DNA of 61,237 nucleotides. Origin: Acidobacteriota bacterium (GTDB taxonomy: Bacteria; Acidobacteriota; Blastocatellia; Pyrinomonadales; Pyrinomonadaceae). Of this stretch, positions 1 to 61,237 are shown piece by piece. Under the pieces are notes generated by a model, which saw only the letters and a list, made by a program, of their open reading frames with translations, ran no database searches and was not told where the DNA came from. Every line of letters starts with the position of its first letter. Within the stretch, counting starts at the first letter, position 1. The stretch spans positions 1-61,237 of the forward strand of contig RFGC01000036.1 in assembly GCA_003697135.1 (NCBI GenBank), given 5' to 3'. Position numbers and translations under genes: made by a program.

Positions 1-2
1 AG

Positions 3-425
3 TCGGTTACGGCAAATGGAGGGTTGCAGAATTCTGCTGGAGGAAACTTCGCTGTTGATGGAACGGCGGGTCAATCTGCGGCAGGACAGAACATGATAAA
101 TTCGCCTTATGTTTACACTCAGGTTGGTGGGTTTTGGGTGAATTTTTTTCCACCGACAGCCGCAAGTGTTACGGTTCGAGGCAGAGTAATGACGCCCGAT
201 GGAAGAGGTTTGATGAATGCCAGAGTCGTGATGACAGACTCGAAAGGCAACAGCCGAACCGTCATGACGACTCATTTCGGATACTACAGATTTGAAGATG
301 TCCAAGTAGGCGAGCTTTATATTTTCAGAGTCGAATCCAAACGCTATGAATTCATGCCTCAAGCCGTTGTCGTGATGGAGGATATTGACAACCTCGACTT
401 TGTAGCTATGCCTAGAAAGTATTAG
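3..425 (+). CDS. C-terminal part of a secreted protein with carboxypeptidase-regulatory-like domain (5' end outside window)
   Basis: The reading frame is open to the left edge, so only the last 141 or so codons are present. The first part has the Gly/Ala-rich pattern (GGNFAVDGTAGQ, then GGFW) that often closes repeats of extracellular acidobacterial proteins. From about residue 57 a carboxypeptidase-regulatory-like beta-sandwich follows (VRGRVMTPDGRGLMNARV, then a GYYRFEDVQVGE turn), the same fold that begins the TonB receptor at 5446-8979. Such domains are usually structural modules of surface proteins. The catalytic or binding part of the protein lies outside the window, so no function can be given. 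Confidence 0.7.
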   Translation, partial: SVTANGGLQNSAGGNFAVDGTAGQSAAGQNMINSPYVYTQVGGFWVNFFPPTAASVTVRGRVMTPDGRGLMNARVVMTDSKGNSRTVMTTHFGYYRFEDVQVGELYIFRVESKRYEFMPQAVVVMEDIDNLDFVAMPRKY

Positions 426-554
426 AGTCGGTTTCGGATTTCTATAACCTTCAAGACCTGCTACTTGGTTTCTAATTTCAATTGCCTGATCTACTTAGAC
501 AATGCGATTAGGTTATCGGGGAAAGTTCCGACCCTAAAACATCACAAAAGATTA

Positions 555-2360
555 TCAAGCTATCGTCATCAAAAGATTTGCAAGCTCTGTTGCTACTTCT
601 TCTACTTTTGCCATGTTTTGTTTGATTATTTCTAAGTCGCCGGATGAAAGCGCTTCTTCCGCTTGAGCCAGCACATCGTTTATGTGACGAATTTTCTCCG
701 CAGGAATGTGCTTACCAAACTCGCCCAGTGTGCGGCGCGTGTTTTTTATAAGCGAATCAAGGCGATTCTTTTGCAAGATGAGTTCCTTTTCCCTACGGTC
801 TTTTTCAGCCGCAGCTTCGGCTTCCATTATAAGCCTATCAACTTCATCAGGCGAAAGACCCGAAGAAGGAGTAATTTGCATGGCTTGTTCTAAGCCCGTG
901 AATTTGTCTCTAGCAGAAACATTCAAAATCCCGTTTGCGTCAACCTCGAACGTAACCTCTATTTGTGGAACACCACGAGGAGCTGGCGGAATCCCAATTA
1001 GCTCAAATCTGCCTAATGAACGATTTGCACTCGCTATCTCGCGCTCGCCCTGAAGAATGTGGATTTCAACCGATTGCTGATTATCAACGACAGTTGTAAA
1101 AACCATGGTGTTCTTGGTCGGAATAGTTGAGTTTCTCTCGATTAGCTTTACAAACAAACCGCCACGGGTCTCCAAACCAAGCGACAACGGTAGAACGTCA
1201 AGTAGCACGATGTCCTTAACGTCGCCTGCTAGGACACCACCTTGGATTGCCGCTCCCATTGCAACGACTTCATCAGGATTTATTTCAGCCGAAGGGTCTT
1301 TGCCGAATATCTCCTTAACAGTCCGCGCAATTATCGGCGAGCGTGTCTGTCCACCAACCAATATAACTTTATCAATATCCGAAGGCTTCAATTTTGCATC
1401 CCATAAAGCCTTCTGGCATGGTTCTACAGTAGCCTCTACGAGGTCTTTGACTAACTCCTCAAATTTTTCGCGAGTTAAAACTTTGTTTATGTGTTTCGGT
1501 CCCGTCGCATCTGAAGCAATGAACGGAAGGCTTATGGTCGTCTCAGTAACGCTGGAAAGTTCACATTTTGCCCTTTCAGCCGCTTCTTTTAATCTCTGCA
1601 GCGCCAAACGGTCCTCCCGTAAATCAATACCATATTCTTCCTTGAAAGTTTCTACAAGCCAGTTAATTATGCGTTGATCAAAATCCTCGCCACCTAGAAA
1701 AGTGTTTCCTGAGGTTGAAAGAACCTCAAAAACCCCTTCGTTGATTTCCAGAATGGTTATATCGAAAGTGCCACCGCCCAGGTCATAAACAGCGACTCTT
1801 TCAGTTTTTCCCTTACCGAAGCCGTAAGCCAAAGCGGCGGCTGTAGGCTCATTTATGATTCTCTCAACTTTCAAGCCTGCAATTTTTCCAGCATCTCTTG
1901 TTGCTTGTCGCTGTGCGTCATCGAAGTATGCAGGAACAGTTATAATCGCATCCGTAACTCTATCGTTTAAGAAGTCTTCTGCCGCTGCTTTCAATTTCTG
2001 CAAAACAATAGCTGAAATTTCAGGCGGACTGTAAACGCGATCCAGGACTCTTATGTGAGCGTCGCCATTTGGTGCTTCAACGATTTCAAACGGGACTGTC
2101 TCCCGCATCTTTTGAACTTCGGGCGAATTGAATTTGCGCCCGATTAATCTTTTTACTGCATACAAGGTGTTTTTTGAATTGGTTACCGCTTGTCTTTTTG
2201 CTATCTGTCCGACCAATCTTTCACCTTTTTCAGTAAAGGCAACCACGGAAGGCGTCGTTCTACCGCCTTCTTTGTTCGGGATAATCTGCAAAGACCCAGC
2301 CTCCATGAAAGCGACACAAGAGTTAGTTGTTCCCAAATCAATACCGATTATCTTGCTCAT
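555..2360 (-). CDS. dnaK: Molecular chaperone DnaK (Hsp70)
   Basis: ATP-dependent cytoplasmic chaperone that binds exposed hydrophobic peptides and works with GrpE as nucleotide exchange factor and normally DnaJ. The nucleotide-binding domain starts with the phosphate loop [10 protein letters not shown] (about residues 6-15), contains YDLGGGTFD (about 193-201) and the adenosine motif VGGQTRSP (about 335). The substrate domain has the [14 protein letters not shown] linker-strand signature. The protein is 601 residues, shorter than the roughly 640 of E. coli DnaK; it stops after the helical lid and lacks the acidic EEVD-like disordered tail. Third gene of hrcA-grpE-dnaK, 36 bp after grpE. The start codon has only a weak Shine-Dalgarno. 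No dnaJ follows in this window. Confidence 0.97.
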
Positions 2361-2396
2361 AGAAACCCAGAAACTCTTTCAAGATGTAAGTTTAAG

Positions 2397-3107
2397 TCAA
2401 GCTTGCGCTGCTTCGGTATTCTGTCCCGATGAGTTGTTTATTGCTACTTTAACTAAAGCATGGCGTATTACCTTTTCCCCTATTCTATAGCCACGAAGAA
2501 GTTCCGCGACTATAGTATTATGAGGGAATTGACTACTTCTCTCAGCAACCACAGCTTCATGTAAATGCGGATCGAATCTTTCGCCAACAGAAGGTATTGG
2601 CTCAACGCCCATTTCTGCAAGTAATTCATAAAGCTGCTGGTTAACTAGCACTATACCTTCTAAAAAATGCTTGAATTCCTCAGAAGATTTTTCCGGCAAC
2701 ACTTTCCTAGCCGCATCTATAGCTCTATCCAAATTGTCAACAATAGGCAATATCTTTTTAGCAAAGTCAGTCATTATGTTATCCATGACATTGGATCTTT
2801 CACGCTCAACTCTTCTTTTGTAGTTTTCAAAATCCCTCTGTTGACGATTCAGAAACTCAGCAATCTCATCACGCTCTCTTTCAAGCTGACGCATCCTTTC
2901 GTTGATAGCTTCCCTATCATTTAGTCTAACGTTAGAAATAGGCTTGCCCGCTATAGCCAAGTTTTCATTATCTGCATCGAGTTCGTAAGCCTCGATTTCT
3001 ACGATCCCATCGAGACCATCTATACAAAAATCCTTCTCCTCAAGCTCGCGCAAGAATTCATCTAGGGAAATGTTCTGGTCTTTCATTGCGGTGTTTTCAT
3101 TGTCCAT
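2397..3107 (-). CDS. grpE: Nucleotide exchange factor GrpE
   Basis: GrpE dimers open the DnaK nucleotide cleft to release ADP. The 236-residue protein has an acidic N-terminal arm (1-60), a long charged coiled coil with the typical QQRDFENYKRRVERER segment (about 90-105), and the C-terminal beta domain with GVEPIPSVGERFDPHLHEAV, which is diagnostic. It ends with an extra basic/Asn-rich tail. A good Shine-Dalgarno (GGAGA, about 8 nt before ATG) supports the start. It lies 29 bp after hrcA and 36 bp before dnaK, so the three are one operon. Confidence 0.96.
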   Translation of the reverse strand: MDNENTAMKDQNISLDEFLRELEEKDFCIDGLDGIVEIEAYELDADNENLAIAGKPISNVRLNDREAINERMRQLERERDEIAEFLNRQQRDFENYKRRVERERSNVMDNIMTDFAKKILPIVDNLDRAIDAARKVLPEKSSEEFKHFLEGIVLVNQQLYELLAEMGVEPIPSVGERFDPHLHEAVVAERSSQFPHNTIVAELLRGYRIGEKVIRHALVKVAINNSSGQNTEAAQA

Positions 3108-3136
3108 CTCTCTTCTCTCCTGAACAAGTCTGCGAG

Positions 3137-4207
3137 TTAGTTTTGCTTAGACATAGATTTTTCTAGCATGCGAGCGACATAACTAACAACAGCTATCATC
3201 CTTGCATATTGAATTCTAGTAGGCCCCAAAACACTGAGCACACCAGTTGTCGCTCCATCGCCGATTCTATAAGGCGCAGTTACCAGAGCACAATTCTTCA
3301 TGAATGGAACGAGATTCTCACTTCCGATTACTATTTTCACATCTTTATTTGAAGTATCGCGCGCTATGCACTCATTGAGAATCTTAACCAACCGAGTTTT
3401 TTCTTCAAAGGTGCGTAGCAGTTGACGCAAGTCTTCAAAGCTAAATTCAGGCTTGGATAAGATATTAGCAGTTCCTTCAACATAGACTTGCCCAACATCT
3501 TCACTCTCAATGCTTTGAGAGCAAAGAATTATAGCAGTTTGCAACATCTTGTCAAACAATGCTTTTTCTTCATGCATCAAGCGCAGAATCTCGTTTCTGA
3601 TTGTAGCAAGACTTTTGCCCTTGAATTCTGCATTCAAATAGCGCGCAGTTCTGTTAAGCTCCTCCTGAGTGAAAGCCTCCTCTAGGCGAATTATTTTGTG
3701 GTGAATTATGTTTGGTGAAGAAACCATTACAACAAGTATGCGCTTATCAGAAAGATTGAAGAACTCAATATGCTCAAGCAAATCACTTGAAAGACTTGGA
3801 GTTACAACTATGCCAACATTTTCAGAGAGAGCCGAAAGTAAGGAAGAAGTCCTCTCCATCAGCTTTTCTGGTGCATCCTCATTGCCCAAGGCTTCATTGA
3901 TAAGTCGCAGATCTTCATCGGTCAAGCTCAAGACTCCTAAAAGGTTATCAACATAAAAACGATAACCTTTATCGGTCGGAATTCTCCCAGCAGAAGTATG
4001 AGGTTGTTCCAGATAGCCAGCCTCTTCTAGCTCGCCCATGATGTTGCGAATAGTTGCCGCACTCCAACCATAAGCATTAGAGAATTTCTCCGCAACTGTT
4101 TTTGAACCTACGGGCTCACCGGTTACCAAATGCTCGCTGATAACTGCTGATAAAACAGTCTGCCCGCGAACATCTGGAAAACCTGACTTTTGCCTCATTC
4201 CTTTCAT
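3137..4207 (-). CDS. hrcA: Heat-inducible transcription repressor HrcA
   Basis: HrcA represses class I heat-shock operons by binding CIRCE operators, and depends on GroE for folding. The N-terminal winged helix (about 10-90) contains the family signature around SAATIRNIMGELEEAGYL and the conserved SAGRIPTDKGYRFYVD stretch. The C-terminal GAF-like part ends in GVLSVLGPTRIQYARMI, also typical. Length 356 agrees with the family. First gene of hrcA-grpE-dnaK; the start at 4207 could also be four codons further in (MRQK). I could not find a canonical CIRCE inverted repeat in the 100 bp upstream, which is odd for an HrcA-headed operon. Confidence 0.96.
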   Translation of the reverse strand: MKGMRQKSGFPDVRGQTVLSAVISEHLVTGEPVGSKTVAEKFSNAYGWSAATIRNIMGELEEAGYLEQPHTSAGRIPTDKGYRFYVDNLLGVLSLTDEDLRLINEALGNEDAPEKLMERTSSLLSALSENVGIVVTPSLSSDLLEHIEFFNLSDKRILVVMVSSPNIIHHKIIRLEEAFTQEELNRTARYLNAEFKGKSLATIRNEILRLMHEEKALFDKMLQTAIILCSQSIESEDVGQVYVEGTANILSKPEFSFEDLRQLLRTFEEKTRLVKILNECIARDTSNKDVKIVIGSENLVPFMKNCALVTAPYRIGDGATTGVLSVLGPTRIQYARMIAVVSYVARMLEKSMSKQN

Positions 4208-4255
4208 GACTTAGACTAGTTGCTTCCACTCAAGAGTCTGAGCTATGCTTTTTAT

Positions 4256-4285
4256 TTAATAACATGTTATAGCCACGTTTGTCAA
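4256..4285 (-). promoter_or_regulatory. Sigma-70-type promoter of the hrcA-grpE-dnaK operon
   Basis: On the minus strand a perfect -35 TTGACA (4280-4285) is separated by 18 bp from TATTAA (4256-4261), about 50 bp before the hrcA start. The -35 box overlaps a TTG that could be read as the start of the divergent protease gene, which favours the internal ATG at 4300 for that gene. No experimental evidence; consensus match only. Confidence 0.6.
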
Positions 4286-4299
4286 CATTTTTTAACCCT

Positions 4300-4986
4300 A
4301 TGTTACTTGAAATAGAAAAATTAGAAAGATTATATGAGGAAAAATTTCAAGAATTTCTTTCCCGAAACCAAATCTCTTCAATTCAAGTTTCCTTTTACCC
4401 TTATTCTCAAATAAAACATACGCTTCGCATACGTAGCGGTAAGGTCATTGTAAGAATTGCAAACAGCTTCCAAAATGCACCAATCGAAGTCCAGAAAGCC
4501 CTAGCGAGCATTTTAATTGCAAAGCTACTGAAAAAACCTGTGTCTAGTGACGAAAAAAAGCTCTATCTCAACTTCGTTGCGAGCTTGAAAAAAACGATCC
4601 CGCAAAGCGGACGTAGAAACCTTAAACCTGCTAAAGGAAAGTTCTACGATCTGGAAGAAATTTTTGACAGACTGAACGAAAAATACTTCCAGAATACTCT
4701 GTCAAAACCAATCCTTGGTTGGTCAACAAGAAAGACCTCACGTAAGCTTGGACGATATGATTTTGTGAATAAAACCTTGATTGTCAACAGCGCTCTAGAC
4801 GATTCTAAAGTTCCTGACTACGTAGTTGAAATGATCGTGTATCACGAAATGCTTCACATGAAGCACAGTTTCAGAAAAGGAAAAAACGGAAAGAAATGTT
4901 TCCATACAGCCGCTTTCCGAGAAGAAGAAAAGAAATTTGAACACTTTGAAAAGGCTGAAAACTGGCTACTCAATAACTTCATTTAA
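4300..4986 (+). CDS. SprT-like zinc metallopeptidase domain protein
   Basis: About 228 residues. The zinc-protease motif HEMLH sits near residue 183 (YHEMLHMKH) and is followed some 20 residues later by a HTAAF segment that can supply the third ligand, the arrangement of SprT/YgjP-like metallopeptidases. The preceding part carries FDRLNEKYFQNTL and LGWS, also typical of SprT-like proteins. Substrate unknown; eukaryotic relatives cut DNA-protein crosslinks, and the next gene is an alkylation-damage sensor, which is suggestive but not proof. ATG 4300 was preferred because the upstream in-frame TTG (4279) sits in the divergent hrcA promoter. Confidence 0.75.
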   Translation: MLLEIEKLERLYEEKFQEFLSRNQISSIQVSFYPYSQIKHTLRIRSGKVIVRIANSFQNAPIEVQKALASILIAKLLKKPVSSDEKKLYLNFVASLKKTIPQSGRRNLKPAKGKFYDLEEIFDRLNEKYFQNTLSKPILGWSTRKTSRKLGRYDFVNKTLIVNSALDDSKVPDYVVEMIVYHEMLHMKHSFRKGKNGKKCFHTAAFREEEKKFEHFEKAENWLLNNFI

Positions 4987-5030
4987 CGCTAAAACTTTTC
5001 CAAAAAGAGAGTGCATCTTATTTTCGCAAA

Positions 5031-5363
5031 ATGAAGAATCAAACCAAACAAACTAAAATCTCACAAAGCTATTGCGAAAGGGTTTACGCTTTGGTGCGTC
5101 GAATTCCAAAAGGACGAGTAATGACTTATGGGCAGATTGCCGAAATCTTAGGTGAAGGCTATACACCTCGCTTAGTCGGATATGTTATGAAACTTTCTGA
5201 TTCCGATGTTCCTTGGCATAGAGTCATAAATTCCAAAGGCGGATGTTCAACTAGCAGACTGACTATCCCCATAAACCTTCAACAAAAGCTACTTGAACAG
5301 GAAGGCATCCGATTCAACGAAAGGGGTTTCTGCGACTTGAAAAAATACCGGTGGACACCGTAA
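5031..5363 (+). CDS. Alkyltransferase-like protein (MGMT family, catalytic Cys replaced)
   Basis: The 110-residue protein is a single C-terminal MGMT DNA-binding domain: helix-turn-helix with RIPKGRVMTYGQIAEILG and the arginine-finger region, then the active-site loop. In true O6-alkylguanine methyltransferases that loop reads PCHRV; here it is PWHRV (about residues 64-68), with Trp in place of the methyl-accepting Cys. This is the hallmark of ATL proteins (E. coli YbaZ, S. pombe Atl1), which bind O6-alkylguanine, flip the base and hand the lesion to nucleotide excision repair. uvrC of that pathway is encoded at 35564-37384. Preceded by the SprT-like gene, 44 bp away. Confidence 0.9.
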   Translation: MKNQTKQTKISQSYCERVYALVRRIPKGRVMTYGQIAEILGEGYTPRLVGYVMKLSDSDVPWHRVINSKGGCSTSRLTIPINLQQKLLEQEGIRFNERGFCDLKKYRWTP

Positions 5364-5388
5364 AAACGCTACTTGCGACTCAAAAACT

Positions 5389-5421
5389 AAAAGGGCTTGC
5401 ACGAAAAATGCAAGCCCTTTT
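5389..5421. terminator. Bidirectional hairpin terminator between the ATL gene and the TonB receptor
   Basis: A perfect 13-bp stem (AAAAGGGCTTGCA at 5389-5401 and TGCAAGCCCTTTT at 5409-5421) encloses a 7-nt loop. Each strand ends in a T-run, so it can stop transcription of the plus-strand gene ending at 5363 and of the minus-strand gene ending at 5446. Confidence 0.9.
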
Positions 5422-5445
5422 GAACCTCAACAAACAGCCTTCAGC

Positions 5446-8400
5446 TCACCAGTAAAACTTCGCTCCGAGTTGAATAACGCGCGGATCGCGCGTGCTGGTA
5501 ACCTGCCCAAAAGAAGTAGAGAAAGCATTTGTGTTGAGACCCGCAAAGTTAGTTCTATTGAATACATTAAAGGCTTCGCCGCGCAGTTGCAAACGCATTC
5601 GCTCGCTGAATCTGATATTCTTCATCAACGTAAAGTCAACTCTGAAAAGATTGGGTCCAAAAATCGTTCCTCTACCAGCAGAACCCGGAACATTCGCAAT
5701 CCCGGTGGTTGGGAAAGTAGTTTGAAAAGCTGAAGTGTTGAAGAATTGTTGCTGAGTTCTCGCACCGCCTCGATTCGGATTTCCGATCTGATTCGGACGA
5801 GCACCCGAAGCAGAAGGTCCTAGAAAACCAATACCAGCAGGATCATAGACTCCCCCAGTAAGAAATGCAGTAAACGGAATTCCTGTCCAATAACTGATTA
5901 TTCCAGATGTCTGCCATCCGCCTAGGAGCTTACCAACAAATCCTTTCTGATCTTTGTAGAAAGGAAGCTCATATACATAGTTGATTGTGAGAATATGCCT
6001 TCTATCAAGAGCGGCTCTGCCATACTCCGATTTTATATCGTAAGGATTCTGCGGAGCTGTTGAGCGATCGGTTTGGTTATTCGTGAGATTCTTTGAAAAA
6101 GTATAAGCTAGCTGCACTTGAGAAGCACCCTTGAAACGATGAGTAGCCGAAACTTGCAAGCTATGGTAATTTGAATTGAATCTCGGTTGAATCATGTTTA
6201 TCGCTCGATAGCCTCTGTAAGGACGAATCTGATCCAAAATCAACGATTGGGACGAACTTGTGAAAGCTGTTCCCGGTGTTTGACATAGAACTGTTGGAGT
6301 AGTAGAAGTCCCTACGGCACAAAGTTGCGTGGTCGCAAATCCCGGTGGAAGCAGGTTAATATCAACTATTCCTATCAGATTCGTTCCCTTTGAGCCGTAA
6401 TAACCAACACTCACAAGAGTTTTCTTAGTCAAAAGCTGCTGCACATCGAGCGACCAGTGTTGCATATAAGGCGTTTCCCATTGCGGCTGAACTGCGCGTA
6501 AAGTCTGCGCCGCCGCAGAAGCAACAACAGGCAAAGGATTACCTGGCGGAATAGGCTGATCTAGTCGAGTCCCACTTATCGAAACAGTCTCCTGATAAGG
6601 TGGATTGACGCCTATATTTTGCAAGAAAATTCCGTTTAGGATTTGCTCATGATAAATCCCATATCCCGTTCGGACAGAGGTTTTTCCTTTACCGAATGGG
6701 TCCCAAGCAATTCCAAAGCGTGGAGCAAAGTTCAGCCTCGGAGTGTCAATTACGTATTTACCATAAGGCGACACCGTCGGTGTGCAATTTGGTGGCAAAG
6801 ACGAAGGTATGTTCTGAGCATTTATTATCAAACCGTTGCAGAAGTTACCGCTTCCGGAAACTCTATTTCCGTTTCCTGCAACAAGAGGAGCATTCGCTCT
6901 ATTGAAAACGGACGGATCGAAATTTGAGAGAAATCCATTTCTATCCCAAGGCGCACCGAAGAAAGAATAGCGAACACCATAGTAAATGGTCAAACCGCGC
7001 ATAATGCGCCATTCATCTTGCGCATAAGCCTCAAAATTTCTCTGGCGTAAATCAGCAGTTAAGTCAAACTTAGATTGAGTAAAAGTCACATTCGTTCCAA
7101 GCAAAAAGTTGGCAAAACTCTGTAAATTCCGGTTCAAGGTTGTATTCGCAACGCCTGTAGCTAGCACAATTGTTGTTGCTCCTGGTGTTAAGAAACTCGT
7201 GAAAGCTCCGTTATTTGTGCCACCTAAAGCGTTTTCATGTTTGCGGTATTTCGAGAAAACACCACCAAATTTCAAAGTGTGCTTACCTAAAATCCAAGTA
7301 ACGCTTCCTTCCCAGATGTGTTTATCAGAGAAGTTATCGTAATTTCCAAATCCTACAAGTCCGCTGAAACCATTTCCTGTGATGTTGGGAACTCTGTCAA
7401 CCGTCACAGGATAAGGAAGCGGAACACTTATAGGTGAATTCCTCCTAGCAATCAAGCCAATGTTTTCGCTCAATATGGCGCCATAAGAATACGAGTATCT
7501 GCCCTCAACTATCAAACGCTGATTGATAGCATAGGTTGCTTGAACCGTATGCGCTCTGCCAGGAGAGTTAGTGCTAGTGGTTGAAACCCCAGGAATACCT
7601 GACCCCGACGAAAATAAAGCGTTAACATCTATAGTCGGAATGCTATCGTTCTGAAAACGATAGAAAGCCGATAACTTGCTGGTTGGGCGAATGTCTATTT
7701 TCAAAATTTCCTGACGGAAGTTTGATTTATTGACTGCCGGTGCCACCAATTGATAGTTTGGATTATTAGGCAGTGGCATTTTGTTGTATATGAAGTTCAG
7801 ATACTGTTGAGCAACAGGATTTATAGAAGTTAGCGGAGTTCCAGCAGGAAGAACACTAGTGCATGTGCTCCCCGATGCTTGCAAACATACATCTATCGGG
7901 AAAATCCCACGCCTCAGGTTCGCATCCGGAACCGTAGAAATAAGAGTTGGATAACGAAGGTCTCTTCTCCATTCTTGCGAGAAGAAGAAGTAAGTTTTTT
8001 TGTATCTTCTGAAAATCCCTTCTTTCGCGTCTCGCTCGCCGAAATTCAGGAAGTAAACAGGCCCACCTAAAGTCCAACCAAAATTGTTGTATCTAAAAGG
8101 TGAGCGTCTAGCTTTGCCACTGGAAGTCCGTCCGAAAGGAGCATTTTGATTGTTAAAGAAAGTGTTAGCATTGAATTTCTCGTTACGAACAAATTCAAAA
8201 AGCGTCCCACTGAATCTGTCGGTTCCACTGCGAGTCACAACATTAACTTGTCCGCCGCCGCTTCTACCAGATTCAGCAGGATAAAGAGCACGCAGAACCC
8301 TAAATTCGCCAATTGAATCAACACTCGGATAAGCCTGTATCGTCAGATTCGAGCCTCGATCTGTTATATCCGCTCCATCAACTGTATAAGTGTTCTGGCT

Positions 8401-8979
8401 CGAACGAGCACCATTGACAGAAATTTGAACAGTATTAGCTTGTCCCTCTGGATTTGTCGTTCCAACATAGACCTGATCGGCCAAGTTTGAAGAAACTCCC
8501 GGCGCAAGCGTAATTAGCTGAACAAAATTACGGTTGTTTATGGAAAGCTCTCTAACTTGCTCTCCCGTAATGATCGTGCTACTTGTAGGCAGTTGACTAT
8601 CTACCGCTAAAGGATCAGCCTCCACCGTGACAACTTCTTCGATCCTTCCAGGCTCAAGAGTCACATCAACTCTGCGATTCTGTCCTAGGTCTAGTTTCAC
8701 ATCGGTTTTCACCGTTTTCTTAAAATTAGGCGCCTCAACCGTTATGCGGTAAACACCAACTTGCAAATTCGGAATATAAAATTCACCACTTTCATTGGTT
8801 GTTACTACGCGAACCGTAACATTATCTTTTAGTTGATCAGTAACGGTTACGGTCGCTCCCGCTATCACGGCTCCATTAGTGTCTTGAACAATCCCTACAA
8901 TCGTTCCCGTTAACTCCTGCCCAAGAACGAAGCCGCCCAAAATCCACGCAAAACTTAAAATCAAACACAGTTTTCTCAT
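5446..8979 (-). CDS. TonB-dependent receptor, Oar-like, with N-terminal carboxypeptidase-regulatory domain
   Basis: Large outer-membrane beta-barrel protein, 1177 residues. After a signal peptide ending near VLGQ (about 21), a carboxypeptidase-regulatory-like domain (about 22-115; GTIVGIVQDTNGAVIAGATV) precedes a plug domain and a long barrel rich in aromatic strands. The final residue is an aromatic Trp (GAKFYW), as needed for BAM-mediated insertion. Acidobacteria carry many such paralogues; substrates are mostly unknown and could be large oligosaccharides or peptides. A strong Shine-Dalgarno (AAGGAGG) precedes the ATG. Transcribed alone, ending at the shared hairpin 5389-5421. Upstream direct repeats (9007-9050) may be regulatory. 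Confidence 0.92.
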   Translation of the reverse strand: MRKLCLILSFAWILGGFVLGQELTGTIVGIVQDTNGAVIAGATVTVTDQLKDNVTVRVVTTNESGEFYIPNLQVGVYRITVEAPNFKKTVKTDVKLDLGQNRRVDVTLEPGRIEEVVTVEADPLAVDSQLPTSSTIITGEQVRELSINNRNFVQLITLAPGVSSNLADQVYVGTTNPEGQANTVQISVNGARSSQNTYTVDGADITDRGSNLTIQAYPSVDSIGEFRVLRALYPAESGRSGGGQVNVVTRSGTDRFSGTLFEFVRNEKFNANTFFNNQNAPFGRTSSGKARRSPFRYNNFGWTLGGPVYFLNFGERDAKEGIFRRYKKTYFFFSQEWRRDLRYPTLISTVPDANLRRGIFPIDVCLQASGSTCTSVLPAGTPLTSINPVAQQYLNFIYNKMPLPNNPNYQLVAPAVNKSNFRQEILKIDIRPTSKLSAFYRFQNDSIPTIDVNALFSSGSGIPGVSTTSTNSPGRAHTVQATYAINQRLIVEGRYSYSYGAILSENIGLIARRNSPISVPLPYPVTVDRVPNITGNGFSGLVGFGNYDNFSDKHIWEGSVTWILGKHTLKFGGVFSKYRKHENALGGTNNGAFTSFLTPGATTIVLATGVANTTLNRNLQSFANFLLGTNVTFTQSKFDLTADLRQRNFEAYAQDEWRIMRGLTIYYGVRYSFFGAPWDRNGFLSNFDPSVFNRANAPLVAGNGNRVSGSGNFCNGLIINAQNIPSSLPPNCTPTVSPYGKYVIDTPRLNFAPRFGIAWDPFGKGKTSVRTGYGIYHEQILNGIFLQNIGVNPPYQETVSISGTRLDQPIPPGNPLPVVASAAAQTLRAVQPQWETPYMQHWSLDVQQLLTKKTLVSVGYYGSKGTNLIGIVDINLLPPGFATTQLCAVGTSTTPTVLCQTPGTAFTSSSQSLILDQIRPYRGYRAINMIQPRFNSNYHSLQVSATHRFKGASQVQLAYTFSKNLTNNQTDRSTAPQNPYDIKSEYGRAALDRRHILTINYVYELPFYKDQKGFVGKLLGGWQTSGIISYWTGIPFTAFLTGGVYDPAGIGFLGPSASGARPNQIGNPNRGGARTQQQFFNTSAFQTTFPTTGIANVPGSAGRGTIFGPNLFRVDFTLMKNIRFSERMRLQLRGEAFNVFNRTNFAGLNTNAFSTSFGQVTSTRDPRVIQLGAKFYW

Positions 8980-9006
8980 CTTTTATTTTCCTCCTTGCTT
9001 CCAAAA

Positions 9007-9050
9007 TTTTGGAAATTTTCTATCAGAACTGTTTAACTTTTTGGAAATTT
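9007..9050 (-). promoter_or_regulatory. Direct repeat TTTTGGAAATTT upstream of the TonB receptor
   Basis: TTTTGGAAATTT occurs at 9007-9018 and again at 9039-9050, exactly 32 bp apart, about three helical turns, 28-71 bp before the receptor start. The first copy overlaps the perfect palindrome CCAAAATTTTGG (9001-9012). The phasing suggests an operator pair on one DNA face, but the sequence is A+T-rich and chance cannot be excluded. Confidence 0.35.
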
Positions 9051-9172
9051 CTCCAAGTTTTCGTTATGGTTGCAAGCATATAAAAATTCCACACTACTTA
9101 TCTAACTCTTCGTTTGTCAATGAATTATGGCTGTTTATTTTCAAATTATTGTCTATCCTTTAGCACAATCGG

Positions 9173-11695
9173 TTATTTGTATAGCAAAAACTGTGCCCGA
9201 ATTTTTTTGAATTGTTCTAATTCCTCTTGCCAAGACTTTTCGATTTCTTCTGGCGATTCAGCAAGCCTAACTTTCTCGAAAACGAAGTTGTTAGCAAGCA
9301 AGCGATTGTAGTTTTCGATTTTCCAATCCGAAGGAAAGAGCTTTCGCAAAGCAATTGCAATTTCAATGCCTGTGCGCACAGGTCGGAAGACTTGGCGGTT
9401 TGTGATTATGATGTTAACACCATTACATCTTTCGCCCTTGAAAACAGAAGATTTTGGGACGAATTGAACAGGGACAAAACGCACTCCAGGAATGTTTCTC
9501 TGATTAAGGTAAGATGCGAGCCTTTGTGCATCAATCCAAGGAGCACCGATAACCTCGAAAGGTGTGTCGGTGCCCCGCCCAACCGAAAGATTAGTTGTTT
9601 CGAGCAAGCCGATTCCCGGATAAAGCGTTGCTTCTGTTAAACTGCGCATGTTCGGTGAAGGATTTATCCACGTTTGCGTCGTTTCATCAAACCACATCGA
9701 ACGGCTCCAACCTTGCATTTTGATAACCTTCAGGATCACGGGAATTTTCCTTTGCTCCTTGAACATCTGCGCAAGCTCTCCGACGGTCATTCCATGTCTT
9801 ACAGGCAAAACGTGCGGAACAACGAACGAAAGTTTATCGGGATCGGCTAGTGGCCCTTCTACATCAACTCCGTTAATTGGATTCGGTCTATCAAGCACAA
9901 CAACAGTTTTTCCCAACTTCCCTGCTTCTTCCATGACATAAAGAAGCGTCGTTATGTAGGTGTAAAATCGCGTTCCTATGTCTTGAATATCAAAAACAAT
10001 AGCGTCCAAGTCTTTCAATTGTTCAGGTTTGGGACGGCGCGTTTCGCTGTAGAGTGAATAAATAGGTAAGCCAGTTTTTTCGTCAACAGTATCAGCAATT
10101 TTTTCCTGATCCAATTCACCGCGGATGCCGTGCTCTGGCGAGAAAAGCGCTACGAGTTTCAGGTTTTTCGCTTCAAACAAAACGTCTATAGTGCTTTTCC
10201 CTTTAAGGTTTCGCCCTGTGTGATTTGTTACAAGCCCGATTCTCATGCCTTCAAGCGATCTGAAATCTTCTTTCTCCAAAACGTCTATCCCGTTCAGCAC
10301 TACTGATTGGCTTTTCCCATCAGAATCTCGCCCGGCAGTTTGGCTTACCGTTCTAGTGTTAACCTGACTTTTGAAACTCTCAAGCTGTGCAGATACAGCC
10401 GTGAAATAATCAGCCTCAGCCCTTTTGATAGCTTCAAGAGTTAGGTCTTCAATAGCTGAAGCTACAATTGTTGAGATTTTTCCGCGAAGAGTTGTTACAT
10501 CGCCTTTACCGTCTGGATGCACGCGATTGGAAAGGAAAATAACAAAAGTTTTGCTTAACGGATCAATCCAAATACTCGTTCCCGTAAAACCAGTATGCCC
10601 AAACGAACCCAAAGGGAAAAAATCGCCACGATTTGATGAATAGCCAGTGTTCATGTCCCAGCCGAGCGCCCTTGTTGCACCTGACTCTGAAACCACTTGA
10701 GGCTGTATCCACTTCGCAATTGTAGCACTACTTAAAATTCGCTTTCCGTCAAATTTTCCGCCATCTAGAATCATCTGACAAAACCGAGCCAGATCATCAG
10801 CAGTCGAGAAAAGCCCTGCATGCCCCGCAACTCCGCCCATTCGGGAAGCTGTTGGATCGTGAACAACTCCACGCAGGATTTTATTACCAGATTCTTCATC
10901 ACCTTCAAATTTTGAACCGAGATAGCTTTGCTGTCCCTTAAAACTTTCGGTCGGAGCAATTCGATTCAATTTGGGATTGTCTTCACCATTATAAAAAAAC
11001 TGGGAATCTTTCATTCCCAAAGGCTCAAAGACGTTTTCCCGCACAAACTCTTCAAAGCAGTTTCTCTTGCAACCTCCAGCCTTGAGTTTTTCTTTTTCGA
11101 CTACTCTTCTAACAATTTCCCCAAGCACTATGAAACCGATGTCTGAATACACAAAACGCGTTCCCGGCTCAAAACGAAGCGGCTCTTCGTAAAGCTGCTG
11201 TAGCATTGCATCATAACCTGTCCATTTCTTCGATAGATCAAAATCAGGAGCGTATCCAGAAGTATGTGTTAAGAGTTGCCTGATTGTAACACGCTTAGCT
11301 CTTTCGTCTTTTATTTCCGGGATGAATTGCCCAATAGTGTCGTTAAGCCGAATCTTGCCTCTTTCAAGCAGAATCATTATCGAAGTAGCGGTTGCGACAG
11401 GTTTAGTAAGCGATGCAACATCAAAAATCGTGTCAACTGTCATTCCCTCTACTTTCGGCACTAGAGCACGATTTCCGAAAGCCTTGCGATAAACAACTTT
11501 CCCATTTCTGCCTACCAAAACAACCGCACCGGGAAGTTTTTTGTTCGTGATTTCCGCCTGCACGACTTCATCAATCCGCTTGAGCTTCTCCGACGAAACG
11601 CCCACTTCTTCGGCAAATTTGACTTCAGTTAAAGACTGGGCAAAAATTTCGCCGAAGAAAAATGCAAGTAAAATCAGAAGCAATCGAAAAAACAT
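9173..11695 (-). CDS. Secreted fusion: beta-lactamase-fold serine hydrolase plus NamZ (DUF1343) exo-beta-N-acetylmuramidase
   Basis: About 840 residues with a signal peptide (MFFRLLLILLAFFFGEIFAQ). Domain 1 (about 25-400) is a class C beta-lactamase/S12-like serine hydrolase: nucleophile motif SLTK (S-x-x-K), YSD at the Y-x-N position and a C-terminal HTG triad. Domain 2 (about 465-840) is DUF1343, the fold of NamZ (GH171), which removes MurNAc from non-reducing ends of murein fragments; it has the conserved GLVTNHTG, FSPEHGIRG and FDIQDIGTRFYTYI segments. Family knowledge makes it a periplasmic or secreted murein-digesting enzyme; the role of domain 1 (amidase, esterase or peptidase) is unproven. 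It follows the LysR gene closely, so the two are co-transcribed. GTG 11710 is an alternative start. Confidence 0.88.
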   Translation of the reverse strand: MFFRLLLILLAFFFGEIFAQSLTEVKFAEEVGVSSEKLKRIDEVVQAEITNKKLPGAVVLVGRNGKVVYRKAFGNRALVPKVEGMTVDTIFDVASLTKPVATATSIMILLERGKIRLNDTIGQFIPEIKDERAKRVTIRQLLTHTSGYAPDFDLSKKWTGYDAMLQQLYEEPLRFEPGTRFVYSDIGFIVLGEIVRRVVEKEKLKAGGCKRNCFEEFVRENVFEPLGMKDSQFFYNGEDNPKLNRIAPTESFKGQQSYLGSKFEGDEESGNKILRGVVHDPTASRMGGVAGHAGLFSTADDLARFCQMILDGGKFDGKRILSSATIAKWIQPQVVSESGATRALGWDMNTGYSSNRGDFFPLGSFGHTGFTGTSIWIDPLSKTFVIFLSNRVHPDGKGDVTTLRGKISTIVASAIEDLTLEAIKRAEADYFTAVSAQLESFKSQVNTRTVSQTAGRDSDGKSQSVVLNGIDVLEKEDFRSLEGMRIGLVTNHTGRNLKGKSTIDVLFEAKNLKLVALFSPEHGIRGELDQEKIADTVDEKTGLPIYSLYSETRRPKPEQLKDLDAIVFDIQDIGTRFYTYITTLLYVMEEAGKLGKTVVVLDRPNPINGVDVEGPLADPDKLSFVVPHVLPVRHGMTVGELAQMFKEQRKIPVILKVIKMQGWSRSMWFDETTQTWINPSPNMRSLTEATLYPGIGLLETTNLSVGRGTDTPFEVIGAPWIDAQRLASYLNQRNIPGVRFVPVQFVPKSSVFKGERCNGVNIIITNRQVFRPVRTGIEIAIALRKLFPSDWKIENYNRLLANNFVFEKVRLAESPEEIEKSWQEELEQFKKIRAQFLLYK

Positions 11696-11712
11696 CAAAA
11701 ACAGTATCACCT

Positions 11713-12636
11713 TTATTCTCTTTCAAAAGCTACAAGCTCTTTTTCTTTCTCTACAAAAACCCTTTTGCAAAGCTCTTTGAATTCATTTGCTATCGGCGAA
11801 GAGTAACTGCCACGAAGTTGCGCCAGCCCAAGTTCCCAATTCATTTCAGAGCCTTCGATAAATAAAGTGACAAGTCGGCCTTTTGCAACCTCTTTTGCAA
11901 CGCTTTTGAGACCAGCAATTCCCAATCCCATATTTTTTTCCACCATGCGATTTATGGCAGTTTGCCTCGAAAGTTCCATAATTACATTTGGCTTGACTCC
12001 AACCTGCATGAAGAATTCATCAATCATTCGGCGCGTGTTTCCGCCTTTTTCACCGAGTATCAATGGCTCATTTGCCAATTCCGCCGCACTTATGACACGC
12101 CTTTTCGCAAACGGATGTAAAGGACTTGCAATAGCAACTATCTCATCACTATATAAAAGTTCAGTTTGAATATTCGGATTTTCTATTGGTAACGAAACGA
12201 AAGCCACATCTATCTCACCGTTAAGTAACTTTTCTGTCAAAACTTCACTGGTTCCTGAAAAAACCGATATGCTAGCCTGCGGAAATTTTTTCTTCAACTC
12301 CTGCAAAATCTCTGGCAAATCTTCTGTAGCAAAGGAAGATGATGAAGAACCTATACGAAGCCTTCCATATTCAGCACCGGCAAGCTCTGCAAGCTCTTCA
12401 AGCGCCGCATCATGCTCACGCAAGATTTTCCTCGCTCTTTCAAGCAGTCTTTCTCCTGCTTCAGTCAAGATCGCTCGGCGCGGCGTGCGCGTGAAAAGCG
12501 GCAAACCAACTTCTTCTTCAAGTTGCCGAATCTGCATAGAAATCGCCGCTTGCGTTACATTGACTCTTCTCGCACCAGCCGTAAAGGTCTTCGTTTCCGC
12601 TATCGCTACAAACGCCCTAAGTTGCCTTATTTCCAT
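11713..12636 (-). CDS. LysR-family transcriptional regulator
   Basis: 307 residues. The N-terminal winged helix-turn-helix (1-60: LRAFVAIAETKTFTAGARR, then VTQAAISMQIRQLEEEVG) is textbook LysR; a periplasmic-binding-like effector domain (about 90-295) follows. It is encoded just upstream of the NamZ fusion in the same direction and divergent from the sugar kinase and murQ, the usual arrangement for a LysR regulator of both units. The effector is likely a murein-derived sugar such as MurNAc or its phosphate (inference). Confidence 0.92.
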   Translation of the reverse strand: MEIRQLRAFVAIAETKTFTAGARRVNVTQAAISMQIRQLEEEVGLPLFTRTPRRAILTEAGERLLERARKILREHDAALEELAELAGAEYGRLRIGSSSSSFATEDLPEILQELKKKFPQASISVFSGTSEVLTEKLLNGEIDVAFVSLPIENPNIQTELLYSDEIVAIASPLHPFAKRRVISAAELANEPLILGEKGGNTRRMIDEFFMQVGVKPNVIMELSRQTAINRMVEKNMGLGIAGLKSVAKEVAKGRLVTLFIEGSEMNWELGLAQLRGSYSSPIANEFKELCKRVFVEKEKELVAFERE

Positions 12637-12655
12637 AAAAACTTATTCTTTTTGC

Positions 12656-12760
12656 TTAACCAAATAAACCACAAATGTCAAGAAAAATCAATCAGCAATC
12701 AGCAGAAATTATCAATTCAATAAGATGTTTTAGTTTTAATTATATGTCAAGTTTGGTTAA
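12656..12760. promoter_or_regulatory. Candidate LysR operator region in the divergent lysR-kinase intergenic
   Basis: The inverted pair TTAACCAAA (12656-12664) and TTTGGTTAA (12752-12760) lies at the two ends of the intergenic region, each close to one start codon. The octamer ATGTCAAG also occurs twice (12675-12682 and 12744-12751), the second copy touching the right arm. The symmetry suits one regulator controlling both directions. No promoter hexamers could be assigned with confidence. Confidence 0.4.
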
Positions 12761-12777
12761 AATAAAATTAAGTGTTG

Positions 12778-13785
12778 ATGGATACTCAAAAAAGCCCCTG
12801 GAAAAAATCAAAGGAGTTTTTAAGTGAGCACAATCTCTATCTAGGTGTTGACGGTGGTGGCACTAAAACTCAAGTTGCAATAATAAACGGTAAGAAAAAG
12901 GTTATCGGAGAAGCTTTTTCAGGGGTTTCAAATCCGCTCAGGATAGGCATAGAGAAAGCAGTAAATAACATTTTTCTAGCGATAGACAGAGCTTGCGACG
13001 AGGCAGGTAGAAGTCGAAGTGATATTGTTTCGATTGAATGCGGCTTAGCAGGTGTCAGAAGAGAAGATTTAAGACAAACAATCCGTAAGTTGATAATAGA
13101 AAGATTTCGCATAAAAACAGTTGAAGTATTGACAGACGCAGAGATTGCATTATACGGAACAACTTTAGGCAAGGAAGGTTTAGTGGTGATAGCTGGGACA
13201 GGCTCTGTTTGCATTGGACAAAATGCAAAAGGCGAGAAATTCACCGCAGGTGGTTGGGGACCTCTTGCAGGTGACGAAGGTGGCGGTGCAGGCATCGCCC
13301 GCAGAGCCTTGCAAGCAATCGCAAAAGCTTCTGACGGGCGCGGGAAACCAACAGCTCTGAGCAAGCTTGCGGTGGATTACTTCCGTGCTGGCAAATTAGA
13401 AGACTTATCCGTTGCTATTTATGCTCCACACATAGACAATACAAAGATAGCAGGCTTTGCAAAATGCGTTATCGAAACGGCAAAAGCAGGTGATGAAGTG
13501 GCTTTGGAACTACTAGATGAAGCCGGGCGAGAACTGGGAATTGCAGCAAATGCCGTGATTCGGAATCTGAAACTTCAAAAAAGAAAGTTTCCCATAGGAC
13601 TTGTCGGCGGTATTTTCCATGCTGGAGAACTAATCGTAAAACCGTTTCTGAGAACGGTTCACAAAGTAGCGCCTAAAGCCTACATCGTCGAACCAAAATT
13701 TTCACCTGCTGTAGCGGCCGCTTTAATGGCTTTCGAGAATTTCAAAAAATATGTCACTTCCAATAACGGAACAAGAAAATCCTAA
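12778..13785 (+). CDS. BadF/BadG-type ATPase: N-acetylglucosamine or N-acetylmuramic acid kinase (MurK/NagK-like)
   Basis: Actin-fold kinase of the BadF/BadG/BcrA/BcrD family, about 335 residues. The first phosphate loop is LGVDGGGTKTQ (about 22-32), the second VVIAGTGSVCIG near 140, and the GGWGPLAGDEGGGAGIA stretch near 165 is typical of GlcNAc kinases in this family. Next to murQ, the likely reaction is 6-phosphorylation of MurNAc and/or GlcNAc in the cytoplasm, as for Clostridium MurK. The ORF overlaps murQ by 35 bp, so expression is coupled. ATG 12778 is chosen; GTG 12772 is in frame and no clear Shine-Dalgarno decides between them. Confidence 0.85.
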   Translation: MDTQKSPWKKSKEFLSEHNLYLGVDGGGTKTQVAIINGKKKVIGEAFSGVSNPLRIGIEKAVNNIFLAIDRACDEAGRSRSDIVSIECGLAGVRREDLRQTIRKLIIERFRIKTVEVLTDAEIALYGTTLGKEGLVVIAGTGSVCIGQNAKGEKFTAGGWGPLAGDEGGGAGIARRALQAIAKASDGRGKPTALSKLAVDYFRAGKLEDLSVAIYAPHIDNTKIAGFAKCVIETAKAGDEVALELLDEAGRELGIAANAVIRNLKLQKRKFPIGLVGGIFHAGELIVKPFLRTVHKVAPKAYIVEPKFSPAVAAALMAFENFKKYVTSNNGTRKS

Positions 13786-14671
13786 AACGGCAAACATAGA
13801 TAAAGTTTCGACCTTGGAAGCCGTGCGTTTAATCAATCAGGAAGATGGACGCGTGGCTGAAGCTGTCTCAAAAGTTTTGCCCGAGATAGCTATGGCGATT
13901 GACAAAATTGTCGAAAGACTCAAAAAAGGCGGAAGATTGTTCTATGTTGGAACTGGAACGAGTGGAAGATTAGGAGTTTTAGACGCGAGCGAAATACCGC
14001 CAACCTATGGTGTTTCACCTGATTTGATTCAGGGAGTTATCGCAGGCGGCTATGAAGCGCTCTACAAAGCAACAGAAGCCTCAGAAGATGATTTCGACGC
14101 TGGAGCAGAAGACCTAAAAAAGCGCGGCATCACTTCACAAGATGCAGTAGTTGGTATCGCTGCTTCGGGAAGAACACCTTACACAATCGGCGCAGTCGAA
14201 TATGCACGCAGGCTTGGTTGTTTTACTGCATGCATAACCTGCGTTCCCGACTCTCCAATAACCAAAGTTGCCGAAGTCTCGATTGTCCCAATTGTAGGTC
14301 CCGAAGTCATAGCTGGTTCAACCAGAATGAAGGCGGGAACGGCACAAAAGATGATTCTTAACATGATTTCGACCGTCTCGATGATTCGTTTAGGATACGT
14401 CAAAGGCAATCGAATGACAAACGTTCAACCGAAAAATACAAAGCTAAAAGAGCGCTCCTTGAGAATCTTGATGGCAGAAACTGGACTTGAAAGAGAAAGA
14501 GCGATCGAAGTAATGAACAGTGCCTATGGCGACTTGAGAGTAGCTTTGGTTATGCAAAAAGCAAATGTAAACTTTGAGCAAGCTAAAAATGCTCTCGAAA
14601 AAACTAATTTTGTTATCAAAGAAGCAATTAAAATCCTTCAAAGCAAGGGCAATCCTAACGAATCTCCTTGA
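13751..14671 (+). CDS. murQ: N-acetylmuramic acid 6-phosphate etherase MurQ
   Basis: SIS-domain lyase that cleaves the lactyl ether of MurNAc-6-phosphate, giving GlcNAc-6-phosphate and D-lactate. The 306-residue protein has the sugar-isomerase phosphate loop GTGTSGRLGVLDASEIPPT (about 73-91), a second loop VGIAASGRTPYT (about 135-146), and the conserved VGPEVIAGSTRMKAGTAQK motif (about 180-198). All are strong MurQ signatures. The start lies 35 bp inside the end of the kinase gene. The product joins amino-sugar metabolism via NagA/NagB, which are not in the window. Confidence 0.96.
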   Translation: MSLPITEQENPKTANIDKVSTLEAVRLINQEDGRVAEAVSKVLPEIAMAIDKIVERLKKGGRLFYVGTGTSGRLGVLDASEIPPTYGVSPDLIQGVIAGGYEALYKATEASEDDFDAGAEDLKKRGITSQDAVVGIAASGRTPYTIGAVEYARRLGCFTACITCVPDSPITKVAEVSIVPIVGPEVIAGSTRMKAGTAQKMILNMISTVSMIRLGYVKGNRMTNVQPKNTKLKERSLRILMAETGLERERAIEVMNSAYGDLRVALVMQKANVNFEQAKNALEKTNFVIKEAIKILQSKGNPNESP

Positions 14672-14731
14672 AAAGCCTGAAACTTCAGGATAGTCTTGAA
14701 ACTTAAGTTCCTCAAAAAACAATTCCAGAAT

Positions 14732-15523
14732 ATGAAAATTTCTGCTTGTATTATTACGTTCAATGAAGAAAAGAATATCGAACGTGCCATCAATTCGGTA
14801 AAATGGGCAGACGAAATCATTGTTGTTGATTCCGAAAGCACTGATCGAACAAGAGAGATAGCAGAAAGTCTCGGAGCAAAGGTTTTTGTCCAAAAATGGC
14901 TTGGATTCGGCAAGCAAAAGCAATTCGCAGTTGATAAAGCACAGCACGATTGGATTTTAAGCCTAGATGCAGATGAAGAAGTTTCAGAATCTTTGCGTGA
15001 CGAGATATTAAGTCTGAAGAATTCAGATCAGCTTATAGCCGACGGTTACAAAATCAAAAGGCTTTCGATTTACATGAATCGCCCGATCCGACACGGTGAC
15101 TGGTATCCTGATTGGCAACTTCGCCTTTTTAATCGGAAAAAAGGGAAGTGGAAAGATGTTCCAATTCATGAATCTTTTGAGATGAATCCCAACACGAAAA
15201 TAGAAAAGCTTAAGAATCAGATTTTCCACTACAGTGTTGAGAATTTCACGCATCACAATCGAATGATAACCGAACGTTACGCTCCTCTCGCCGCATTGAT
15301 GATGTTTCAGAATGGTAAACGCACTTCAATTCCGAAAATAATCCTCTCGCCTCTCCTAGCATTCTGCCGATCCTACTTTTTGAAACTTGGCTTTTTAGAC
15401 GGTTTTGCGGGCTTTTGTATAGCCTATTTTACTGCGCACCATAATATCATGAAAAACTTGCTCCTTTGGGAAATGCAGCAAAACAATAAAGAAAAATCGC
15501 AAGACTACCAAAAAAGCTCCTAA
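14732..15523 (+). CDS. Family 2 glycosyltransferase (WaaE/KdtX-like)
   Basis: About 263 residues. The N-terminal GT-A fold has ISACIITFNEEKNIERAI at the start, VDSESTDRT for nucleotide binding and the metal-binding LDADEE motif (about 83-88). The region QKWLGFGKQKQFA after the second strand is typical of LPS core glycosyltransferases of the WaaE type. It probably adds a sugar to LPS core or another envelope glycan at the inner-membrane face; the C-terminal hydrophobic stretch would anchor it. ATG 14732 was preferred over the upstream TTG 14696 because the GT2 fold begins right after it. Placed 60 bp after murQ, possibly co-transcribed without a functional link. Confidence 0.82.
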   Translation: MKISACIITFNEEKNIERAINSVKWADEIIVVDSESTDRTREIAESLGAKVFVQKWLGFGKQKQFAVDKAQHDWILSLDADEEVSESLRDEILSLKNSDQLIADGYKIKRLSIYMNRPIRHGDWYPDWQLRLFNRKKGKWKDVPIHESFEMNPNTKIEKLKNQIFHYSVENFTHHNRMITERYAPLAALMMFQNGKRTSIPKIILSPLLAFCRSYFLKLGFLDGFAGFCIAYFTAHHNIMKNLLLWEMQQNNKEKSQDYQKSS

Positions 15524-15543
15524 GTTCCGATTTATCCAACCTG

Positions 15544-16680
15544 CTACCGATTAGGACGCGAATTTGGTTGTTGCAAAGAAGGCTTGCTATTGCCGTCTGG
15601 TGTTGTTATAGCAGCAATTCTTCCGGTTCTCGTAATGGCTATTCTCTTTTCTTTTCTAGGGCCATCAGCAACTACAACTCTTATCGAACGGAATTTTCCG
15701 TCCTTTTCAGGATTAGTCGGATAGTAGGAAATCAAATACTGCGTGCGTATCTCCGAAGATATTTCTCTTGCTATTCCTTCTAATTCTTCAACAGATTGGG
15801 GAAAATAAGCTTTCCCACCTGTTTCTTCAGCTAAACGCTTCAGAAGTCTTTCGGCTTTTTCTCTTGGACTCTTGCTGATAAAGCCACCTTCACTGCTCAG
15901 ATCACTTGTAAAACCTATCGCGTAGATTTGGACATCAGTTTCTCGTAGCAAGTTGAAAAGCTGTTGTTCGTTATAGTAACTGTTTCTATCTTCACCGTCT
16001 GTTACAACAATCAAAGCCCTACGCTTTTTTTCATAAGGGTCTTTGGATTTTTCATATTCGGAGACTTTCTCAGCCGCTAAATAAATAGCGTCAATCAAAG
16101 CCGTTTGACCGCCTTCTATAAACATCTGCTCCAGAGCTTCCGTAAGGAGATTTTTATTGCTCGTGAAGTCCTGTAACACCTCGATTTTATCGGAGCTTAT
16201 AAACCTTATAACACAGGTTTCATCGTCAGGGCGATTTGTGTTTATCAAAATACGAGTAGCCTCGATTACTTTTTCAAGCTGTTTTTTAAGTGAGCCGGAA
16301 TTGTCAACAACAATAGCATAATTTGTTGGGACTTCTTCTTTGGTGAAATACTCAATCGGTTGCAAAACACCATCTTCATAGACCTTGAAGTCTTCCTTGC
16401 TCAAATTTGTTATGGGTCTTCCCATTCGATCAACAACGCGCACACTCAAATTTACAAGCTCAGTTTCAATGCGAATCGGCTCGTCTTCTTCTGAAGGCGA
16501 TTGTGCTGGACTTGGTGACTTTGTTGCAGTTGGCGTGGGAGACACCGTTGCCTTTAGATTCGCAGATTTCATCGAAGAAGCCTTCTCTTGAGCATCTTGC
16601 TTTTGCGAATAATAAAAAGCTAACAAGCTTAAGCAAAGCGTGATGATTGCAAGTTTTCTATTTGGTTTTAGGCATCGCAT
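15544..16680 (-). CDS. VWFA-related acidobacterial protein (second of a pair)
   Basis: About 378 residues: a short basic N-terminus and one hydrophobic segment (signal peptide or anchor), a Pro/Ser/Thr-rich linker with PTPTATKSPSPAQSPS, then a von Willebrand factor A domain. The MIDAS metal site is visible as VVDNSGS (D-x-S-x-S) and a later VTDGEDRNS. The arrangement matches the VWFA-related family expanded in Acidobacteria, whose function is unknown; protein-protein interaction at the envelope is likely. The start overlaps the end of the upstream paralogue by about 23 bp, so translation is coupled. A longer in-frame start (16704) exists. Confidence 0.85.
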   Translation of the reverse strand: MRCLKPNRKLAIITLCLSLLAFYYSQKQDAQEKASSMKSANLKATVSPTPTATKSPSPAQSPSEEDEPIRIETELVNLSVRVVDRMGRPITNLSKEDFKVYEDGVLQPIEYFTKEEVPTNYAIVVDNSGSLKKQLEKVIEATRILINTNRPDDETCVIRFISSDKIEVLQDFTSNKNLLTEALEQMFIEGGQTALIDAIYLAAEKVSEYEKSKDPYEKKRRALIVVTDGEDRNSYYNEQQLFNLLRETDVQIYAIGFTSDLSSEGGFISKSPREKAERLLKRLAEETGGKAYFPQSVEELEGIAREISSEIRTQYLISYYPTNPEKDGKFRSIRVVVADGPRKEKRIAITRTGRIAAITTPDGNSKPSLQQPNSRPNR

Positions 16681-17596
16681 AATAACCTTCACGGGTGCGA
16701 ACAATTAGACGCGGCATTCCTCTAGGTGGTTTGACCTTAACTTTGACCTTTCTCCATTTACCGTTAGGCTCGAAGTCTTTCGGCGTATAACCAATTAAAT
16801 ACTGATTACGCAATTCAACTGCAATACGTTCAAATATCTCGTCCATCTCAACATTGGTCTGTGGATAAAAGGATTTTCCGCCAGTTACAGAAGCAAGATC
16901 ATCTAAAAATGCTTGCCCTTGAATTCCGATAGGGTCTCTTACATCGTTTTTATCTACAATCCCGATGGCGTAAATAGTAACATCGCTTTCCTTCAAAAGA
17001 TTACGCACCTCTTTGAAGTTATATCTGGAAGAATTATCTTGCCCGTCACTTATCAGCAGAAGAGCTTTTCGCTGATGAGTGCCTCTGGTTACTTTCTCGA
17101 TTCCCAAATAAACAGCGTCATATAATGCCGTGTTATCTCTTGGCCTAACTAATGTCAGCTTATTTGCCAGTGCCTGTCCATCTCTGGTTTTGTCTAGGAG
17201 AAGCTGGACACGGCTGTTAAAGGCTATTAAAAAATACTCATCCATCGGATGACTCACGTTTACAAATCTTTCTAAAGCTTTTTTTGCGCGCTGGATTTTT
17301 TCTCCGCTCATCGAACCTGAAATGTCGAATATAATACCGATAGAAACAGGAGCATCAGCATCGCTGAAGAAAGTTATTTCCTGCTCTTGTCCTTCATCAT
17401 AGACCGTAAATGCCTGCTTTTTGAGCCCGGAAACATACCTTCCGTAAGGGTCTGTAACCGTTAAACTCAAAACGACTAGGTCAACCGGAATCTTTATTGA
17501 TTCGTCCCTGTCTTGAGCAACCAAAAATGAAACACTCAGCAAAAGGACTGAAAAGAAACCCAAAAATTTTGTAAAAGCAGGAAAAGACCTAAACAT
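16658..17596 (-). CDS. VWFA-related acidobacterial protein (first of a pair)
   Basis: 312 residues with a clear signal peptide (ending near FLVAQ, about 28). The segment LVVLSLTVTDPYGRYVSGL, then the VWA fold with MIDAS DISGSMSG (about 107) and LLISDGQDNSSRYN, matches the acidobacterial VWFA-related family. It shares the overall plan of the next gene but lacks its Pro-rich linker, so the two look like an old tandem duplication. No catalytic motif; role unknown. Divergent from the secretion operon starting at 17789. Confidence 0.88.
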   Translation of the reverse strand: MFRSFPAFTKFLGFFSVLLLSVSFLVAQDRDESIKIPVDLVVLSLTVTDPYGRYVSGLKKQAFTVYDEGQEQEITFFSDADAPVSIGIIFDISGSMSGEKIQRAKKALERFVNVSHPMDEYFLIAFNSRVQLLLDKTRDGQALANKLTLVRPRDNTALYDAVYLGIEKVTRGTHQRKALLLISDGQDNSSRYNFKEVRNLLKESDVTIYAIGIVDKNDVRDPIGIQGQAFLDDLASVTGGKSFYPQTNVEMDEIFERIAVELRNQYLIGYTPKDFEPNGKWRKVKVKVKPPRGMPRLIVRTREGYYAMPKTK

Positions 17597-17788
17597 GGCC
17601 CCCTCACCTTTAGTCTAAAATCAAAACCATTCAGCAAACAAGTTTTTTCTGCAAAAATTTTGTTTGCAACCTATTAGATGGCGCTATAAATCGCTTTGGT
17701 AGCTTTTCGTTCAAGCTAAAATTGCAACCTTTTTGATTTTGATGCGTGTTTGCAGTTTGAGAAAACGGCTCTTAAGATTTTAATTGCT

Positions 17789-19018
17789 ATGGCTGAATTC
17801 ATTTGCCGAGTAGGAACGCCTTCTGGCGAGATAGTAACGAGAGTTATCGAAGCAGAAGCTCTTGAAGAAGCAAGAAGAAGGCTCGAAAGTGAAGGCTACA
17901 AGATTTTCGGGATAGAAGGAAGCGGCTCTGAAGGAATTTTGTCCATTGGAGCTCTGAAGAAACCTCGAATCAAGCAAAGCGACTTTTTACTCTTCAATCA
18001 ACAACTTTCCGCCCTTTTGCGAGCAGGTATTCCGATCTTGCAAGCTATCGGTTTGTTAAGAAAACGCTCTCAATCAGCAGTCTTGCGCTCTGTTTTGGCT
18101 GATATAGAAGAAAAAATAAGAAACGGTTCTCCTCTTTCAACTGCGTTTGAATCCATAGGTATTTTCCCAAAGATTTACACGGCATCTTTGCTTGCTGGTG
18201 AAAAAAGCGGTGCTTTAGATGACGTCTTAATGAGATATGTAAACTACTTGAAACGAAGCGTCAGCGTCTCAAGGAAAATCCGCAGTGCCTTCACGTATCC
18301 GATTTTTCTGCTAACCGCTGCAAGCTTTATGATTGCGTTCCTGACGCTCTATGTTGTTCCAAGAATGTCTGATCTTTTCAAAGGACTCAGCACAGGCAAG
18401 GGATTACCAACAATAACTGTAATAGTTTTGACTGTCTCGACAACGATTGCCCACAACATACTCTGGATAGCCCCAATTCTTATAGCTTTAGTTCTCTTTC
18501 TCTATCTTTGGCTCAAAACTCCAAAAGGAAGACTCTTTTTTGACTCTTTGCTACTAAAAATTCCTCTTGTTGGCAATTTGATCCGACAAATCACCACAGC
18601 TCAACTAGCACGCTCTATGGCAACTCTTCTGGCAGGCGGTGTTACGGTGCCGGATTCATGGGAAATCGCATCAGCAAGTATAACAAACTCCGAACTGCGC
18701 CGACGCTCAGAAGTGGTTCTGCCAATGATTCGTGAAGGTAAAACTTTAACAGAAGGATTAGAAAAAGCCGATTGGATGCCTGAATTAGCCGTTGATATGA
18801 TAGGTATCGGTGAAAGAAGCGGCAGCCTAAGAGAAATGCTTGATGAAGTCGCTAACTTTTACGATGCAGAATCCGAAGTTCGGTTAGAACAACTCACAAC
18901 GCTTCTCGAACCAGTTATTCTTGTGTTGATGGCTGGGATCGTTGCAACTATACTGCTTGCAGTTTATATGCCGATAATTCAAGCCATCTCTTCAGGACCT
19001 TTCGGAATAAGGAGATAA
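17789..19018 (+). CDS. Type II secretion / type IV pilus inner-membrane platform protein (GspF/PilC)
   Basis: About 409 residues. Residues 1-60 form a short N-terminal domain; two repeated GspF domains follow, each with the motif pattern around LSALLRAGIPILQAIGLL and MATLLAGGVTVPDSWEIA. Three strong membrane segments are visible (about 155-185, 210-235 and 370-395). It anchors the assembly ATPase in the inner membrane. ATG 17789 (MAEFICRVGTPSG) was chosen over TTG 17750. The next gene, gspE, starts 4 bp later. First gene of a six-gene operon. Confidence 0.93.
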   Translation: MAEFICRVGTPSGEIVTRVIEAEALEEARRRLESEGYKIFGIEGSGSEGILSIGALKKPRIKQSDFLLFNQQLSALLRAGIPILQAIGLLRKRSQSAVLRSVLADIEEKIRNGSPLSTAFESIGIFPKIYTASLLAGEKSGALDDVLMRYVNYLKRSVSVSRKIRSAFTYPIFLLTAASFMIAFLTLYVVPRMSDLFKGLSTGKGLPTITVIVLTVSTTIAHNILWIAPILIALVLFLYLWLKTPKGRLFFDSLLLKIPLVGNLIRQITTAQLARSMATLLAGGVTVPDSWEIASASITNSELRRRSEVVLPMIREGKTLTEGLEKADWMPELAVDMIGIGERSGSLREMLDEVANFYDAESEVRLEQLTTLLEPVILVLMAGIVATILLAVYMPIIQAISSGPFGIRR

Positions 19019-19022
19019 AACT

Positions 19023-20789
19023 ATGAAAAAGCTTATGGAACCAACAGAAACCCCAGAAACTAAAGACAAAATAAATCTTGAAGAGTCGAAAAACGAGGTA
19101 AGCATTGAAGACGAGCAGGCAATACAGTATTACATGCAACTTCTTTCCGCACAGCTCGAAACTGGGGTGATTCTTGAAAATGATCCTCCCGAAGTAAAAG
19201 CGGCAAAAGAACTTGCAAGAAAATATCGTTTGCCTTATGTTGACTTACTTCCGCTTGACAGAAAACCGCCAGTTGACTACGAGGTTTTAGCAACTATACC
19301 GGTTGATTTGATGCTACGCTACCACTTTGTGCCTCTGAAAAAAGAAGGCAGAAACTTACATGTAGCAATTGCAGACCCGACAAATTTAGAGCAAATAGCG
19401 GAAATCGAAAACCTTCTCAAGGTGCGACTTTTGCTTCACATCGCGCCTCAAGGAGCAATTGATGCGGTCTTGAAGAGAGGTGAAGCAACTCAAAGAGTCC
19501 TTCAAGAAGCCGCTTCCAGCTTTAAGATTTCACTTGTTAAAGAAACAGATCAGGGCGAAGAAATTCTCGATCTGGATAGATTGGCGACCGATTCTGAAAT
19601 GTCGCCTATAATCAAATTGGTTGATACGATAATCTACAATGCAATGGAAAGTCGGGCTTCTGATATTCACATAGAAGCAAGCGATAGAGACGTTCGCGTC
19701 AAATTCCGTATTGACGGTGCACTGTATCAGAAAGTCGATCCAATTGATATTTCGCATCATCAAACGCTCATTTCTAGAATCAAAGTAATGTCCGAGTTAG
19801 ATATTGCCGAGCGCAGAATTCCTCAAGACGGACGCTTTAGAGTTCGATACAAGGGACGTAATGTAGATTTTCGCGTTTCTATAATTCCGGCAATTCATGG
19901 CGAGAATTGCGTTATCCGTATATTGGACAAAGAACAAATCTCAGAAGAATTCAAAAACTTAACCCTCGATGTTGTAGGTTTCGATCCTGAAGATTTAAGG
20001 CGCTTCCGAATGTATATCAAAGAACCATACGGCATGGTTTTGGTGACTGGCCCAACAGGCTCTGGGAAAACCACAACGCTTTACGCTGCCTTAAACGAAA
20101 TTCGCAATGATGAAGACAAAATCATAACAATCGAAGACCCAGTGGAATACCAACTTCAAGGCATAATGCAAATTCCCGTAAACGAAAAGAAAGGGCTTAC
20201 ATTTGCACGCGGATTGCGCTCGATCCTGCGCCATGACCCTGACAAAATAATGGTCGGCGAAATCCGTGACGAAGAAACTGCTCAAATCGCAATAAACGCC
20301 GCATTAACAGGTCACTTGGTTTTCACGACTGTTCACGCTAACAACGTAATTGATGTTATAGGACGCTTTCTGAATATGAAAGTTGATATTTACAACTTCG
20401 TTTCTGCGTTAAACTGTGTGCTTGCTCAAAGACTTGTGCGAAAGCTCTGTCCTGTTTGTAAGCGCCGATATGTGCCTACGGATCAAGAACTTTACGATTC
20501 AGGTCTTGATTTATCGGTGCGCGAAAAGGTTGTCTTTTACAAGAATGTAGGCTGTGATGCCTGCAATCACACGGGCTATCGTGGCAGAACAGCTATACAC
20601 GAACTGCTTGATATGACAGACACAATTAGAGAAATGATTTTAGCAAGGCGCCCCGGCTCGGAAATACGCCGTCAAGCGGAAAAGGAAGGATTAACAAGCT
20701 TGAGAAAAGCCGCTTTGAAAAAAGTTTTTGCAGGTATAACAACCTTGCACGAAATAAATCGTGTCACCTTTGTTGAAGAAGTAAAATAA
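19023..20789 (+). CDS. Type II secretion / type IV pilus assembly ATPase (GspE/PilB)
   Basis: 588-residue hexameric ATPase that powers pseudopilus assembly. An N-terminal MshEN-type domain (about 40-160) is followed by the ATPase core: Walker A GPTGSGKTTT (about 341-350), Asp box, Walker B region DKIMVGEIRDEETA and the His box. A tetracysteine zinc site (CPVCKRRY and CDACNHTGYRGR) lies near 475-525, as in PilB/GspE. A good Shine-Dalgarno AAGGAG lies before the start. Located between gspF and gspD. Confidence 0.96.
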   Translation: MKKLMEPTETPETKDKINLEESKNEVSIEDEQAIQYYMQLLSAQLETGVILENDPPEVKAAKELARKYRLPYVDLLPLDRKPPVDYEVLATIPVDLMLRYHFVPLKKEGRNLHVAIADPTNLEQIAEIENLLKVRLLLHIAPQGAIDAVLKRGEATQRVLQEAASSFKISLVKETDQGEEILDLDRLATDSEMSPIIKLVDTIIYNAMESRASDIHIEASDRDVRVKFRIDGALYQKVDPIDISHHQTLISRIKVMSELDIAERRIPQDGRFRVRYKGRNVDFRVSIIPAIHGENCVIRILDKEQISEEFKNLTLDVVGFDPEDLRRFRMYIKEPYGMVLVTGPTGSGKTTTLYAALNEIRNDEDKIITIEDPVEYQLQGIMQIPVNEKKGLTFARGLRSILRHDPDKIMVGEIRDEETAQIAINAALTGHLVFTTVHANNVIDVIGRFLNMKVDIYNFVSALNCVLAQRLVRKLCPVCKRRYVPTDQELYDSGLDLSVREKVVFYKNVGCDACNHTGYRGRTAIHELLDMTDTIREMILARRPGSEIRRQAEKEGLTSLRKAALKKVFAGITTLHEINRVTFVEEVK

Positions 20790-20816
20790 TTGTGACAATT
20801 TTTTCAATTTTTCTTT

Positions 20817-20844
20817 TTGAGAAATTGCAAAGATGGATTATATT
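20817..20844 (+). promoter_or_regulatory. Candidate internal promoter before the secretin gene
   Basis: TTGAGA (20817-20822), a 16-bp spacer and TATATT (20839-20844) lie in the 98-bp gap between gspE and gspD, with AGGAG just before the gspD start. Could give separate expression of the secretin and pseudopilins. Consensus match only. Confidence 0.35.
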
Positions 20845-20887
20845 TGCCTAAAAGGCTTGCTTAAGAAAACTCAGGAGACAAAATCTT

Positions 20888-23335
20888 ATGAAAAGAAATG
20901 CGTCAATCCGTTTGATAAGCTTGTTCTTGATATTTTGCTTACTGACTCCGGCGGTTGCTCTAGCTGGTGAAGGCAAGAAGTATTTCAAAGAAGGGCTTAA
21001 AGCAGAGGCGGCTCAGGATTGGGACAAAGCTGTAGAGAATTTTGCTTTGGCAGTCGCGGAAAATCCAAAAAACATTGAATACAGACTTCACTACATCAGG
21101 GCACTGTTTAATGCTTCGCAAATGTATATGAAGCGTGGCAACGCCCTAGCTGAGCAGAAAGACTACGTTGGCGCCTACAACGCTTACCGCAAGGCTTACG
21201 CTTACGATCCCGTCAACGAACTTGCAAAAGCTCAGATGGAAAAAATGCTTCGCCTGCAAGAAGAAAAAGAACGTCAGGAATCAGGTGACTTTGAACAGTC
21301 AAGCCTTAAATTGATTCCTACAAGCTATCAAAACCAACCCTTACCACAAAAGCTAGAAAAACTCCGTGATTTGCCGTTCACAAGCCCTGTTGATCTTACG
21401 TGGTTGATAAAAGAGCTTGCAAAAGATTTGGATTTGAACGTTTTATTCGATAGCCAATCGAGACTCGATGGAAGAAAAATCAAAATTGATCTGAAAAACG
21501 TAACTGCCGCAAAGGCACTTGACTACATTTTCTTGCAGGAAAACCTATTTTTTCAGAAGGTAGGCCCACGAACGATTTTGGTTGCTGACAATAACCGTCG
21601 TCAATTCTATCAACAACTCGTCTTGCGCACCTTTTATCTTTCAAATGCTGATCCACAAGACATAGCAAAAATAGTCCAAGCGGCAATCCCTGTTCAGCCA
21701 GGCAGAACTCAGCCCATTCCTTTGATTGACAAAGCTACAAACAGCATAACTATTCGCGACACGGAAGAAAACATAAAGATTATCGGAAAACTCATCAAAT
21801 CGCTTGATAAAGACAGAGCCGAAGTCGTAATGGACGTTGACATCTATGAAGTCTCAAGAGAAGACCTTCTAAAACTAGGCAATCAAATAGGAGATGAAAA
21901 CCAACTTTCAAATTTAGGAGTTTCAACACCCGGTTTGGTTTTAGGTGGCGGAACGCTTACTTCGCTTTCTACAAATATCCGAAATAACTACCCAACAGCA
22001 ATGGCTACGGCTCTTCTGGTTCCTTCTTCAACACTTTCAGCTTTTCAAAAGAAAGGCGCAACCAGACTGCTTGCTTCTACACAAGTCCACGCGTTCAACG
22101 GCGAAAAATCTACTGCTAAAATCGGCCAAAGAGTCCCGGTAAGAAGCGCTCAGATCACAACTGGAGGAATCACCACACCCGGAGCTACAAGCTTCGTAAG
22201 TGATGTTATAACCTACGAAAACACTGGATTGACGCTAGAGTTTGAGCCAATAATCTTTCCAAACCAAGATGTGCAGGTTAAAATGACAATCACTTCGCGA
22301 GACCTCGCAGGCGTCGGAGTTAACAATAACCCAATCTTTGGTGAACGTGAAATAAAAGGCTCTGCTAGAATCCAAAACAATCGCACACTGCTTCTTGCAA
22401 GCGTTGCTCAAAATCGCCAAGTTCGTGGGAAATCAGGACTCCCAATCTTAGGTCTCATACCGATTCTTGGAAGACTCTTCACAACTCCGACTAAAAACGA
22501 CAATCAAACCGACATAGTGATTGCCGTAACTCCACGCGTTCTTCGTGCACCCGTGATTCTTCCTGAAGATGAAGTAGAAAGACCTACAGGCAGTCTCTCA
22601 ACACCTACAAGCAGTTCTCTTGAAGCAATGCTGATTCAAGAAGAAATGGAAGAAAGACTAGCAAACGCAAGAAGACTTGGCAACACTGCAAACGTCCAAC
22701 TGCCCGACAAGAAAATAACCGACATGCCTGAATACGTCAGATCAACAGGCGAAATCTCTCAAGTGAGAAACGAAAATGAAACATCTACTCAAAACACCCA
22801 AGCTAATGTTTCTCAAAACAAAACCAAAGAAAACTCACAAGCAGAATTACCCATAGGCTTTCAGAATTCAATAAAACCGATAGATACGAGCGCAAAAAAT
22901 CTGCAATTGAGAAGGACATCCGAAGAAATTTCGTCTCAACCGTTCGCTGAGCTGAATCTACTCAACCCGCTACCCGAAATGAAGCCTGGCGAAAAAGCCA
23001 AAATAGCCGTTTTAGTCAAAACCGATAAGCCTTTCCGTTCAGCAGTTTTAGGGCTGAAGTTCGACCCATCGAAACTTGCCGTTCGGGCAGTTGAATTCGG
23101 TGATGTATTCGGTAGTGGCTTCGCAAAAACAACTGTTATGCCGTTTTTGAACCTGAATGGCAAAATGTTCGTTTCGCTTTCGCCGGGCAAAGATATAATC
23201 GTTTCAGGCTCTGGGATTCTTGCCTATGTCGAAATAGAAGCTCTGAGTTACGGAAAGCCTGAGATTAGCTTTGAGCCTGAAATCATGAATATCTTAACAG
23301 CAGACGGAAAAACTTTTGACTTAAAGCTAAAGTAA
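20888..23335 (+). CDS. Secretin (GspD/PilQ-like) with N-terminal TPR region and C-terminal cohesin-like domain
   Basis: 815 residues. Signal peptide ending near ALAGEGKK; TPR-like helices (about 28-120) as in lipoprotein-less secretins; secretin N-terminal domains (about 160-310; LDLNVLFDSQSRLDGRKI); the secretin barrel (about 410-560) with VPVRSA, the long beta segment and SGLPILGLIPILGRLF. A low-complexity polar linker (about 580-680) leads to a C-terminal beta domain (about 695-815) whose KFDPSKLAVRAVEFGDVF pattern resembles cohesin modules. Forms the outer-membrane pore of the system. The cohesin-like tail is uncommon in classical T2SS secretins and may bind cell-surface partners (inference). 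Confidence 0.92.
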   Translation: MKRNASIRLISLFLIFCLLTPAVALAGEGKKYFKEGLKAEAAQDWDKAVENFALAVAENPKNIEYRLHYIRALFNASQMYMKRGNALAEQKDYVGAYNAYRKAYAYDPVNELAKAQMEKMLRLQEEKERQESGDFEQSSLKLIPTSYQNQPLPQKLEKLRDLPFTSPVDLTWLIKELAKDLDLNVLFDSQSRLDGRKIKIDLKNVTAAKALDYIFLQENLFFQKVGPRTILVADNNRRQFYQQLVLRTFYLSNADPQDIAKIVQAAIPVQPGRTQPIPLIDKATNSITIRDTEENIKIIGKLIKSLDKDRAEVVMDVDIYEVSREDLLKLGNQIGDENQLSNLGVSTPGLVLGGGTLTSLSTNIRNNYPTAMATALLVPSSTLSAFQKKGATRLLASTQVHAFNGEKSTAKIGQRVPVRSAQITTGGITTPGATSFVSDVITYENTGLTLEFEPIIFPNQDVQVKMTITSRDLAGVGVNNNPIFGEREIKGSARIQNNRTLLLASVAQNRQVRGKSGLPILGLIPILGRLFTTPTKNDNQTDIVIAVTPRVLRAPVILPEDEVERPTGSLSTPTSSSLEAMLIQEEMEERLANARRLGNTANVQLPDKKITDMPEYVRSTGEISQVRNENETSTQNTQANVSQNKTKENSQAELPIGFQNSIKPIDTSAKNLQLRRTSEEISSQPFAELNLLNPLPEMKPGEKAKIAVLVKTDKPFRSAVLGLKFDPSKLAVRAVEFGDVFGSGFAKTTVMPFLNLNGKMFVSLSPGKDIIVSGSGILAYVEIEALSYGKPEISFEPEIMNILTADGKTFDLKLK

Positions 23336-23345
23336 GTTATGAGTT

Positions 23346-24059
23346 ATGGAAAAACGCCTTAGCACAAGAGGCTTGGAAAAACTTCAAAAGAGAAATGCAA
23401 TCAGATTTGGGATTTTCAAAGCCATTGAAATTCCCAAATCTGAGAAACATCATTGCCGGGGTTACACTCTGTTAGAGCTGGTTATAACTCTGACGATTCT
23501 TTCAATAATGGTGCTGATAGCGCTTCCGCTCGCAGAAAACGCTGTCCGAAGACAAAGAGAAATGCAACTTAGAGAAGCCCTAAGACAGATAAGAATGGCA
23601 ATTGACGAATTCAAAAGAGACGCGACAGGAGCTTGTCTTCAAGGCGCCATAACCACTGTTAATCCAACCCAAGCTCCTCAACTAACTTTTGTCCCTGCCG
23701 ATCCGAGAAGTCGTGTCGTAATTGATGATTGCACTATTTTCTCAAGCGACAATCTCGATCGCTATCCACCTTCGTTGGAAATTCTTGTCGAAGGCGTTAG
23801 AGTCAAGCCGCGCGGCTTGAACTTAAAAACAAAAAGCGCTTTCGAGGATGGACTTGGAGAATCAGGAGAAACAAAAGAACTAAAAAAGGTCTATCTTCGT
23901 GAAATACCGATTGACCCGATGACGGGAAAAAGAGACTGGAGACTTCGCTCTTCATATCAATCTAGAGATTCCGACACATGGGACGGAATCAATGTGTTTG
24001 ATGTCCGTTCCGCTTCTGATGAAGAATCATTAAGCGGTGATAAATATAGTGATTGGTGA
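23346..24059 (+). CDS. Type II secretion pseudopilin / prepilin-like protein with an unusually long leader
   Basis: 237 residues. The prepilin peptidase signature GYTLLELVITL follows at about residue 39-50, with Glu at +5, then a hydrophobic helix. The leader before the cleavage Gly is about 38 residues, far longer than the usual 6-25. Part of that leader is encoded by a near-perfect palindrome (23401-23443), suggesting an insertion into the 5' coding region. The mature part contains two Cys (CLQ, DDCTIF) and the calcium-type loop seen in GspG relatives (IPIDPMTGKRDWRLR). Overlaps the next pseudopilin's ORF slightly at most. ATG 23346 is the only ATG in frame before the motif. Confidence 0.88.
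   Translation: MEKRLSTRGLEKLQKRNAIRFGIFKAIEIPKSEKHHCRGYTLLELVITLTILSIMVLIALPLAENAVRRQREMQLREALRQIRMAIDEFKRDATGACLQGAITTVNPTQAPQLTFVPADPRSRVVIDDCTIFSSDNLDRYPPSLEILVEGVRVKPRGLNLKTKSAFEDGLGESGETKELKKVYLREIPIDPMTGKRDWRLRSSYQSRDSDTWDGINVFDVRSASDEESLSGDKYSDW
23401..23443. repeat. Near-perfect 19-bp-arm inverted repeat inside the pseudopilin leader
   Basis: Left arm 23401-23419 (begins TCAGATTTGGGA) and right arm 23425-23443 (ends TCCCAAATCTGA) pair at 18 of 19 positions around a 5-nt loop (AGCCA). It is fully within the coding sequence and keeps frame. No T-run follows, so it is not a normal terminator. It may be a small mobile palindrome or a structure that limits translation. Confidence 0.8.
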
Positions 24060-24060
24060 T

Positions 24061-24450
24061 ATGGTGAAAATGAATTCAAAAGGTTTTTCTCTAATGGAAT
24101 TAGCTATCGCAATGTTTATCTTGATATTGCTGATTTCGATAGCTGTTCCGACTTACCAATACACAGTTCAGCGCGCTCGCGAAACCGTCTTGAAAGAAAA
24201 TCTTTTTCAGATGAGAAAAGCAATTGACCAATTCGTAGCTGATAAAGGAAGATTGCCAAGCTCAATTGATGAATTGGTCGAGAAAAAATACTTGCGCGAG
24301 CGTCCAATCGATCCTATGACAGAAAAGGATGAATGGCAGGAAATTTTTGGTGAAGACCCAAACTCACCCGATAGAAGAACAGGGCTTGTTGACGTTAGGA
24401 GCCTAGCAGAAGGCGAAGACGAAACTGGCAAAAAATACAGCGATTACTAA
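24061..24450 (+). CDS. Type II secretion major-pseudopilin-like protein (GspG family)
   Basis: About 129 residues. Short leader MVKMNSKG followed by the prepilin motif GFSLMELAIAMFILILLISI (Glu at +5) and a mature domain with the GspG-type C-terminal pattern RPIDPMTEKDEWQEIFG, matching the previous gene (IPIDPMTGKRDW). Probably the major pseudopilin that forms the piston. ATG 24061 directly follows the stop of the previous gene and was preferred to an upstream in-frame start that would give a longer leader. Confidence 0.92.
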   Translation: MVKMNSKGFSLMELAIAMFILILLISIAVPTYQYTVQRARETVLKENLFQMRKAIDQFVADKGRLPSSIDELVEKKYLRERPIDPMTEKDEWQEIFGEDPNSPDRRTGLVDVRSLAEGEDETGKKYSDY

Positions 24451-24511
24451 GAATCAGATCGAAGAATAGTGCATTGGTTCATTGCATCGTTACCGAAGAC
24501 TGTTGAAGATT

Positions 24512-25429
24512 ATGTTTTTCAGACCAAGCTATCCGAAAAATGCTATCAGCATTGAAAGAGAATATCTCGCAGCGGTAGAACTTCAGAAAAGAAGTTCTAC
24601 CTACAGTATCAATAAAGCATCAATTGCTAATTTACCTGAAGGACTTTTAACTCCGAGCTTTTCGGAAAAAAACATTGCAGACATCGAAGAGCTAGCACAT
24701 CTGGTTCAAGAAGCTGTTCAAAACGCCGATTTGCGTAGGCAAAAGCGATGGTCGGTTGCATTGCCAGATGAAACCGCACAAACAATCATTATCACCCTAG
24801 AAACTGAACCGAAATCTCAAAAAGAACTCTACGAAGTCTTAGACTGGAAAGTTGAAAAAACCCTCGGAATACCAGCAGAACAGCTTCGCATAGCTCATGA
24901 AAATATAGGCACGGACGACTCAGGAAAAAAACGATATATTGTTACTGCAATCAATCTTTCCGTTCTGGAGGAATACGAAAATTTGTTTGAGCAGATGCGA
25001 TGGCATGTTGGGCTGATTCTACCGCGCCTAGTTGGTGAAATAAAGCTACTTACAAAAGCCTCTGAAGCTGATTCTCTTTTGCTTAGTTTCCGCAGAGAAG
25101 GATTCTCGGCAGTTTTACTCCGCAATTCTATTCCCTTCTTCCTGCGCTCTGTAGTTTGTGAAGAAAGAGAAACAGATGACGAGATTTATCGCTTACTCAT
25201 GTTTTACAAAGAAAGACTTTCGCCAGAAACACCTGAATCCTTGAAGAGCATAATGATAATAGGCCGACAAGTAGAAACCAAAAGGCTTAGCAAAATTCTC
25301 AACGAAACTCTAACAACTGAACCGAAGATTTTAATTTCAAACGATTTAATGCTCGATATTCCTTCAATAAATCTTGACTTTTTCAAAATTGCCGCTCCTG
25401 CGGGAATTGCTACTCTAGCTTGGGGGTAA
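24512..25429 (+). CDS. PilM-like actin-fold protein of the secretion/pilus operon
   Basis: About 305 residues. The pattern resembles PilM/GspL cytoplasmic domains: an N-terminal IEREYLAAVELQKRSS strand pair, VALPDETAQTIIITLE, then the KSQKELYEVLDWKVEKTLG helix and a conserved IPAEQLRIAHE segment. PilM binds the N-terminus of PilN on the cytoplasmic side. Here no pilN or pilO follows; the operon stops and a kinase gene converges from the other side. ATG 24512 is preferred to TTG 24482. The ATPase residues are not obvious, so it may be a structural member only. Confidence 0.75.
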   Translation: MFFRPSYPKNAISIEREYLAAVELQKRSSTYSINKASIANLPEGLLTPSFSEKNIADIEELAHLVQEAVQNADLRRQKRWSVALPDETAQTIIITLETEPKSQKELYEVLDWKVEKTLGIPAEQLRIAHENIGTDDSGKKRYIVTAINLSVLEEYENLFEQMRWHVGLILPRLVGEIKLLTKASEADSLLLSFRREGFSAVLLRNSIPFFLRSVVCEERETDDEIYRLLMFYKERLSPETPESLKSIMIIGRQVETKRLSKILNETLTTEPKILISNDLMLDIPSINLDFFKIAAPAGIATLAWG

Positions 25430-25460
25430 CTCGATAAGTCTTAACAACTAGCTTTTTCAT

Positions 25461-25549
25461 TCATGTTTTGACTTTATCGAACGAAAGCAAGATAACTCGT
25501 GCAGAGAGTGTCACATTGCGTTCATGTTTTGACTTTATCGAATGAAAGC
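25461..25549. repeat. 28-bp direct repeat duplicating the 3' end of the kinase gene
   Basis: Positions 25461-25488 and 25522-25549 match at 27 of 28 bases and lie 61 bp apart. The right copy encodes the last residues of the kinase (LSFDKVKT and stop, on the minus strand); the left copy would encode the same eight residues and stop, but lies beyond the real stop. Flanking sequence is unrelated, so only the tail was copied. Confidence 0.8.
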
Positions 25550-27507
25550 TGTTTGGACTGTATGCGTTTCTGCCACTCAGGTCTTTGAATTTCTAACTCT
25601 TCAAACAAAGTAGTTAAATCCTGCAAAGACTCTCCACCAGCAAAACGTGCTTTGAAATAAAATAGAACCGTAAGAACCATGATAAAGGGCATCAAGAGAA
25701 TGAGAACTAAAGAAAGGAAAGTCTGAAATACGTAATTGACGATTATTTTTCTCAAATCCCTTTCCCGTGGCGGTTTTCTGTCCAATCTAGTATCTTCAGC
25801 AAATTCTGCCCTCGAAGGATTAACCTGTGTTTCTGTGTTAGGTCCTTGCTCCACCGAGCTTGAAGGCGTTTTTTTCAGCATGTGAACCTCAACCAAAGAA
25901 TCCGAGACAACACTAAGAAAAGTGGCAAAAAGCACCGGAACAACCGTAGAGATTAAAACTACAGCAATCGCAGTTTGGTAAGATCGCTTCACTAACTCCA
26001 TAGAACGCCTGAGAGCCTGCCTGACATTCGTCTTTTCCATGACAATAGCGGGCGGTGCAAGCAAAAATAGCACTGAAACAACTAAACCCGGAATTATGCA
26101 AAAAATTATCCCGATCCAAGACAAAACACTTACAGCAAAAACAGTTAAAAGCAGTGGCTTTATGCGCGACATGATTAAACGGAAGAAACTCCGAAGTTTC
26201 ACAGGTCTCAAAGGTAATACCAAATGGTGTGCCACCACCAAGGTTGTCATACCTAAAAGCATTGCTGAAACTATGTGTCGACTAAAGAACGACAAAACCT
26301 CAATTAAAGCAATCGGGGCAATTGAACGCTTTATTACCTCAAGGAAACCTAAAACCTCGAAAATAGTCCTCGAGGTTTGAAATAGAAAACCGGGTATTGA
26401 TGCCAAGAAACTAATAAAAATCAGTTTTGGAAACAGCTCGCTATAAATGACCAAAGACTTTTGCAGTAACTCTCCAATGCCTTCACTTGCGGTCTTTAGC
26501 TTGGCGCTAAAAGCCTGAGCTGTTTGAGGCCGATCTTCAGGCTTTTTTGCCAAAGCAGAATAGATAACTGCTTTGACAGCTTTTGGTATTCCCTTCTCTT
26601 CAATCGGCGGTGGTTCCTTTTCTTGATGCGCTTTTATGACTTCACTGAAATCACCATCGAAAGGAACTCTTCCGGAAAGCATTCTGTAAGCCACAACTCC
26701 GAGTGAGTAAACATCGCTTCGTGCGTCCAATTTCTCGCCACGACACTGTTCAGGCGACATATACAAAGGCGTTCCCAAAACTACCCCTGCACGCGTTAAA
26801 TCCCTATCGCCAGAACTTCTTTTTTCGATCTTGTTCTTTGTTTCGGAGCTTGAAAAAAGCACAGTGGCTTTTTCGGAAAACTCCGCATCTGTGATCAACG
26901 TTTCTTTCTCGGACAAAGCCGAGGTTTTCTCTACTGCTATAGGATTAGTCGTGTCAACTCCAACATTAGAAACTTCAAGATCATCGCCGATTTCTTCGCT
27001 TGGACTTTCTTCAAGTTTTGCTATGCCAAAATCCAAAACCTTAACGTTGTAACCACCGCGCTTATTTGGTTCTAACCATATATTTTCTGGCTTTAGGTCT
27101 CTGTGAATTACGCCTTGCTGATGAGCTTGATGCACAGCCGAGCAAACCTGTTCGAGAATATCAACTGTCCACGAAAGCGGCAGTTTCTGTTCTTCTTCCA
27201 GAACTTCTGCAAGCGTGCATCCATCGAGATATTCCATGACTAGATAAGCGACGTCTCCAACTGAGGTTCTGGCTATACCGAAATCGGTTACGTCAACAAC
27301 GTTTGGATGTCTGAGCCTTCCAGCCGCACGTGCTTCGCGTCGAAATCTCTCGATAAATTCAGGTCTTCTAACGAATTCTGGCAAAATGACCTTGACGGCA
27401 ACAAGTCTCTCTGTTCCTATGTGAGTCGCAAGATAAACTGTTCCCATGCCCCCACGGCCAAGTTCTTTTTCTATCTTGTATTTTTCATCTAAAACTTCGC
27501 CTATCAT
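25522..27507 (-). CDS. Membrane-anchored Ser/Thr protein kinase (Hanks type)
   Basis: 661 residues. Kinase domain about 10-330: Gly loop GRGGMGTVYLA, VAVKVI with the catalytic Lys, HRDLKPENI (catalytic loop, about 139), DFGIAK (about 161) and GTPLYMSPEQ (activation-segment end). Between DFG and the APE-like motif is an insertion of about 70 residues rich in Ser/Thr/Glu, likely a regulatory loop. The C-terminal half has five to six hydrophobic segments (about 360-640), resembling a polytopic membrane domain rather than the usual PASTA or TPR sensors. Substrate unknown. A copy of its last 28 bases lies downstream. It converges on the secretion operon. Confidence 0.93.
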   Translation of the reverse strand: MIGEVLDEKYKIEKELGRGGMGTVYLATHIGTERLVAVKVILPEFVRRPEFIERFRREARAAGRLRHPNVVDVTDFGIARTSVGDVAYLVMEYLDGCTLAEVLEEEQKLPLSWTVDILEQVCSAVHQAHQQGVIHRDLKPENIWLEPNKRGGYNVKVLDFGIAKLEESPSEEIGDDLEVSNVGVDTTNPIAVEKTSALSEKETLITDAEFSEKATVLFSSSETKNKIEKRSSGDRDLTRAGVVLGTPLYMSPEQCRGEKLDARSDVYSLGVVAYRMLSGRVPFDGDFSEVIKAHQEKEPPPIEEKGIPKAVKAVIYSALAKKPEDRPQTAQAFSAKLKTASEGIGELLQKSLVIYSELFPKLIFISFLASIPGFLFQTSRTIFEVLGFLEVIKRSIAPIALIEVLSFFSRHIVSAMLLGMTTLVVAHHLVLPLRPVKLRSFFRLIMSRIKPLLLTVFAVSVLSWIGIIFCIIPGLVVSVLFLLAPPAIVMEKTNVRQALRRSMELVKRSYQTAIAVVLISTVVPVLFATFLSVVSDSLVEVHMLKKTPSSSVEQGPNTETQVNPSRAEFAEDTRLDRKPPRERDLRKIIVNYVFQTFLSLVLILLMPFIMVLTVLFYFKARFAGGESLQDLTTLFEELEIQRPEWQKRIQSKQLSFDKVKT

Positions 27508-27654
27508 CTCACTTAGCTTTTACGCTTTACCGATAAAGTAGTTTTTCAAATTATATCACCGATAAATTTTTTGAGTTTAGCTGACTTTTTTCTTTTTCTG
27601 TGTTAAATTCTAAAACTTGCGTATCTTTTTCCCGAATTTTTTGCGGAGTTTATC

Positions 27655-28911
27655 ATGATGAAGCTTAAAAGTGCCAGTCTTTATATTTTGCATAAACACA
27701 GAGACCTTAGCAAAGAAGCAAAAACGGGCGTTTCACTGCATTGCCATACGCAACGCTCAAAAGAAATGCTTGATTTCGTCCCGCACTATGCCGAGAAACT
27801 TCCTATAATTTCATATTTTTGGAAAAAGGAGCGAGAAAAATACATCAAACGTGAAGGAAAAGGCATAGATTTTTCTACAGCATACTGGACACCACCTTTG
27901 CCTGAACAGGAAGTTTTCAAAATCGAAAAAGATCAAATAAACCGTGCAGGGCTTAATGCCATGGTTTCCTTGAGCGATCACGATTCGATAGAAGCCAATC
28001 TGAACGTCGTTCAGGAAGAAGATAATTCAATTGCTCCGATTTCAATGGAATGGACAGTTCCCTTCCAATACGGCTTTTTTCATGTCGGAGTCCACAATCT
28101 ACCAAAAGATAGAGCTATCTCAATAGCACAGCAACTTCTCGACTACACATTTGGCAATGAAAGAAGCAAGGAAAAGCTCGATAGCCTTTTCGCAATGCTT
28201 CATGAAATTCCAGAAGTCCTGATCGTCTTGAATCACCCACTTTGGGACATCGAAAGAGTAGGCAAACAGCGACATGAAGCATTACTCAAGGAGTTTTTGA
28301 AGGAGCACGGGCGATGGATTCATGCTTTTGAAGTCAACGGATTTCGTTCATGGTCGGAAAACAAAGCCGTTATAGAGATGGCTGAAGCTCTCGGAATTCC
28401 GGTTGTCACGGGCGGTGATCGTCATGGCTGTAAACCGAACACAGTTATAAACTTAACAAACTCAGCGACTTTTTCTGAATTCGTCGAAGAAGTCAGGATT
28501 GACAAACACAGCAAAATTGTTCTGATGCCTGAATACAGCCAGCCTCTTGCATCAAGGCAACTGCAATCATTTGCAGAAATCTTAGCCCTGTATCCACATT
28601 TCCCTGAAGGAAGACAACGTTGGTTTGATCGGGTTTTCTTCGATGTAGGCGATGGACGAGGGCTAAATCCGCTTTCTGCCTACGGCTGGAAACTTGGAGG
28701 TCCTAGGTGGCTTCGATGCGCAATTTGGACGCTCGGCTTTCTCGGTAGCCCCAAAATGCGTCCCTTGTTTTATCTTGCAATGAATAAAAAAGATAGAGTC
28801 CCGAAAGATACGTCGAAACTCAGTTTTCAAATTCCAGACTTCGAGGGACTTCAAGAGATTGCATCGAGCTTGGCAAGTTCTGGTTCTCCAGAAACTGAAT
28901 TTGCATCGTAA
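27655..28911 (+). CDS. PHP-domain metal-dependent hydrolase, family role unknown
   Basis: 418 residues. PHP-type metal ligands are visible: SLHCHT (about 27-32), LSDHDS (about 107-112), MEWT (about 128), NHP (about 190) and GGDRHG (about 250-255). These predict a phosphoesterase with a multinuclear metal site. The C-terminal 100 residues carry no motif I recognise. The gene is followed, 101 bp away, by a GT4 glycosyltransferase and a membrane protein with the same orientation, so it may act on a glycan or lipid intermediate (inference). It is not HisK or a polymerase PHP domain. Confidence 0.75.
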   Translation: MMKLKSASLYILHKHRDLSKEAKTGVSLHCHTQRSKEMLDFVPHYAEKLPIISYFWKKEREKYIKREGKGIDFSTAYWTPPLPEQEVFKIEKDQINRAGLNAMVSLSDHDSIEANLNVVQEEDNSIAPISMEWTVPFQYGFFHVGVHNLPKDRAISIAQQLLDYTFGNERSKEKLDSLFAMLHEIPEVLIVLNHPLWDIERVGKQRHEALLKEFLKEHGRWIHAFEVNGFRSWSENKAVIEMAEALGIPVVTGGDRHGCKPNTVINLTNSATFSEFVEEVRIDKHSKIVLMPEYSQPLASRQLQSFAEILALYPHFPEGRQRWFDRVFFDVGDGRGLNPLSAYGWKLGGPRWLRCAIWTLGFLGSPKMRPLFYLAMNKKDRVPKDTSKLSFQIPDFEGLQEIASSLASSGSPETEFAS

Positions 28912-29012
28912 GACTTTTTGGTTCGACTGTTAGTTTGAACTATTTTAGTTCCATATTTGCTGTGTAAATTTTCTACCTACGTAAGAGAATCCAAAACAAC
29001 AAAATAAAAACG

Positions 29013-30203
29013 GTGAAAATTCCTAGAGTAGCTTTTTTCCCCGATTCCTTCTTAGAGGTAAACGGTGTAGCGATGACGAGCAAACGCTTTGCTGACTACG
29101 CTCAAAAAAATGGCTACCCTTTTCTCTGCGTTTATGCGGGTGAAAAAAGCGAAGAGAAAATTCAAGGAAGCATAACGTATTTGTGTTTGAAACGCTCTGC
29201 TGTTTCAATACCGATGGATGAAGGCTTGAAATATGATCCGCTTTTTCAAAGACATCAAAAGCTTGTAATGCGCAAACTTCAAGAATTTCAGCCTGATCTG
29301 GTTCACATAACAGGTCTAAATGATGTAAGCATTCTCGGAGCCTTTTTAGCTTGGAAAATGAATCTTCCATTGGTAGGCTCATGGCACACAAATCTTCATG
29401 AATACGCCGCAAGAAGATTCAAAAAGATGTTCCGTTTTTTGCCGGAAAAGATCGTTAAACCGATTGCTGATTTGATGGAACGAAAGATTCTTCAAGGTGC
29501 GACTCTTTATTACAAAATGCCTCAAATGATTTTAGCGCCGAATCAAGAAATCTTGGATATTTTAACAAAAGGAACCGGACGCAAAGGTAAGTTGATGCTA
29601 CGCGGCGTTGATACCGACTTTTTCTCACCACAAAAACGCACCGTCTCTGATGACGTTTTCCGTTTCGGCTATGTCGGAAGGCTACGACCTGAGAAAAACT
29701 TACGCATTCTAGTAAAAATCGAAGAAAAACTTATCCAAAGCGGTGCAAACAACTTCAGGTTTGTGATAGTCGGTGAAGGTTCTGAAAGAGAATGGCTTGA
29801 GAAAAACTTGAAAACTGCCGAACTTACTGGTTTTTTGGAAGGCGAAGCATTGGCAAATTCTTATGCCAACATGGATGTTTTCCTTTTCCCTTCCGAAACT
29901 GATGCTTTCGGAAACGTTGTTCAAGAAGCAAATGCGTCGGGAATTCCAGCCGTTGTCATGGATAAAGGCGGCCCTAAGTTCCTGATAAAACACGGCGAAA
30001 ACGGCTTCATAGCGAGAAATGAAGAAGAGTTTGTTGATTTTTCCCTGAAATTGTTTGAAGATAGAAAAGAGCTACAAAAAATGAAGGAAAAAGCTCGTGA
30101 AAATGTGATTCAGAAAAACTGGGATTCGATATTTGAAAGTGTTTACGAAGCTTATCAAGAAACCATCATGCTATTCTGCAAACCGAAGTTCGTAAAAATC
30201 TAA
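29013..30203 (+). CDS. Family 4 glycosyltransferase
   Basis: 396 residues with the GT-B fold. The N-terminal domain has the loop PDSFLEVNGVAMTSKRFADY and HITGLNDVS; the C-terminal donor-binding domain shows FGYVGRLRPEKNL, VGEGSEREWLE, and the E-x7-E type motif SETDAFGNVVQEANASG. The pattern resembles GDP-mannose-dependent mannosyltransferases (MgtA/PimB-like) that glycosylate lipids. Start is GTG 29013 with no strong Shine-Dalgarno. Neighbours: PHP protein upstream and a membrane protein 34 bp downstream. Confidence 0.88.
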   Translation: MKIPRVAFFPDSFLEVNGVAMTSKRFADYAQKNGYPFLCVYAGEKSEEKIQGSITYLCLKRSAVSIPMDEGLKYDPLFQRHQKLVMRKLQEFQPDLVHITGLNDVSILGAFLAWKMNLPLVGSWHTNLHEYAARRFKKMFRFLPEKIVKPIADLMERKILQGATLYYKMPQMILAPNQEILDILTKGTGRKGKLMLRGVDTDFFSPQKRTVSDDVFRFGYVGRLRPEKNLRILVKIEEKLIQSGANNFRFVIVGEGSEREWLEKNLKTAELTGFLEGEALANSYANMDVFLFPSETDAFGNVVQEANASGIPAVVMDKGGPKFLIKHGENGFIARNEEEFVDFSLKLFEDRKELQKMKEKARENVIQKNWDSIFESVYEAYQETIMLFCKPKFVKI

Positions 30204-30237
30204 ACCACGGAGGAGTTTTGTAAGTTCAACGGAATTT

Positions 30238-31077
30238 ATGAGTAAGAAGAAAAAAACGAAGAAAGCTGTCAAAGCTGAAGAAGTTTTAAGGTATTTAGCG
30301 CGTAATCCATCACAACTGATTCGTAATTGGAATTACAAAGGCGCCGTTTTGAGCGGGCTTTTAAGAGCGCCTATATTTCTTGTGACTTATCTAATTGGTA
30401 AGGAAAGCCTCAAAGTTGCACTAGGCGCAGCTTTGGTTCAGTTTGTTTTCCGTTTTTTCTATGCTGGCATCAGCGGTGCTGTAATTCAACATTTTAGGCA
30501 TGTTGAACCAGCTTGGCATGCTTTGGTTGCTATTCTTTTGATAATTCCTTTTTTCAGCCATCTTCTCGAATTCCTTTTTCAAAGTGCGTTTGCATACATG
30601 ACAGCAACAACTCAACACACTGACGAGGCAATAATTCGTTCAATTTGCGTTACGATAATTTCAGCGCTTTTTACCTTGTTTGCAATGAGGCGCGGTGTGA
30701 TGATAGTCAGAGAACCGGAAAGTAAGCCTTTGAAAAAGGATGTCTCAAAACTTCCTATACTCATCTTTCAGTTTTGCGCATTCATTCCAAATGAAATTGC
30801 TTCTATGCTACGACGCAGAGCATATCTTGGAGCGTTTCTCAGTTTCATTGGCTTTGGAATCTTCTCACAAATGATGGTCTGGGCAATTACAGGAAAATCT
30901 TCATGGACTTACAATGGTGGAAAATCAATCCCGCTTTTGAAATACTGGGGAATTGATGCATTGCTTTTGCTTTCAGTAGCAACTTCAATCTCGCTCATGA
31001 TTCCACCTAGAAGCCGAAAGGTCTCAGTCGAAGAATTTTTATCCATAGAAGAACTCAAACCAGCTGAAAAGGTCTGA
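30238..31077 (+). CDS. Polytopic membrane protein of unknown function
   Basis: 279 residues. The N-terminus is strongly basic (KKKKTKKAVK), followed by about six hydrophobic segments (about 45-65, 70-90, 97-118, 132-152, 195-215, 235-255). No catalytic motif recognised. It follows the GT4 gene by 34 bp and probably belongs to the same unit. A GGAGGAG lies about 20 nt before the ATG, too far for ideal spacing, so the start is uncertain. Confidence 0.6.
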   Translation: MSKKKKTKKAVKAEEVLRYLARNPSQLIRNWNYKGAVLSGLLRAPIFLVTYLIGKESLKVALGAALVQFVFRFFYAGISGAVIQHFRHVEPAWHALVAILLIIPFFSHLLEFLFQSAFAYMTATTQHTDEAIIRSICVTIISALFTLFAMRRGVMIVREPESKPLKKDVSKLPILIFQFCAFIPNEIASMLRRRAYLGAFLSFIGFGIFSQMMVWAITGKSSWTYNGGKSIPLLKYWGIDALLLLSVATSISLMIPPRSRKVSVEEFLSIEELKPAEKV

Positions 31078-31157
31078 ATCCTAAAGTAGAACCGACAAAA
31101 TCTATAATTCAGCTTTGTTACCAAAAGAAAAACTTATGATAAAATCCTTAATGTCTT

Positions 31158-32375
31158 ATGAAATCGGACTTAATAATCTTCAGGCTTGGATTCATCATAC
31201 TTTTAGCGACATTAGGATTTCTGATAGTTCCACTTGGTAGAACGTCCTACTTTAGCAATCTAGAGCCTCTATCGCAAAGACTAGTTTCAGCGATTCTAGG
31301 TGGTATAGTTGCGATCTTTGTAATTCTTTTTGAAGCCAGAGCACGTCGCGCAACGCTAAAGACTTTGATTGGAGCCGCCATAGGATCGATCCTTGGCCTA
31401 TTTGGTGCTTTTTTGCTTGGGCTTTTGGTAATACTTCAAGAAACCTCGACCGTAAGCGGCGAAATGAAAACTTTTTTGACCGTCGCTTTGGCTTTCTTCA
31501 TGGGCTACACAGGCTTGATGGTCGGAGCGGCTAAAGGTGAATATCTTAACTTATCGGTTTTCGGCGGATTGTTTTCCGATAAAGCTTCAAAGTCTGACTA
31601 CAAAATCCTTGACACCTCAGTAATCATCGATGGTCGGATTGCCGATGTTGCAGAAACAGGATTCTTGAGCGGGACGTTAGTTGTCCCGCATTTTGTTTTG
31701 CGAGAACTTCAGCAAGTTGCGGACTCGCCTGACGCCTTGAAACGCCAACGCGGGCGACGTGGCTTGGACATGCTCCAAAGACTCAGAAATAACTCAAAGC
31801 TAGACGTTCAAATCATAGAAACCGACTTTCCCGGCGTCAAAGAAGTTGATTTGAAACTCATAGAACTCGCTAAACAGATGAAAGCAGTAATAGTAACAAA
31901 TGACTTTAACCTGAATAAAATCTCACAGCTACGCGGTGTGCAGGTTTTGAACATAAATGAACTTGCAAACGCGCTGAAACCGGTTGTTCTGCCCGGCGAG
32001 AAAATGCAAGTTTTCATACTCAAAGAAGGCAAGGAGCATAATCAAGGCGTCGGCTATCTGGAAGACGGGACAATGGTTGTTGTTGACAATGCCCGAAAAA
32101 TCATTGGCAAAAATGCAGACATTACGGTCACAAGCGTTCTGCAAACAACGGCAGGGAAAATGATATTTGGTAAGCTGTGCGAAAATGAAGAAGAATCTAT
32201 TCACGACTCACGCACTTCTGAAAAAGGGATTCACGATTCACGCACGCCTGAAAGAGCATTCCACGATTCTCGCCCTCCCGAAAGAATGACTCATGATTCT
32301 CGTTCACCTGAAAGGAGAATCCTTCGAGAACCTCAAACACTGAAACTAGAGCAAAAAATAAACGCGGAAGAATGA
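31158..32375 (+). CDS. PIN/TRAM-domain membrane protein (YacL-like) with C-terminal repeat tail
   Basis: 405 residues. Four hydrophobic segments (about 5-110), then a PIN nuclease domain with acidic metal ligands (ILDTSVIIDGRIADV at about 151-165; IVTNDFNLNKIS at about 235) and a TRAM RNA-binding domain (about 275-335; LPGEKMQVFILKEGKEHNQG). This is the B. subtilis YacL architecture, whose nuclease target is unsettled. Unusually, the tail carries four decapeptides of the form xHDSR-x-x-E-R/K (32199-32318) and a charged end. It overlaps ispD by 4 bp (ATGA), so the two are translationally coupled, the common yacL-ispD-ispF order. Confidence 0.9.
   Translation: MKSDLIIFRLGFIILLATLGFLIVPLGRTSYFSNLEPLSQRLVSAILGGIVAIFVILFEARARRATLKTLIGAAIGSILGLFGAFLLGLLVILQETSTVSGEMKTFLTVALAFFMGYTGLMVGAAKGEYLNLSVFGGLFSDKASKSDYKILDTSVIIDGRIADVAETGFLSGTLVVPHFVLRELQQVADSPDALKRQRGRRGLDMLQRLRNNSKLDVQIIETDFPGVKEVDLKLIELAKQMKAVIVTNDFNLNKISQLRGVQVLNINELANALKPVVLPGEKMQVFILKEGKEHNQGVGYLEDGTMVVVDNARKIIGKNADITVTSVLQTTAGKMIFGKLCENEEESIHDSRTSEKGIHDSRTPERAFHDSRPPERMTHDSRSPERRILREPQTLKLEQKINAEE
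32199..32318 (+). repeat. Four tandem 30-bp repeats in the 3' part of the YacL-like gene
   Basis: Four in-frame 30-bp units (starts 32199, 32229, 32259, 32289) encode IHDSRTSEKG, IHDSRTPERA, FHDSRPPERM and THDSRSPERR. The invariant core is HDSR followed by a Pro/Ser-x-E-R/K. They lie just after the TRAM domain and before the stop. Confidence 0.9.
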
Positions 32376-33058
32376 ACACAGCTATAATCGTAGCAGCAGG
32401 AAGCGGAAGCAGATTCAGCGCAGACTTGCCAAAACAATTTTTCTCTCTTTGCGGGAAACCTTTACTCTTTCATACCATAGAGAAATTCCAGGCTTGTCCT
32501 TTAGTTGATGAGATAATTTTGGTTCTTGCCGAACAAAGAATCAGCTATTTTGCAGAAATCAGTAAAGACCAGAATTTTGAAAAAATTAGCAAAATAGTCG
32601 CTGGTGGAAAGACCCGCGCAGAATCTGTCTTAAGAGGCTTAAATGTGGTCTCTGAAAAAACCGAAATAGTAGCAATTCACGATGGCGCTCGGCCACTTGT
32701 TTCAATTAAGGAAATCTCCGATGTTATCAACCTAGCAAAAGAAAAAGGCGCCGCTTGTTTGGTTGCACCTGTAACCGAAACTATCAAACGCATCGAGCAA
32801 GGAAAAATCGCTACCACAATAGACCGAAAAACCTTAAGGCGTGCGCTAACACCACAAGCTTTCAAATTGGGAATCATCAAACAAGCTTTCAGTCACGCAA
32901 ACCTTGATGAAAGCATCACTGATGATTCTCTTCTTGTCGAACGTTCAGGTTTCGATGTTTTCATTGTTGAAGGAAATCCAAAAAACATAAAAGTCACAAC
33001 ACCTGAAGACTTGGAATTGGTGGAATTTTACTTGAAAAAGCAAGTAGAGAAAAATTAA
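32372..33058 (+). CDS. ispD: 2-C-methyl-D-erythritol 4-phosphate cytidylyltransferase IspD
   Basis: Third step of the non-mevalonate pathway: CTP plus MEP gives CDP-ME. 228 residues with the nucleotide-binding start AAGSGSRFSADLPKQFFSL (about 7-25), the HDGARPLV motif (about 103-110) and the C-terminal NIKVTTPEDLELVE segment. All are diagnostic. Overlaps the upstream PIN/TRAM gene by 4 bp; ispF follows. Confidence 0.97.
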   Translation: MNTAIIVAAGSGSRFSADLPKQFFSLCGKPLLFHTIEKFQACPLVDEIILVLAEQRISYFAEISKDQNFEKISKIVAGGKTRAESVLRGLNVVSEKTEIVAIHDGARPLVSIKEISDVINLAKEKGAACLVAPVTETIKRIEQGKIATTIDRKTLRRALTPQAFKLGIIKQAFSHANLDESITDDSLLVERSGFDVFIVEGNPKNIKVTTPEDLELVEFYLKKQVEKN

Positions 33059-33110
33059 AGGCTGAAACGTGCTTTGAAATTTCGGGAGATTTTTGGGTAA
33101 TTCAGTGAAA

Positions 33111-33599
33111 ATGAGATTTCGGATCGGCTTTGGAAATGATATTCACAGGCTTGTTGCAGGCAGGCCGTTGATTTTAGGCGGAGTTTTGATTCCGTCGGAT
33201 ATTGGTGCAGCAGGTCACTCCGACGCTGATGCTTTGATGCACGCAATCACAGATGCGATTCTCGGTGCCTTAGCTTTGGGCGATATAGGAACTCACTTTC
33301 CCGACAGCGATCAGAAATTGAAAAATGCTGATAGCTCCATTTTTCTAAAGGAAACTCTCAAAATGATGAAATCACGAAACTACCAGATCGAAAATGTTGA
33401 TGCTATCGTAAGTCTTGAAAAGCCAAAGCTGAAGCCTTACATAGAGAAAATTCGCAAAAATTTGGCTGAAATTTTAGAAGTAGAGCTTGACCGTGTGTCG
33501 GTAAAGGCAAAAACTGGTGAGGGACTAGATGCAATAGGGAAGGGAGATGCCATCAAAGCAGAAGCGATTGTTTTACTAACCGAAAAACCGAATCAGTAA
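33111..33599 (+). CDS. ispF: 2-C-methyl-D-erythritol 2,4-cyclodiphosphate synthase IspF
   Basis: Converts CDP-ME 2-phosphate to MEcPP. About 162 residues; metal ligands in GFGNDIHRL (Asp and His) and in the GHSDADALMHAITDAILGA stretch, plus the HFPDSD loop and the C-terminal KAKTGEGLDAIGKGDAI. ATG 33111 chosen; TTG 33093 and GTG 33105 are also in frame. Last gene of the yacL-ispD-ispF unit. Its 3' end overlaps by 7 bp the convergent minus-strand gene. Confidence 0.96.
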   Translation: MRFRIGFGNDIHRLVAGRPLILGGVLIPSDIGAAGHSDADALMHAITDAILGALALGDIGTHFPDSDQKLKNADSSIFLKETLKMMKSRNYQIENVDAIVSLEKPKLKPYIEKIRKNLAEILEVELDRVSVKAKTGEGLDAIGKGDAIKAEAIVLLTEKPNQ

Positions 33600-34123
33600 G
33601 CACCTTCGGGAATTTCAGCACCATATTGTTTCGCGATTCTCAAAACTTCATACCAAGTATCCGAAATCTTCTTGTGGTATTTTCTTTCTCCGCAATGCTT
33701 GTAGTCTGCTCTCGTAGAATCCTCAAGGAAATCAGCATATTTTTCCCAAGCTTGCATGTGCTTTTGCCAAGCTCTTACAAAATCATCAGGCAAGTTTTCA
33801 GTTTCGATAGTGCTGGAAACCTGCCAATACTCGCGCGTTATAATTGCTTTCTGAGATTCATACTCCGAAGGCTCCACTGCGTCGTTGATCAACTGCTGCA
33901 ATTTTGTATCGCGAAGGTTGCCGTTTGCTATGTCTTCTTCGAGAAGAGCAGTTATCTTCGCGGCGACTTCTGGGTTCTCAAAAGTTTCCTCGACCTTGTT
34001 TCTGCCTAAAGCCCAGAAACAAGAGTGTTCTTCTCTTTGCGGTTGCAACAACGAAGCAATGCCTACCGAAATTGAAAATGCCGTTACAAATGCGATAATG
34101 GAAATCAACGTTTTGGCTTTCAT
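33593..34123 (-). CDS. Hypothetical exported or membrane-anchored protein
   Basis: About 176 residues with a single N-terminal hydrophobic segment (about 5-25, MKAKTLISIIAFVTAFSI). The rest is soluble, charged and mostly helical, with three Cys (one near the anchor, one in the HCGERK segment) and many Trp. No family recognised. ATG 34123 is preferred over the longer ORF because it directly precedes the signal-like segment. Convergent with ispF (7-bp overlap) and divergent from the nucleoside phosphorylase. Confidence 0.6.
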   Translation of the reverse strand: MKAKTLISIIAFVTAFSISVGIASLLQPQREEHSCFWALGRNKVEETFENPEVAAKITALLEEDIANGNLRDTKLQQLINDAVEPSEYESQKAIITREYWQVSSTIETENLPDDFVRAWQKHMQAWEKYADFLEDSTRADYKHCGERKYHKKISDTWYEVLRIAKQYGAEIPEGAY

Positions 34124-34203
34124 AGCAATTTTTATATTATCCAAAACGAACGAAAGAGTAAATAGTTGCGAAAAAATAAGAACAATTTTTCCGAGGAAAG
34201 AAG

Positions 34204-35526
34204 ATGAAACCGCAGGATTTGATTCGTAAAAAGGGCCGCTTCTCAATGGAGCTTTCTGCTGAAGAGATAGAAGCATTTATTGTGGGCGTATGTGATGGAA
34301 GCTGGAGCAACGCCCAAATCAGTGCAATGCTGATGGCTATGTTCATCAGAGGACTAACTCAAAACGAACAAAAAGCTCTGGTCCGAGCAATGATTTATTC
34401 AGGCGAGACTTTAGACCTTTCCGATATTGACCTTCCGAAAGTGGATAAACATTCTACAGGTGGCGTTGGCGATAAAACCTCGTTAATAATTGCACCATTA
34501 GCATCGGCTTGCGGATTAGCTGTTCCCATGATTTCCGGTCGCGGTCTTGGCCACACAGGCGGAACACTTGATAAACTCGAATCAATCAAAGGCTACAACG
34601 TCAATCTCACAAAATCGCAAATTCACGAAACCATAAAAAAATGTGGTTTCGCCCTAGCTGGACAAACCGAAAATCTCGTTCCCGCTGATAAAAAACTTTA
34701 CGCGCTTCGTGATGAAACAGCAACAATCGAATCACTCCCGCTGATTGTTGCTTCGATAATGTCAAAAAAACTCGCAGAAAATCTCGACGCTTTGGTTTTG
34801 GACGTAAAAACCGGCGACGGCGCTTTCATGAGTGATTTCCAAGACGCTGCTCGTCTTGCACAAGCTATGGTTGAAACTGGAAAAGATTTTGGGGTTAAAA
34901 CAATCGCTTTGATTACTGATATGAACCAACCACTCGGAAGGTTCGTGGGCAATCGTCTAGAAGTCTATGAATGCCTGAAAATAATGCGCTGTGAAACCGA
35001 CAGCCTTATGAAATCAACTCTTGATTTATCAATCCAGCTAACAGCAAGGCTTTTGGTTTTGTCAAATGCCGTAAAAGACTTGGACGAAGCTATAAACATT
35101 TGCCACAAGAAGATTGAAGACGGTAGCGCACTGGAAAAATTCAGATTAAACATTCAACTCCAAGGCGGTGATTCTTCAATCTGTGATGAAACGGAAAAGT
35201 TTTTGCACGAAGACAAAATCTTGAAAGTCCCTGTGAGATCGAATGAAGCAGGATTTGTCAATCAGATTCTCACAAGAGAGATCGGCGAAGCAATATGCGA
35301 AATAGGCGGCGGAAGAAGACAAGCCAAAGACAAAATTGACCATGCAGTTGGGTTTGAATGCCTCAAAAAAATAGGCGACAAAGTTGAAGTCGGCGAAGAG
35401 CTAGGCATCATTTATTGCAGAAATGACTCGCAAGCTCTGAAAATCAGCAACCGAATAAGGAATGCTTACAAAATAAATGCAGAACAACCACTTCTTGAAA
35501 ACCTAGTCAAAGCCGAGATTTTCTGA
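34204..35526 (+). CDS. Pyrimidine-nucleoside / thymidine phosphorylase
   Basis: Salvage enzyme that phosphorolyses thymidine or uridine to base and (deoxy)ribose-1-phosphate. 440 residues with the phosphorylase signature SGRGLGHTGGTLDKLES (about 114-130) and phosphate site DKHSTGGVGDKTSL (about 80-93). The C-terminal domain matches the family. Good Shine-Dalgarno (GAGGAAAGAAG) before ATG. Whether it prefers thymidine (DeoA) or any pyrimidine nucleoside (Pdp) cannot be told by eye. Convergent with uvrC. Confidence 0.93.
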   Translation: MKPQDLIRKKGRFSMELSAEEIEAFIVGVCDGSWSNAQISAMLMAMFIRGLTQNEQKALVRAMIYSGETLDLSDIDLPKVDKHSTGGVGDKTSLIIAPLASACGLAVPMISGRGLGHTGGTLDKLESIKGYNVNLTKSQIHETIKKCGFALAGQTENLVPADKKLYALRDETATIESLPLIVASIMSKKLAENLDALVLDVKTGDGAFMSDFQDAARLAQAMVETGKDFGVKTIALITDMNQPLGRFVGNRLEVYECLKIMRCETDSLMKSTLDLSIQLTARLLVLSNAVKDLDEAINICHKKIEDGSALEKFRLNIQLQGGDSSICDETEKFLHEDKILKVPVRSNEAGFVNQILTREIGEAICEIGGGRRQAKDKIDHAVGFECLKKIGDKVEVGEELGIIYCRNDSQALKISNRIRNAYKINAEQPLLENLVKAEIF

Positions 35527-35563
35527 ATAGAGTTTTGACTAGGCTTTTCCAACGCCGTGAAAT

Positions 35564-37384
35564 TCAATCTTCTAGCAAACTTTTCTTTTGTCGAAAGTAT
35601 TCGACTATTGCCTGTGCAGTGTTTTCGCCCACAAAAGGCCTAAGTTCTTCAAAAGAAGCCTCTGCAATTCTCTCGACTGAACCAAAATTTCTGAGAAGTT
35701 TTACTTTTCTTTTTTCACCGACGCCGGGAATAGCAGTCAATTCGGACGTAAGATCACGCATTTCTCGTCTTTTTCTGTGATACTCGACCGCAACCTTGTG
35801 AGTTTCATCTCGAATTTGCTGAATGAGCCTAAAACAAGCGAGCCTTTCATCAAATTCGATTGCTCCTTCCAACGTAAGAAGGTGCGATATTCGATTGTGA
35901 TGCTTAGGCGGCTTAACGACTCCCACAACCGATATTTCCAAACCAAGTTCTTTCAAAGCCGAAATTGCGGCATTCACTTGGCCTTTTCCGCCATCAATCA
36001 AAATCAACTGCGGCAGCTTCCCGTTTTCATTCAGGAGACGCCTATATCTTCGATAAACAGCCTCTCTGATTGAAGCAACATCGTTTGCACCTTCGACTGA
36101 TTTTATAATTAAACGCCGAGTTTCACTTCGAGCGATTTTTCCATTCTCGAAAACAACTATTCCAGCCACGTTCTCTGCGCCTGAAATGTTTGAAATATCG
36201 AAAGATTCAATTCTTTCGGGAAGCGCCGGCAACTGCAAAATTTCCTGAAGTTCCTCTAGAACCTTGCCTGGTTTTAAGATTCGGAATCTACTTTCAAAAG
36301 CTATCTTGGCATTTTGCTCGACCAGATCGATCATATCGGCATTTTTGCCGCGTTTTGGCACTATGATTTTGACTTTACGCCCGCGCCGTTCAGCTAGAAA
36401 CTTCTCAAGTAAGCTTCTGTCTTCAAAATCTTCTGGAACGTAAATCTCCGATGGCACATAACCTGTGTTGTAATACTGCGTCAAAATACGGCTGAAGAAT
36501 TCTGAAGGATTGAAATTTTCGGCATCCAAATCTTCCCAAAAGAATTCGCGCCTTCCTATAACTTTTCCTTCACGCATCGTAAAAAGTTGAAGAGCAAGGC
36601 GTTGACCTTCATGGTAGTATCCGAAAATATCAACATCTTTGTCAGAAGCAGTAGCCATTTTTTGTTGCTCGGCAAGTTTAAGAACTGTCGCTCTCAGATC
36701 GCGATATTTCGCCGCAAGCTCATACTTTTCGGCTTCTGCAAACTCCCACATTCTACGCTCAAGTTCTTCGGCAAGCTCCTTGTTTCTGCCTTCGAGAAAC
36801 ATTTTGGCATCTTTCACCGCTTCTTGATACTCTTCAGGTTTACAAAGATCAGCAACACAAGGCGCAAGACATCTTTTCAAATGATACTCTAGGCAAGGGC
36901 GTGGAAGTTTTCCATCAATTTCAATATCGCAGGTGCGAAGCTGAAACGTTCGATTTACTACGTCCAAAACCTTCCGCGCCATGGAAGATGGCAAAAAAGG
37001 TCCATAATAGCTTGCGCCATCTTTTTGAATTTTTCGCGTGATAATCGCTTTCGGGAATTTTTCTTTTGTAATTTTGATGTGAGGATACTGCTTGTCATCT
37101 TTGAGCATGATGTTGTAGCGCGGTTTATACTTCTTTATCAAATTTGACTCAAGCACAAGGGCTTCAACTTCGTTGTCAACAACTATAAACTCCAAATCAG
37201 CAATATGTTTTACGAGTTCCTTGGTCTTTGCGCTTTGTTTATCGTAAGACTGAAAGTATTGTCGGACGCGGTTTTTTAGATTCTTCGACTTGCCAACATA
37301 GATTATCTTTCCTTTTGCGTCTTTGTAAAGATAAACTCCCGGCAAACTCGGCACCGATTCTAACTTTTCCGCAAGATTCACCAT
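35564..37384 (-). CDS. uvrC: Excinuclease ABC subunit C (UvrC)
   Basis: 606-residue dual-incision nuclease of nucleotide excision repair. N-terminal GIY-YIG nuclease (about 10-95; GVYLYKDAKGKIIYVGKSKN), Cys cluster (CDIEIDGKLPRPCLEYHLKRC), UVR domain (about 200-235), C-terminal RNase H-like nuclease with FDISNISG and LILIDGGKGQV, and final helix-hairpin-helix (IPGVGEKRKVKLLRNFGS). ATG 37384 (MVNLAEKLESVPSLPG) is the family-like start; an upstream in-frame ATG at 37444 would add 20 unlikely residues. Links functionally to the ATL protein at 5031. Confidence 0.96.
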   Translation of the reverse strand: MVNLAEKLESVPSLPGVYLYKDAKGKIIYVGKSKNLKNRVRQYFQSYDKQSAKTKELVKHIADLEFIVVDNEVEALVLESNLIKKYKPRYNIMLKDDKQYPHIKITKEKFPKAIITRKIQKDGASYYGPFLPSSMARKVLDVVNRTFQLRTCDIEIDGKLPRPCLEYHLKRCLAPCVADLCKPEEYQEAVKDAKMFLEGRNKELAEELERRMWEFAEAEKYELAAKYRDLRATVLKLAEQQKMATASDKDVDIFGYYHEGQRLALQLFTMREGKVIGRREFFWEDLDAENFNPSEFFSRILTQYYNTGYVPSEIYVPEDFEDRSLLEKFLAERRGRKVKIIVPKRGKNADMIDLVEQNAKIAFESRFRILKPGKVLEELQEILQLPALPERIESFDISNISGAENVAGIVVFENGKIARSETRRLIIKSVEGANDVASIREAVYRRYRRLLNENGKLPQLILIDGGKGQVNAAISALKELGLEISVVGVVKPPKHHNRISHLLTLEGAIEFDERLACFRLIQQIRDETHKVAVEYHRKRREMRDLTSELTAIPGVGEKRKVKLLRNFGSVERIAEASFEELRPFVGENTAQAIVEYFRQKKSLLED

Positions 37385-37464
37385 CCGTTTGATAGTATAG
37401 GCCAAACAAGACTGCGTTTGAAAGCAATTCACAAGAAAAGGCAAGTAGAAATTTGTGGGATTTC

Positions 37465-37612
37465 AACAGAAGCAAAATCTGGTCTTGACGATATTGTAAG
37501 TAGCAACTAGTTTGAACAAATTTTAACGGAAACAAAATTTGGTCTTGATTTGTTGTAAATGTAGGACGGAGTCGAGTCTTGGTCATAACAGAAACAAAAT
37601 TTGGTTTTGACG
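37465..37612. repeat. Three 26-bp direct repeats at 60-62-bp spacing upstream of uvrC
   Basis: In the 534-bp gap between uvrC and the sigma-54 activator, copies start at 37465, 37525 and 37587. The consensus begins AACAGAAACAAAATTTGG and ends TCTTGACG. Intervals are 60 and 62 bp. The two intervening segments also resemble each other (both contain TTGTAA and GTAG), so this is a decayed tandem repeat of a unit near 60 bp, not a CRISPR array. A weak inverted pair (37600-37609 with 37658-37667) lies next to it. Confidence 0.75.
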
Positions 37613-37766
37613 GCTACCGCCTTTCTCTAATGTCTGCCCTTTTTTACCCTTAACCGCCAAAACCAAACTTCACTTATCTTCAAAGCAAAACCAATGCCAA
37701 AGGGAAAACCTGATTATTTCTTCGATGTTACTAGGTTTTCAGCTACTGATTTTTCAAGTGCGATTC

Positions 37767-37892
37767 CTACAAATTTGTAGCCGAAAACATTTTTGAAAGC
37801 CTGAACAAGGAGCCTATTTCTGCGTGTTTGTAGGGCTGAAAAATTTTCCTACAATTTTGTATTGAAACTTTTTAGCGGTTACAATTTTGTAG
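37767..37892. promoter_or_regulatory. Three CTACAA-N2-TTGTAG palindromes upstream of the sigma-54 activator
   Basis: CTACAAATTTGTAG at 37767-37780 is a perfect 14-bp palindrome. CTACAATTTTGTAT (37849-37862) and TTACAATTTTGTAG (37879-37892) match at all but one outer base. A half-site TTTGTAGG lies at 37827-37834. Centres of the second and third sites are 30 bp apart, about three helical turns. They lie immediately before the preferred start at 37919, suggesting autoregulation. No clear -24/-12 promoter was found. Confidence 0.6.
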
Positions 37893-37918
37893 GAATTCAA
37901 GAATTAAGGAGAGAGGAT

Positions 37919-39427
37919 TTGGGAACTGAAAACCTAACAAACTTACTGGAATTTAGTAAACGTTTAGCAGAGACGAGCGGACTCCGCAATCAATTAAGCC
38001 GATCGCTTTCGTGGCTTCATCAGAATTGTAATTTTTCGAGAAGTTTCATTGCCCTACTCGAACCTCAAACGGAAAACATTCTTCTGTATGCCACCGAAGG
38101 TTTAAGTTTTTCAGAGTATAGACGCCTTGAAACTAGGCTAAACAAGGGATTTTTGCAAGAAGTTTTCAAAGGCGAAAAAATTGTGATAAATCCGATTCCC
38201 GAAGGTGAACCTTTTGATTTTGCAAAACATGAAGCCAATTCAATTCTTTTTGCTGTTCCGATAGCCTTGGGTGAGAAGATTGTAGGGGTTCTTGGCATCG
38301 AGACTGAATCTCACAAAAGCAAGAAGGCTCAAGACTTTTTTGTTTTTCTCGACATAGTAGCGTCAATGATTGCTCAAGCCGTAAAATCACAGGTTGAGAT
38401 AATGCAAGAGAAAGAAAAACTTTATGCTGAAACCTCATATCTTCAACAAGAGCTTAAGGAGAAGTATGACTTTGAAAACCTCATAGGAAACTCAAGCGCA
38501 ATGCGGAAAGTGTATGCGCAAGTTGCACAGGTTGCGAAAACGAATGTGACAGTTTTGCTTCGCGGGGAAAGCGGAACAGGCAAAGAGATGATTGCAAACG
38601 CAATTCACTTCAACAGCCTGCGTGCAAAGAAACCTCTCATAAAGGTTAATTGTGCGGCACTACCGGAAACTTTGATTGAATCGGAGCTTTTCGGATATGA
38701 AAAAGGCGCATTCACAGGAGCTTACAAAAGCAAAAAAGGCAGGTTTGAGTTAGCCGATGGAGGAACGCTCTTTCTCGATGAGATAGGCGATTTGCCTTTG
38801 CAGACTCAAGCGAAATTACTACGCGTGTTGCAAGAAAAAGAATTTGAACGTCTCGGCGGAACTGAAACTATCAAGGTCAACGTTCGAGTGATAGCTGCGA
38901 CAAACAAAAATCTTGAAGAAGAAATAGCTCAAGGAAGATTTCGAGAAGACCTCTATTATCGCCTGAACGTCTTTACTATATTCTTACCGCCATTACGAGA
39001 ACGGAAATCCGATATTTTGCTACTTGCTGAGTATTTTTTGGAAAAATACGAAAAAATCCACGGCAAACACATCAAGAGAATCTCAACACCTGCGATAGAC
39101 ATGCTGACTTCATATCACTATCCAGGTAACGTGCGCGAGCTTGAGAATGCGATAGAAAGAGCTGTTGTTGCTTGCGATGGGAATGTGATTCATGCACATC
39201 ATCTTCCGCCCAGTCTTCAAACAGCAGAAGTTTCAGGCACAATTCCGAAAGTTTCCTTAAAATCAGCAGTTGAAGCGCTCGAACGAGATTTAATTCAAGA
39301 CGCTCTAAAAACCGCTCACGGAAACTGCGCTAAAGCCGCCGCTTTGCTGAATACAACTGAGCGAATTCTCAACTACAAAATCAAAAAATACGGCATAGAG
39401 CCGAAAAGATTCCGTCCGACTCGGTGA
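37919..39427 (+). CDS. Sigma-54-dependent transcriptional activator with GAF sensor domain
   Basis: About 502 residues. GAF domain (about 20-170), then AAA+ core with Walker A GESGTGKEM, the sigma-54-contacting GAFTGA loop (YEKGAFTGAYKSKKGRF), Walker B GGTLFLDEIGD and sensor region ENAIERAVVACDG, ending in a Fis-type HTH (about 460-500; GNCAKAAALLNTTERIL). NorR/NifA-like layout. The GAF ligand is unknown. The preferred start is TTG 37919, which has AAGGAGAG just upstream; the longer frame from TTG 37862 has no Shine-Dalgarno and would run through the third palindrome. No obvious target operon adjoins. Confidence 0.9.
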   Translation: MGTENLTNLLEFSKRLAETSGLRNQLSRSLSWLHQNCNFSRSFIALLEPQTENILLYATEGLSFSEYRRLETRLNKGFLQEVFKGEKIVINPIPEGEPFDFAKHEANSILFAVPIALGEKIVGVLGIETESHKSKKAQDFFVFLDIVASMIAQAVKSQVEIMQEKEKLYAETSYLQQELKEKYDFENLIGNSSAMRKVYAQVAQVAKTNVTVLLRGESGTGKEMIANAIHFNSLRAKKPLIKVNCAALPETLIESELFGYEKGAFTGAYKSKKGRFELADGGTLFLDEIGDLPLQTQAKLLRVLQEKEFERLGGTETIKVNVRVIAATNKNLEEEIAQGRFREDLYYRLNVFTIFLPPLRERKSDILLLAEYFLEKYEKIHGKHIKRISTPAIDMLTSYHYPGNVRELENAIERAVVACDGNVIHAHHLPPSLQTAEVSGTIPKVSLKSAVEALERDLIQDALKTAHGNCAKAAALLNTTERILNYKIKKYGIEPKRFRPTR

Positions 39428-39473
39428 TTTTTGGGATAATTTTCAGAAAATTGTTTAAGCAGTCAAAACCTCT

Positions 39474-40187
39474 TCAAGGCTGGTTTTCTTCTTGTAGTGC
39501 TTCTTCTATTTGAGTTTCTAGTCGGTTTCGGAGTTTTTCCACGAGTGCATCAGCTTTTGATATGTTCTCCTGTAGTTTCAATTTGTGGTTCTCGATTTGG
39601 TTAAGCAAATTCAGTAGATTGTTCTTTTCGGATTCTAGCGACTTACGTTTTTGCTCACGCAAAACTTCTGGTCTTAAGCCTCCCATCAAAGCAATGCTCC
39701 GATTTATAGCTTCATCTGTTGATTCAAGCTCGATTTGATTGAGTCTCAACCTTATAGCACTTTCTTTCTCGGTTAGGTCAAATAACTTTTGTCTCAAAGA
39801 TTCTGCTCGTTCTTCAGCTCTTGAGAGTATTTCCAAATTCAGCAAAAGCCTACGCTGTTTCTCTGTAAGCTCGTTTTTGCGTGAAGATTCCAAAAAATCG
39901 AGCCGAGATGATATTTCCTCGACTCTTTTTCTCAATTCACTTGTCCGCTTTGATTCTACTAACTCGGAGTCTTGTTTGTTTTCAGTCTGAGATTTATTCG
40001 CTTGAGTCTTATCTGATTCATCAGGCAAAGGAATCACTTCAGGTTGCGTTTGGTTGATTATCTGATCCGTCGTTATCGGCACTGAATTGCTTTTTCTCTT
40101 TGGTGACGTCTGTTGTGCTTGAACTGAAATCGCAAAAATTGTTAGCAAAAGCGCATAAAACAACTGCTTTGTAAATCTTTGTTTCAT
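39474..40187 (-). CDS. Secreted coiled-coil protein of unknown function
   Basis: About 237 residues. Signal peptide ending at VQAQ (about 25), a Ser/Pro/Lys-rich stretch, then a long charged helical region (about 75-235) with heptad-like spacing of Leu and Glu/Arg, strongly suggesting coiled coil. No domain recognised. ATG 40187 has AAAGGAG 5-6 nt upstream; the longer ORF does not. Lies 57 bp after the proline dehydrogenase stop, same strand. Confidence 0.75.
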   Translation of the reverse strand: MKQRFTKQLFYALLLTIFAISVQAQQTSPKRKSNSVPITTDQIINQTQPEVIPLPDESDKTQANKSQTENKQDSELVESKRTSELRKRVEEISSRLDFLESSRKNELTEKQRRLLLNLEILSRAEERAESLRQKLFDLTEKESAIRLRLNQIELESTDEAINRSIALMGGLRPEVLREQKRKSLESEKNNLLNLLNQIENHKLKLQENISKADALVEKLRNRLETQIEEALQEENQP

Positions 40188-40244
40188 AATTGACTCCTTT
40201 GAAGAAACACGCCGCAAACACGCAAAAAGTTGCTTTTTTAATTT

Positions 40245-41450
40245 TCAACCCTTCTTGAGAAGCTTTCTTCGCTTCATTTCGCGAATTATCAACTCAAGTT
40301 CTCTACTCATTTGCCCCATGACTGCGGTATTCTCTTGCGCTCTTCGTATAAGGTAAGGAATTGCATCTCGAACTGGTCCGTATGGGACATATTTTGAAAC
40401 ATTGTAACCGTGCTTTGCCAGAACGTAAGAAAGATTGTCACTCATTCCATAAAGTTGTGAAAAATGAACGTGCTGGTGATTCGGTGGGATTCTCTTCTCG
40501 TGCATTTTTCTTGCAAGGAGTTGAACGCTGTTTTCGTTGTGAGTGCCCGCGACGAATGAGATGGTTTCGATATTCTCCAAGCAGTAAAGTAGGGCTTCAT
40601 TATAGTCTCTATCAGTTGCCTCTTTGGTTTTGTGTATAGGTGAAGGGTAACCTTTTTCTTCCGCTCTTTCACGTTCTTTTTCCATGTAAGCTCCGCGCAC
40701 TAGCTTAACCGCCAAGAAGTATCCTTCCGAAAGAGCTTTCTGATGCGACTTTTTCAAAAATTCAAGCCTATCGGCGCGGTAAAGTTGAATAGTGTTGTAG
40801 ATTAAGGGCTTTTCGCGGTTATATTTCTTCATCATTTCTTCTGCCAGAAAGTCAATAGCGCCCTGAATCCATGATTCTTCAGCGTCTATGAAAACAGGCT
40901 GTCCCAGTGAGTAAGCTGTGCCGCAGATTTCTTCAACTCTATCTTGAATCCTGCGCCACTTCCATTTTCCCTTCTCCGTTAGTTCAATTCCTGTCGAAAC
41001 TTTTTCTAAAGTTCCGAGTGGCGCTATGCCTGAAACCTTGAAAACAGCAAACGGAATTCTCGCATCGCTTTTTGCCCTGTGAATTGTGCGGATTATTTCG
41101 TCCTTTGTTCTGCCAAAGTCTTCTTCTTCAAATTTCCCTTCAACGGAGTAATCCAAAATTGTGCCTATTCTGGAAGCACCGAGTTTTTCGATGACTTTTT
41201 CGCATTCTTCTATCGTCTCTCCGCCGCAGAAGTGCTTGAAAACCGTTCTTTTTATAGCCCATTCTATGGGAAGGTGATACTTGATGGCGAAGTTAGTAAA
41301 TCTTGTCGCCCAATCAACCAATCGAGCAGAACTCATCATTTTGAAAACTAGATACTTCTGCCTTAATTCGGCATCCGTCTTATCGGCGAAAGCAGTAGCT
41401 GTATCCTGAAAATCTAGCTGAAAATCTTGCGTAGGTAAATCATTCATTTC
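40245..41450 (-). CDS. Proline dehydrogenase (PRODH, PutA-domain)
   Basis: FAD enzyme that oxidises proline to pyrroline-5-carboxylate, membrane-associated and feeding electrons to quinone. About 400 residues, a monofunctional PRODH. The barrel shows IDAEESWIQGAIDFL, LVRGAYMEKERERA, FVAGTHNENS and the C-terminal YVPYGPVRDAIPYLIRRAQEN, which bind flavin and substrate. ATG 41450 keeps 87 bp to the divergent proS; an in-frame ATG 41522 would leave only 15 bp for two promoters. No P5C dehydrogenase gene is near. Confidence 0.9.
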   Translation of the reverse strand, partial: EMNDLPTQDFQLDFQDTATAFADKTDAELRQKYLVFKMMSSARLVDWATRFTNFAIKYHLPIEWAIKRTVFKHFCGGETIEECEKVIEKLGASRIGTILDYSVEGKFEEEDFGRTKDEIIRTIHRAKSDARIPFAVFKVSGIAPLGTLEKVSTGIELTEKGKWKWRRIQDRVEEICGTAYSLGQPVFIDAEESWIQGAIDFLAEEMMKKYNREKPLIYNTIQLYRADRLEFLKKSHQKALSEGYFLAVKLVRGAYMEKERERAEEKGYPSPIHKTKEATDRDYNEALLYCLENIETISFVAGTHNENSVQLLARKMHEKRIPPNHQHVHFSQLYGMSDNLSYVLAKHGYNVSKYVPYGPVRDAIPYLIRRAQENTAVMGQMSRELELIIREMKRRKLLKKG

Positions 41451-41537
41451 TGCTTCAAATTTATCACCAAAATTGCAATCGAACAAACCGAGATTGTCTA
41501 TGGCGGGAATTTGTTTTATCATTTTTGGTTTTGAGCT

Positions 41538-43010
41538 ATGAGCAAAGGATTGCCAAAAAGAAGCGAGAATTACTCGGAGTGGTATAACGAACTTGTAAGG
41601 CGCGCAGGACTGGCAGAAAACTCTGCCGTGCGCGGGTGCATGGTGATAAAACCATACGGATATGCGATTTGGGAAAAGATGCAGAGAGCTTTGGACGATA
41701 TGTTCAAAGCAACGGGTCATGTGAATGCGTATTTTCCACTATTTGTGCCAAAAAGTTTTCTTGAAAAGGAAGAAGAACACGCATCAGGATTCGCTAAAGA
41801 ATGTGCCGTAGTAACTCACTATCGGCTTAAGACAAATCCAAACGGAAAAGGCTTAATAGTTGATCCGGAAGCAAAACTCGAAGAAGAACTCATCGTTAGG
41901 CCCACGTCTGAAACGGTTATTTGGAACACTTATCGAAACTGGATTCAGTCTTGGCGCGACCTTCCGATCTTGATTAACCAATGGGCAAATGTTGTTCGTT
42001 GGGAAATGAGAACCAGAATTTTTCTGCGAACCGCTGAATTCTTGTGGCAAGAAGGACACACGGCACATGCAACGCGCGAAGAAGCGATAGAAGAAGCAGA
42101 AAGAATGCTTGATGTTTATGCGGAATTTGCCGAAAAATGGATGGCACTGCCCGTCATCAAAGGCGTTAAAACTCCTACGGAAAGATTCGCAGGCGCAGAA
42201 GAAACCTACTGCATCGAAGCTTTGATGCAAGATGGAAAAGCCCTGCAAGCAGGAACATCGCATTTTCTCGGACAAAATTTTGCTAAATCCTTTGATGTTC
42301 AATTCATGAACAAGGAAGGCAAATTAGAGTATCCATGGGCAACTTCTTGGGGCGTATCAACTCGTTTGATGGGTGCATTGATAATGGCGCATTCGGACGA
42401 TCAAGGTTTAGTCTTGCCGCCACGCCTTGCGCCGCTTCAAGTCATCATAATTCCGATTTACAAAGGCGAAGAAGAGCTTGCGAAAATTTCTGAAAAGGTC
42501 GAACCTATAATCCAAGAACTTAAACGCAAAGGCATTTCAGTTAAATACGATGATGACGACAAACAGCGTTCAGGCTGGAAGTTTGCCGAATACGAACTCA
42601 GAGGCGTTCCCATACGGCTTGCAATGGGTATGAGAGACTTACAGCAAAACACCATCGAAGTCGCTCGACGCGATACCTTAACAAAGGAGACTCGCCCTGT
42701 TGAAACAATCGTGGAGCATGTTGAAAAACTACTTGAGGAAATACAAGAAAACATATATCGCAAGGCTTTGAAATTCCGAGAGGAAAACACCTTCGTAGTT
42801 GATACTTGGGAAGAATTCTTGGAAAAAATAGAAAGAGGTGGTTTTATTCTTGCGCATTGGGACGGAACAAGCGAAACAGAAGAAAAAATCAAAGAAGAAA
42901 CTAAAGCAACAATTCGATGTATTCCGCTTGATGCAAAAGAAGAAGCCGGCAGATGCGTTTATTCAGGCAAACCGTCAAATAAACGCGTTCTATTTGCCAG
43001 AGCTTATTAA
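41538..43010 (+). CDS. proS: Prolyl-tRNA synthetase, archaeal/eukaryal-type (class II)
   Basis: 490 residues. Motif 2 region [26 protein letters not shown], proline site [19 protein letters not shown], motif 3 [25 protein letters not shown], anticodon domain, and a C-terminal domain ending in Tyr (VLFARAY). These mark the shorter, archaeal/eukaryal ProRS without the bacterial INS editing domain. Divergent from proline dehydrogenase, so two proline-consuming steps share one intergenic region. Confidence 0.95.
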
Positions 43011-43218
43011 GGCTTGATTTGCCGACCTGCTTTTAACAGTTTTGAACTCGGCACACGAAAAACAGCGACTTTCTGGATTAGTTCTTTTCAAAGCCTTCGT
43101 GCAAACGACGGAGGCTAGACTCTCAGCATTGCTCCGCATTTACGAGCTATCTGAGCAGCCTACACTGCATCTCACACTCCTCGAACTCGCTAATTATTGC
43201 GCAAAGTGACTTAATCAG

Positions 43219-43314
43219 CTATAGAAGCTCTCCACCAAATTCCCTGAATATGTCCCAGAGGCAAGTTGTGCCGTTAGTGCTTCCAGATAGCACTCTCGCC
43301 ATCTGGGAAAATAG
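43219..43314 (-). pseudogene. Decayed eighth WD40 repeat downstream of the WD40 gene
   Basis: Directly after the stop of the WD40 gene (43315) the minus strand still encodes VLSGSTNGTTCLWDIFREFGG, plainly a WD40 blade, in the same frame after the stop, while VAIFPDG of the same blade lies in another frame. So a blade has been broken by a stop and two shifts. The rest of the 43011-43218 gap shows nothing recognisable. Confidence 0.75.
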
Positions 43315-44304
43315 CTACAGTCTGTATATGCCTCCAAATTTTCTTATCTCCTCTCCTGTCTCTATATCCCAGAGCCTGAGGGTGCTATCCTCATTTCCAG
43401 ATAATGCATACTTGCCATCTGGGGAAATGACTACGGAGCGAACTTGACCTGTATTTCCCTTGAATGTCCTCAACTCCCTGCCTGTCTCTATATCCCAGAG
43501 TTTGAGGGTGCTATCATAGCTTCCAGATAATGCATACCTGCCATCTGGAGAAAAGGTTACGGAGTAAACCCAATCTTCATGACCCTCAAATGTCCTTATC
43601 TCTTTGCCTGTTTTTATATCCCAGAGCTTGACAGCCTTATCTGCACTTCCGGACAACGCATACTTACCATCTGGAGAAAAAGCTACCGAATGGACCTCAT
43701 TTATATGCCATCCAACTGTCCTTATCTCCCTGCCTGTCTTTATATCCCAGAGCCTGAGGGTGCTATCCCCACTTCCAGATAATGCATATCTACCATCCGG
43801 AGAAATAGCTACAGAGTAAACTCTCATTCCATGCCCCTTGAACGTTCTCATCAGCCTTCCTGTCTTTATATCCCAAAGCTTAAGGGTGTTATCCTCACTT
43901 CCAGATAATGCATACCTACCATCTGGGGAAATGGCTACGGAGAGGACCCAATTTGTATGTCCCTTAAATGTCCTTATCATCTTTCCTGTCTCTATATCCC
44001 ACAGCTTGAGAGTTTTGTCATAGCTTCCGGATAACGCATACTTGCCATCTGAAGAAATAGCTACAGAGTAAACCCAATCTCCATGCCCCTCAAATGTCCT
44101 TATCTCTTTGCCTGTTTTTATATCCCAGAGCTTGAGAGTGCTATCATAACTTCCAGATAATGCATACTTGCCATCTGGGGAAATAGCTACAGAGTTAACC
44201 GAGTTCGTATGCCCTAGCTGCACAAACTCAGACTTTGCCTGTGAAAAGATATGGCTACCAGAAAGCAGGGTAATCGCCAAAACACTGAAAACTATACTTT
44301 TCAT
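43315..44304 (-). CDS. Exported WD40-repeat beta-propeller protein (seven blades)
   Basis: About 329 residues. A signal peptide (MKSIVFSVLAITLLSGSHIFS) is followed by seven near-identical 42-residue WD40 repeats of the form GH-x(4)-V-x-SVAISPDGKYALSGS-x-D-x-TLKLWDIKTG, enough for one closed propeller. The high similarity among blades points to recent internal amplification. The ORF ends in a short GGIYRL where an eighth blade starts and decays. ATG 44304 has a strong GGAGG upstream. Partner unknown; likely periplasmic scaffold. Confidence 0.88.
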   Translation of the reverse strand: MKSIVFSVLAITLLSGSHIFSQAKSEFVQLGHTNSVNSVAISPDGKYALSGSYDSTLKLWDIKTGKEIRTFEGHGDWVYSVAISSDGKYALSGSYDKTLKLWDIETGKMIRTFKGHTNWVLSVAISPDGRYALSGSEDNTLKLWDIKTGRLMRTFKGHGMRVYSVAISPDGRYALSGSGDSTLRLWDIKTGREIRTVGWHINEVHSVAFSPDGKYALSGSADKAVKLWDIKTGKEIRTFEGHEDWVYSVTFSPDGRYALSGSYDSTLKLWDIETGRELRTFKGNTGQVRSVVISPDGKYALSGNEDSTLRLWDIETGEEIRKFGGIYRL

Positions 44305-44343
44305 TCTGCACCTCCAGAATTTACTTTCACGACTCACAGAGCC

Positions 44344-44487
44344 TTATCTTTGCTCTTTTGAAGTAGAAATTCTCCAAGAAGGGTTCTTTGTAAGATTTTT
44401 CAATCTTTCCAAAGTCTCTCCTTGAGGAAACTCAAAAGCACGGACGGTATATCTGCCCTCAATGCTTTCTTCAATTGTAAAAATCAT
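44344..44487 (-). CDS. Short HicB/UPF0150-like ORF (possibly truncated antitoxin)
   Basis: 47 codons: MIFTIEESIEGRYTVRAFEF then QGETLERLKNL. The pattern I-EE-s-EG-Y-t-vrA followed by GeTLEeLk is the N-terminal half of HicB/UPF0150 antitoxin-like domains. The usual C-terminal DNA-binding part is missing and no HicA partner is adjacent. Start lacks a strong Shine-Dalgarno. Lies 39 bp before the WD40 gene on the same strand. Could be a remnant. Confidence 0.45.
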   Translation of the reverse strand: MIFTIEESIEGRYTVRAFEFPQGETLERLKNLTKNPSWRISTSKEQR

Positions 44488-44576
44488 CTCATCTATCTGC
44501 AACTACTTTTTTCAATTTTCATGAGATTTTCATAACAACGGAAACTGAACTTTCACCGGGACTGTGAAGATAAACC

Positions 44577-44668
44577 ACTGCGACATGTCTTAGCACGTGC
44601 CGAACGCACTTTGGCAGATTTACGGCGGATAGTCAAGGTGCAGCCGAGTTGATCGCGCAAGGCGAGTT
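44577..44668 (+). pseudogene. Possible remnant of a ComM/YifB-type Mg-chelatase-like ATPase C-terminus
   Basis: In the otherwise A+T-rich gap 44488-44690 a G+C-richer stretch encodes, in one plus-strand frame, RHVLARAERTLADLRRIVKV, which resembles the conserved C-terminal helix (VLRVARTIADL) of ComM-type proteins, followed by stops. A second frame of the same DNA is also open. Weak evidence; may be coincidence. Confidence 0.25.
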
Positions 44669-44690
44669 ACTGAGACAAATTTACCGATAT

Positions 44691-45869
44691 TTAGCTTTTT
44701 GGCTGATTACTTTCTCCTTGATTTAGAAACTCAAGAATAACCTTTGCGGCTCTTTTTGAAGCTCCGCCGTGTCCAAGTGAGTCGGCAATTTGACGCAATC
44801 TTGCTCGCATACGCTGATTTTCTTTTTTATCCAGAAGCCGAAAAAGCTCGTTGGCTAAGTTTTCTGGTGTGAATTCGTCTTGAATAAGCTCTGTTGCGAC
44901 TCTTTCTTTGGCGATGAGATTAACTAAACCAAAATGTGGAACGTCAATCAAAGGGCGAAGTAACTTGTAGTTTATCCATGAAGTTTTGTAAACCACAACA
45001 AGCGGAGTGCCTATCAAAGCAGTTTCGAGTGTTGCTGTGCCGCTAGTGACTGCCGCCACATCAGCCGCATTCAAAGCATCATAGGTTTTATCATGAACGG
45101 TTATGACTTTTGCTTTTAGACTGCCGAATTTTCGCAAAACTTTTTCTTTTGCTTCCTCGACTTCCGCTTCGGTTCTTGTCGGCGCTAAAGCGTTTACAAA
45201 CTGAATTTCCGCATTTTTTCGGGACATAATCTCTGCCGTCTCGAACAAAACCGGCAAGATTCGCACAATTTCCTTATGACGACTACCACCAAGAAGAGCA
45301 ACTATCGGTGTAGTTGAATTTAATCCATGCCTCAGGCAGAATTCTTCTTTCGTCATTTTCGGCACTACATCTCGAACTAGGGGATTTCCAACGTATTCGA
45401 CTTTGCTAAATCCGTGAGCTTCATACCATGCCTTCTCAAAAGGCAAAATACTCAAAAGTAAATCAACATTGTTTTTGATGATTGATAAACGATATTTGCG
45501 CCATGCCCAAATCTGCGGTGAAATGTAGTAGATTATTTTCAGCCCGCGCTTTTTTAGTGCTTTCGCCAATTTCAGATTAAACTCAGGAAAATCAACCAGA
45601 ATAACAGCATCAGGCTTTCTTGCCGTGGCTTCATTTTTCAATTTTCGGAAAACTTTCCAGAACATCGGGAGCGATCTGGCTATTTCTGGAAGTCCGACAA
45701 CCGAAAGATTATCAGCTTGAACTACTGCTTCAACACCGCTTTGACGAAGTTTTTGCCCTGCTACGCCGAAAAATTCAAAATCGCCAAGTTCTTTTAGTCT
45801 CTCAACAAGCCTTGCCGCATGAGCATCGCCCGAATCCTCACCAACAACTATCATCAGCCGATATTTCAT
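44691..45869 (-). CDS. lpxB: Lipid-A-disaccharide synthase LpxB
   Basis: Peripheral inner-membrane GT19 glycosyltransferase that joins lipid X and UDP-diacylglucosamine to make the lipid A disaccharide. 392 residues; N-terminal VGEDSGDAHAARLV (family: GExSGD), then PDAVILVDFPEFNLKLAK, YYISPQIWAWR (about 116-126), and LLGGSRHKEI. All are LpxB signatures. Implies a lipid A-containing outer membrane. Other lpx genes are absent nearby, so it stands apart from the usual lpxA-fabZ cluster. Confidence 0.95.
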   Translation of the reverse strand: MKYRLMIVVGEDSGDAHAARLVERLKELGDFEFFGVAGQKLRQSGVEAVVQADNLSVVGLPEIARSLPMFWKVFRKLKNEATARKPDAVILVDFPEFNLKLAKALKKRGLKIIYYISPQIWAWRKYRLSIIKNNVDLLLSILPFEKAWYEAHGFSKVEYVGNPLVRDVVPKMTKEEFCLRHGLNSTTPIVALLGGSRHKEIVRILPVLFETAEIMSRKNAEIQFVNALAPTRTEAEVEEAKEKVLRKFGSLKAKVITVHDKTYDALNAADVAAVTSGTATLETALIGTPLVVVYKTSWINYKLLRPLIDVPHFGLVNLIAKERVATELIQDEFTPENLANELFRLLDKKENQRMRARLRQIADSLGHGGASKRAAKVILEFLNQGESNQPKS

Positions 45870-45994
45870 CTTTTCAGATCCAAACCAAACTCGATTTTCT
45901 TCAAAAGCATCATACTAAAAAGTTCAAGCGCTTGATATACTAGCATTTTGCGCTTAAAATCTAGAATTTAACTTATTGGGAGGAATTATAATCG

Positions 45995-48565
45995 GTGAGA
46001 TTTCGCATAGTACTGTTTTTTGTTTTTTTGCTTATCTTCGCATCATCATCAAAAGCTCAACTTGACGCTGTTATAGCACAAATAACTAACTCTCCGAGAG
46101 AATCTTTTGTTACAGGCATCTCTGGTGACGGACGTTTTGTCGTCATAGAATCAACAGGAAACATTGCAACCTACAATCCGAGAAATGAAGACGGTAACAG
46201 AGAGATTTTTCTTTTTGATTATGCACAAAGGCAGATTTTTCAGATCACAAACACAAAAAGCCTTTTGAATGACCCAACAAAGCCTCCGAGCTTTGACAAT
46301 ATCAAGGTTGAAATCGCAAATGAGCGTCCTGTTATCAGTAATGATGGACGTTGGATTGTTTTCAGTTCAAACGCAACTTGCTCTTATCCGGGCAATCCAA
46401 ATGCGAATCCACCTATTCCGCCCATAGACCCTTCTGCCACGACAAATCCCGGCAACTTCGATCCGAATACTACTTCAACCTCTTTCCCTTGCAATTTGCC
46501 GGGTCCAAACAATACTGTCACCAATAACCTCGTCAATGACGGTAACACCGAAATTTGGCTCTATCAGATTCCGGTAGTTCCGCCTGTGGATTTGTCAAGC
46601 GGTGATGAAGTTCCTTTCGTTGACTTAAGCACAGGCACTTTCATAAGAGTAACAAACACGCTTCCGAGTCATCTTCCCATACCAGGGACTTCAACTTCCC
46701 AAGCTGTTATAGCTAACGATAACCGCGATGCAAGTATCAATGATAACGGCAATGTTATAGCTTTTATCTCAAACCGTGATCTAGTGCCTTGTCCAACAAC
46801 ACCATCACCAACCTGTGGAAACGCTTATCCGGACTTCGATAATCCTGAAGTTTATGTTTATGTCCGCAGTGCCAACAATTTGACTCAAATAACCGCAACA
46901 CCACGCGGAACTATTCTGAAACCCATCTACAACGTAAACCCAAACATATCGGGCAATGGGCTAAGAGTCTCGTTTCTGAGCAATGCTGATAACCCAATCG
47001 TCGGAATGAGCGGCGGAAACAATAGCGATAACTCAGACGAGATTTTTTATGCTGATCTCGATGTAAACGGCAACCCCACAGGCGTCAAAAGACAAGTTAC
47101 CCAAACATCAGCCACTCAATCGAATGATTTTGTTAATATCTTCAGCTATGGAAGAAGAATGAGCCGCGATGGAAGATTCATCGCTTTTGAATCTTTTGCA
47201 GACCTGACAAACGAAAATAATGGCAACAACTACAATGCCTCTGCTGTGTTTGTGTTCGATGCTAACGCAACGACGAATCCTTTTAGACGCATTGGACCAC
47301 GCGCTGACGCTGATCCGGGCGCCTCGCAAGGCGACGTTTTGCGTTTCCCGACCTTCACCGATTATGACTCGAACGGAACTCCTGCAACAGTTATACTGAC
47401 AACGCGTCTTAACATAACATCAAACGGCACGATTCCATCAAATCCGCAAGATGGCTTAAATCCTGATCCAGCGCGCCCATCGCAAATTTACTCTTATGAT
47501 CTTTCGCAACCTCCTTCTTCAGCCACATTTACGAGAATTTCAAAGTTTCCCGTAGGCTTGACCGTAGTAAGCACACAAGCCTATGCAAGCAATTCTTTCC
47601 GACGAATGGCATTTAGTTTCGCACAATCGGAACTAGGAACTGGCAACTTCGATTTTGTCACTGAAAGCTACTATCTCTTGACGCCAGTTGTTACAACAAC
47701 GGCTGTTGCAAACTTTAGCTTTGCAACGGGAGCCAGCCGACTAGCAGTTTCTCCTTCGCCAGTTCCGACTCCATCACCTTCACCAACACCAACGCCCACA
47801 CCATCACCATCTCCTTCACCAACTCCAACTCCTACGCCCATAACTCCGCCTGCTGTTCAAGGACTTTCTCCGGGAATGCTCGCTATAGTGAATTTCGACA
47901 GCAGCGTAATAAAGCCAATACCAAACAAAACAGCAGTAGGTTCTCTTTCACGAAGCCCACAACTACCGATAGAGCTTGCAGGTGTTACGATGACCATAGG
48001 CGGTGCAACCGTAGGACTTAAATCCGTTAGCCGCAGAGAAATCGTCTTTGTTGTGCCTCTAGGACTTTCAGCGGGTTCGTCGGGTGCTTCGAGTTATCCT
48101 TTCGTGATTAACAATAACGGAGTGGTCTATAAAGGAACGGTTACAATTGTCCCGTCGCGTCCCGATATTTTCACAACTTTGCCTGCACCGGGACCAAACG
48201 GAAGAGCCAGAGCACAAAATATCACAAACCGCGTTCCTACGACCGAACCTTTCACCGTCACAACGATAAAGATAAAAGGCGGTAGAAGAGTGCCTACGGT
48301 CTTGAGACTCTACGTCACCGGGGTTGCCAATCTCAGTAGTAGCATAGCTAACCTTGTTGTTCGCATAAAGGATCAGAGAATAACGGTTCTTATCTCACCT
48401 GACAACATCAAGCAAGTGGAACCGGGCGTTTATGCGATTGATTTTCAGCTACTGCCGGGCTTGGCAGGCGCAGGTGATTGTCCCGTTGTCGTATCAGTTG
48501 CCGTTGCAGGGCAAGAATACTCAAGCCGACTTGATGATACAGCGCCGAGAATTAGCATTCTTTGA
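45995..48565 (+). CDS. Secreted TolB-like beta-propeller protein with Pro-rich linker and Solibacter-type C-terminal domain
   Basis: 856 residues. Signal peptide ending near SSKAQ (about 22). The propeller part (about 25-560) has repeated SxDGRFVxF-type strands (VISNDGRWIVFSS, MSRDGRFIAFES). Residues about 585-620 are a P-T-S linker (PTPSPSPTPTPTPSPSP). The C-terminal domain (about 625-850) resembles the acidobacterial Solibacter-type domain (LSPGMLAIV, VPLGL). Extracellular, function unknown. GTG 45995 is supported by GGGAGGA upstream. Divergent from lpxB. Confidence 0.82.
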   Translation: MRFRIVLFFVFLLIFASSSKAQLDAVIAQITNSPRESFVTGISGDGRFVVIESTGNIATYNPRNEDGNREIFLFDYAQRQIFQITNTKSLLNDPTKPPSFDNIKVEIANERPVISNDGRWIVFSSNATCSYPGNPNANPPIPPIDPSATTNPGNFDPNTTSTSFPCNLPGPNNTVTNNLVNDGNTEIWLYQIPVVPPVDLSSGDEVPFVDLSTGTFIRVTNTLPSHLPIPGTSTSQAVIANDNRDASINDNGNVIAFISNRDLVPCPTTPSPTCGNAYPDFDNPEVYVYVRSANNLTQITATPRGTILKPIYNVNPNISGNGLRVSFLSNADNPIVGMSGGNNSDNSDEIFYADLDVNGNPTGVKRQVTQTSATQSNDFVNIFSYGRRMSRDGRFIAFESFADLTNENNGNNYNASAVFVFDANATTNPFRRIGPRADADPGASQGDVLRFPTFTDYDSNGTPATVILTTRLNITSNGTIPSNPQDGLNPDPARPSQIYSYDLSQPPSSATFTRISKFPVGLTVVSTQAYASNSFRRMAFSFAQSELGTGNFDFVTESYYLLTPVVTTTAVANFSFATGASRLAVSPSPVPTPSPSPTPTPTPSPSPSPTPTPTPITPPAVQGLSPGMLAIVNFDSSVIKPIPNKTAVGSLSRSPQLPIELAGVTMTIGGATVGLKSVSRREIVFVVPLGLSAGSSGASSYPFVINNNGVVYKGTVTIVPSRPDIFTTLPAPGPNGRARAQNITNRVPTTEPFTVTTIKIKGGRRVPTVLRLYVTGVANLSSSIANLVVRIKDQRITVLISPDNIKQVEPGVYAIDFQLLPGLAGAGDCPVVVSVAVAGQEYSSRLDDTAPRISIL

Positions 48566-48632
48566 TTGAATCTGATTGAGCTTAAGCATCCTCTTCTGGC
48601 AACTATCGAGCTTTAGGCGCTTTTGATGTCCT

Positions 48633-49916
48633 ATGAACCTGAGCTATAGAGAGCTATTGAAAAGCAATGAAAACTTCCGTTTACTTTTCCTTGGGCAACT
48701 CGTCTCTGAACTTGGAAATTGGTTTAACTACATTGCAGGACTTGGCTTAATTAGAGTAGTTTCAGGAGCTTCGCCCGAAGCGGCAGGAATTTTGCTTTTG
48801 TGTAGAACCTTACCATGGGCACTTCTGATGCCCTTTGCAGGGACTTGCGCCGACCTATTTTCACGCCGAACAATAATGCTCATAACTGATATTTTACGCG
48901 CTTTTCTAGCACTAGTTTTTCTTTTTGTTGATTCACATGAAGACTTATGGATTGCTTACACAGGTTCTCTACTTCTTTCAGGTGCATCAGCATTTTTCGA
49001 CGGTGCCAAAAATGCCGCTGTTCCGAACCTTTCAGGCAAAGAAGGTCTGCTTTCTGCCACAGCCTTAATGTTTTCGTCTAGATTTCTGTTTATGGCTATT
49101 GGTGCGGCACTAGGCGGTGTCACTTCAGCTTTTTTTGGGTATGAAGTTGCTTTCGTAATCAATTCTGTCTCGTTTTTAGTTTCAGCCGCTTCAATTCTTC
49201 TGATTCCGGAAAATGCAATGCATGAAAATAAAGTGACAGCTTCCTATTCACCAAAACAAACTCACCGTCAAACTAATTCGTTTTTCGACGAACTCGCCGA
49301 AGGTTTTCGTTATACGCTTGCCAATCCTTTTGCTTTGACTATTCTTTTGATGAACATAATTTGGGCTATGGGCGGTGGTGCGACCTTTTTGGTTTTTGAA
49401 GGTCTGGCGGTGCAAGTCTTTTCAGCACAAGGCAAAAACACCGATACGGTTGTATCGTTCTTGATGACCGCAAACGGCATAGGTTTGACAATCGGAATGC
49501 TTATCGCTCATCGTATTGGCTCCTATGTGGAATCGAGAAAGATAGAGATAAGCTTTATAGGATGGGCACTTGTTGCGCATGGCATTTTCTTCGCTTTGGC
49601 AGGTCTTACGAATTTCCTTCCTTTAGCGGCTTTCCTTGTGATGCTCTCGCGAGCTATTGTCGGAGTCGAATATGCCGTTCAAGAAACAATGTTTCAAAGG
49701 TCCTTGCCTGATTACATTCGCGGGCGCATCTCAACGCTTGACAGAGGTGCCGAAGTTACTGTTTTCAGCTTGGCTAGTTATCTGGCAGGCGTTTCGTTAA
49801 ACTTCATTTCCGCTCCTTTTTTGGCGATTCTTGCAGGATTTTTTACCAGCATCTCAGGTGTTTTCTGGTTCGTGAGAATGAAAAACCAAGAGATCAAAGC
49901 ACTGCGTTACTCTTAA
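48633..49916 (+). CDS. MFS transporter (EntS-like exporter group)
   Basis: 427 residues with about 12 hydrophobic segments. The first loop LGQLVSELGNWFNYIAGLGL and the motif-A-like loop FAGTCADLFSRRTIMLITD fit the MFS_3/enterobactin-exporter-like subgroup. Likely exports small molecules or siderophore-like compounds; substrate unknown. Follows the propeller gene by 67 bp. The next gene on this strand starts 460 bp later. Confidence 0.88.
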   Translation: MNLSYRELLKSNENFRLLFLGQLVSELGNWFNYIAGLGLIRVVSGASPEAAGILLLCRTLPWALLMPFAGTCADLFSRRTIMLITDILRAFLALVFLFVDSHEDLWIAYTGSLLLSGASAFFDGAKNAAVPNLSGKEGLLSATALMFSSRFLFMAIGAALGGVTSAFFGYEVAFVINSVSFLVSAASILLIPENAMHENKVTASYSPKQTHRQTNSFFDELAEGFRYTLANPFALTILLMNIIWAMGGGATFLVFEGLAVQVFSAQGKNTDTVVSFLMTANGIGLTIGMLIAHRIGSYVESRKIEISFIGWALVAHGIFFALAGLTNFLPLAAFLVMLSRAIVGVEYAVQETMFQRSLPDYIRGRISTLDRGAEVTVFSLASYLAGVSLNFISAPFLAILAGFFTSISGVFWFVRMKNQEIKALRYS

Positions 49917-50075
49917 AAAAACACAATCAGTTTGTCTTTCAACTCTGTATTCCTCTCAACCTCGTTTAGGCACTTTGTCACTTCATCTAAAATCAACCAA
50001 ATTCGCTCAGAGACTTTCTCATAGAAGACTCGCTCAAAAACATTAAACAAAGTTCGACATACCTTCACCTAAAAA

Positions 50076-50243
50076 CGTTATCAGACGCAAAAATCGCTTT
50101 GAAGTGACATGTGATCGAAGTTCTTGCGTTACAGGTTGAAAGAAAAAACCAGAAAACAACATAAAATCCGACAACGTTATCAGACGCGTTACCTTTTCAA
50201 ATCTCAAGTTATTTTTGTTGATTTACCATCCGTTATCAGACGC
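50076..50243. repeat. Three copies of the 13-mer CGTTATCAGACGC in the gap before the ECF sigma gene
   Basis: Identical copies at 50076-50088, 50175-50187 and 50231-50243, all in plus orientation, with unrelated flanks. The ends GCGT/ACGC are partly self-complementary when the preceding base is G. Five more copies occur at 57264-57426 and I saw none elsewhere. The remaining 49917-50376 gap shows no ORF, RNA or clear promoter that I could identify. Confidence 0.85.
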
Positions 50244-50376
50244 ATATCTAAAGCAATCTCGAATTCAGAATTTTGATTTTCAGGCATGTGTAACTATTTT
50301 TATTCGCTAATTGTCTATTCGTTTTGAAAGCGAGTGTTCGGAAGATTGAAATTTTGGCTTTTCTTAGAGGGCGAAA

Positions 50377-51033
50377 GTGAATATCATCGTAGCTGAAAGC
50401 AGTAAGATTAAGGACAAAGCAAAGGAGCAGTTTTTGAATTACGAGGAGCTTTCCGATGCTGAGCTGGTAGAAATGAGTTGTAATGGCGATGAATACGCTT
50501 TCGCAGAGATTGTTCGCCGATACAGTCCAAGAGTTTTTTTGTTTGTAGGTAAATTTTTTCGTCAACATAGCGTAATTGAAGAGATCGCTCAGGACATTTT
50601 CTTGCGTATTTATGTGCAACTTAGAACCTTCGCAAATCGAGGTTCTTTTGAAGGCTGGCTAACGAGAATAACTGTAAATACTTGCATCAATCAGCTACGA
50701 TCAACTAAAAGAGAAACAGAGCTAACCTTTTCAGCCTTAACTGACGAAGAAGCCGACTGGCTTGAAAGAAAGCTAAATAACTTTGCAACAAATCACTCGT
50801 CTGACGAAGATAGAATTGTTGCATCGAACCTTGTGAATCGAGTTTTGGAAGCGATGTCTGCTGATGATAGAGCGGTTTTAACCTTGATTGATGCCGAAGG
50901 ATACTCGGTTCGAGAAGTGGCAGAGATGATGGGCTGGAAAGAATCGAAAGTTAAAACACAAGCCTTTCGAGCTAGACGCAGAATGCGTCAAGCTATCGAA
51001 AAACTCATGAAGAAAGAAGGGAAACAAAAATGA
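50377..51033 (+). CDS. ECF-type RNA polymerase sigma factor (RpoE-like)
   Basis: 218 residues. Sigma-2 region about 50-110 (VFLFVGKFFRQHSVIEEIAQDIFLRIY, shown here in pieces: EEIAQDIFLRIY and FEGWLTRITVNTCINQLRS) and sigma-4 about 150-205 (GYSVREVAEMMGWKESKVKT, then FRARRRMRQAI). Its gene overlaps the anti-sigma gene by 4 bp, the usual ECF pair. Start GTG 50377 has GAGGGCG upstream; TTG 50434 has an equally good AAGGAG, so the N-terminus is open. Confidence 0.92.
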   Translation: MNIIVAESSKIKDKAKEQFLNYEELSDAELVEMSCNGDEYAFAEIVRRYSPRVFLFVGKFFRQHSVIEEIAQDIFLRIYVQLRTFANRGSFEGWLTRITVNTCINQLRSTKRETELTFSALTDEEADWLERKLNNFATNHSSDEDRIVASNLVNRVLEAMSADDRAVLTLIDAEGYSVREVAEMMGWKESKVKTQAFRARRRMRQAIEKLMKKEGKQK

Positions 51034-51491
51034 AACACATCACTGAAATTTTGGACGAAAAGCCTTTTGCCGAGCTAACGGCAGAGGAATTGCAAACAAT
51101 CAAAGCACACTGTAAAGCGTGCTTGAGTTGTGAAAATGCGTTTCGTGCAGCGCTTATCTCTTTTGAACTTTTGCAAGCAAAACGCATGGAACAAGCGATG
51201 CCGTCGCCGTTTTTCCATACACGAGTGCTTGCCGCAATAAACCGAGAAAGGACAAAGGTTTCACAAGTTTTCACTCTTTGGTGGCGAGCTTCAGCGCCAA
51301 TTATTGCGCTACTTTTGCTGTTTGTAATCAGCCTTCTCGGTTTGACAATTATGCTACCTTCATCCGAAGATGAGTTTTCAACTTCGGAAATAATCTCAAC
51401 AGAGATGGCAATAACCGATAAAAGGCAAGCCTCTGAATTGACAAACGATGAAGTATTCCGGGCAATTTATGGAAATGAGAGAAGGAAATAG
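51030..51491 (+). CDS. Anti-sigma factor, zinc-finger type, single membrane anchor
   Basis: 153 residues. The cytoplasmic part has an HCKACLSC site (H-x3-C-x2-C), the zf-HC2 zinc finger of ECF anti-sigmas, though the usual fourth ligand upstream is not obvious. One membrane segment lies at about 87-110 (IIALLLLFVISLLGLTIML). The short periplasmic tail is Ser/Thr/Glu-rich. Overlaps sigma by 4 bp (ATGA). It would hold the sigma factor inactive until an envelope signal arrives. Confidence 0.82.
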   Translation: MKHITEILDEKPFAELTAEELQTIKAHCKACLSCENAFRAALISFELLQAKRMEQAMPSPFFHTRVLAAINRERTKVSQVFTLWWRASAPIIALLLLFVISLLGLTIMLPSSEDEFSTSEIISTEMAITDKRQASELTNDEVFRAIYGNERRK

Positions 51492-51495
51492 TTTT

Positions 51496-51867
51496 ATGGA
51501 AATCAGAAGGAATCTTACATGGCAAGTTAGAGTGCTAGCTTTGGTAATTTTTTTGCTGGGCTTCATAGCTGGCGGCTTATCTTTCAACGCCTATAACGTC
51601 TGGTTTGGAAGCCGCAAGAGCATGTCAAAGGAAGAGAAGTATCGGCAAATTTTGGATAAGCTAGATTTGAGCGAACAGCAGCGAGCGGAAGTTGAAAAAA
51701 TTATTAGTGAAACGCGCGAAGAAATCCAAGCACTTCGCCGAGAGACCGAGCCTAAAATCAGAGAAATCCGCAATCGCACCTCAGAAAAGATGCAAAAAGT
51801 CTTAACACAACAGCAATGGGAAAAATTCCAACAGTTACACGAACAAGCTTTTTCACGGAAAAACTAG
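51496..51867 (+). CDS. Spy/CpxP-like periplasmic sensor or chaperone protein
   Basis: About 123 residues. One membrane segment (about 12-35) then a charged helical region with LDLSEQQRAEVEKII and TQQQWEKFQQL, the pattern of Spy/CpxP and heavy-metal-resistance sensors. Third gene of sigma, anti-sigma, Spy-like. ATG 51496 is supported by AAGGA upstream. Likely senses or relieves envelope stress and may tune the anti-sigma (inference). Confidence 0.78.
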   Translation: MEIRRNLTWQVRVLALVIFLLGFIAGGLSFNAYNVWFGSRKSMSKEEKYRQILDKLDLSEQQRAEVEKIISETREEIQALRRETEPKIREIRNRTSEKMQKVLTQQQWEKFQQLHEQAFSRKN

Positions 51868-51922
51868 TCAAAAGTCATATCCTAACAAGGATTTCCAAAA
51901 ATAGAATGTCAACTCGTTATCT

Positions 51923-53350
51923 TCAGGGCTTCATAGCCTTGCTTTTCTCTCTTAGCCTACTGAGCAGTTTTTCGTGAATGTTTCCAAAACCCCCATTTGA
52001 CATTATGACGACTACATCACCTTCTTTTAGTTCTGGCATTAGTTTTTCGATGATTGTTTGAACATCAGGATAAGAAAAAGCAGGCTTGCCCTGAAGCCTT
52101 ATATCTTCAACTAACTCATCAACATCTAAAACTTTCCCAAGCTCACTTGCTTTCGCAACATTGTAAACGCCTGCTATTACGACATAATCGGCGTATGTAA
52201 AGGCTTTCGCGTATTGTTCTTGAAAGACTGCAAGGCGCGAAGACCATGTTCTAGGCTCAAAAACAGCTATTAGACGATTTTCATGAAATCTCAACCTCAA
52301 AGCCTTAAGTGTTTCTTCAACAGCAGTTGGATGATGAGCAAAATCGTCTATTACCGTGACTCCGCATTCAACACCTCTTATTTCCATTCGACGTTTCACC
52401 GATTTGAAGGTATCGAATGCCTGCTGGATTTTTTCTTTTGGAATGCCCCAAAACGAAGCAGCAGCTATCACGGCAAGAGCATTGCGGACGTTGAACTCAC
52501 CTATTAAGCCTATCTGAAATTCGCCGAAGAAGTGTTCGTCTTTGAAAACGGTGAATCTGGTCTTGCCATCAATAAATTCTATGTAACGCGCCTTCCAATT
52601 TGCATCATGGTTGATGCCGAATGTTTCAACTGCGGTGTAAAGTTTCCCGTGCATCTCGCTTAAGACCTCTCTAACAGCTTCAGAATCTACACCGCAAATG
52701 AGTCTGCCATTTCCCGGAACTAAATTCATTAAACGCGAAAACTGATACTTGATTTCGTGTAAGTCTCGGTAAATGTCTGCATGATCAAGCTCAATGTTGT
52801 TTACGATGGCAACTTCGGGCAGATAATGCATGAATTTAGGCTTTTTGTCGAAATATGCGGTGTCGTATTCATCGCCTTCGATGATGAAGTAATCGCTATC
52901 GGTGACGCGAAAGCTGGAGTCGAAATTCTGCACGACACCACCGACCAAAAATGAAGGATTCAAACCTCCAACTTCGCAAACCCATGTTGCAAGGCTTGTT
53001 GTGGTTGTTTTCCCGTGAGTTCCAGCTACAACCAAACTCTTCTTGCCCCTGATGAATTCTTCCTTGACTACCTCGGCTTGTGAACGATAGAGAAGTTTTC
53101 TGTTCAAAACCTCTTCCAGTTCAGGATTGCCACGCGATATTGCGTTTCCAACGATTATGCAATCGGCACCGACATTGACATTTTCAGCCCTGTAACCTTC
53201 CAGAATCTTTATTCCCAGCTTCTCAAGCTGCGTTGACATCGGCGGATATACATTCTGATCCGAGCCTGTCACTTTGTAACCTTTAGCTTGCAACATTCCT
53301 GCAAGGCTCGCCATTGCTGTTCCACAGATTCCAATCAAATGATAATGCAT
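51923..53350 (-). CDS. mpl: UDP-N-acetylmuramate:L-Ala-gamma-D-Glu-meso-DAP ligase Mpl
   Basis: Recycles tripeptide from old murein by ligating it to UDP-MurNAc. 475 residues of the Mur ligase fold. GICGTAMASLAGMLQAKGY at the N-terminus is Mpl-like and differs from the GIGGxGMSG pattern of MurC. P-loop AGTHGKTTTTSLATWV (about 110-125), then EGDEYDTAYFDKKPKF (about 170). It complements the NamZ-kinase-MurQ branch at 9-14.7 kb. Confidence 0.93.
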   Translation of the reverse strand: MHYHLIGICGTAMASLAGMLQAKGYKVTGSDQNVYPPMSTQLEKLGIKILEGYRAENVNVGADCIIVGNAISRGNPELEEVLNRKLLYRSQAEVVKEEFIRGKKSLVVAGTHGKTTTTSLATWVCEVGGLNPSFLVGGVVQNFDSSFRVTDSDYFIIEGDEYDTAYFDKKPKFMHYLPEVAIVNNIELDHADIYRDLHEIKYQFSRLMNLVPGNGRLICGVDSEAVREVLSEMHGKLYTAVETFGINHDANWKARYIEFIDGKTRFTVFKDEHFFGEFQIGLIGEFNVRNALAVIAAASFWGIPKEKIQQAFDTFKSVKRRMEIRGVECGVTVIDDFAHHPTAVEETLKALRLRFHENRLIAVFEPRTWSSRLAVFQEQYAKAFTYADYVVIAGVYNVAKASELGKVLDVDELVEDIRLQGKPAFSYPDVQTIIEKLMPELKEGDVVVIMSNGGFGNIHEKLLSRLREKSKAMKP

Positions 53351-53368
53351 AGTTCAACTCACAAAATT

Positions 53369-55192
53369 TTAGTTTTCTTTGAACAAAGGCACAAAATGCG
53401 TTGCGCCATCAGACTTTTCAAAACTTTCGTAGTGCAAAGCTTCGTTAATTTCTTTCGTGTTACTATCGGCTAAATCTCTGCGCACTAGCAAAATAAAATC
53501 AACTCCCGGACGCAAAGGATATTCACCGACGTATTTGTAATGTTTTTTGTATTCGCGCATTATCTCGCTTTCTTGCCTATCTTTTTGCGCTACTATTAAC
53601 TCAGCAGTAGTTGAAGGCACAACATAACCGTAAAAGTTTGCTCTGTTGTAATTACGCAAATCCCATGGCAAAGGCCAGTATTCAGGCGTGACTATTTGAA
53701 TCGTCGCATCGTTTCCCTTACCGCTTTTTTCTGCATAATGCTGAATCTGCTGAAGAAACTCTCTGTAACCACGTTTCGTGTGTGCATAAACGTAAGGCAT
53801 GTCTTCGTCATCATATCGCCAAAAGTTAATCTCGAAAGAATGATAGAGCAAGCTACCACAAGCGACTAAAACTACAATCAAACCAACGATTGAGAGCCTA
53901 CGATTAGATGCGATCTCGTTTATAGCATAGCCGCTTATCAAACACATCGGTAGCAAAAACGAAAGTATCAGCCACGGCGTTTTGTAGGGAATAAGCGAAT
54001 AGGCAAGAAAAAGTCCAAAAGCCCAAAGAGCTGTGAAAATTGCAAAACGATTTCGAGCTTTGAGAAAAGCGATGATTATACCTAAAACTGAAAGCACAAC
54101 GAGCGAATATTCTAGTTTCCACAACCACTCTAAATATCTCAACATTGGTGCTTGATGATCGGTGTTTGCAGTTTTGCTCCAGAAAGCGTATGCCTCAAAA
54201 GCCTTTGGTATGCCTTCCTTGTAGGTGAAAAATGAAGAGAAGAAAACAGCACCGACATACAGAAAAACGACTAAACAAGCAACGCCGGTTAAAATCGCCT
54301 GTTTTTTTGAGCCAATCTTTTGTCGGAAATTTGCCCAAGTCAGCTCGCTTTCTTTCATCTCCTCTTTTTTCAGCTTGCTCGCAAAGATTCCCTGATAAAT
54401 TTTCAGCCAAACCCAGGTGAAAAAGACCGCAAGCGCCATGGTGCCAACCGTTATAAAGGCTGTTTCCTTCGTTGCAGAAAGCAAAGCCAAAAAGGCCGCC
54501 GCAAGCATTAAATAAAGCCTTCTGCCTTCGTCCCATCGCAGAGCACTTTGCAAGAGCAAAAACACGAATACCGATTCAATTGCCAAAACAGCGATTTTGA
54601 TAACCAGAACCATGTTTTCATTCTTAACATCAATCATCGAAAGCACGTTCAAAGCCGGAAGCAAACAAACAAAGCAGATCAAAGCCGACGTGGCGATGGT
54701 GAAAATCCCTGGCCTTTTGCCTTCAAGGAAAAACAAAACGCAAAGCACGATCGCAAGGCTACAAAAAACGAAAAAGGTTTCATGTATGAAATATCGCGAG
54801 ATGAAGACCATGCCCGGAGTCACTGCCAAAAAAAGAGCCGCCGACAAGCTGCCGACTTCACCTAGAAAACGGCGAAGCCACAAAACCATAACAACCATCA
54901 AGACGCCGAAGATTGCGACCGAAGCGCGTATGGAGAAATCTTCTAGACCGAAGGTTTTGACAAAAACGAGCGCAATGTAATAAAGCGTTGGTCCATGATA
55001 GTTGCTTGGGTCATACTGGTAAACTCCTTTCTGGAAAAGTGTTTGAAGAAAATACCCGTTCACCCCTTCGTCGTGATGCAGTGGCTTAAGCGTTAACTGA
55101 TAGAATCGGAAAAAGAAAGCTAGAGCAACGACCAAACAAGCACAAGTTAGAAAAAGTCTATCTTTTCTCTTTTCTCCGCTTATGAAACTCAT
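53369..55192 (-). CDS. Polytopic GT-C-type membrane protein (Agl23/TIGR03663-like)
   Basis: About 607 residues with about 12 membrane segments. The periplasmic loop HHDEGVNGYFLQTLF after the first segment carries the acidic DE pair of GT-C transferases, and YHGPTLYYIAL follows; this is the pattern of the Agl23 flippase-associated family. C-terminal soluble domain with aromatic residues. Probably glycosylates a lipid-linked acceptor. Start 55192 leaves 1 bp to the upstream gene's stop. Confidence 0.82.
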   Translation of the reverse strand: MSFISGEKRKDRLFLTCACLVVALAFFFRFYQLTLKPLHHDEGVNGYFLQTLFQKGVYQYDPSNYHGPTLYYIALVFVKTFGLEDFSIRASVAIFGVLMVVMVLWLRRFLGEVGSLSAALFLAVTPGMVFISRYFIHETFFVFCSLAIVLCVLFFLEGKRPGIFTIATSALICFVCLLPALNVLSMIDVKNENMVLVIKIAVLAIESVFVFLLLQSALRWDEGRRLYLMLAAAFLALLSATKETAFITVGTMALAVFFTWVWLKIYQGIFASKLKKEEMKESELTWANFRQKIGSKKQAILTGVACLVVFLYVGAVFFSSFFTYKEGIPKAFEAYAFWSKTANTDHQAPMLRYLEWLWKLEYSLVVLSVLGIIIAFLKARNRFAIFTALWAFGLFLAYSLIPYKTPWLILSFLLPMCLISGYAINEIASNRRLSIVGLIVVLVACGSLLYHSFEINFWRYDDEDMPYVYAHTKRGYREFLQQIQHYAEKSGKGNDATIQIVTPEYWPLPWDLRNYNRANFYGYVVPSTTAELIVAQKDRQESEIMREYKKHYKYVGEYPLRPGVDFILLVRRDLADSNTKEINEALHYESFEKSDGATHFVPLFKEN

Positions 55193-55193
55193 C

Positions 55194-57095
55194 TCATCGA
55201 ACTTTGTAAACCCGATAAGCTCCAACCTGGGCAATTAAAGGAAACTTTTGAAAATAATCTTCGTTGATTGTTGATAGATTCGCATATTCTTCAGGCGAGA
55301 TCATCACGTAATCAATTTTATATTTGGCAATCAGAGCATCTGCCGCTGCGCCGCCTTTATAAATTTTTTCAACATCCTTTTCGCGTGCCTCATAATCAAT
55401 GCCGTAGGAATGAAGATGTCCAGTGTATCGCATCAACGAGCGTCTTCCAGATAAAACAACAGCGGAATTGTAAGTTGGAGCATTTAAGAAAAGCGCGTCG
55501 GGTTCGGTCTTTTGCTTTATCATTTCCGCTATTGAAACTGCATCTTTGCTGAAAACATCATAGTTTATCTGCTCTGATGCGGTTCGCCAAACGTCTAGTG
55601 CTCCTGCAAGCGTCAAGGAAATCATACAAACGAAAGCTATCAACTTCATTGAAAGTCTTCCAGATTCAAATATTCTCGCCAAAAGCCATGCTACGAAAGG
55701 CAATGAACCAGTAAACCAGTAAATCAAAACCTTTATGTTGTCCCATTCCCAAGGTGCTAGTTTTATCATGTTCGCAATCAAAAACCATAATGCAAACGGA
55801 ACGTAGAAAATTAGCTTCTTCATATCTTTTTTCTTCGCCGTAAGAAACAGAGAAATTAAAAGCAGGGGAATGAAAATCCCTAAATTTACAAACCAGAAAA
55901 CGAAGAAGTTTTCATCGCCTTTATCCCATCCAAAGTGCCAACCGACGAAGTTCTTTGTGTTAACCGCGCTCCCACTCATCAAAAAGACAAGTTGCGGGAT
56001 TGCAATCAGAGAAACTGCCAACCCAAACAGAATCCATTCTTTCCATCTTTTAAGTCCAAACCAAAAAAGCACGGCGCAAACCAAAAATAGAACTAGCAAA
56101 CTGTGAACATGAATCATTGCCAGTGTTCCGGCTATCAAACCAAAAAAGATCGCCGTCCTGTGTGCAAATTTTTCATCTTTCTCAGAAGAAAATAATCGCC
56201 AAAGATACGTTAAGATACCCAAAGTTAAAGGAAATCCGAAAAGCAAGCTTCTTTGAGTTATGAAAAGCGTTGTAAGCGCATTTCCCCACCGAAGCCCCTC
56301 GTTGCGGATCGTGTAATCTTTCTGAAGGTTCCACACAAATTCTGTAAGGCTTCTACCATCTTGCCAGTAGTCTTTGAAAAATTCCAGAAAGCCCAATCCT
56401 CCACAAAACAGCAAAATCAAGATTGCAAACTTCCCTGCAAGCCGATTATCAGTTAGTTTGAAAACGAAATAATCGAGCAATAACACAAGTGACAAAATAA
56501 GAAAAAGATTTTGAATCAATATGGTTTCCACAAGCCCGTTTCCAAGTTTCATCAAGCAAGCCGTTACGAAATCAACCATAAACGGGTAGGTCAAGACTGT
56601 GCCTGCAAATGAAGGATTTTCCGGTGGAAAATTGTTTCCGTCGGTGAAAGAATAGATTATCCCTAAATGAAGCGGCAAGTCTCCGAGATTATGCGCCGCA
56701 CCTGTAAAGATACCTTGATTGGTTTGAAAAACTGCACGCCTGAAGAAAAAATACATTAAAATCATCAAGAAGCCGTAAAACAAAATGTTCGAGAAACTTT
56801 TTAACTCGCTGTTTTCTCTGAATTCCTTGCGGAAAATCTGCAGTGCGCTCTCCCGTGACGGCAAAATCAAAGGCAGAAATAAAATGAATAATCCGAAGGC
56901 TATAAGTCCACCGTAAACCGTAAGTGACGATAAGCCAAAAAGATGAGCCATTAAAAAAACTGTAAATGAAAATATAACAGTTCCAACTATATGCCCAAAC
57001 GCTAGCTTGAAAACTAAATCTTCATCCCTCAAAAAAAATGAAACAATTAAAAATCCTCCAATTGTCAACAAAAGCAAGGTGAATAGAGCAACCAT
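55194..57095 (-). CDS. Polytopic GT-C-like membrane protein, family unknown
   Basis: 633 residues, about 14 hydrophobic segments. Conserved-looking loop GDLPLHLGIIYSF after a membrane segment near residue 138 and ENPSFAGTVLTYPFMVDF near 160 resemble the large acceptor-binding loops of GT-C proteins. No exact family recognised. Ends 1 bp before the Agl23-like gene, so the pair is likely one operon building a cell-surface glycan. Confidence 0.7.
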   Translation of the reverse strand: MVALFTLLLLTIGGFLIVSFFLRDEDLVFKLAFGHIVGTVIFSFTVFLMAHLFGLSSLTVYGGLIAFGLFILFLPLILPSRESALQIFRKEFRENSELKSFSNILFYGFLMILMYFFFRRAVFQTNQGIFTGAAHNLGDLPLHLGIIYSFTDGNNFPPENPSFAGTVLTYPFMVDFVTACLMKLGNGLVETILIQNLFLILSLVLLLDYFVFKLTDNRLAGKFAILILLFCGGLGFLEFFKDYWQDGRSLTEFVWNLQKDYTIRNEGLRWGNALTTLFITQRSLLFGFPLTLGILTYLWRLFSSEKDEKFAHRTAIFFGLIAGTLAMIHVHSLLVLFLVCAVLFWFGLKRWKEWILFGLAVSLIAIPQLVFLMSGSAVNTKNFVGWHFGWDKGDENFFVFWFVNLGIFIPLLLISLFLTAKKKDMKKLIFYVPFALWFLIANMIKLAPWEWDNIKVLIYWFTGSLPFVAWLLARIFESGRLSMKLIAFVCMISLTLAGALDVWRTASEQINYDVFSKDAVSIAEMIKQKTEPDALFLNAPTYNSAVVLSGRRSLMRYTGHLHSYGIDYEAREKDVEKIYKGGAAADALIAKYKIDYVMISPEEYANLSTINEDYFQKFPLIAQVGAYRVYKVR

Positions 57096-57263
57096 AAGCT
57101 AACAGCCTTAAGCAATAAAGATTGTCAAAAAATGCCTTGTTTCGCAAGAAACAAAATCTTCCAACACTGAAACTCTTTTCAACTTTGCGTATCTTTGTCC
57201 ATAATCTAGAAAAAAACTCACTTGACCTGAACCGATCAAGCCTGAAACAAAATCAACCAAAAG

Positions 57264-57426
57264 CGTTATCAGACGCAGTGTAGTTAAAACTAAATCGTTA
57301 TCAGACGCAACCAACGCAACCGAATTAGAACTGAAACAAAAGCAAGCCGAATCTATCGTTATCAGACTCACAATTCAGAGCATTATCAAACGCGAAAGCA
57401 TATAGAACCTTAACGTTATCAGACGC
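57264..57426. repeat. Five copies, two degenerate, of the CGTTATCAGACGC 13-mer upstream of the GT-C gene
   Basis: Perfect copies at 57264-57276, 57296-57308 and 57414-57426; one-base variant CGTTATCAGACTC at 57357-57369; two-base variant CATTATCAAACGC at 57381-57393. All lie on the plus strand, irregularly spaced (24-61 bp), between nfi and the GT-C gene. The rest of the 57096-57449 gap shows no other feature. Confidence 0.85.
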
Positions 57427-57449
57427 AATTTGAAGCTAGGTTTTATCTT

Positions 57450-58109
57450 CTACGTTGGAGATTTTTTATCTCTGAAAGAAGCGAATCTATCGGCTAATCT
57501 TATCGGTTCAGGTAGTTTTGTTTTTACAGAGCATTTCAAAGTGAGTTCGATTGCTGTTTTTAAGCTGATTTTATGGCCTACGGAAACATACACGGGTTGA
57601 ACATCATCTTTTGTTCTCAAAGCGACGCCTATCTGTTCGCCTTTATGGATAAGCGCCGCAAATTCTCCGCGTTTGGTTCCCAGATTTTCAAAACTACCAA
57701 CGAGTATTGACTTTGCCACACCTATGGTTGGTTTTTCAGTCAAAAGCCCTATGTGACAAGCTACGCCAAATCTTCTTGGATGTGCAATTCCCTGCCCGTC
57801 GCAAAATATCAAATCAGGCTTGTTTTGAAGTTTCTTGAATGCCTCCATGGCAACCGGAGTTTCCCTAAACGAAAGAAGCCCAGGAATGTAAGGAAAATTA
57901 ACTGGTAAGGTTGCCTCAGCTACTTCGATAAGCTCAAGACTTTGAAAATCCAAAACCACTACAACCGCATGACCTTTTCCTTGAACATACCCAAGATCAA
58001 CACCAGCAACCGTTTTTATAGGTCCCTCAAAGTCATCCTCGCAAATAATCTTTCTTGCCAACTCTTTCTGCAAAAGAATGGCTTCTTTTGGTGATACGTT
58101 CCAATTCAC
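57450..58109 (-). CDS. nfi: Endonuclease V (deoxyinosine 3'-endonuclease)
   Basis: Cuts DNA one base 3' of deoxyinosine and other deaminated bases. 219 residues. VAGVDLGYVQGKGHAVVVV holds the first metal Asp; YIPGLLSFRETPVAMEAFKKL, the DGQGIAHPRRFGVACHIGLL loop and RTKDDVQPVYVSVGHKISL follow, all Nfi signatures. Length fits. Together with UvrC and the ATL protein, a modest repair theme. Confidence 0.94.
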   Translation of the reverse strand: MNWNVSPKEAILLQKELARKIICEDDFEGPIKTVAGVDLGYVQGKGHAVVVVLDFQSLELIEVAEATLPVNFPYIPGLLSFRETPVAMEAFKKLQNKPDLIFCDGQGIAHPRRFGVACHIGLLTEKPTIGVAKSILVGSFENLGTKRGEFAALIHKGEQIGVALRTKDDVQPVYVSVGHKISLKTAIELTLKCSVKTKLPEPIRLADRFASFRDKKSPT

Positions 58110-58346
58110 AACAACCGATAATAGTCAAAATTCAGAATTCTCCAAAAACCTCTTGACCGCTCGTTATTAAAGAGGTAAAATCTGGAAACAAGAATTTATA
58201 GGCATTGCGATAATCAAGTTGTTTGAAATTTTCGGAATCGGCACAAATCAAAGCCTAAGAGGTTGTGTTTTGAATCCTTGTGTTCAATCTCAACTTCGAG
58301 TCCGTCCTTGATTCAGCCTTTCCCGATAAATCCAAGCAACTTGCTG

Positions 58347-58719
58347 GTGAAAAAATATAGAGAAGGAGAAAAACAACTGGCTCATCTTTTGATTGTAATG
58401 TTTTCTGCAGTTGGTTTGAGTTTTTCTCAAACTACAGAGTTTACCTATCAGGGACGATTGACAGACAGTTCTGTAGCGGCAAACGGACAGTATGATTTTC
58501 GGTTCAAACTCTTCGACGCACAATCAGGAGGAACTCAGCAAGGTTCAACACAAACCGTGACAGGAGTGCAGGTAGTTAATGGGATTTTCACTGTTGTTTT
58601 GAATTTTGGTGCTTCTTGCGTTTTCTGCAGGTGCAGACCGTTGGCTGGAGATAAGCGTCAAGAAGCCGACGGATTCGACATACACGATGCTTGCACCAAA
58701 GCAAAGGCAAGAAGATTAG
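58347..58719 (+). pseudogene. Frameshifted, truncated surface-protein gene (FTYQGRL-type N-terminus)
   Basis: From about GTG 58347 a signal-like segment (LLIVMFSAVGLSFSQ) is followed by TEFTYQGRLTDSSVAANGQY, the standard N-terminal domain of secreted tail-fibre/collagen-like surface proteins. Around 58622-58627 the frame breaks; AGADRWLEISVKKPTDSTY continues in another frame to a stop at 58719, where such proteins usually go on for hundreds of residues. A second break or early end therefore truncates it. Confidence 0.75.
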
Positions 58720-58774
58720 GTATTAGCTAATCAAAGAGTTATTAACTAACCAAGCATTAGAGGAGGAAGCAGAG

Positions 58775-61237
58775 ATGAAAAAGAGACAACAAATCAAACA
58801 GATTCTATGGAAATCTCTTTTCTTAGTTTTGTCCGTTTGGAAGACTCAAAAGGATAAAACCACAAAGAAGATTTTCAAGGAAAGTAAACAGACTGAAATC
58901 AGACATGAAAAACATAATGGTTGTATGTGGCGTGCAGTGCGCACAATGAGCGTTGTGTTGTTGTGCGTGTGCGGGCTGGAAATATCTATATTTGCGCAGT
59001 CGGCATCCGACGGCTTCAATCCGAATGCCAATGATTGGGTCAATGCGCTTGCGCTGCAGTCTGATGGGAAGGTTCTAATTGGCGGGTGGTTTACACAAGT
59101 CAGTGGGCAGTCACGCAACCGCATCGCCCGCCTGAACTCTGACGGAACGCTTGATATGAGCTTCAACCCGAACGCTAACAACCCTGTCTATGCGATTGCA
59201 GTTCAGTCAGATGGGAAAATTTTGGTTGGCGGCTATTTCACAAGCGTTGGTGGACAGACACGCAACTACATTGCCCGCCTGAATCCAGATGGGACGCTCG
59301 ACACAAGTTTTAATCCGAGTGCCAATAACTATATCTATGCGCTTGCAGTGCAATCTGACGGGAAGATTGTGGTTGGTGGTCAGTTCACGCAAATCGGTGG
59401 ACAGCCGCGTAACCGTATTGCTCGCCTGAATTCGGACGGAACGCTCGACACAAGCTTCAACCCAGGCGCTGGCGGTATTGTTTATGCGCTTGCAGTGCAA
59501 TTTGACGGTAAGATTTTGGTTGGCGGCGGCGGACAGATGCTTGCAGCTATTGCCCGTTTGAACCCCGATGGAACGTTCGACACAAGCTTTAACCCGGGCG
59601 CTAACAACAATGTCTATGCAATTACAGTGCAATCAGATGGGAAGATTTTGGTTGGGGGAGACTTTTCATTCATCGGTGGACAAACGCGCAACCGTGTTGC
59701 TCGTTTGAACCCTGACGGAACGGCTGACACAAGCTTCGACCCAAATGCCAACGGCACCGCATACGGGTTTGCGATTCAGTCAGATGGGAAGATTTTAGTT
59801 AGCGGCGCATTCACACAAGTCAGTGGACAAACACGCACCGGTATTGCCCGTTTAAACACGAACGGGGTACTGGACACGAACTTCAACCCGAACGCTAATA
59901 ACACTGTCTATAAACTCGCGGTGCAGCCAGACGGGAAGATCGTGGTTGGAGGCTTTTTTACAGGCATTGGCGGACAACCGCGCAACCGTGTTGCTCGTTT
60001 GAACTCTGATGGGATAGCCGATACAAACTTCGACCCAAATGCCAACAACTGGGTCTATGCGCTCGCATCACAGCCAGATGGTAAGATTTTGGTAGGCGGG
60101 ACTTTCACACAAATTGGCGGACAGACGCGCAACCGTATTGCCCGCCTGAACTCGGACGGAACGCTCGACGCAAGCTTTAACCCAAACGCCAATGGCAATG
60201 TTCGCGCGCTTGTGGTGCAACCAGATGGGAAAATTGTAGTTGGCGGTGAATTCACACAAATCAATGGGCAGACGCGCGGAGCTATCGCTCGCTTGAATCC
60301 TGATGGGACACTCGACACAAGCTTCAATCCGGGCGCTAACAACCTTGTCTATGGGCTTGCGTTACAGTCGGACGGGAAAATTCTGGTTGGTGGCACATTC
60401 ACAAGCATCGGCGGACAGACGCGCAATCGTATTGCGCGCTTAAATCCTGATGGGACGCTCGACGCAAGCTTCAATCCGAACGCCAACAGTGCCGTTGAGG
60501 TAATTGCGTTGCAGCCGGACGGTAAGATTTTGGTTGGTGGTGCCTTCACATTCATCGGCGGACAGGTGCGCAGAGCCGCTGCCCGCTTGAACTCTGACGG
60601 GACACTCGACACGACTTTTACTGATCCGAACGGCGTTATCTCTATCGAGGTGCTTGCGTTGCAACCGGACGGGAAAATTGTGGTCGGCGGTGGATTTACA
60701 CAAATCGGCGGACAGATACGCAACCGTCTTGCCCGTTTGAACTCGGATGGGACGCTGGATACAAGCTTCGACCCAAACGCTGACGGCTTTGTCTATGCGC
60801 TTGCGTTGCAGTCTGACGGCAAGATTGTGGTCGGTGGCGCATTCACAAGCATCGGCGGACAGACGCGCAACTTCATTGCTCGCTTGAACGTGGATGGAAC
60901 AGTTGACACAAGCTTCAATCCGAACGCCAACGATCAGGTTTTTGCACTTGCGTTACAATCGGACGGAAAGATTGTGGTTGGTGGTCGGTTCACGCAAATC
61001 GGTGGACAGGTGCGTAGCCGTATTGCGCGGCTGACAAACGACACTATTGCTTCGAGTTTGTTGAATGGGTCGCTTTATGTGGTAAGACCTATTCATCCGT
61101 TTGCTTGTAAGAAGACATGTGTGTTTAGGGTTTTTGCGCCTTCAGTCGTGCTTGTTCGTAGAGGTTCTGCTCCTATGTTTAGTCGTGTAGTTTTTGAGCT
61201 TTCGACTGATGGAGGAGCGACTTACTCAACTCTTGGA
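58775..61237 (+). CDS. Delta-60 repeat protein, secreted, runs past the window
   Basis: Open to the right edge (821 codons). An unusual basic N-terminal leader (about 1-50) precedes a signal-like segment (TMSVVLLCVCGLEISIFAQ). Fourteen repeats of about 49 residues follow, each of the form DGKILVGGxFTQIGGQ, then RNRIARLNSDGTLDTSF and NPNANN; the fourth is internally shortened. After repeat 14 a different domain begins. A strong Shine-Dalgarno (GAGGAGG) fits ATG 58775; ATG 58925 is a shorter option. Visibly G+C-richer than neighbours. Likely extracellular; role unknown. Confidence 0.85.
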   Translation, partial: MKKRQQIKQILWKSLFLVLSVWKTQKDKTTKKIFKESKQTEIRHEKHNGCMWRAVRTMSVVLLCVCGLEISIFAQSASDGFNPNANDWVNALALQSDGKVLIGGWFTQVSGQSRNRIARLNSDGTLDMSFNPNANNPVYAIAVQSDGKILVGGYFTSVGGQTRNYIARLNPDGTLDTSFNPSANNYIYALAVQSDGKIVVGGQFTQIGGQPRNRIARLNSDGTLDTSFNPGAGGIVYALAVQFDGKILVGGGGQMLAAIARLNPDGTFDTSFNPGANNNVYAITVQSDGKILVGGDFSFIGGQTRNRVARLNPDGTADTSFDPNANGTAYGFAIQSDGKILVSGAFTQVSGQTRTGIARLNTNGVLDTNFNPNANNTVYKLAVQPDGKIVVGGFFTGIGGQPRNRVARLNSDGIADTNFDPNANNWVYALASQPDGKILVGGTFTQIGGQTRNRIARLNSDGTLDASFNPNANGNVRALVVQPDGKIVVGGEFTQINGQTRGAIARLNPDGTLDTSFNPGANNLVYGLALQSDGKILVGGTFTSIGGQTRNRIARLNPDGTLDASFNPNANSAVEVIALQPDGKILVGGAFTFIGGQVRRAAARLNSDGTLDTTFTDPNGVISIEVLALQPDGKIVVGGGFTQIGGQIRNRLARLNSDGTLDTSFDPNADGFVYALALQSDGKIVVGGAFTSIGGQTRNFIARLNVDGTVDTSFNPNANDQVFALALQSDGKIVVGGRFTQIGGQVRSRIARLTNDTIASSLLNGSLYVVRPIHPFACKKTCVFRVFAPSVVLVRRGSAPMFSRVVFELSTDGGATYSTLG

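What the first reader, a model, noticed from the sequence alone, without database searches (positions are those of the whole stretch)
50076..50243. CGTTATCAGACGC: a 13-mer seen only in two intergenic islands (island 1)
Three perfect copies in one orientation upstream of an ECF sigma factor, with unrelated flanks. Eight copies in the window cannot be chance for a 13-mer. Candidate roles: binding site of an unknown DNA-binding protein, chromosome-organising site, or core of a mobile repeat.
Basis: partly seen in the sequence, partly recalled or inferred. Interest (0 to 1): 0.65.

Follow-up and report, generated by a model that had tools for sequence, protein, structure and literature searches.

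The report
Polar dif half-sites around replication terminus
The repeated 13-letter word is one half of the site where bacteria unlink duplicated chromosomes, scattered around the end point of DNA replication and facing the same way relative to it, so it probably marks that region for the machines that fold or segregate the chromosome.

Summary
The 13-mer is real and far beyond chance: 70 exact copies in the 2.79 Mb genome, none of the reversed control. It is very unlikely to be a gene-control site or a mobile repeat. Its last 11 bases, TTATCAGACGC, are one arm (most likely XerC's) of this lineage's dif site: a strict dif pattern matched 50 of 119 family genomes, once each in 49. The copies lack the other arm, so they are dif half-sites, CG-TTATCAGACGC-R. 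In the home genome 80 of 80 arm copies fit one strand rule set by GC skew. In 31 relatives 80 of 83 half-sites point away from dif. In some relatives they sit inside lptFG, where one site's codons are identical in 11 of 13 genomes that keep the peptide, so selection acts on the DNA. Best reading: XerC (or XerCD) landing sites that mark the terminus for a motor arriving from the origin; SMC unloading, as by XerD in Bacillus subtilis, is favoured. FtsK control and Topo IV recruitment remain rivals. Binder and function are inferred. New variant of a known kind.

The parts
50076..50089 (+). dif half-site CGTTATCAGACGC+A (island 1, copy 1)
   Evidence: exact match
50175..50188 (+). dif half-site CGTTATCAGACGC+G (island 1, copy 2)
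   Evidence: exact match
50231..50244 (+). dif half-site CGTTATCAGACGC+A (island 1, copy 3)
   Evidence: exact match
57264..57277 (+). dif half-site (island 2, copy 1)
   Evidence: exact match
57296..57309 (+). dif half-site (island 2, copy 2)
   Evidence: exact match
57357..57370 (+). dif half-site variant CGTTATCAGACTC+A (island 2, copy 3)
   Evidence: 1 mismatch
57381..57394 (+). degenerate half-site CATTATCAAACGC+G (island 2, copy 4)
   Evidence: 2 mismatches
57414..57427 (+). dif half-site (island 2, copy 5)
   Evidence: exact match
49917..50376 (.). intergenic region carrying island 1, between an MFS transporter ORF (48633-49916 +) and an ECF-type sigma factor ORF (50377-51033 +)
   Evidence: ORFs; Pfam; context
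57096..57449 (.). intergenic region carrying island 2, between ORF 55194-57095 (-, no Pfam match at E 1e-5) and an endonuclease V ORF (57450-58109 -)
   Evidence: ORFs; Pfam; context

Best explanation
Each copy is a half dif site: the 11-bp arm TTATCAGACGC (reverse complement GCGTCTGATAA, the XerC-type arm) plus a fixed CG where the central region of dif would begin, followed by a purine, without the XerD arm. SHOWN by sequence: identity to the dif arm, strict polarity relative to the replication terminus, islands of 1-5 copies, clustering around dif in relatives, and DNA-level selection at a site inside lptFG. INFERRED: XerC (perhaps with XerD) binds the half-sites without recombining them, making directional landmarks in the terminus domain. 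INFERRED, favoured function: SMC-ScpAB complexes that load near the origin and travel towards the terminus always meet the same face of the bound recombinase and are unloaded there, much as XerD does in B. subtilis.
For: Arm identity: ACATAA-N6-TTATCAGACGCR matched 50 of 119 family genomes, once in 49 and three times in one. Reversed, the other arm reads TTATGTAA, like the conserved XerD arm of E. coli dif. Kono et al. state that the XerC arm is the variable one and the XerD arm the conserved one in all phyla, and that dif positions correlate with the GC-skew shift (PMC3025954 passages). Terminus: on contig C19 the cumulative skew peaks at about 115 kb, dif is at 105,191, and exact copies flip from - (last at 93,932) to + (first at 116,056). 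Polarity: 80 of 80 arm copies on the fetched parts of the 11 site-bearing contigs fit the skew rule; 80 of 83 half-sites in 31 relatives point away from dif, median 12 kb from it. Half-sites, not degenerate difs: the flanking columns do not spell ACATAA, and CG precedes 70 of 80 arms, whereas dif has TA in 50 of 52 strict matches. The same arm position varies A/G in dif and in half-sites. DNA-level selection: the lptFG codons CGT CTG ATA ACG are identical in 11 of 13 genomes that keep RLIT; in those 11 only 2 of 151 other invariant residues keep one codon. One lptFG linker holds five in-frame copies. Players: XerC-like and XerD, the only two Phage_integrase matches; FtsK gamma; ScpB. No Tus match. 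XerD unloading SMC in B. subtilis is stated in PMC12322038 and PMC8357415 (passages).
Against: No binding data. In B. subtilis the unloader is XerD, whereas the arm here looks like XerC's; arm assignment rests on homology, and the XerC candidate scores just under the XerC cut-off. The primary paper (Karaboja 2021) is not held, so its site sequence and orientation could not be compared. Genera g3 (0 of 7) and g10 (0 of 16) have no CGTTATCRGACGCR half-sites although dif was found in members of both, so the function is dispensable or differently coded there. Copy number is 0-9 in every other family genome searched against 71 here. Three of 83 sites break polarity if dif is taken as the centre. 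Within-genome covariation of the A/G position with dif is weak (p 0.024, not corrected for kinship). In most relatives looked at, the GC skew near dif is weak, so polarity there was judged from dif alone.
Confidence: 0.5

Rival explanations
1. FtsK control: half-sites guide, slow or stop the septal DNA translocase FtsK as it moves towards dif, either directly (a long KOPS) or through bound XerC.
For: Polarity reverses near dif as KOPS polarity does (PMC13342612 passages); an FtsK gamma domain is present; sites lie close to dif in relatives.
Against: Other family genomes have only 0-9 sites, too few to guide a translocase over megabases; 78 of 88 copies avoid genes in the home genome, whereas short KOPS octamers are tolerated in genes (recalled); a direct KOPS role does not explain identity to a dif arm.
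Confidence: 0.2
2. XerC bound at half-sites recruits topoisomerase IV to decatenate sister chromosomes across the terminus.
For: In E. coli, deleting the XerC box of dif abolishes Topo IV cleavage at dif, deleting the XerD box has only a weak effect, and XerC stimulates Topo IV binding (PMC4865107 passages); the arm here is the XerC-type arm.
Against: Gives no obvious reason for strict polarity; in E. coli the influence of XerC was specific to dif.
Confidence: 0.12
3. Polar replication fork trap (Tus-Ter-like): an unknown protein on the 14-mer lets forks into the terminus but not out.
For: Polar, multi-copy and flipping near dif, as Ter arrays do (recalled).
Against: No Tus homologue; does not explain the dif-arm identity; islands of up to 5 copies are unlike Ter sites as I recall them. 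RTP was not searched.
Confidence: 0.08
4. Relics of Xer-dependent integration (IMEX phages or plasmids) or a short mobile repeat.
For: Phages using Xer can keep the XerC side and degrade the XerD side (PMC5357621 and PMC3025954 passages).
Against: Flanks unrelated; strict polarity; sites kept at the same lptFG positions across genera; no pair of exact copies 10-40 bases apart in viral contigs.
Confidence: 0.03
5. Transcription-factor operator or promoter element, for example for the ECF sigma gene.
For: Most copies in the home genome are intergenic (78 of 88).
Against: Orientation follows replichore, not genes: flanking genes lie on either strand; exact copies lie inside lptFG in relatives.
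Confidence: 0.02

Closest known systems
dif chromosome dimer resolution site (XerC/XerD)
   Same: Shares the complete 11-bp XerC-type arm, including the A/G variable position.
   Different: Lacks the XerD arm, mostly has CG where dif mostly has TA, and is multi-copy.
XerD-binding sites that unload SMC at the terminus of B. subtilis (Karaboja et al. 2021; paper not held, known from citing passages and recall)
   Same: Xer-arm sites outside dif (recalled for B. subtilis), in the terminus region of an SMC-ScpAB bacterium.
   Different: Here the arm is the XerC type, the sites are strictly polar and in islands of up to 5, in another phylum; binding and unloading are not shown.
KOPS / SRS (FtsK or SpoIIIE orienting sequences)
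   Same: Polarity that reverses near dif.
   Different: 14-mer instead of the 8-mer GGGNAGGG, 0-9 copies in other family genomes, mainly intergenic in the home genome, identical to a dif arm.
Tus-Ter fork trap
   Same: Polar, multi-copy, flips near dif.
   Different: No Tus homologue; the sequence is a dif arm.
matS/MatP
   Same: Marks the terminus domain.
   Different: matS is palindromic (recalled); this site is asymmetric and directional. MatP was not searched.

Membership tests
dif site | Two 11-bp arms around a 6-bp centre | tested here: not met
   The flanking columns of 88 copies do not spell the ACATAA arm.
dif site | One copy per chromosome near the GC-skew shift | tested here: not met
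   70 exact copies; the genome has its own separate dif at C19:105,191.
XerD-type SMC-unloading sites | Contains a Xer arm of the species' own dif | tested here: met
   TTATCAGACGC is an arm of dif, though the XerC-type arm by homology.
XerD-type SMC-unloading sites | Concentrated in the terminus region | tested here: met
   Median 12 kb from dif in relatives (sites on the dif contig only); in the home genome on 11 of 47 contigs, with polarity flipping near the skew peak. The span in the home genome is not measured because contig order is unknown.
XerD-type SMC-unloading sites | Bound by XerD and unloads SMC | not testable with these tools
   Needs ChIP-seq; ScpB is present.
KOPS | Polarity reversing near dif | tested here: met
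KOPS | Dense over the chromosome arms | tested here: not met
   0-9 copies in family genomes other than the home genome.
KOPS | Bound by FtsK gamma | not testable with these tools
   Domain present.
Tus-Ter | Tus homologue encoded | tested here: not met
   No PF05472 match; the E. coli control rings.
matS/MatP | Palindromic site | tested here: not met
   The consensus is asymmetric.
matS/MatP | MatP protein encoded | not tested
   No search for MatP was made.
Mobile short repeat (REP/MITE-like) | Shared sequence or hairpin beyond the core | tested here: not met
   Outside the 14-mer only weak base bias (A/T before the core, C avoided just before it) and weakly enriched short words such as CCTA.

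The most novel reading that the evidence does not exclude
Pyrinomonadaceae (Acidobacteriota) mark the terminus domain with an array of orientation-dependent XerC half-sites: a recombinase reused as a directional roadblock or unloader for SMC (or FtsK), comparable in logic to oriented CTCF sites. The code has been kept across genera even inside coding sequence and was expanded about tenfold in the window's species relative to its congener.
Probability: 0.35. Interest if true: 0.85.

Novelty: new variant of a known kind. Interest (0 to 1): 0.7.

Why it matters
The papers I saw name two site-specific unloaders of bacterial SMC complexes at the terminus: MatP for MukBEF (abstract in the listing) and XerD in B. 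subtilis. A lineage in which Xer-arm sites outside dif are countable, polar, kept in frame inside genes and varied in number (0 to 71) is a natural experiment: it allows direct tests of whether Xer recombinases act as directional landmarks and whether site number matters. It also gives an easily read marker of terminus position and replichore in draft genomes of this family.

Tried and rejected
Operator or promoter element: rejected, strand follows replichore and copies also lie inside genes. Mobile repeat: rejected, no strong conservation beyond 14 bases. A second sequence element near the sites: upstream and downstream word counts mostly recover neighbouring copies of the motif, plus weakly enriched short words such as CCTA; spacing between neighbours showed no periodicity above the threshold that I printed. 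XerD arm at the proper spacing: not visible in the column counts. Phage arrays: no exact pair 10-40 bases apart in viral contigs. Covariation of the A/G arm position between dif and half-sites of the same genome: only weak (34 A / 17 G in genomes with G-type dif, 54 A / 9 G with A-type; tallied by hand, p 0.024, kinship not corrected). The genome-contig scan with the dif pattern (96 stretches, 80 listed) gave hits in unrelated phyla that I take as chance and did not follow. Not searched: RTP, MatP, parS. Literature: the searches listed no paper whose title or shown abstract describes XerC half-site arrays; the B. subtilis primary paper is not held.

Full report
Observation. The window holds three exact copies of CGTTATCAGACGC at 50076, 50175 and 50231, and a second island with exact copies at 57264, 57296 and 57414 plus a 1-mismatch and a 2-mismatch copy, all on the + strand; 0 of 100 shuffles gave eight such matches. 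The whole genome (2,794,560 bases, 47 contigs, window = contig C13) has 70 exact copies, on 11 contigs, and no copy of the reversed control. On the 854,295 bases held from those 11 contigs (C14, C20 and C43 only in part), the 11-mer TTATCAGACGC occurs 80 times (0.4 expected), preceded by CG in 70 of 80 and followed by a purine in 80 of 80, in 40 islands of 1 to 5 copies. The flanks are otherwise not alike. With a simple gene caller on 481,232 bases, 78 of 88 copies (up to one mismatch, dif included) are intergenic, where about 10% of the sequence is noncoding.

Polarity. The exact copies of each contig lie on one strand, except on C19. There, copies with at most one mismatch are - up to 105,192 (dif itself; last exact copy at 93,932) and + from 116,056. 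The cumulative GC skew on C19 rises and then falls, peaking at about 115 kb, which marks the replication terminus. On the other ten contigs the strand agrees with the sign of the GC skew of the part held; C4 is weak overall (0.003) but positive in its site-bearing end. With these signs, and C19 split by hand at 110 kb (no arm copy lies between 105,192 and 116,056, so a split at the 115 kb peak gives the same), 80 of 80 arm copies lie on the expected strand. GCGTCTGATAACG therefore reads towards the terminus on the leading strand on both sides. In the window (skew -0.04) all copies are +, as expected.

Identity with dif. One copy on C19 is preceded by ACATAA and six bases: TTTACATAATATCTGTTATCAGACGCA at 105,191, and the same holds for single copies in relatives. 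Reversed, this reads GCGTCTGATAA-N6-TTATGTAA: the architecture of dif, with the second arm matching the TTATGT start of the E. coli XerD arm (E. coli dif typed from recall; six papers hold that string). In 119 family genomes the strict pattern matches 50, once in 49 of them and three times in one (G074); the two bases before the arm are TA in 50 of these 52 matches. A search allowing 3 mismatches in 65 of the 69 others, plus 7 genomes of other families, found a match in 34 of those 65; 24 of the 34 carry the arm as TTATCGGACGC; 2 of the 72 genomes had one match to the reversed control, so a few of these may be chance. Kono et al. (PMC3025954, passages) state that the XerC arm is the variable one and the XerD arm the conserved one in all phyla, and that dif positions correlate with the skew shift. 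The repeated word is therefore the XerC-type arm of dif without the XerD arm. Which protein reads which arm is inferred by homology.

Relatives. Half-sites of the form CGTTATCRGACGCR occur in 94 of 162 genomes of the class searched; by my count of the table, 85 of 119 in the family and 9 of 43 outside it; family genomes other than the home genome have 0-9. Genera g3 (0 of 7) and g10 (0 of 16) have none, although dif was found in members of both. I tallied 31 genomes for which I had seen dif and half-site positions on the same contig (10 of them with dif from the 3-mismatch search): 80 of 83 sites point away from dif. The three exceptions lie 8.7-8.9 kb past it, all on its XerD side, so the true flip point is somewhat off dif; 57 sites lie on the XerC-arm side of dif and 26 on the other. 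Left out of that count: G000; genomes with dif and half-sites on different contigs; genomes whose site positions the capped lists did not show; G074 (three dif-like sites); G051 (other family); and G001 (weak dif candidate at C21:95,854), whose six listed sites fit the rule. For G023 only sites with A at the variable position were entered. Median distance is 12 kb, range 0.8-171 kb. In one genome of each of four genera the flip lies between a divergent pair of arms 1.4-1.7 kb apart, in or beside a gene that looks like a beta-propeller (weak Pfam match below its cut-off), near a GNAT acetyltransferase gene or genes that I read as ssb or tsaB by eye. One site inside an ORF of the home genome (C19:118,556) is found again in its congener G001, where the region is inverted and the site keeps its terminus-relative direction.

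DNA-level selection. In genus g9 and others, half-sites lie inside a gene with LptF_LptG domains (Pfam, two proteins scanned): one encodes RLIT, others encode ASDN in a variable linker. Of 15 lptFG genes aligned, 13 have RLIT at that place and 11 of these use exactly CGT CTG ATA ACG; the product of the codon frequencies is 0.0028. Among those 11, with mean protein identity 52%, only 2 of 151 other invariant residues (Met and Trp excluded) have an invariant codon. The 11 were chosen for carrying the site, so the fair figure is 11 of 13. Genome G079 has five in-frame ASDN copies in the linker of one lptFG gene, a coding-sequence counterpart of the intergenic islands. The home genome's own lptFG lacks both sites. 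Since the word is kept in two reading frames and in intergenic DNA, the DNA word rather than an RNA or a peptide seems to be what is kept.

Players. The genome has two Phage_integrase matches, one above the XerD cut-off (340.4 against 329.6 bits) and one best matched by XerC but just under its cut-off (331.6 against 335.15). It has one FtsK gamma domain and ScpB, and no Tus match.

Mechanism. Xer proteins with a second job at the terminus are a known principle: XerD unloads SMC in B. subtilis (stated in passages of PMC12322038, PMC8357415, PMC8242196 and PMC11898615; primary paper not held). XerC at the XerC box of dif recruits Topo IV in E. coli (PMC4865107 passages). Polarity argues for a partner that always arrives from the origin side: SMC, FtsK or the replisome. 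I favour SMC unloading. With 0-9 sites in relatives, direct FtsK orientation is unlikely. The chain is: dif arm (shown), polar array around the terminus (shown), DNA-level selection (shown for one lptFG site), XerC or XerD binding (inferred), effect on SMC (inferred).

Limits. The genome is a draft, so the span of the array along the chromosome is not measured. Arm assignment, binding and function need experiments. 

Noticed in passing
L201 (G079 C4:110000-129999), lptFG ORF at 11427-14106 -: The LptF/LptG-type protein has a linker with five ASDN peptides, each encoded by an in-frame half-site.
   Followed up: partly
genera g3 and g10: dif is present in members, but no CGTTATCRGACGCR half-site was found in any of 7 and 16 genomes: a clade-wise loss or a changed code.
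   Followed up: no
G074 contigs C27, C122, C176: Three dif-like full sites in one genome, against one in each of the other 49 strict-pattern genomes; contamination or extra replicons are possible.
   Followed up: no
G060 C1:1554221-1555872, G023 C5:87461-89171, G027 C31:66696-68108, G017 C183:34254-35891: The polarity flip lies between a divergent pair of arms 1.4-1.7 kb apart at a gene that looks like a beta-propeller, in one genome of each of four genera; a possible terminus midpoint distinct from dif.
   Followed up: partly
window 58775-61237 +: Long ORF of degenerate repeats of the kind SDGKILVGG...RIARLNSDGTLD, running off the window end.
   Followed up: no
window 43315-44337 -: ORF of 340 aa built of repeats that look WD40-like by eye.
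   Followed up: no
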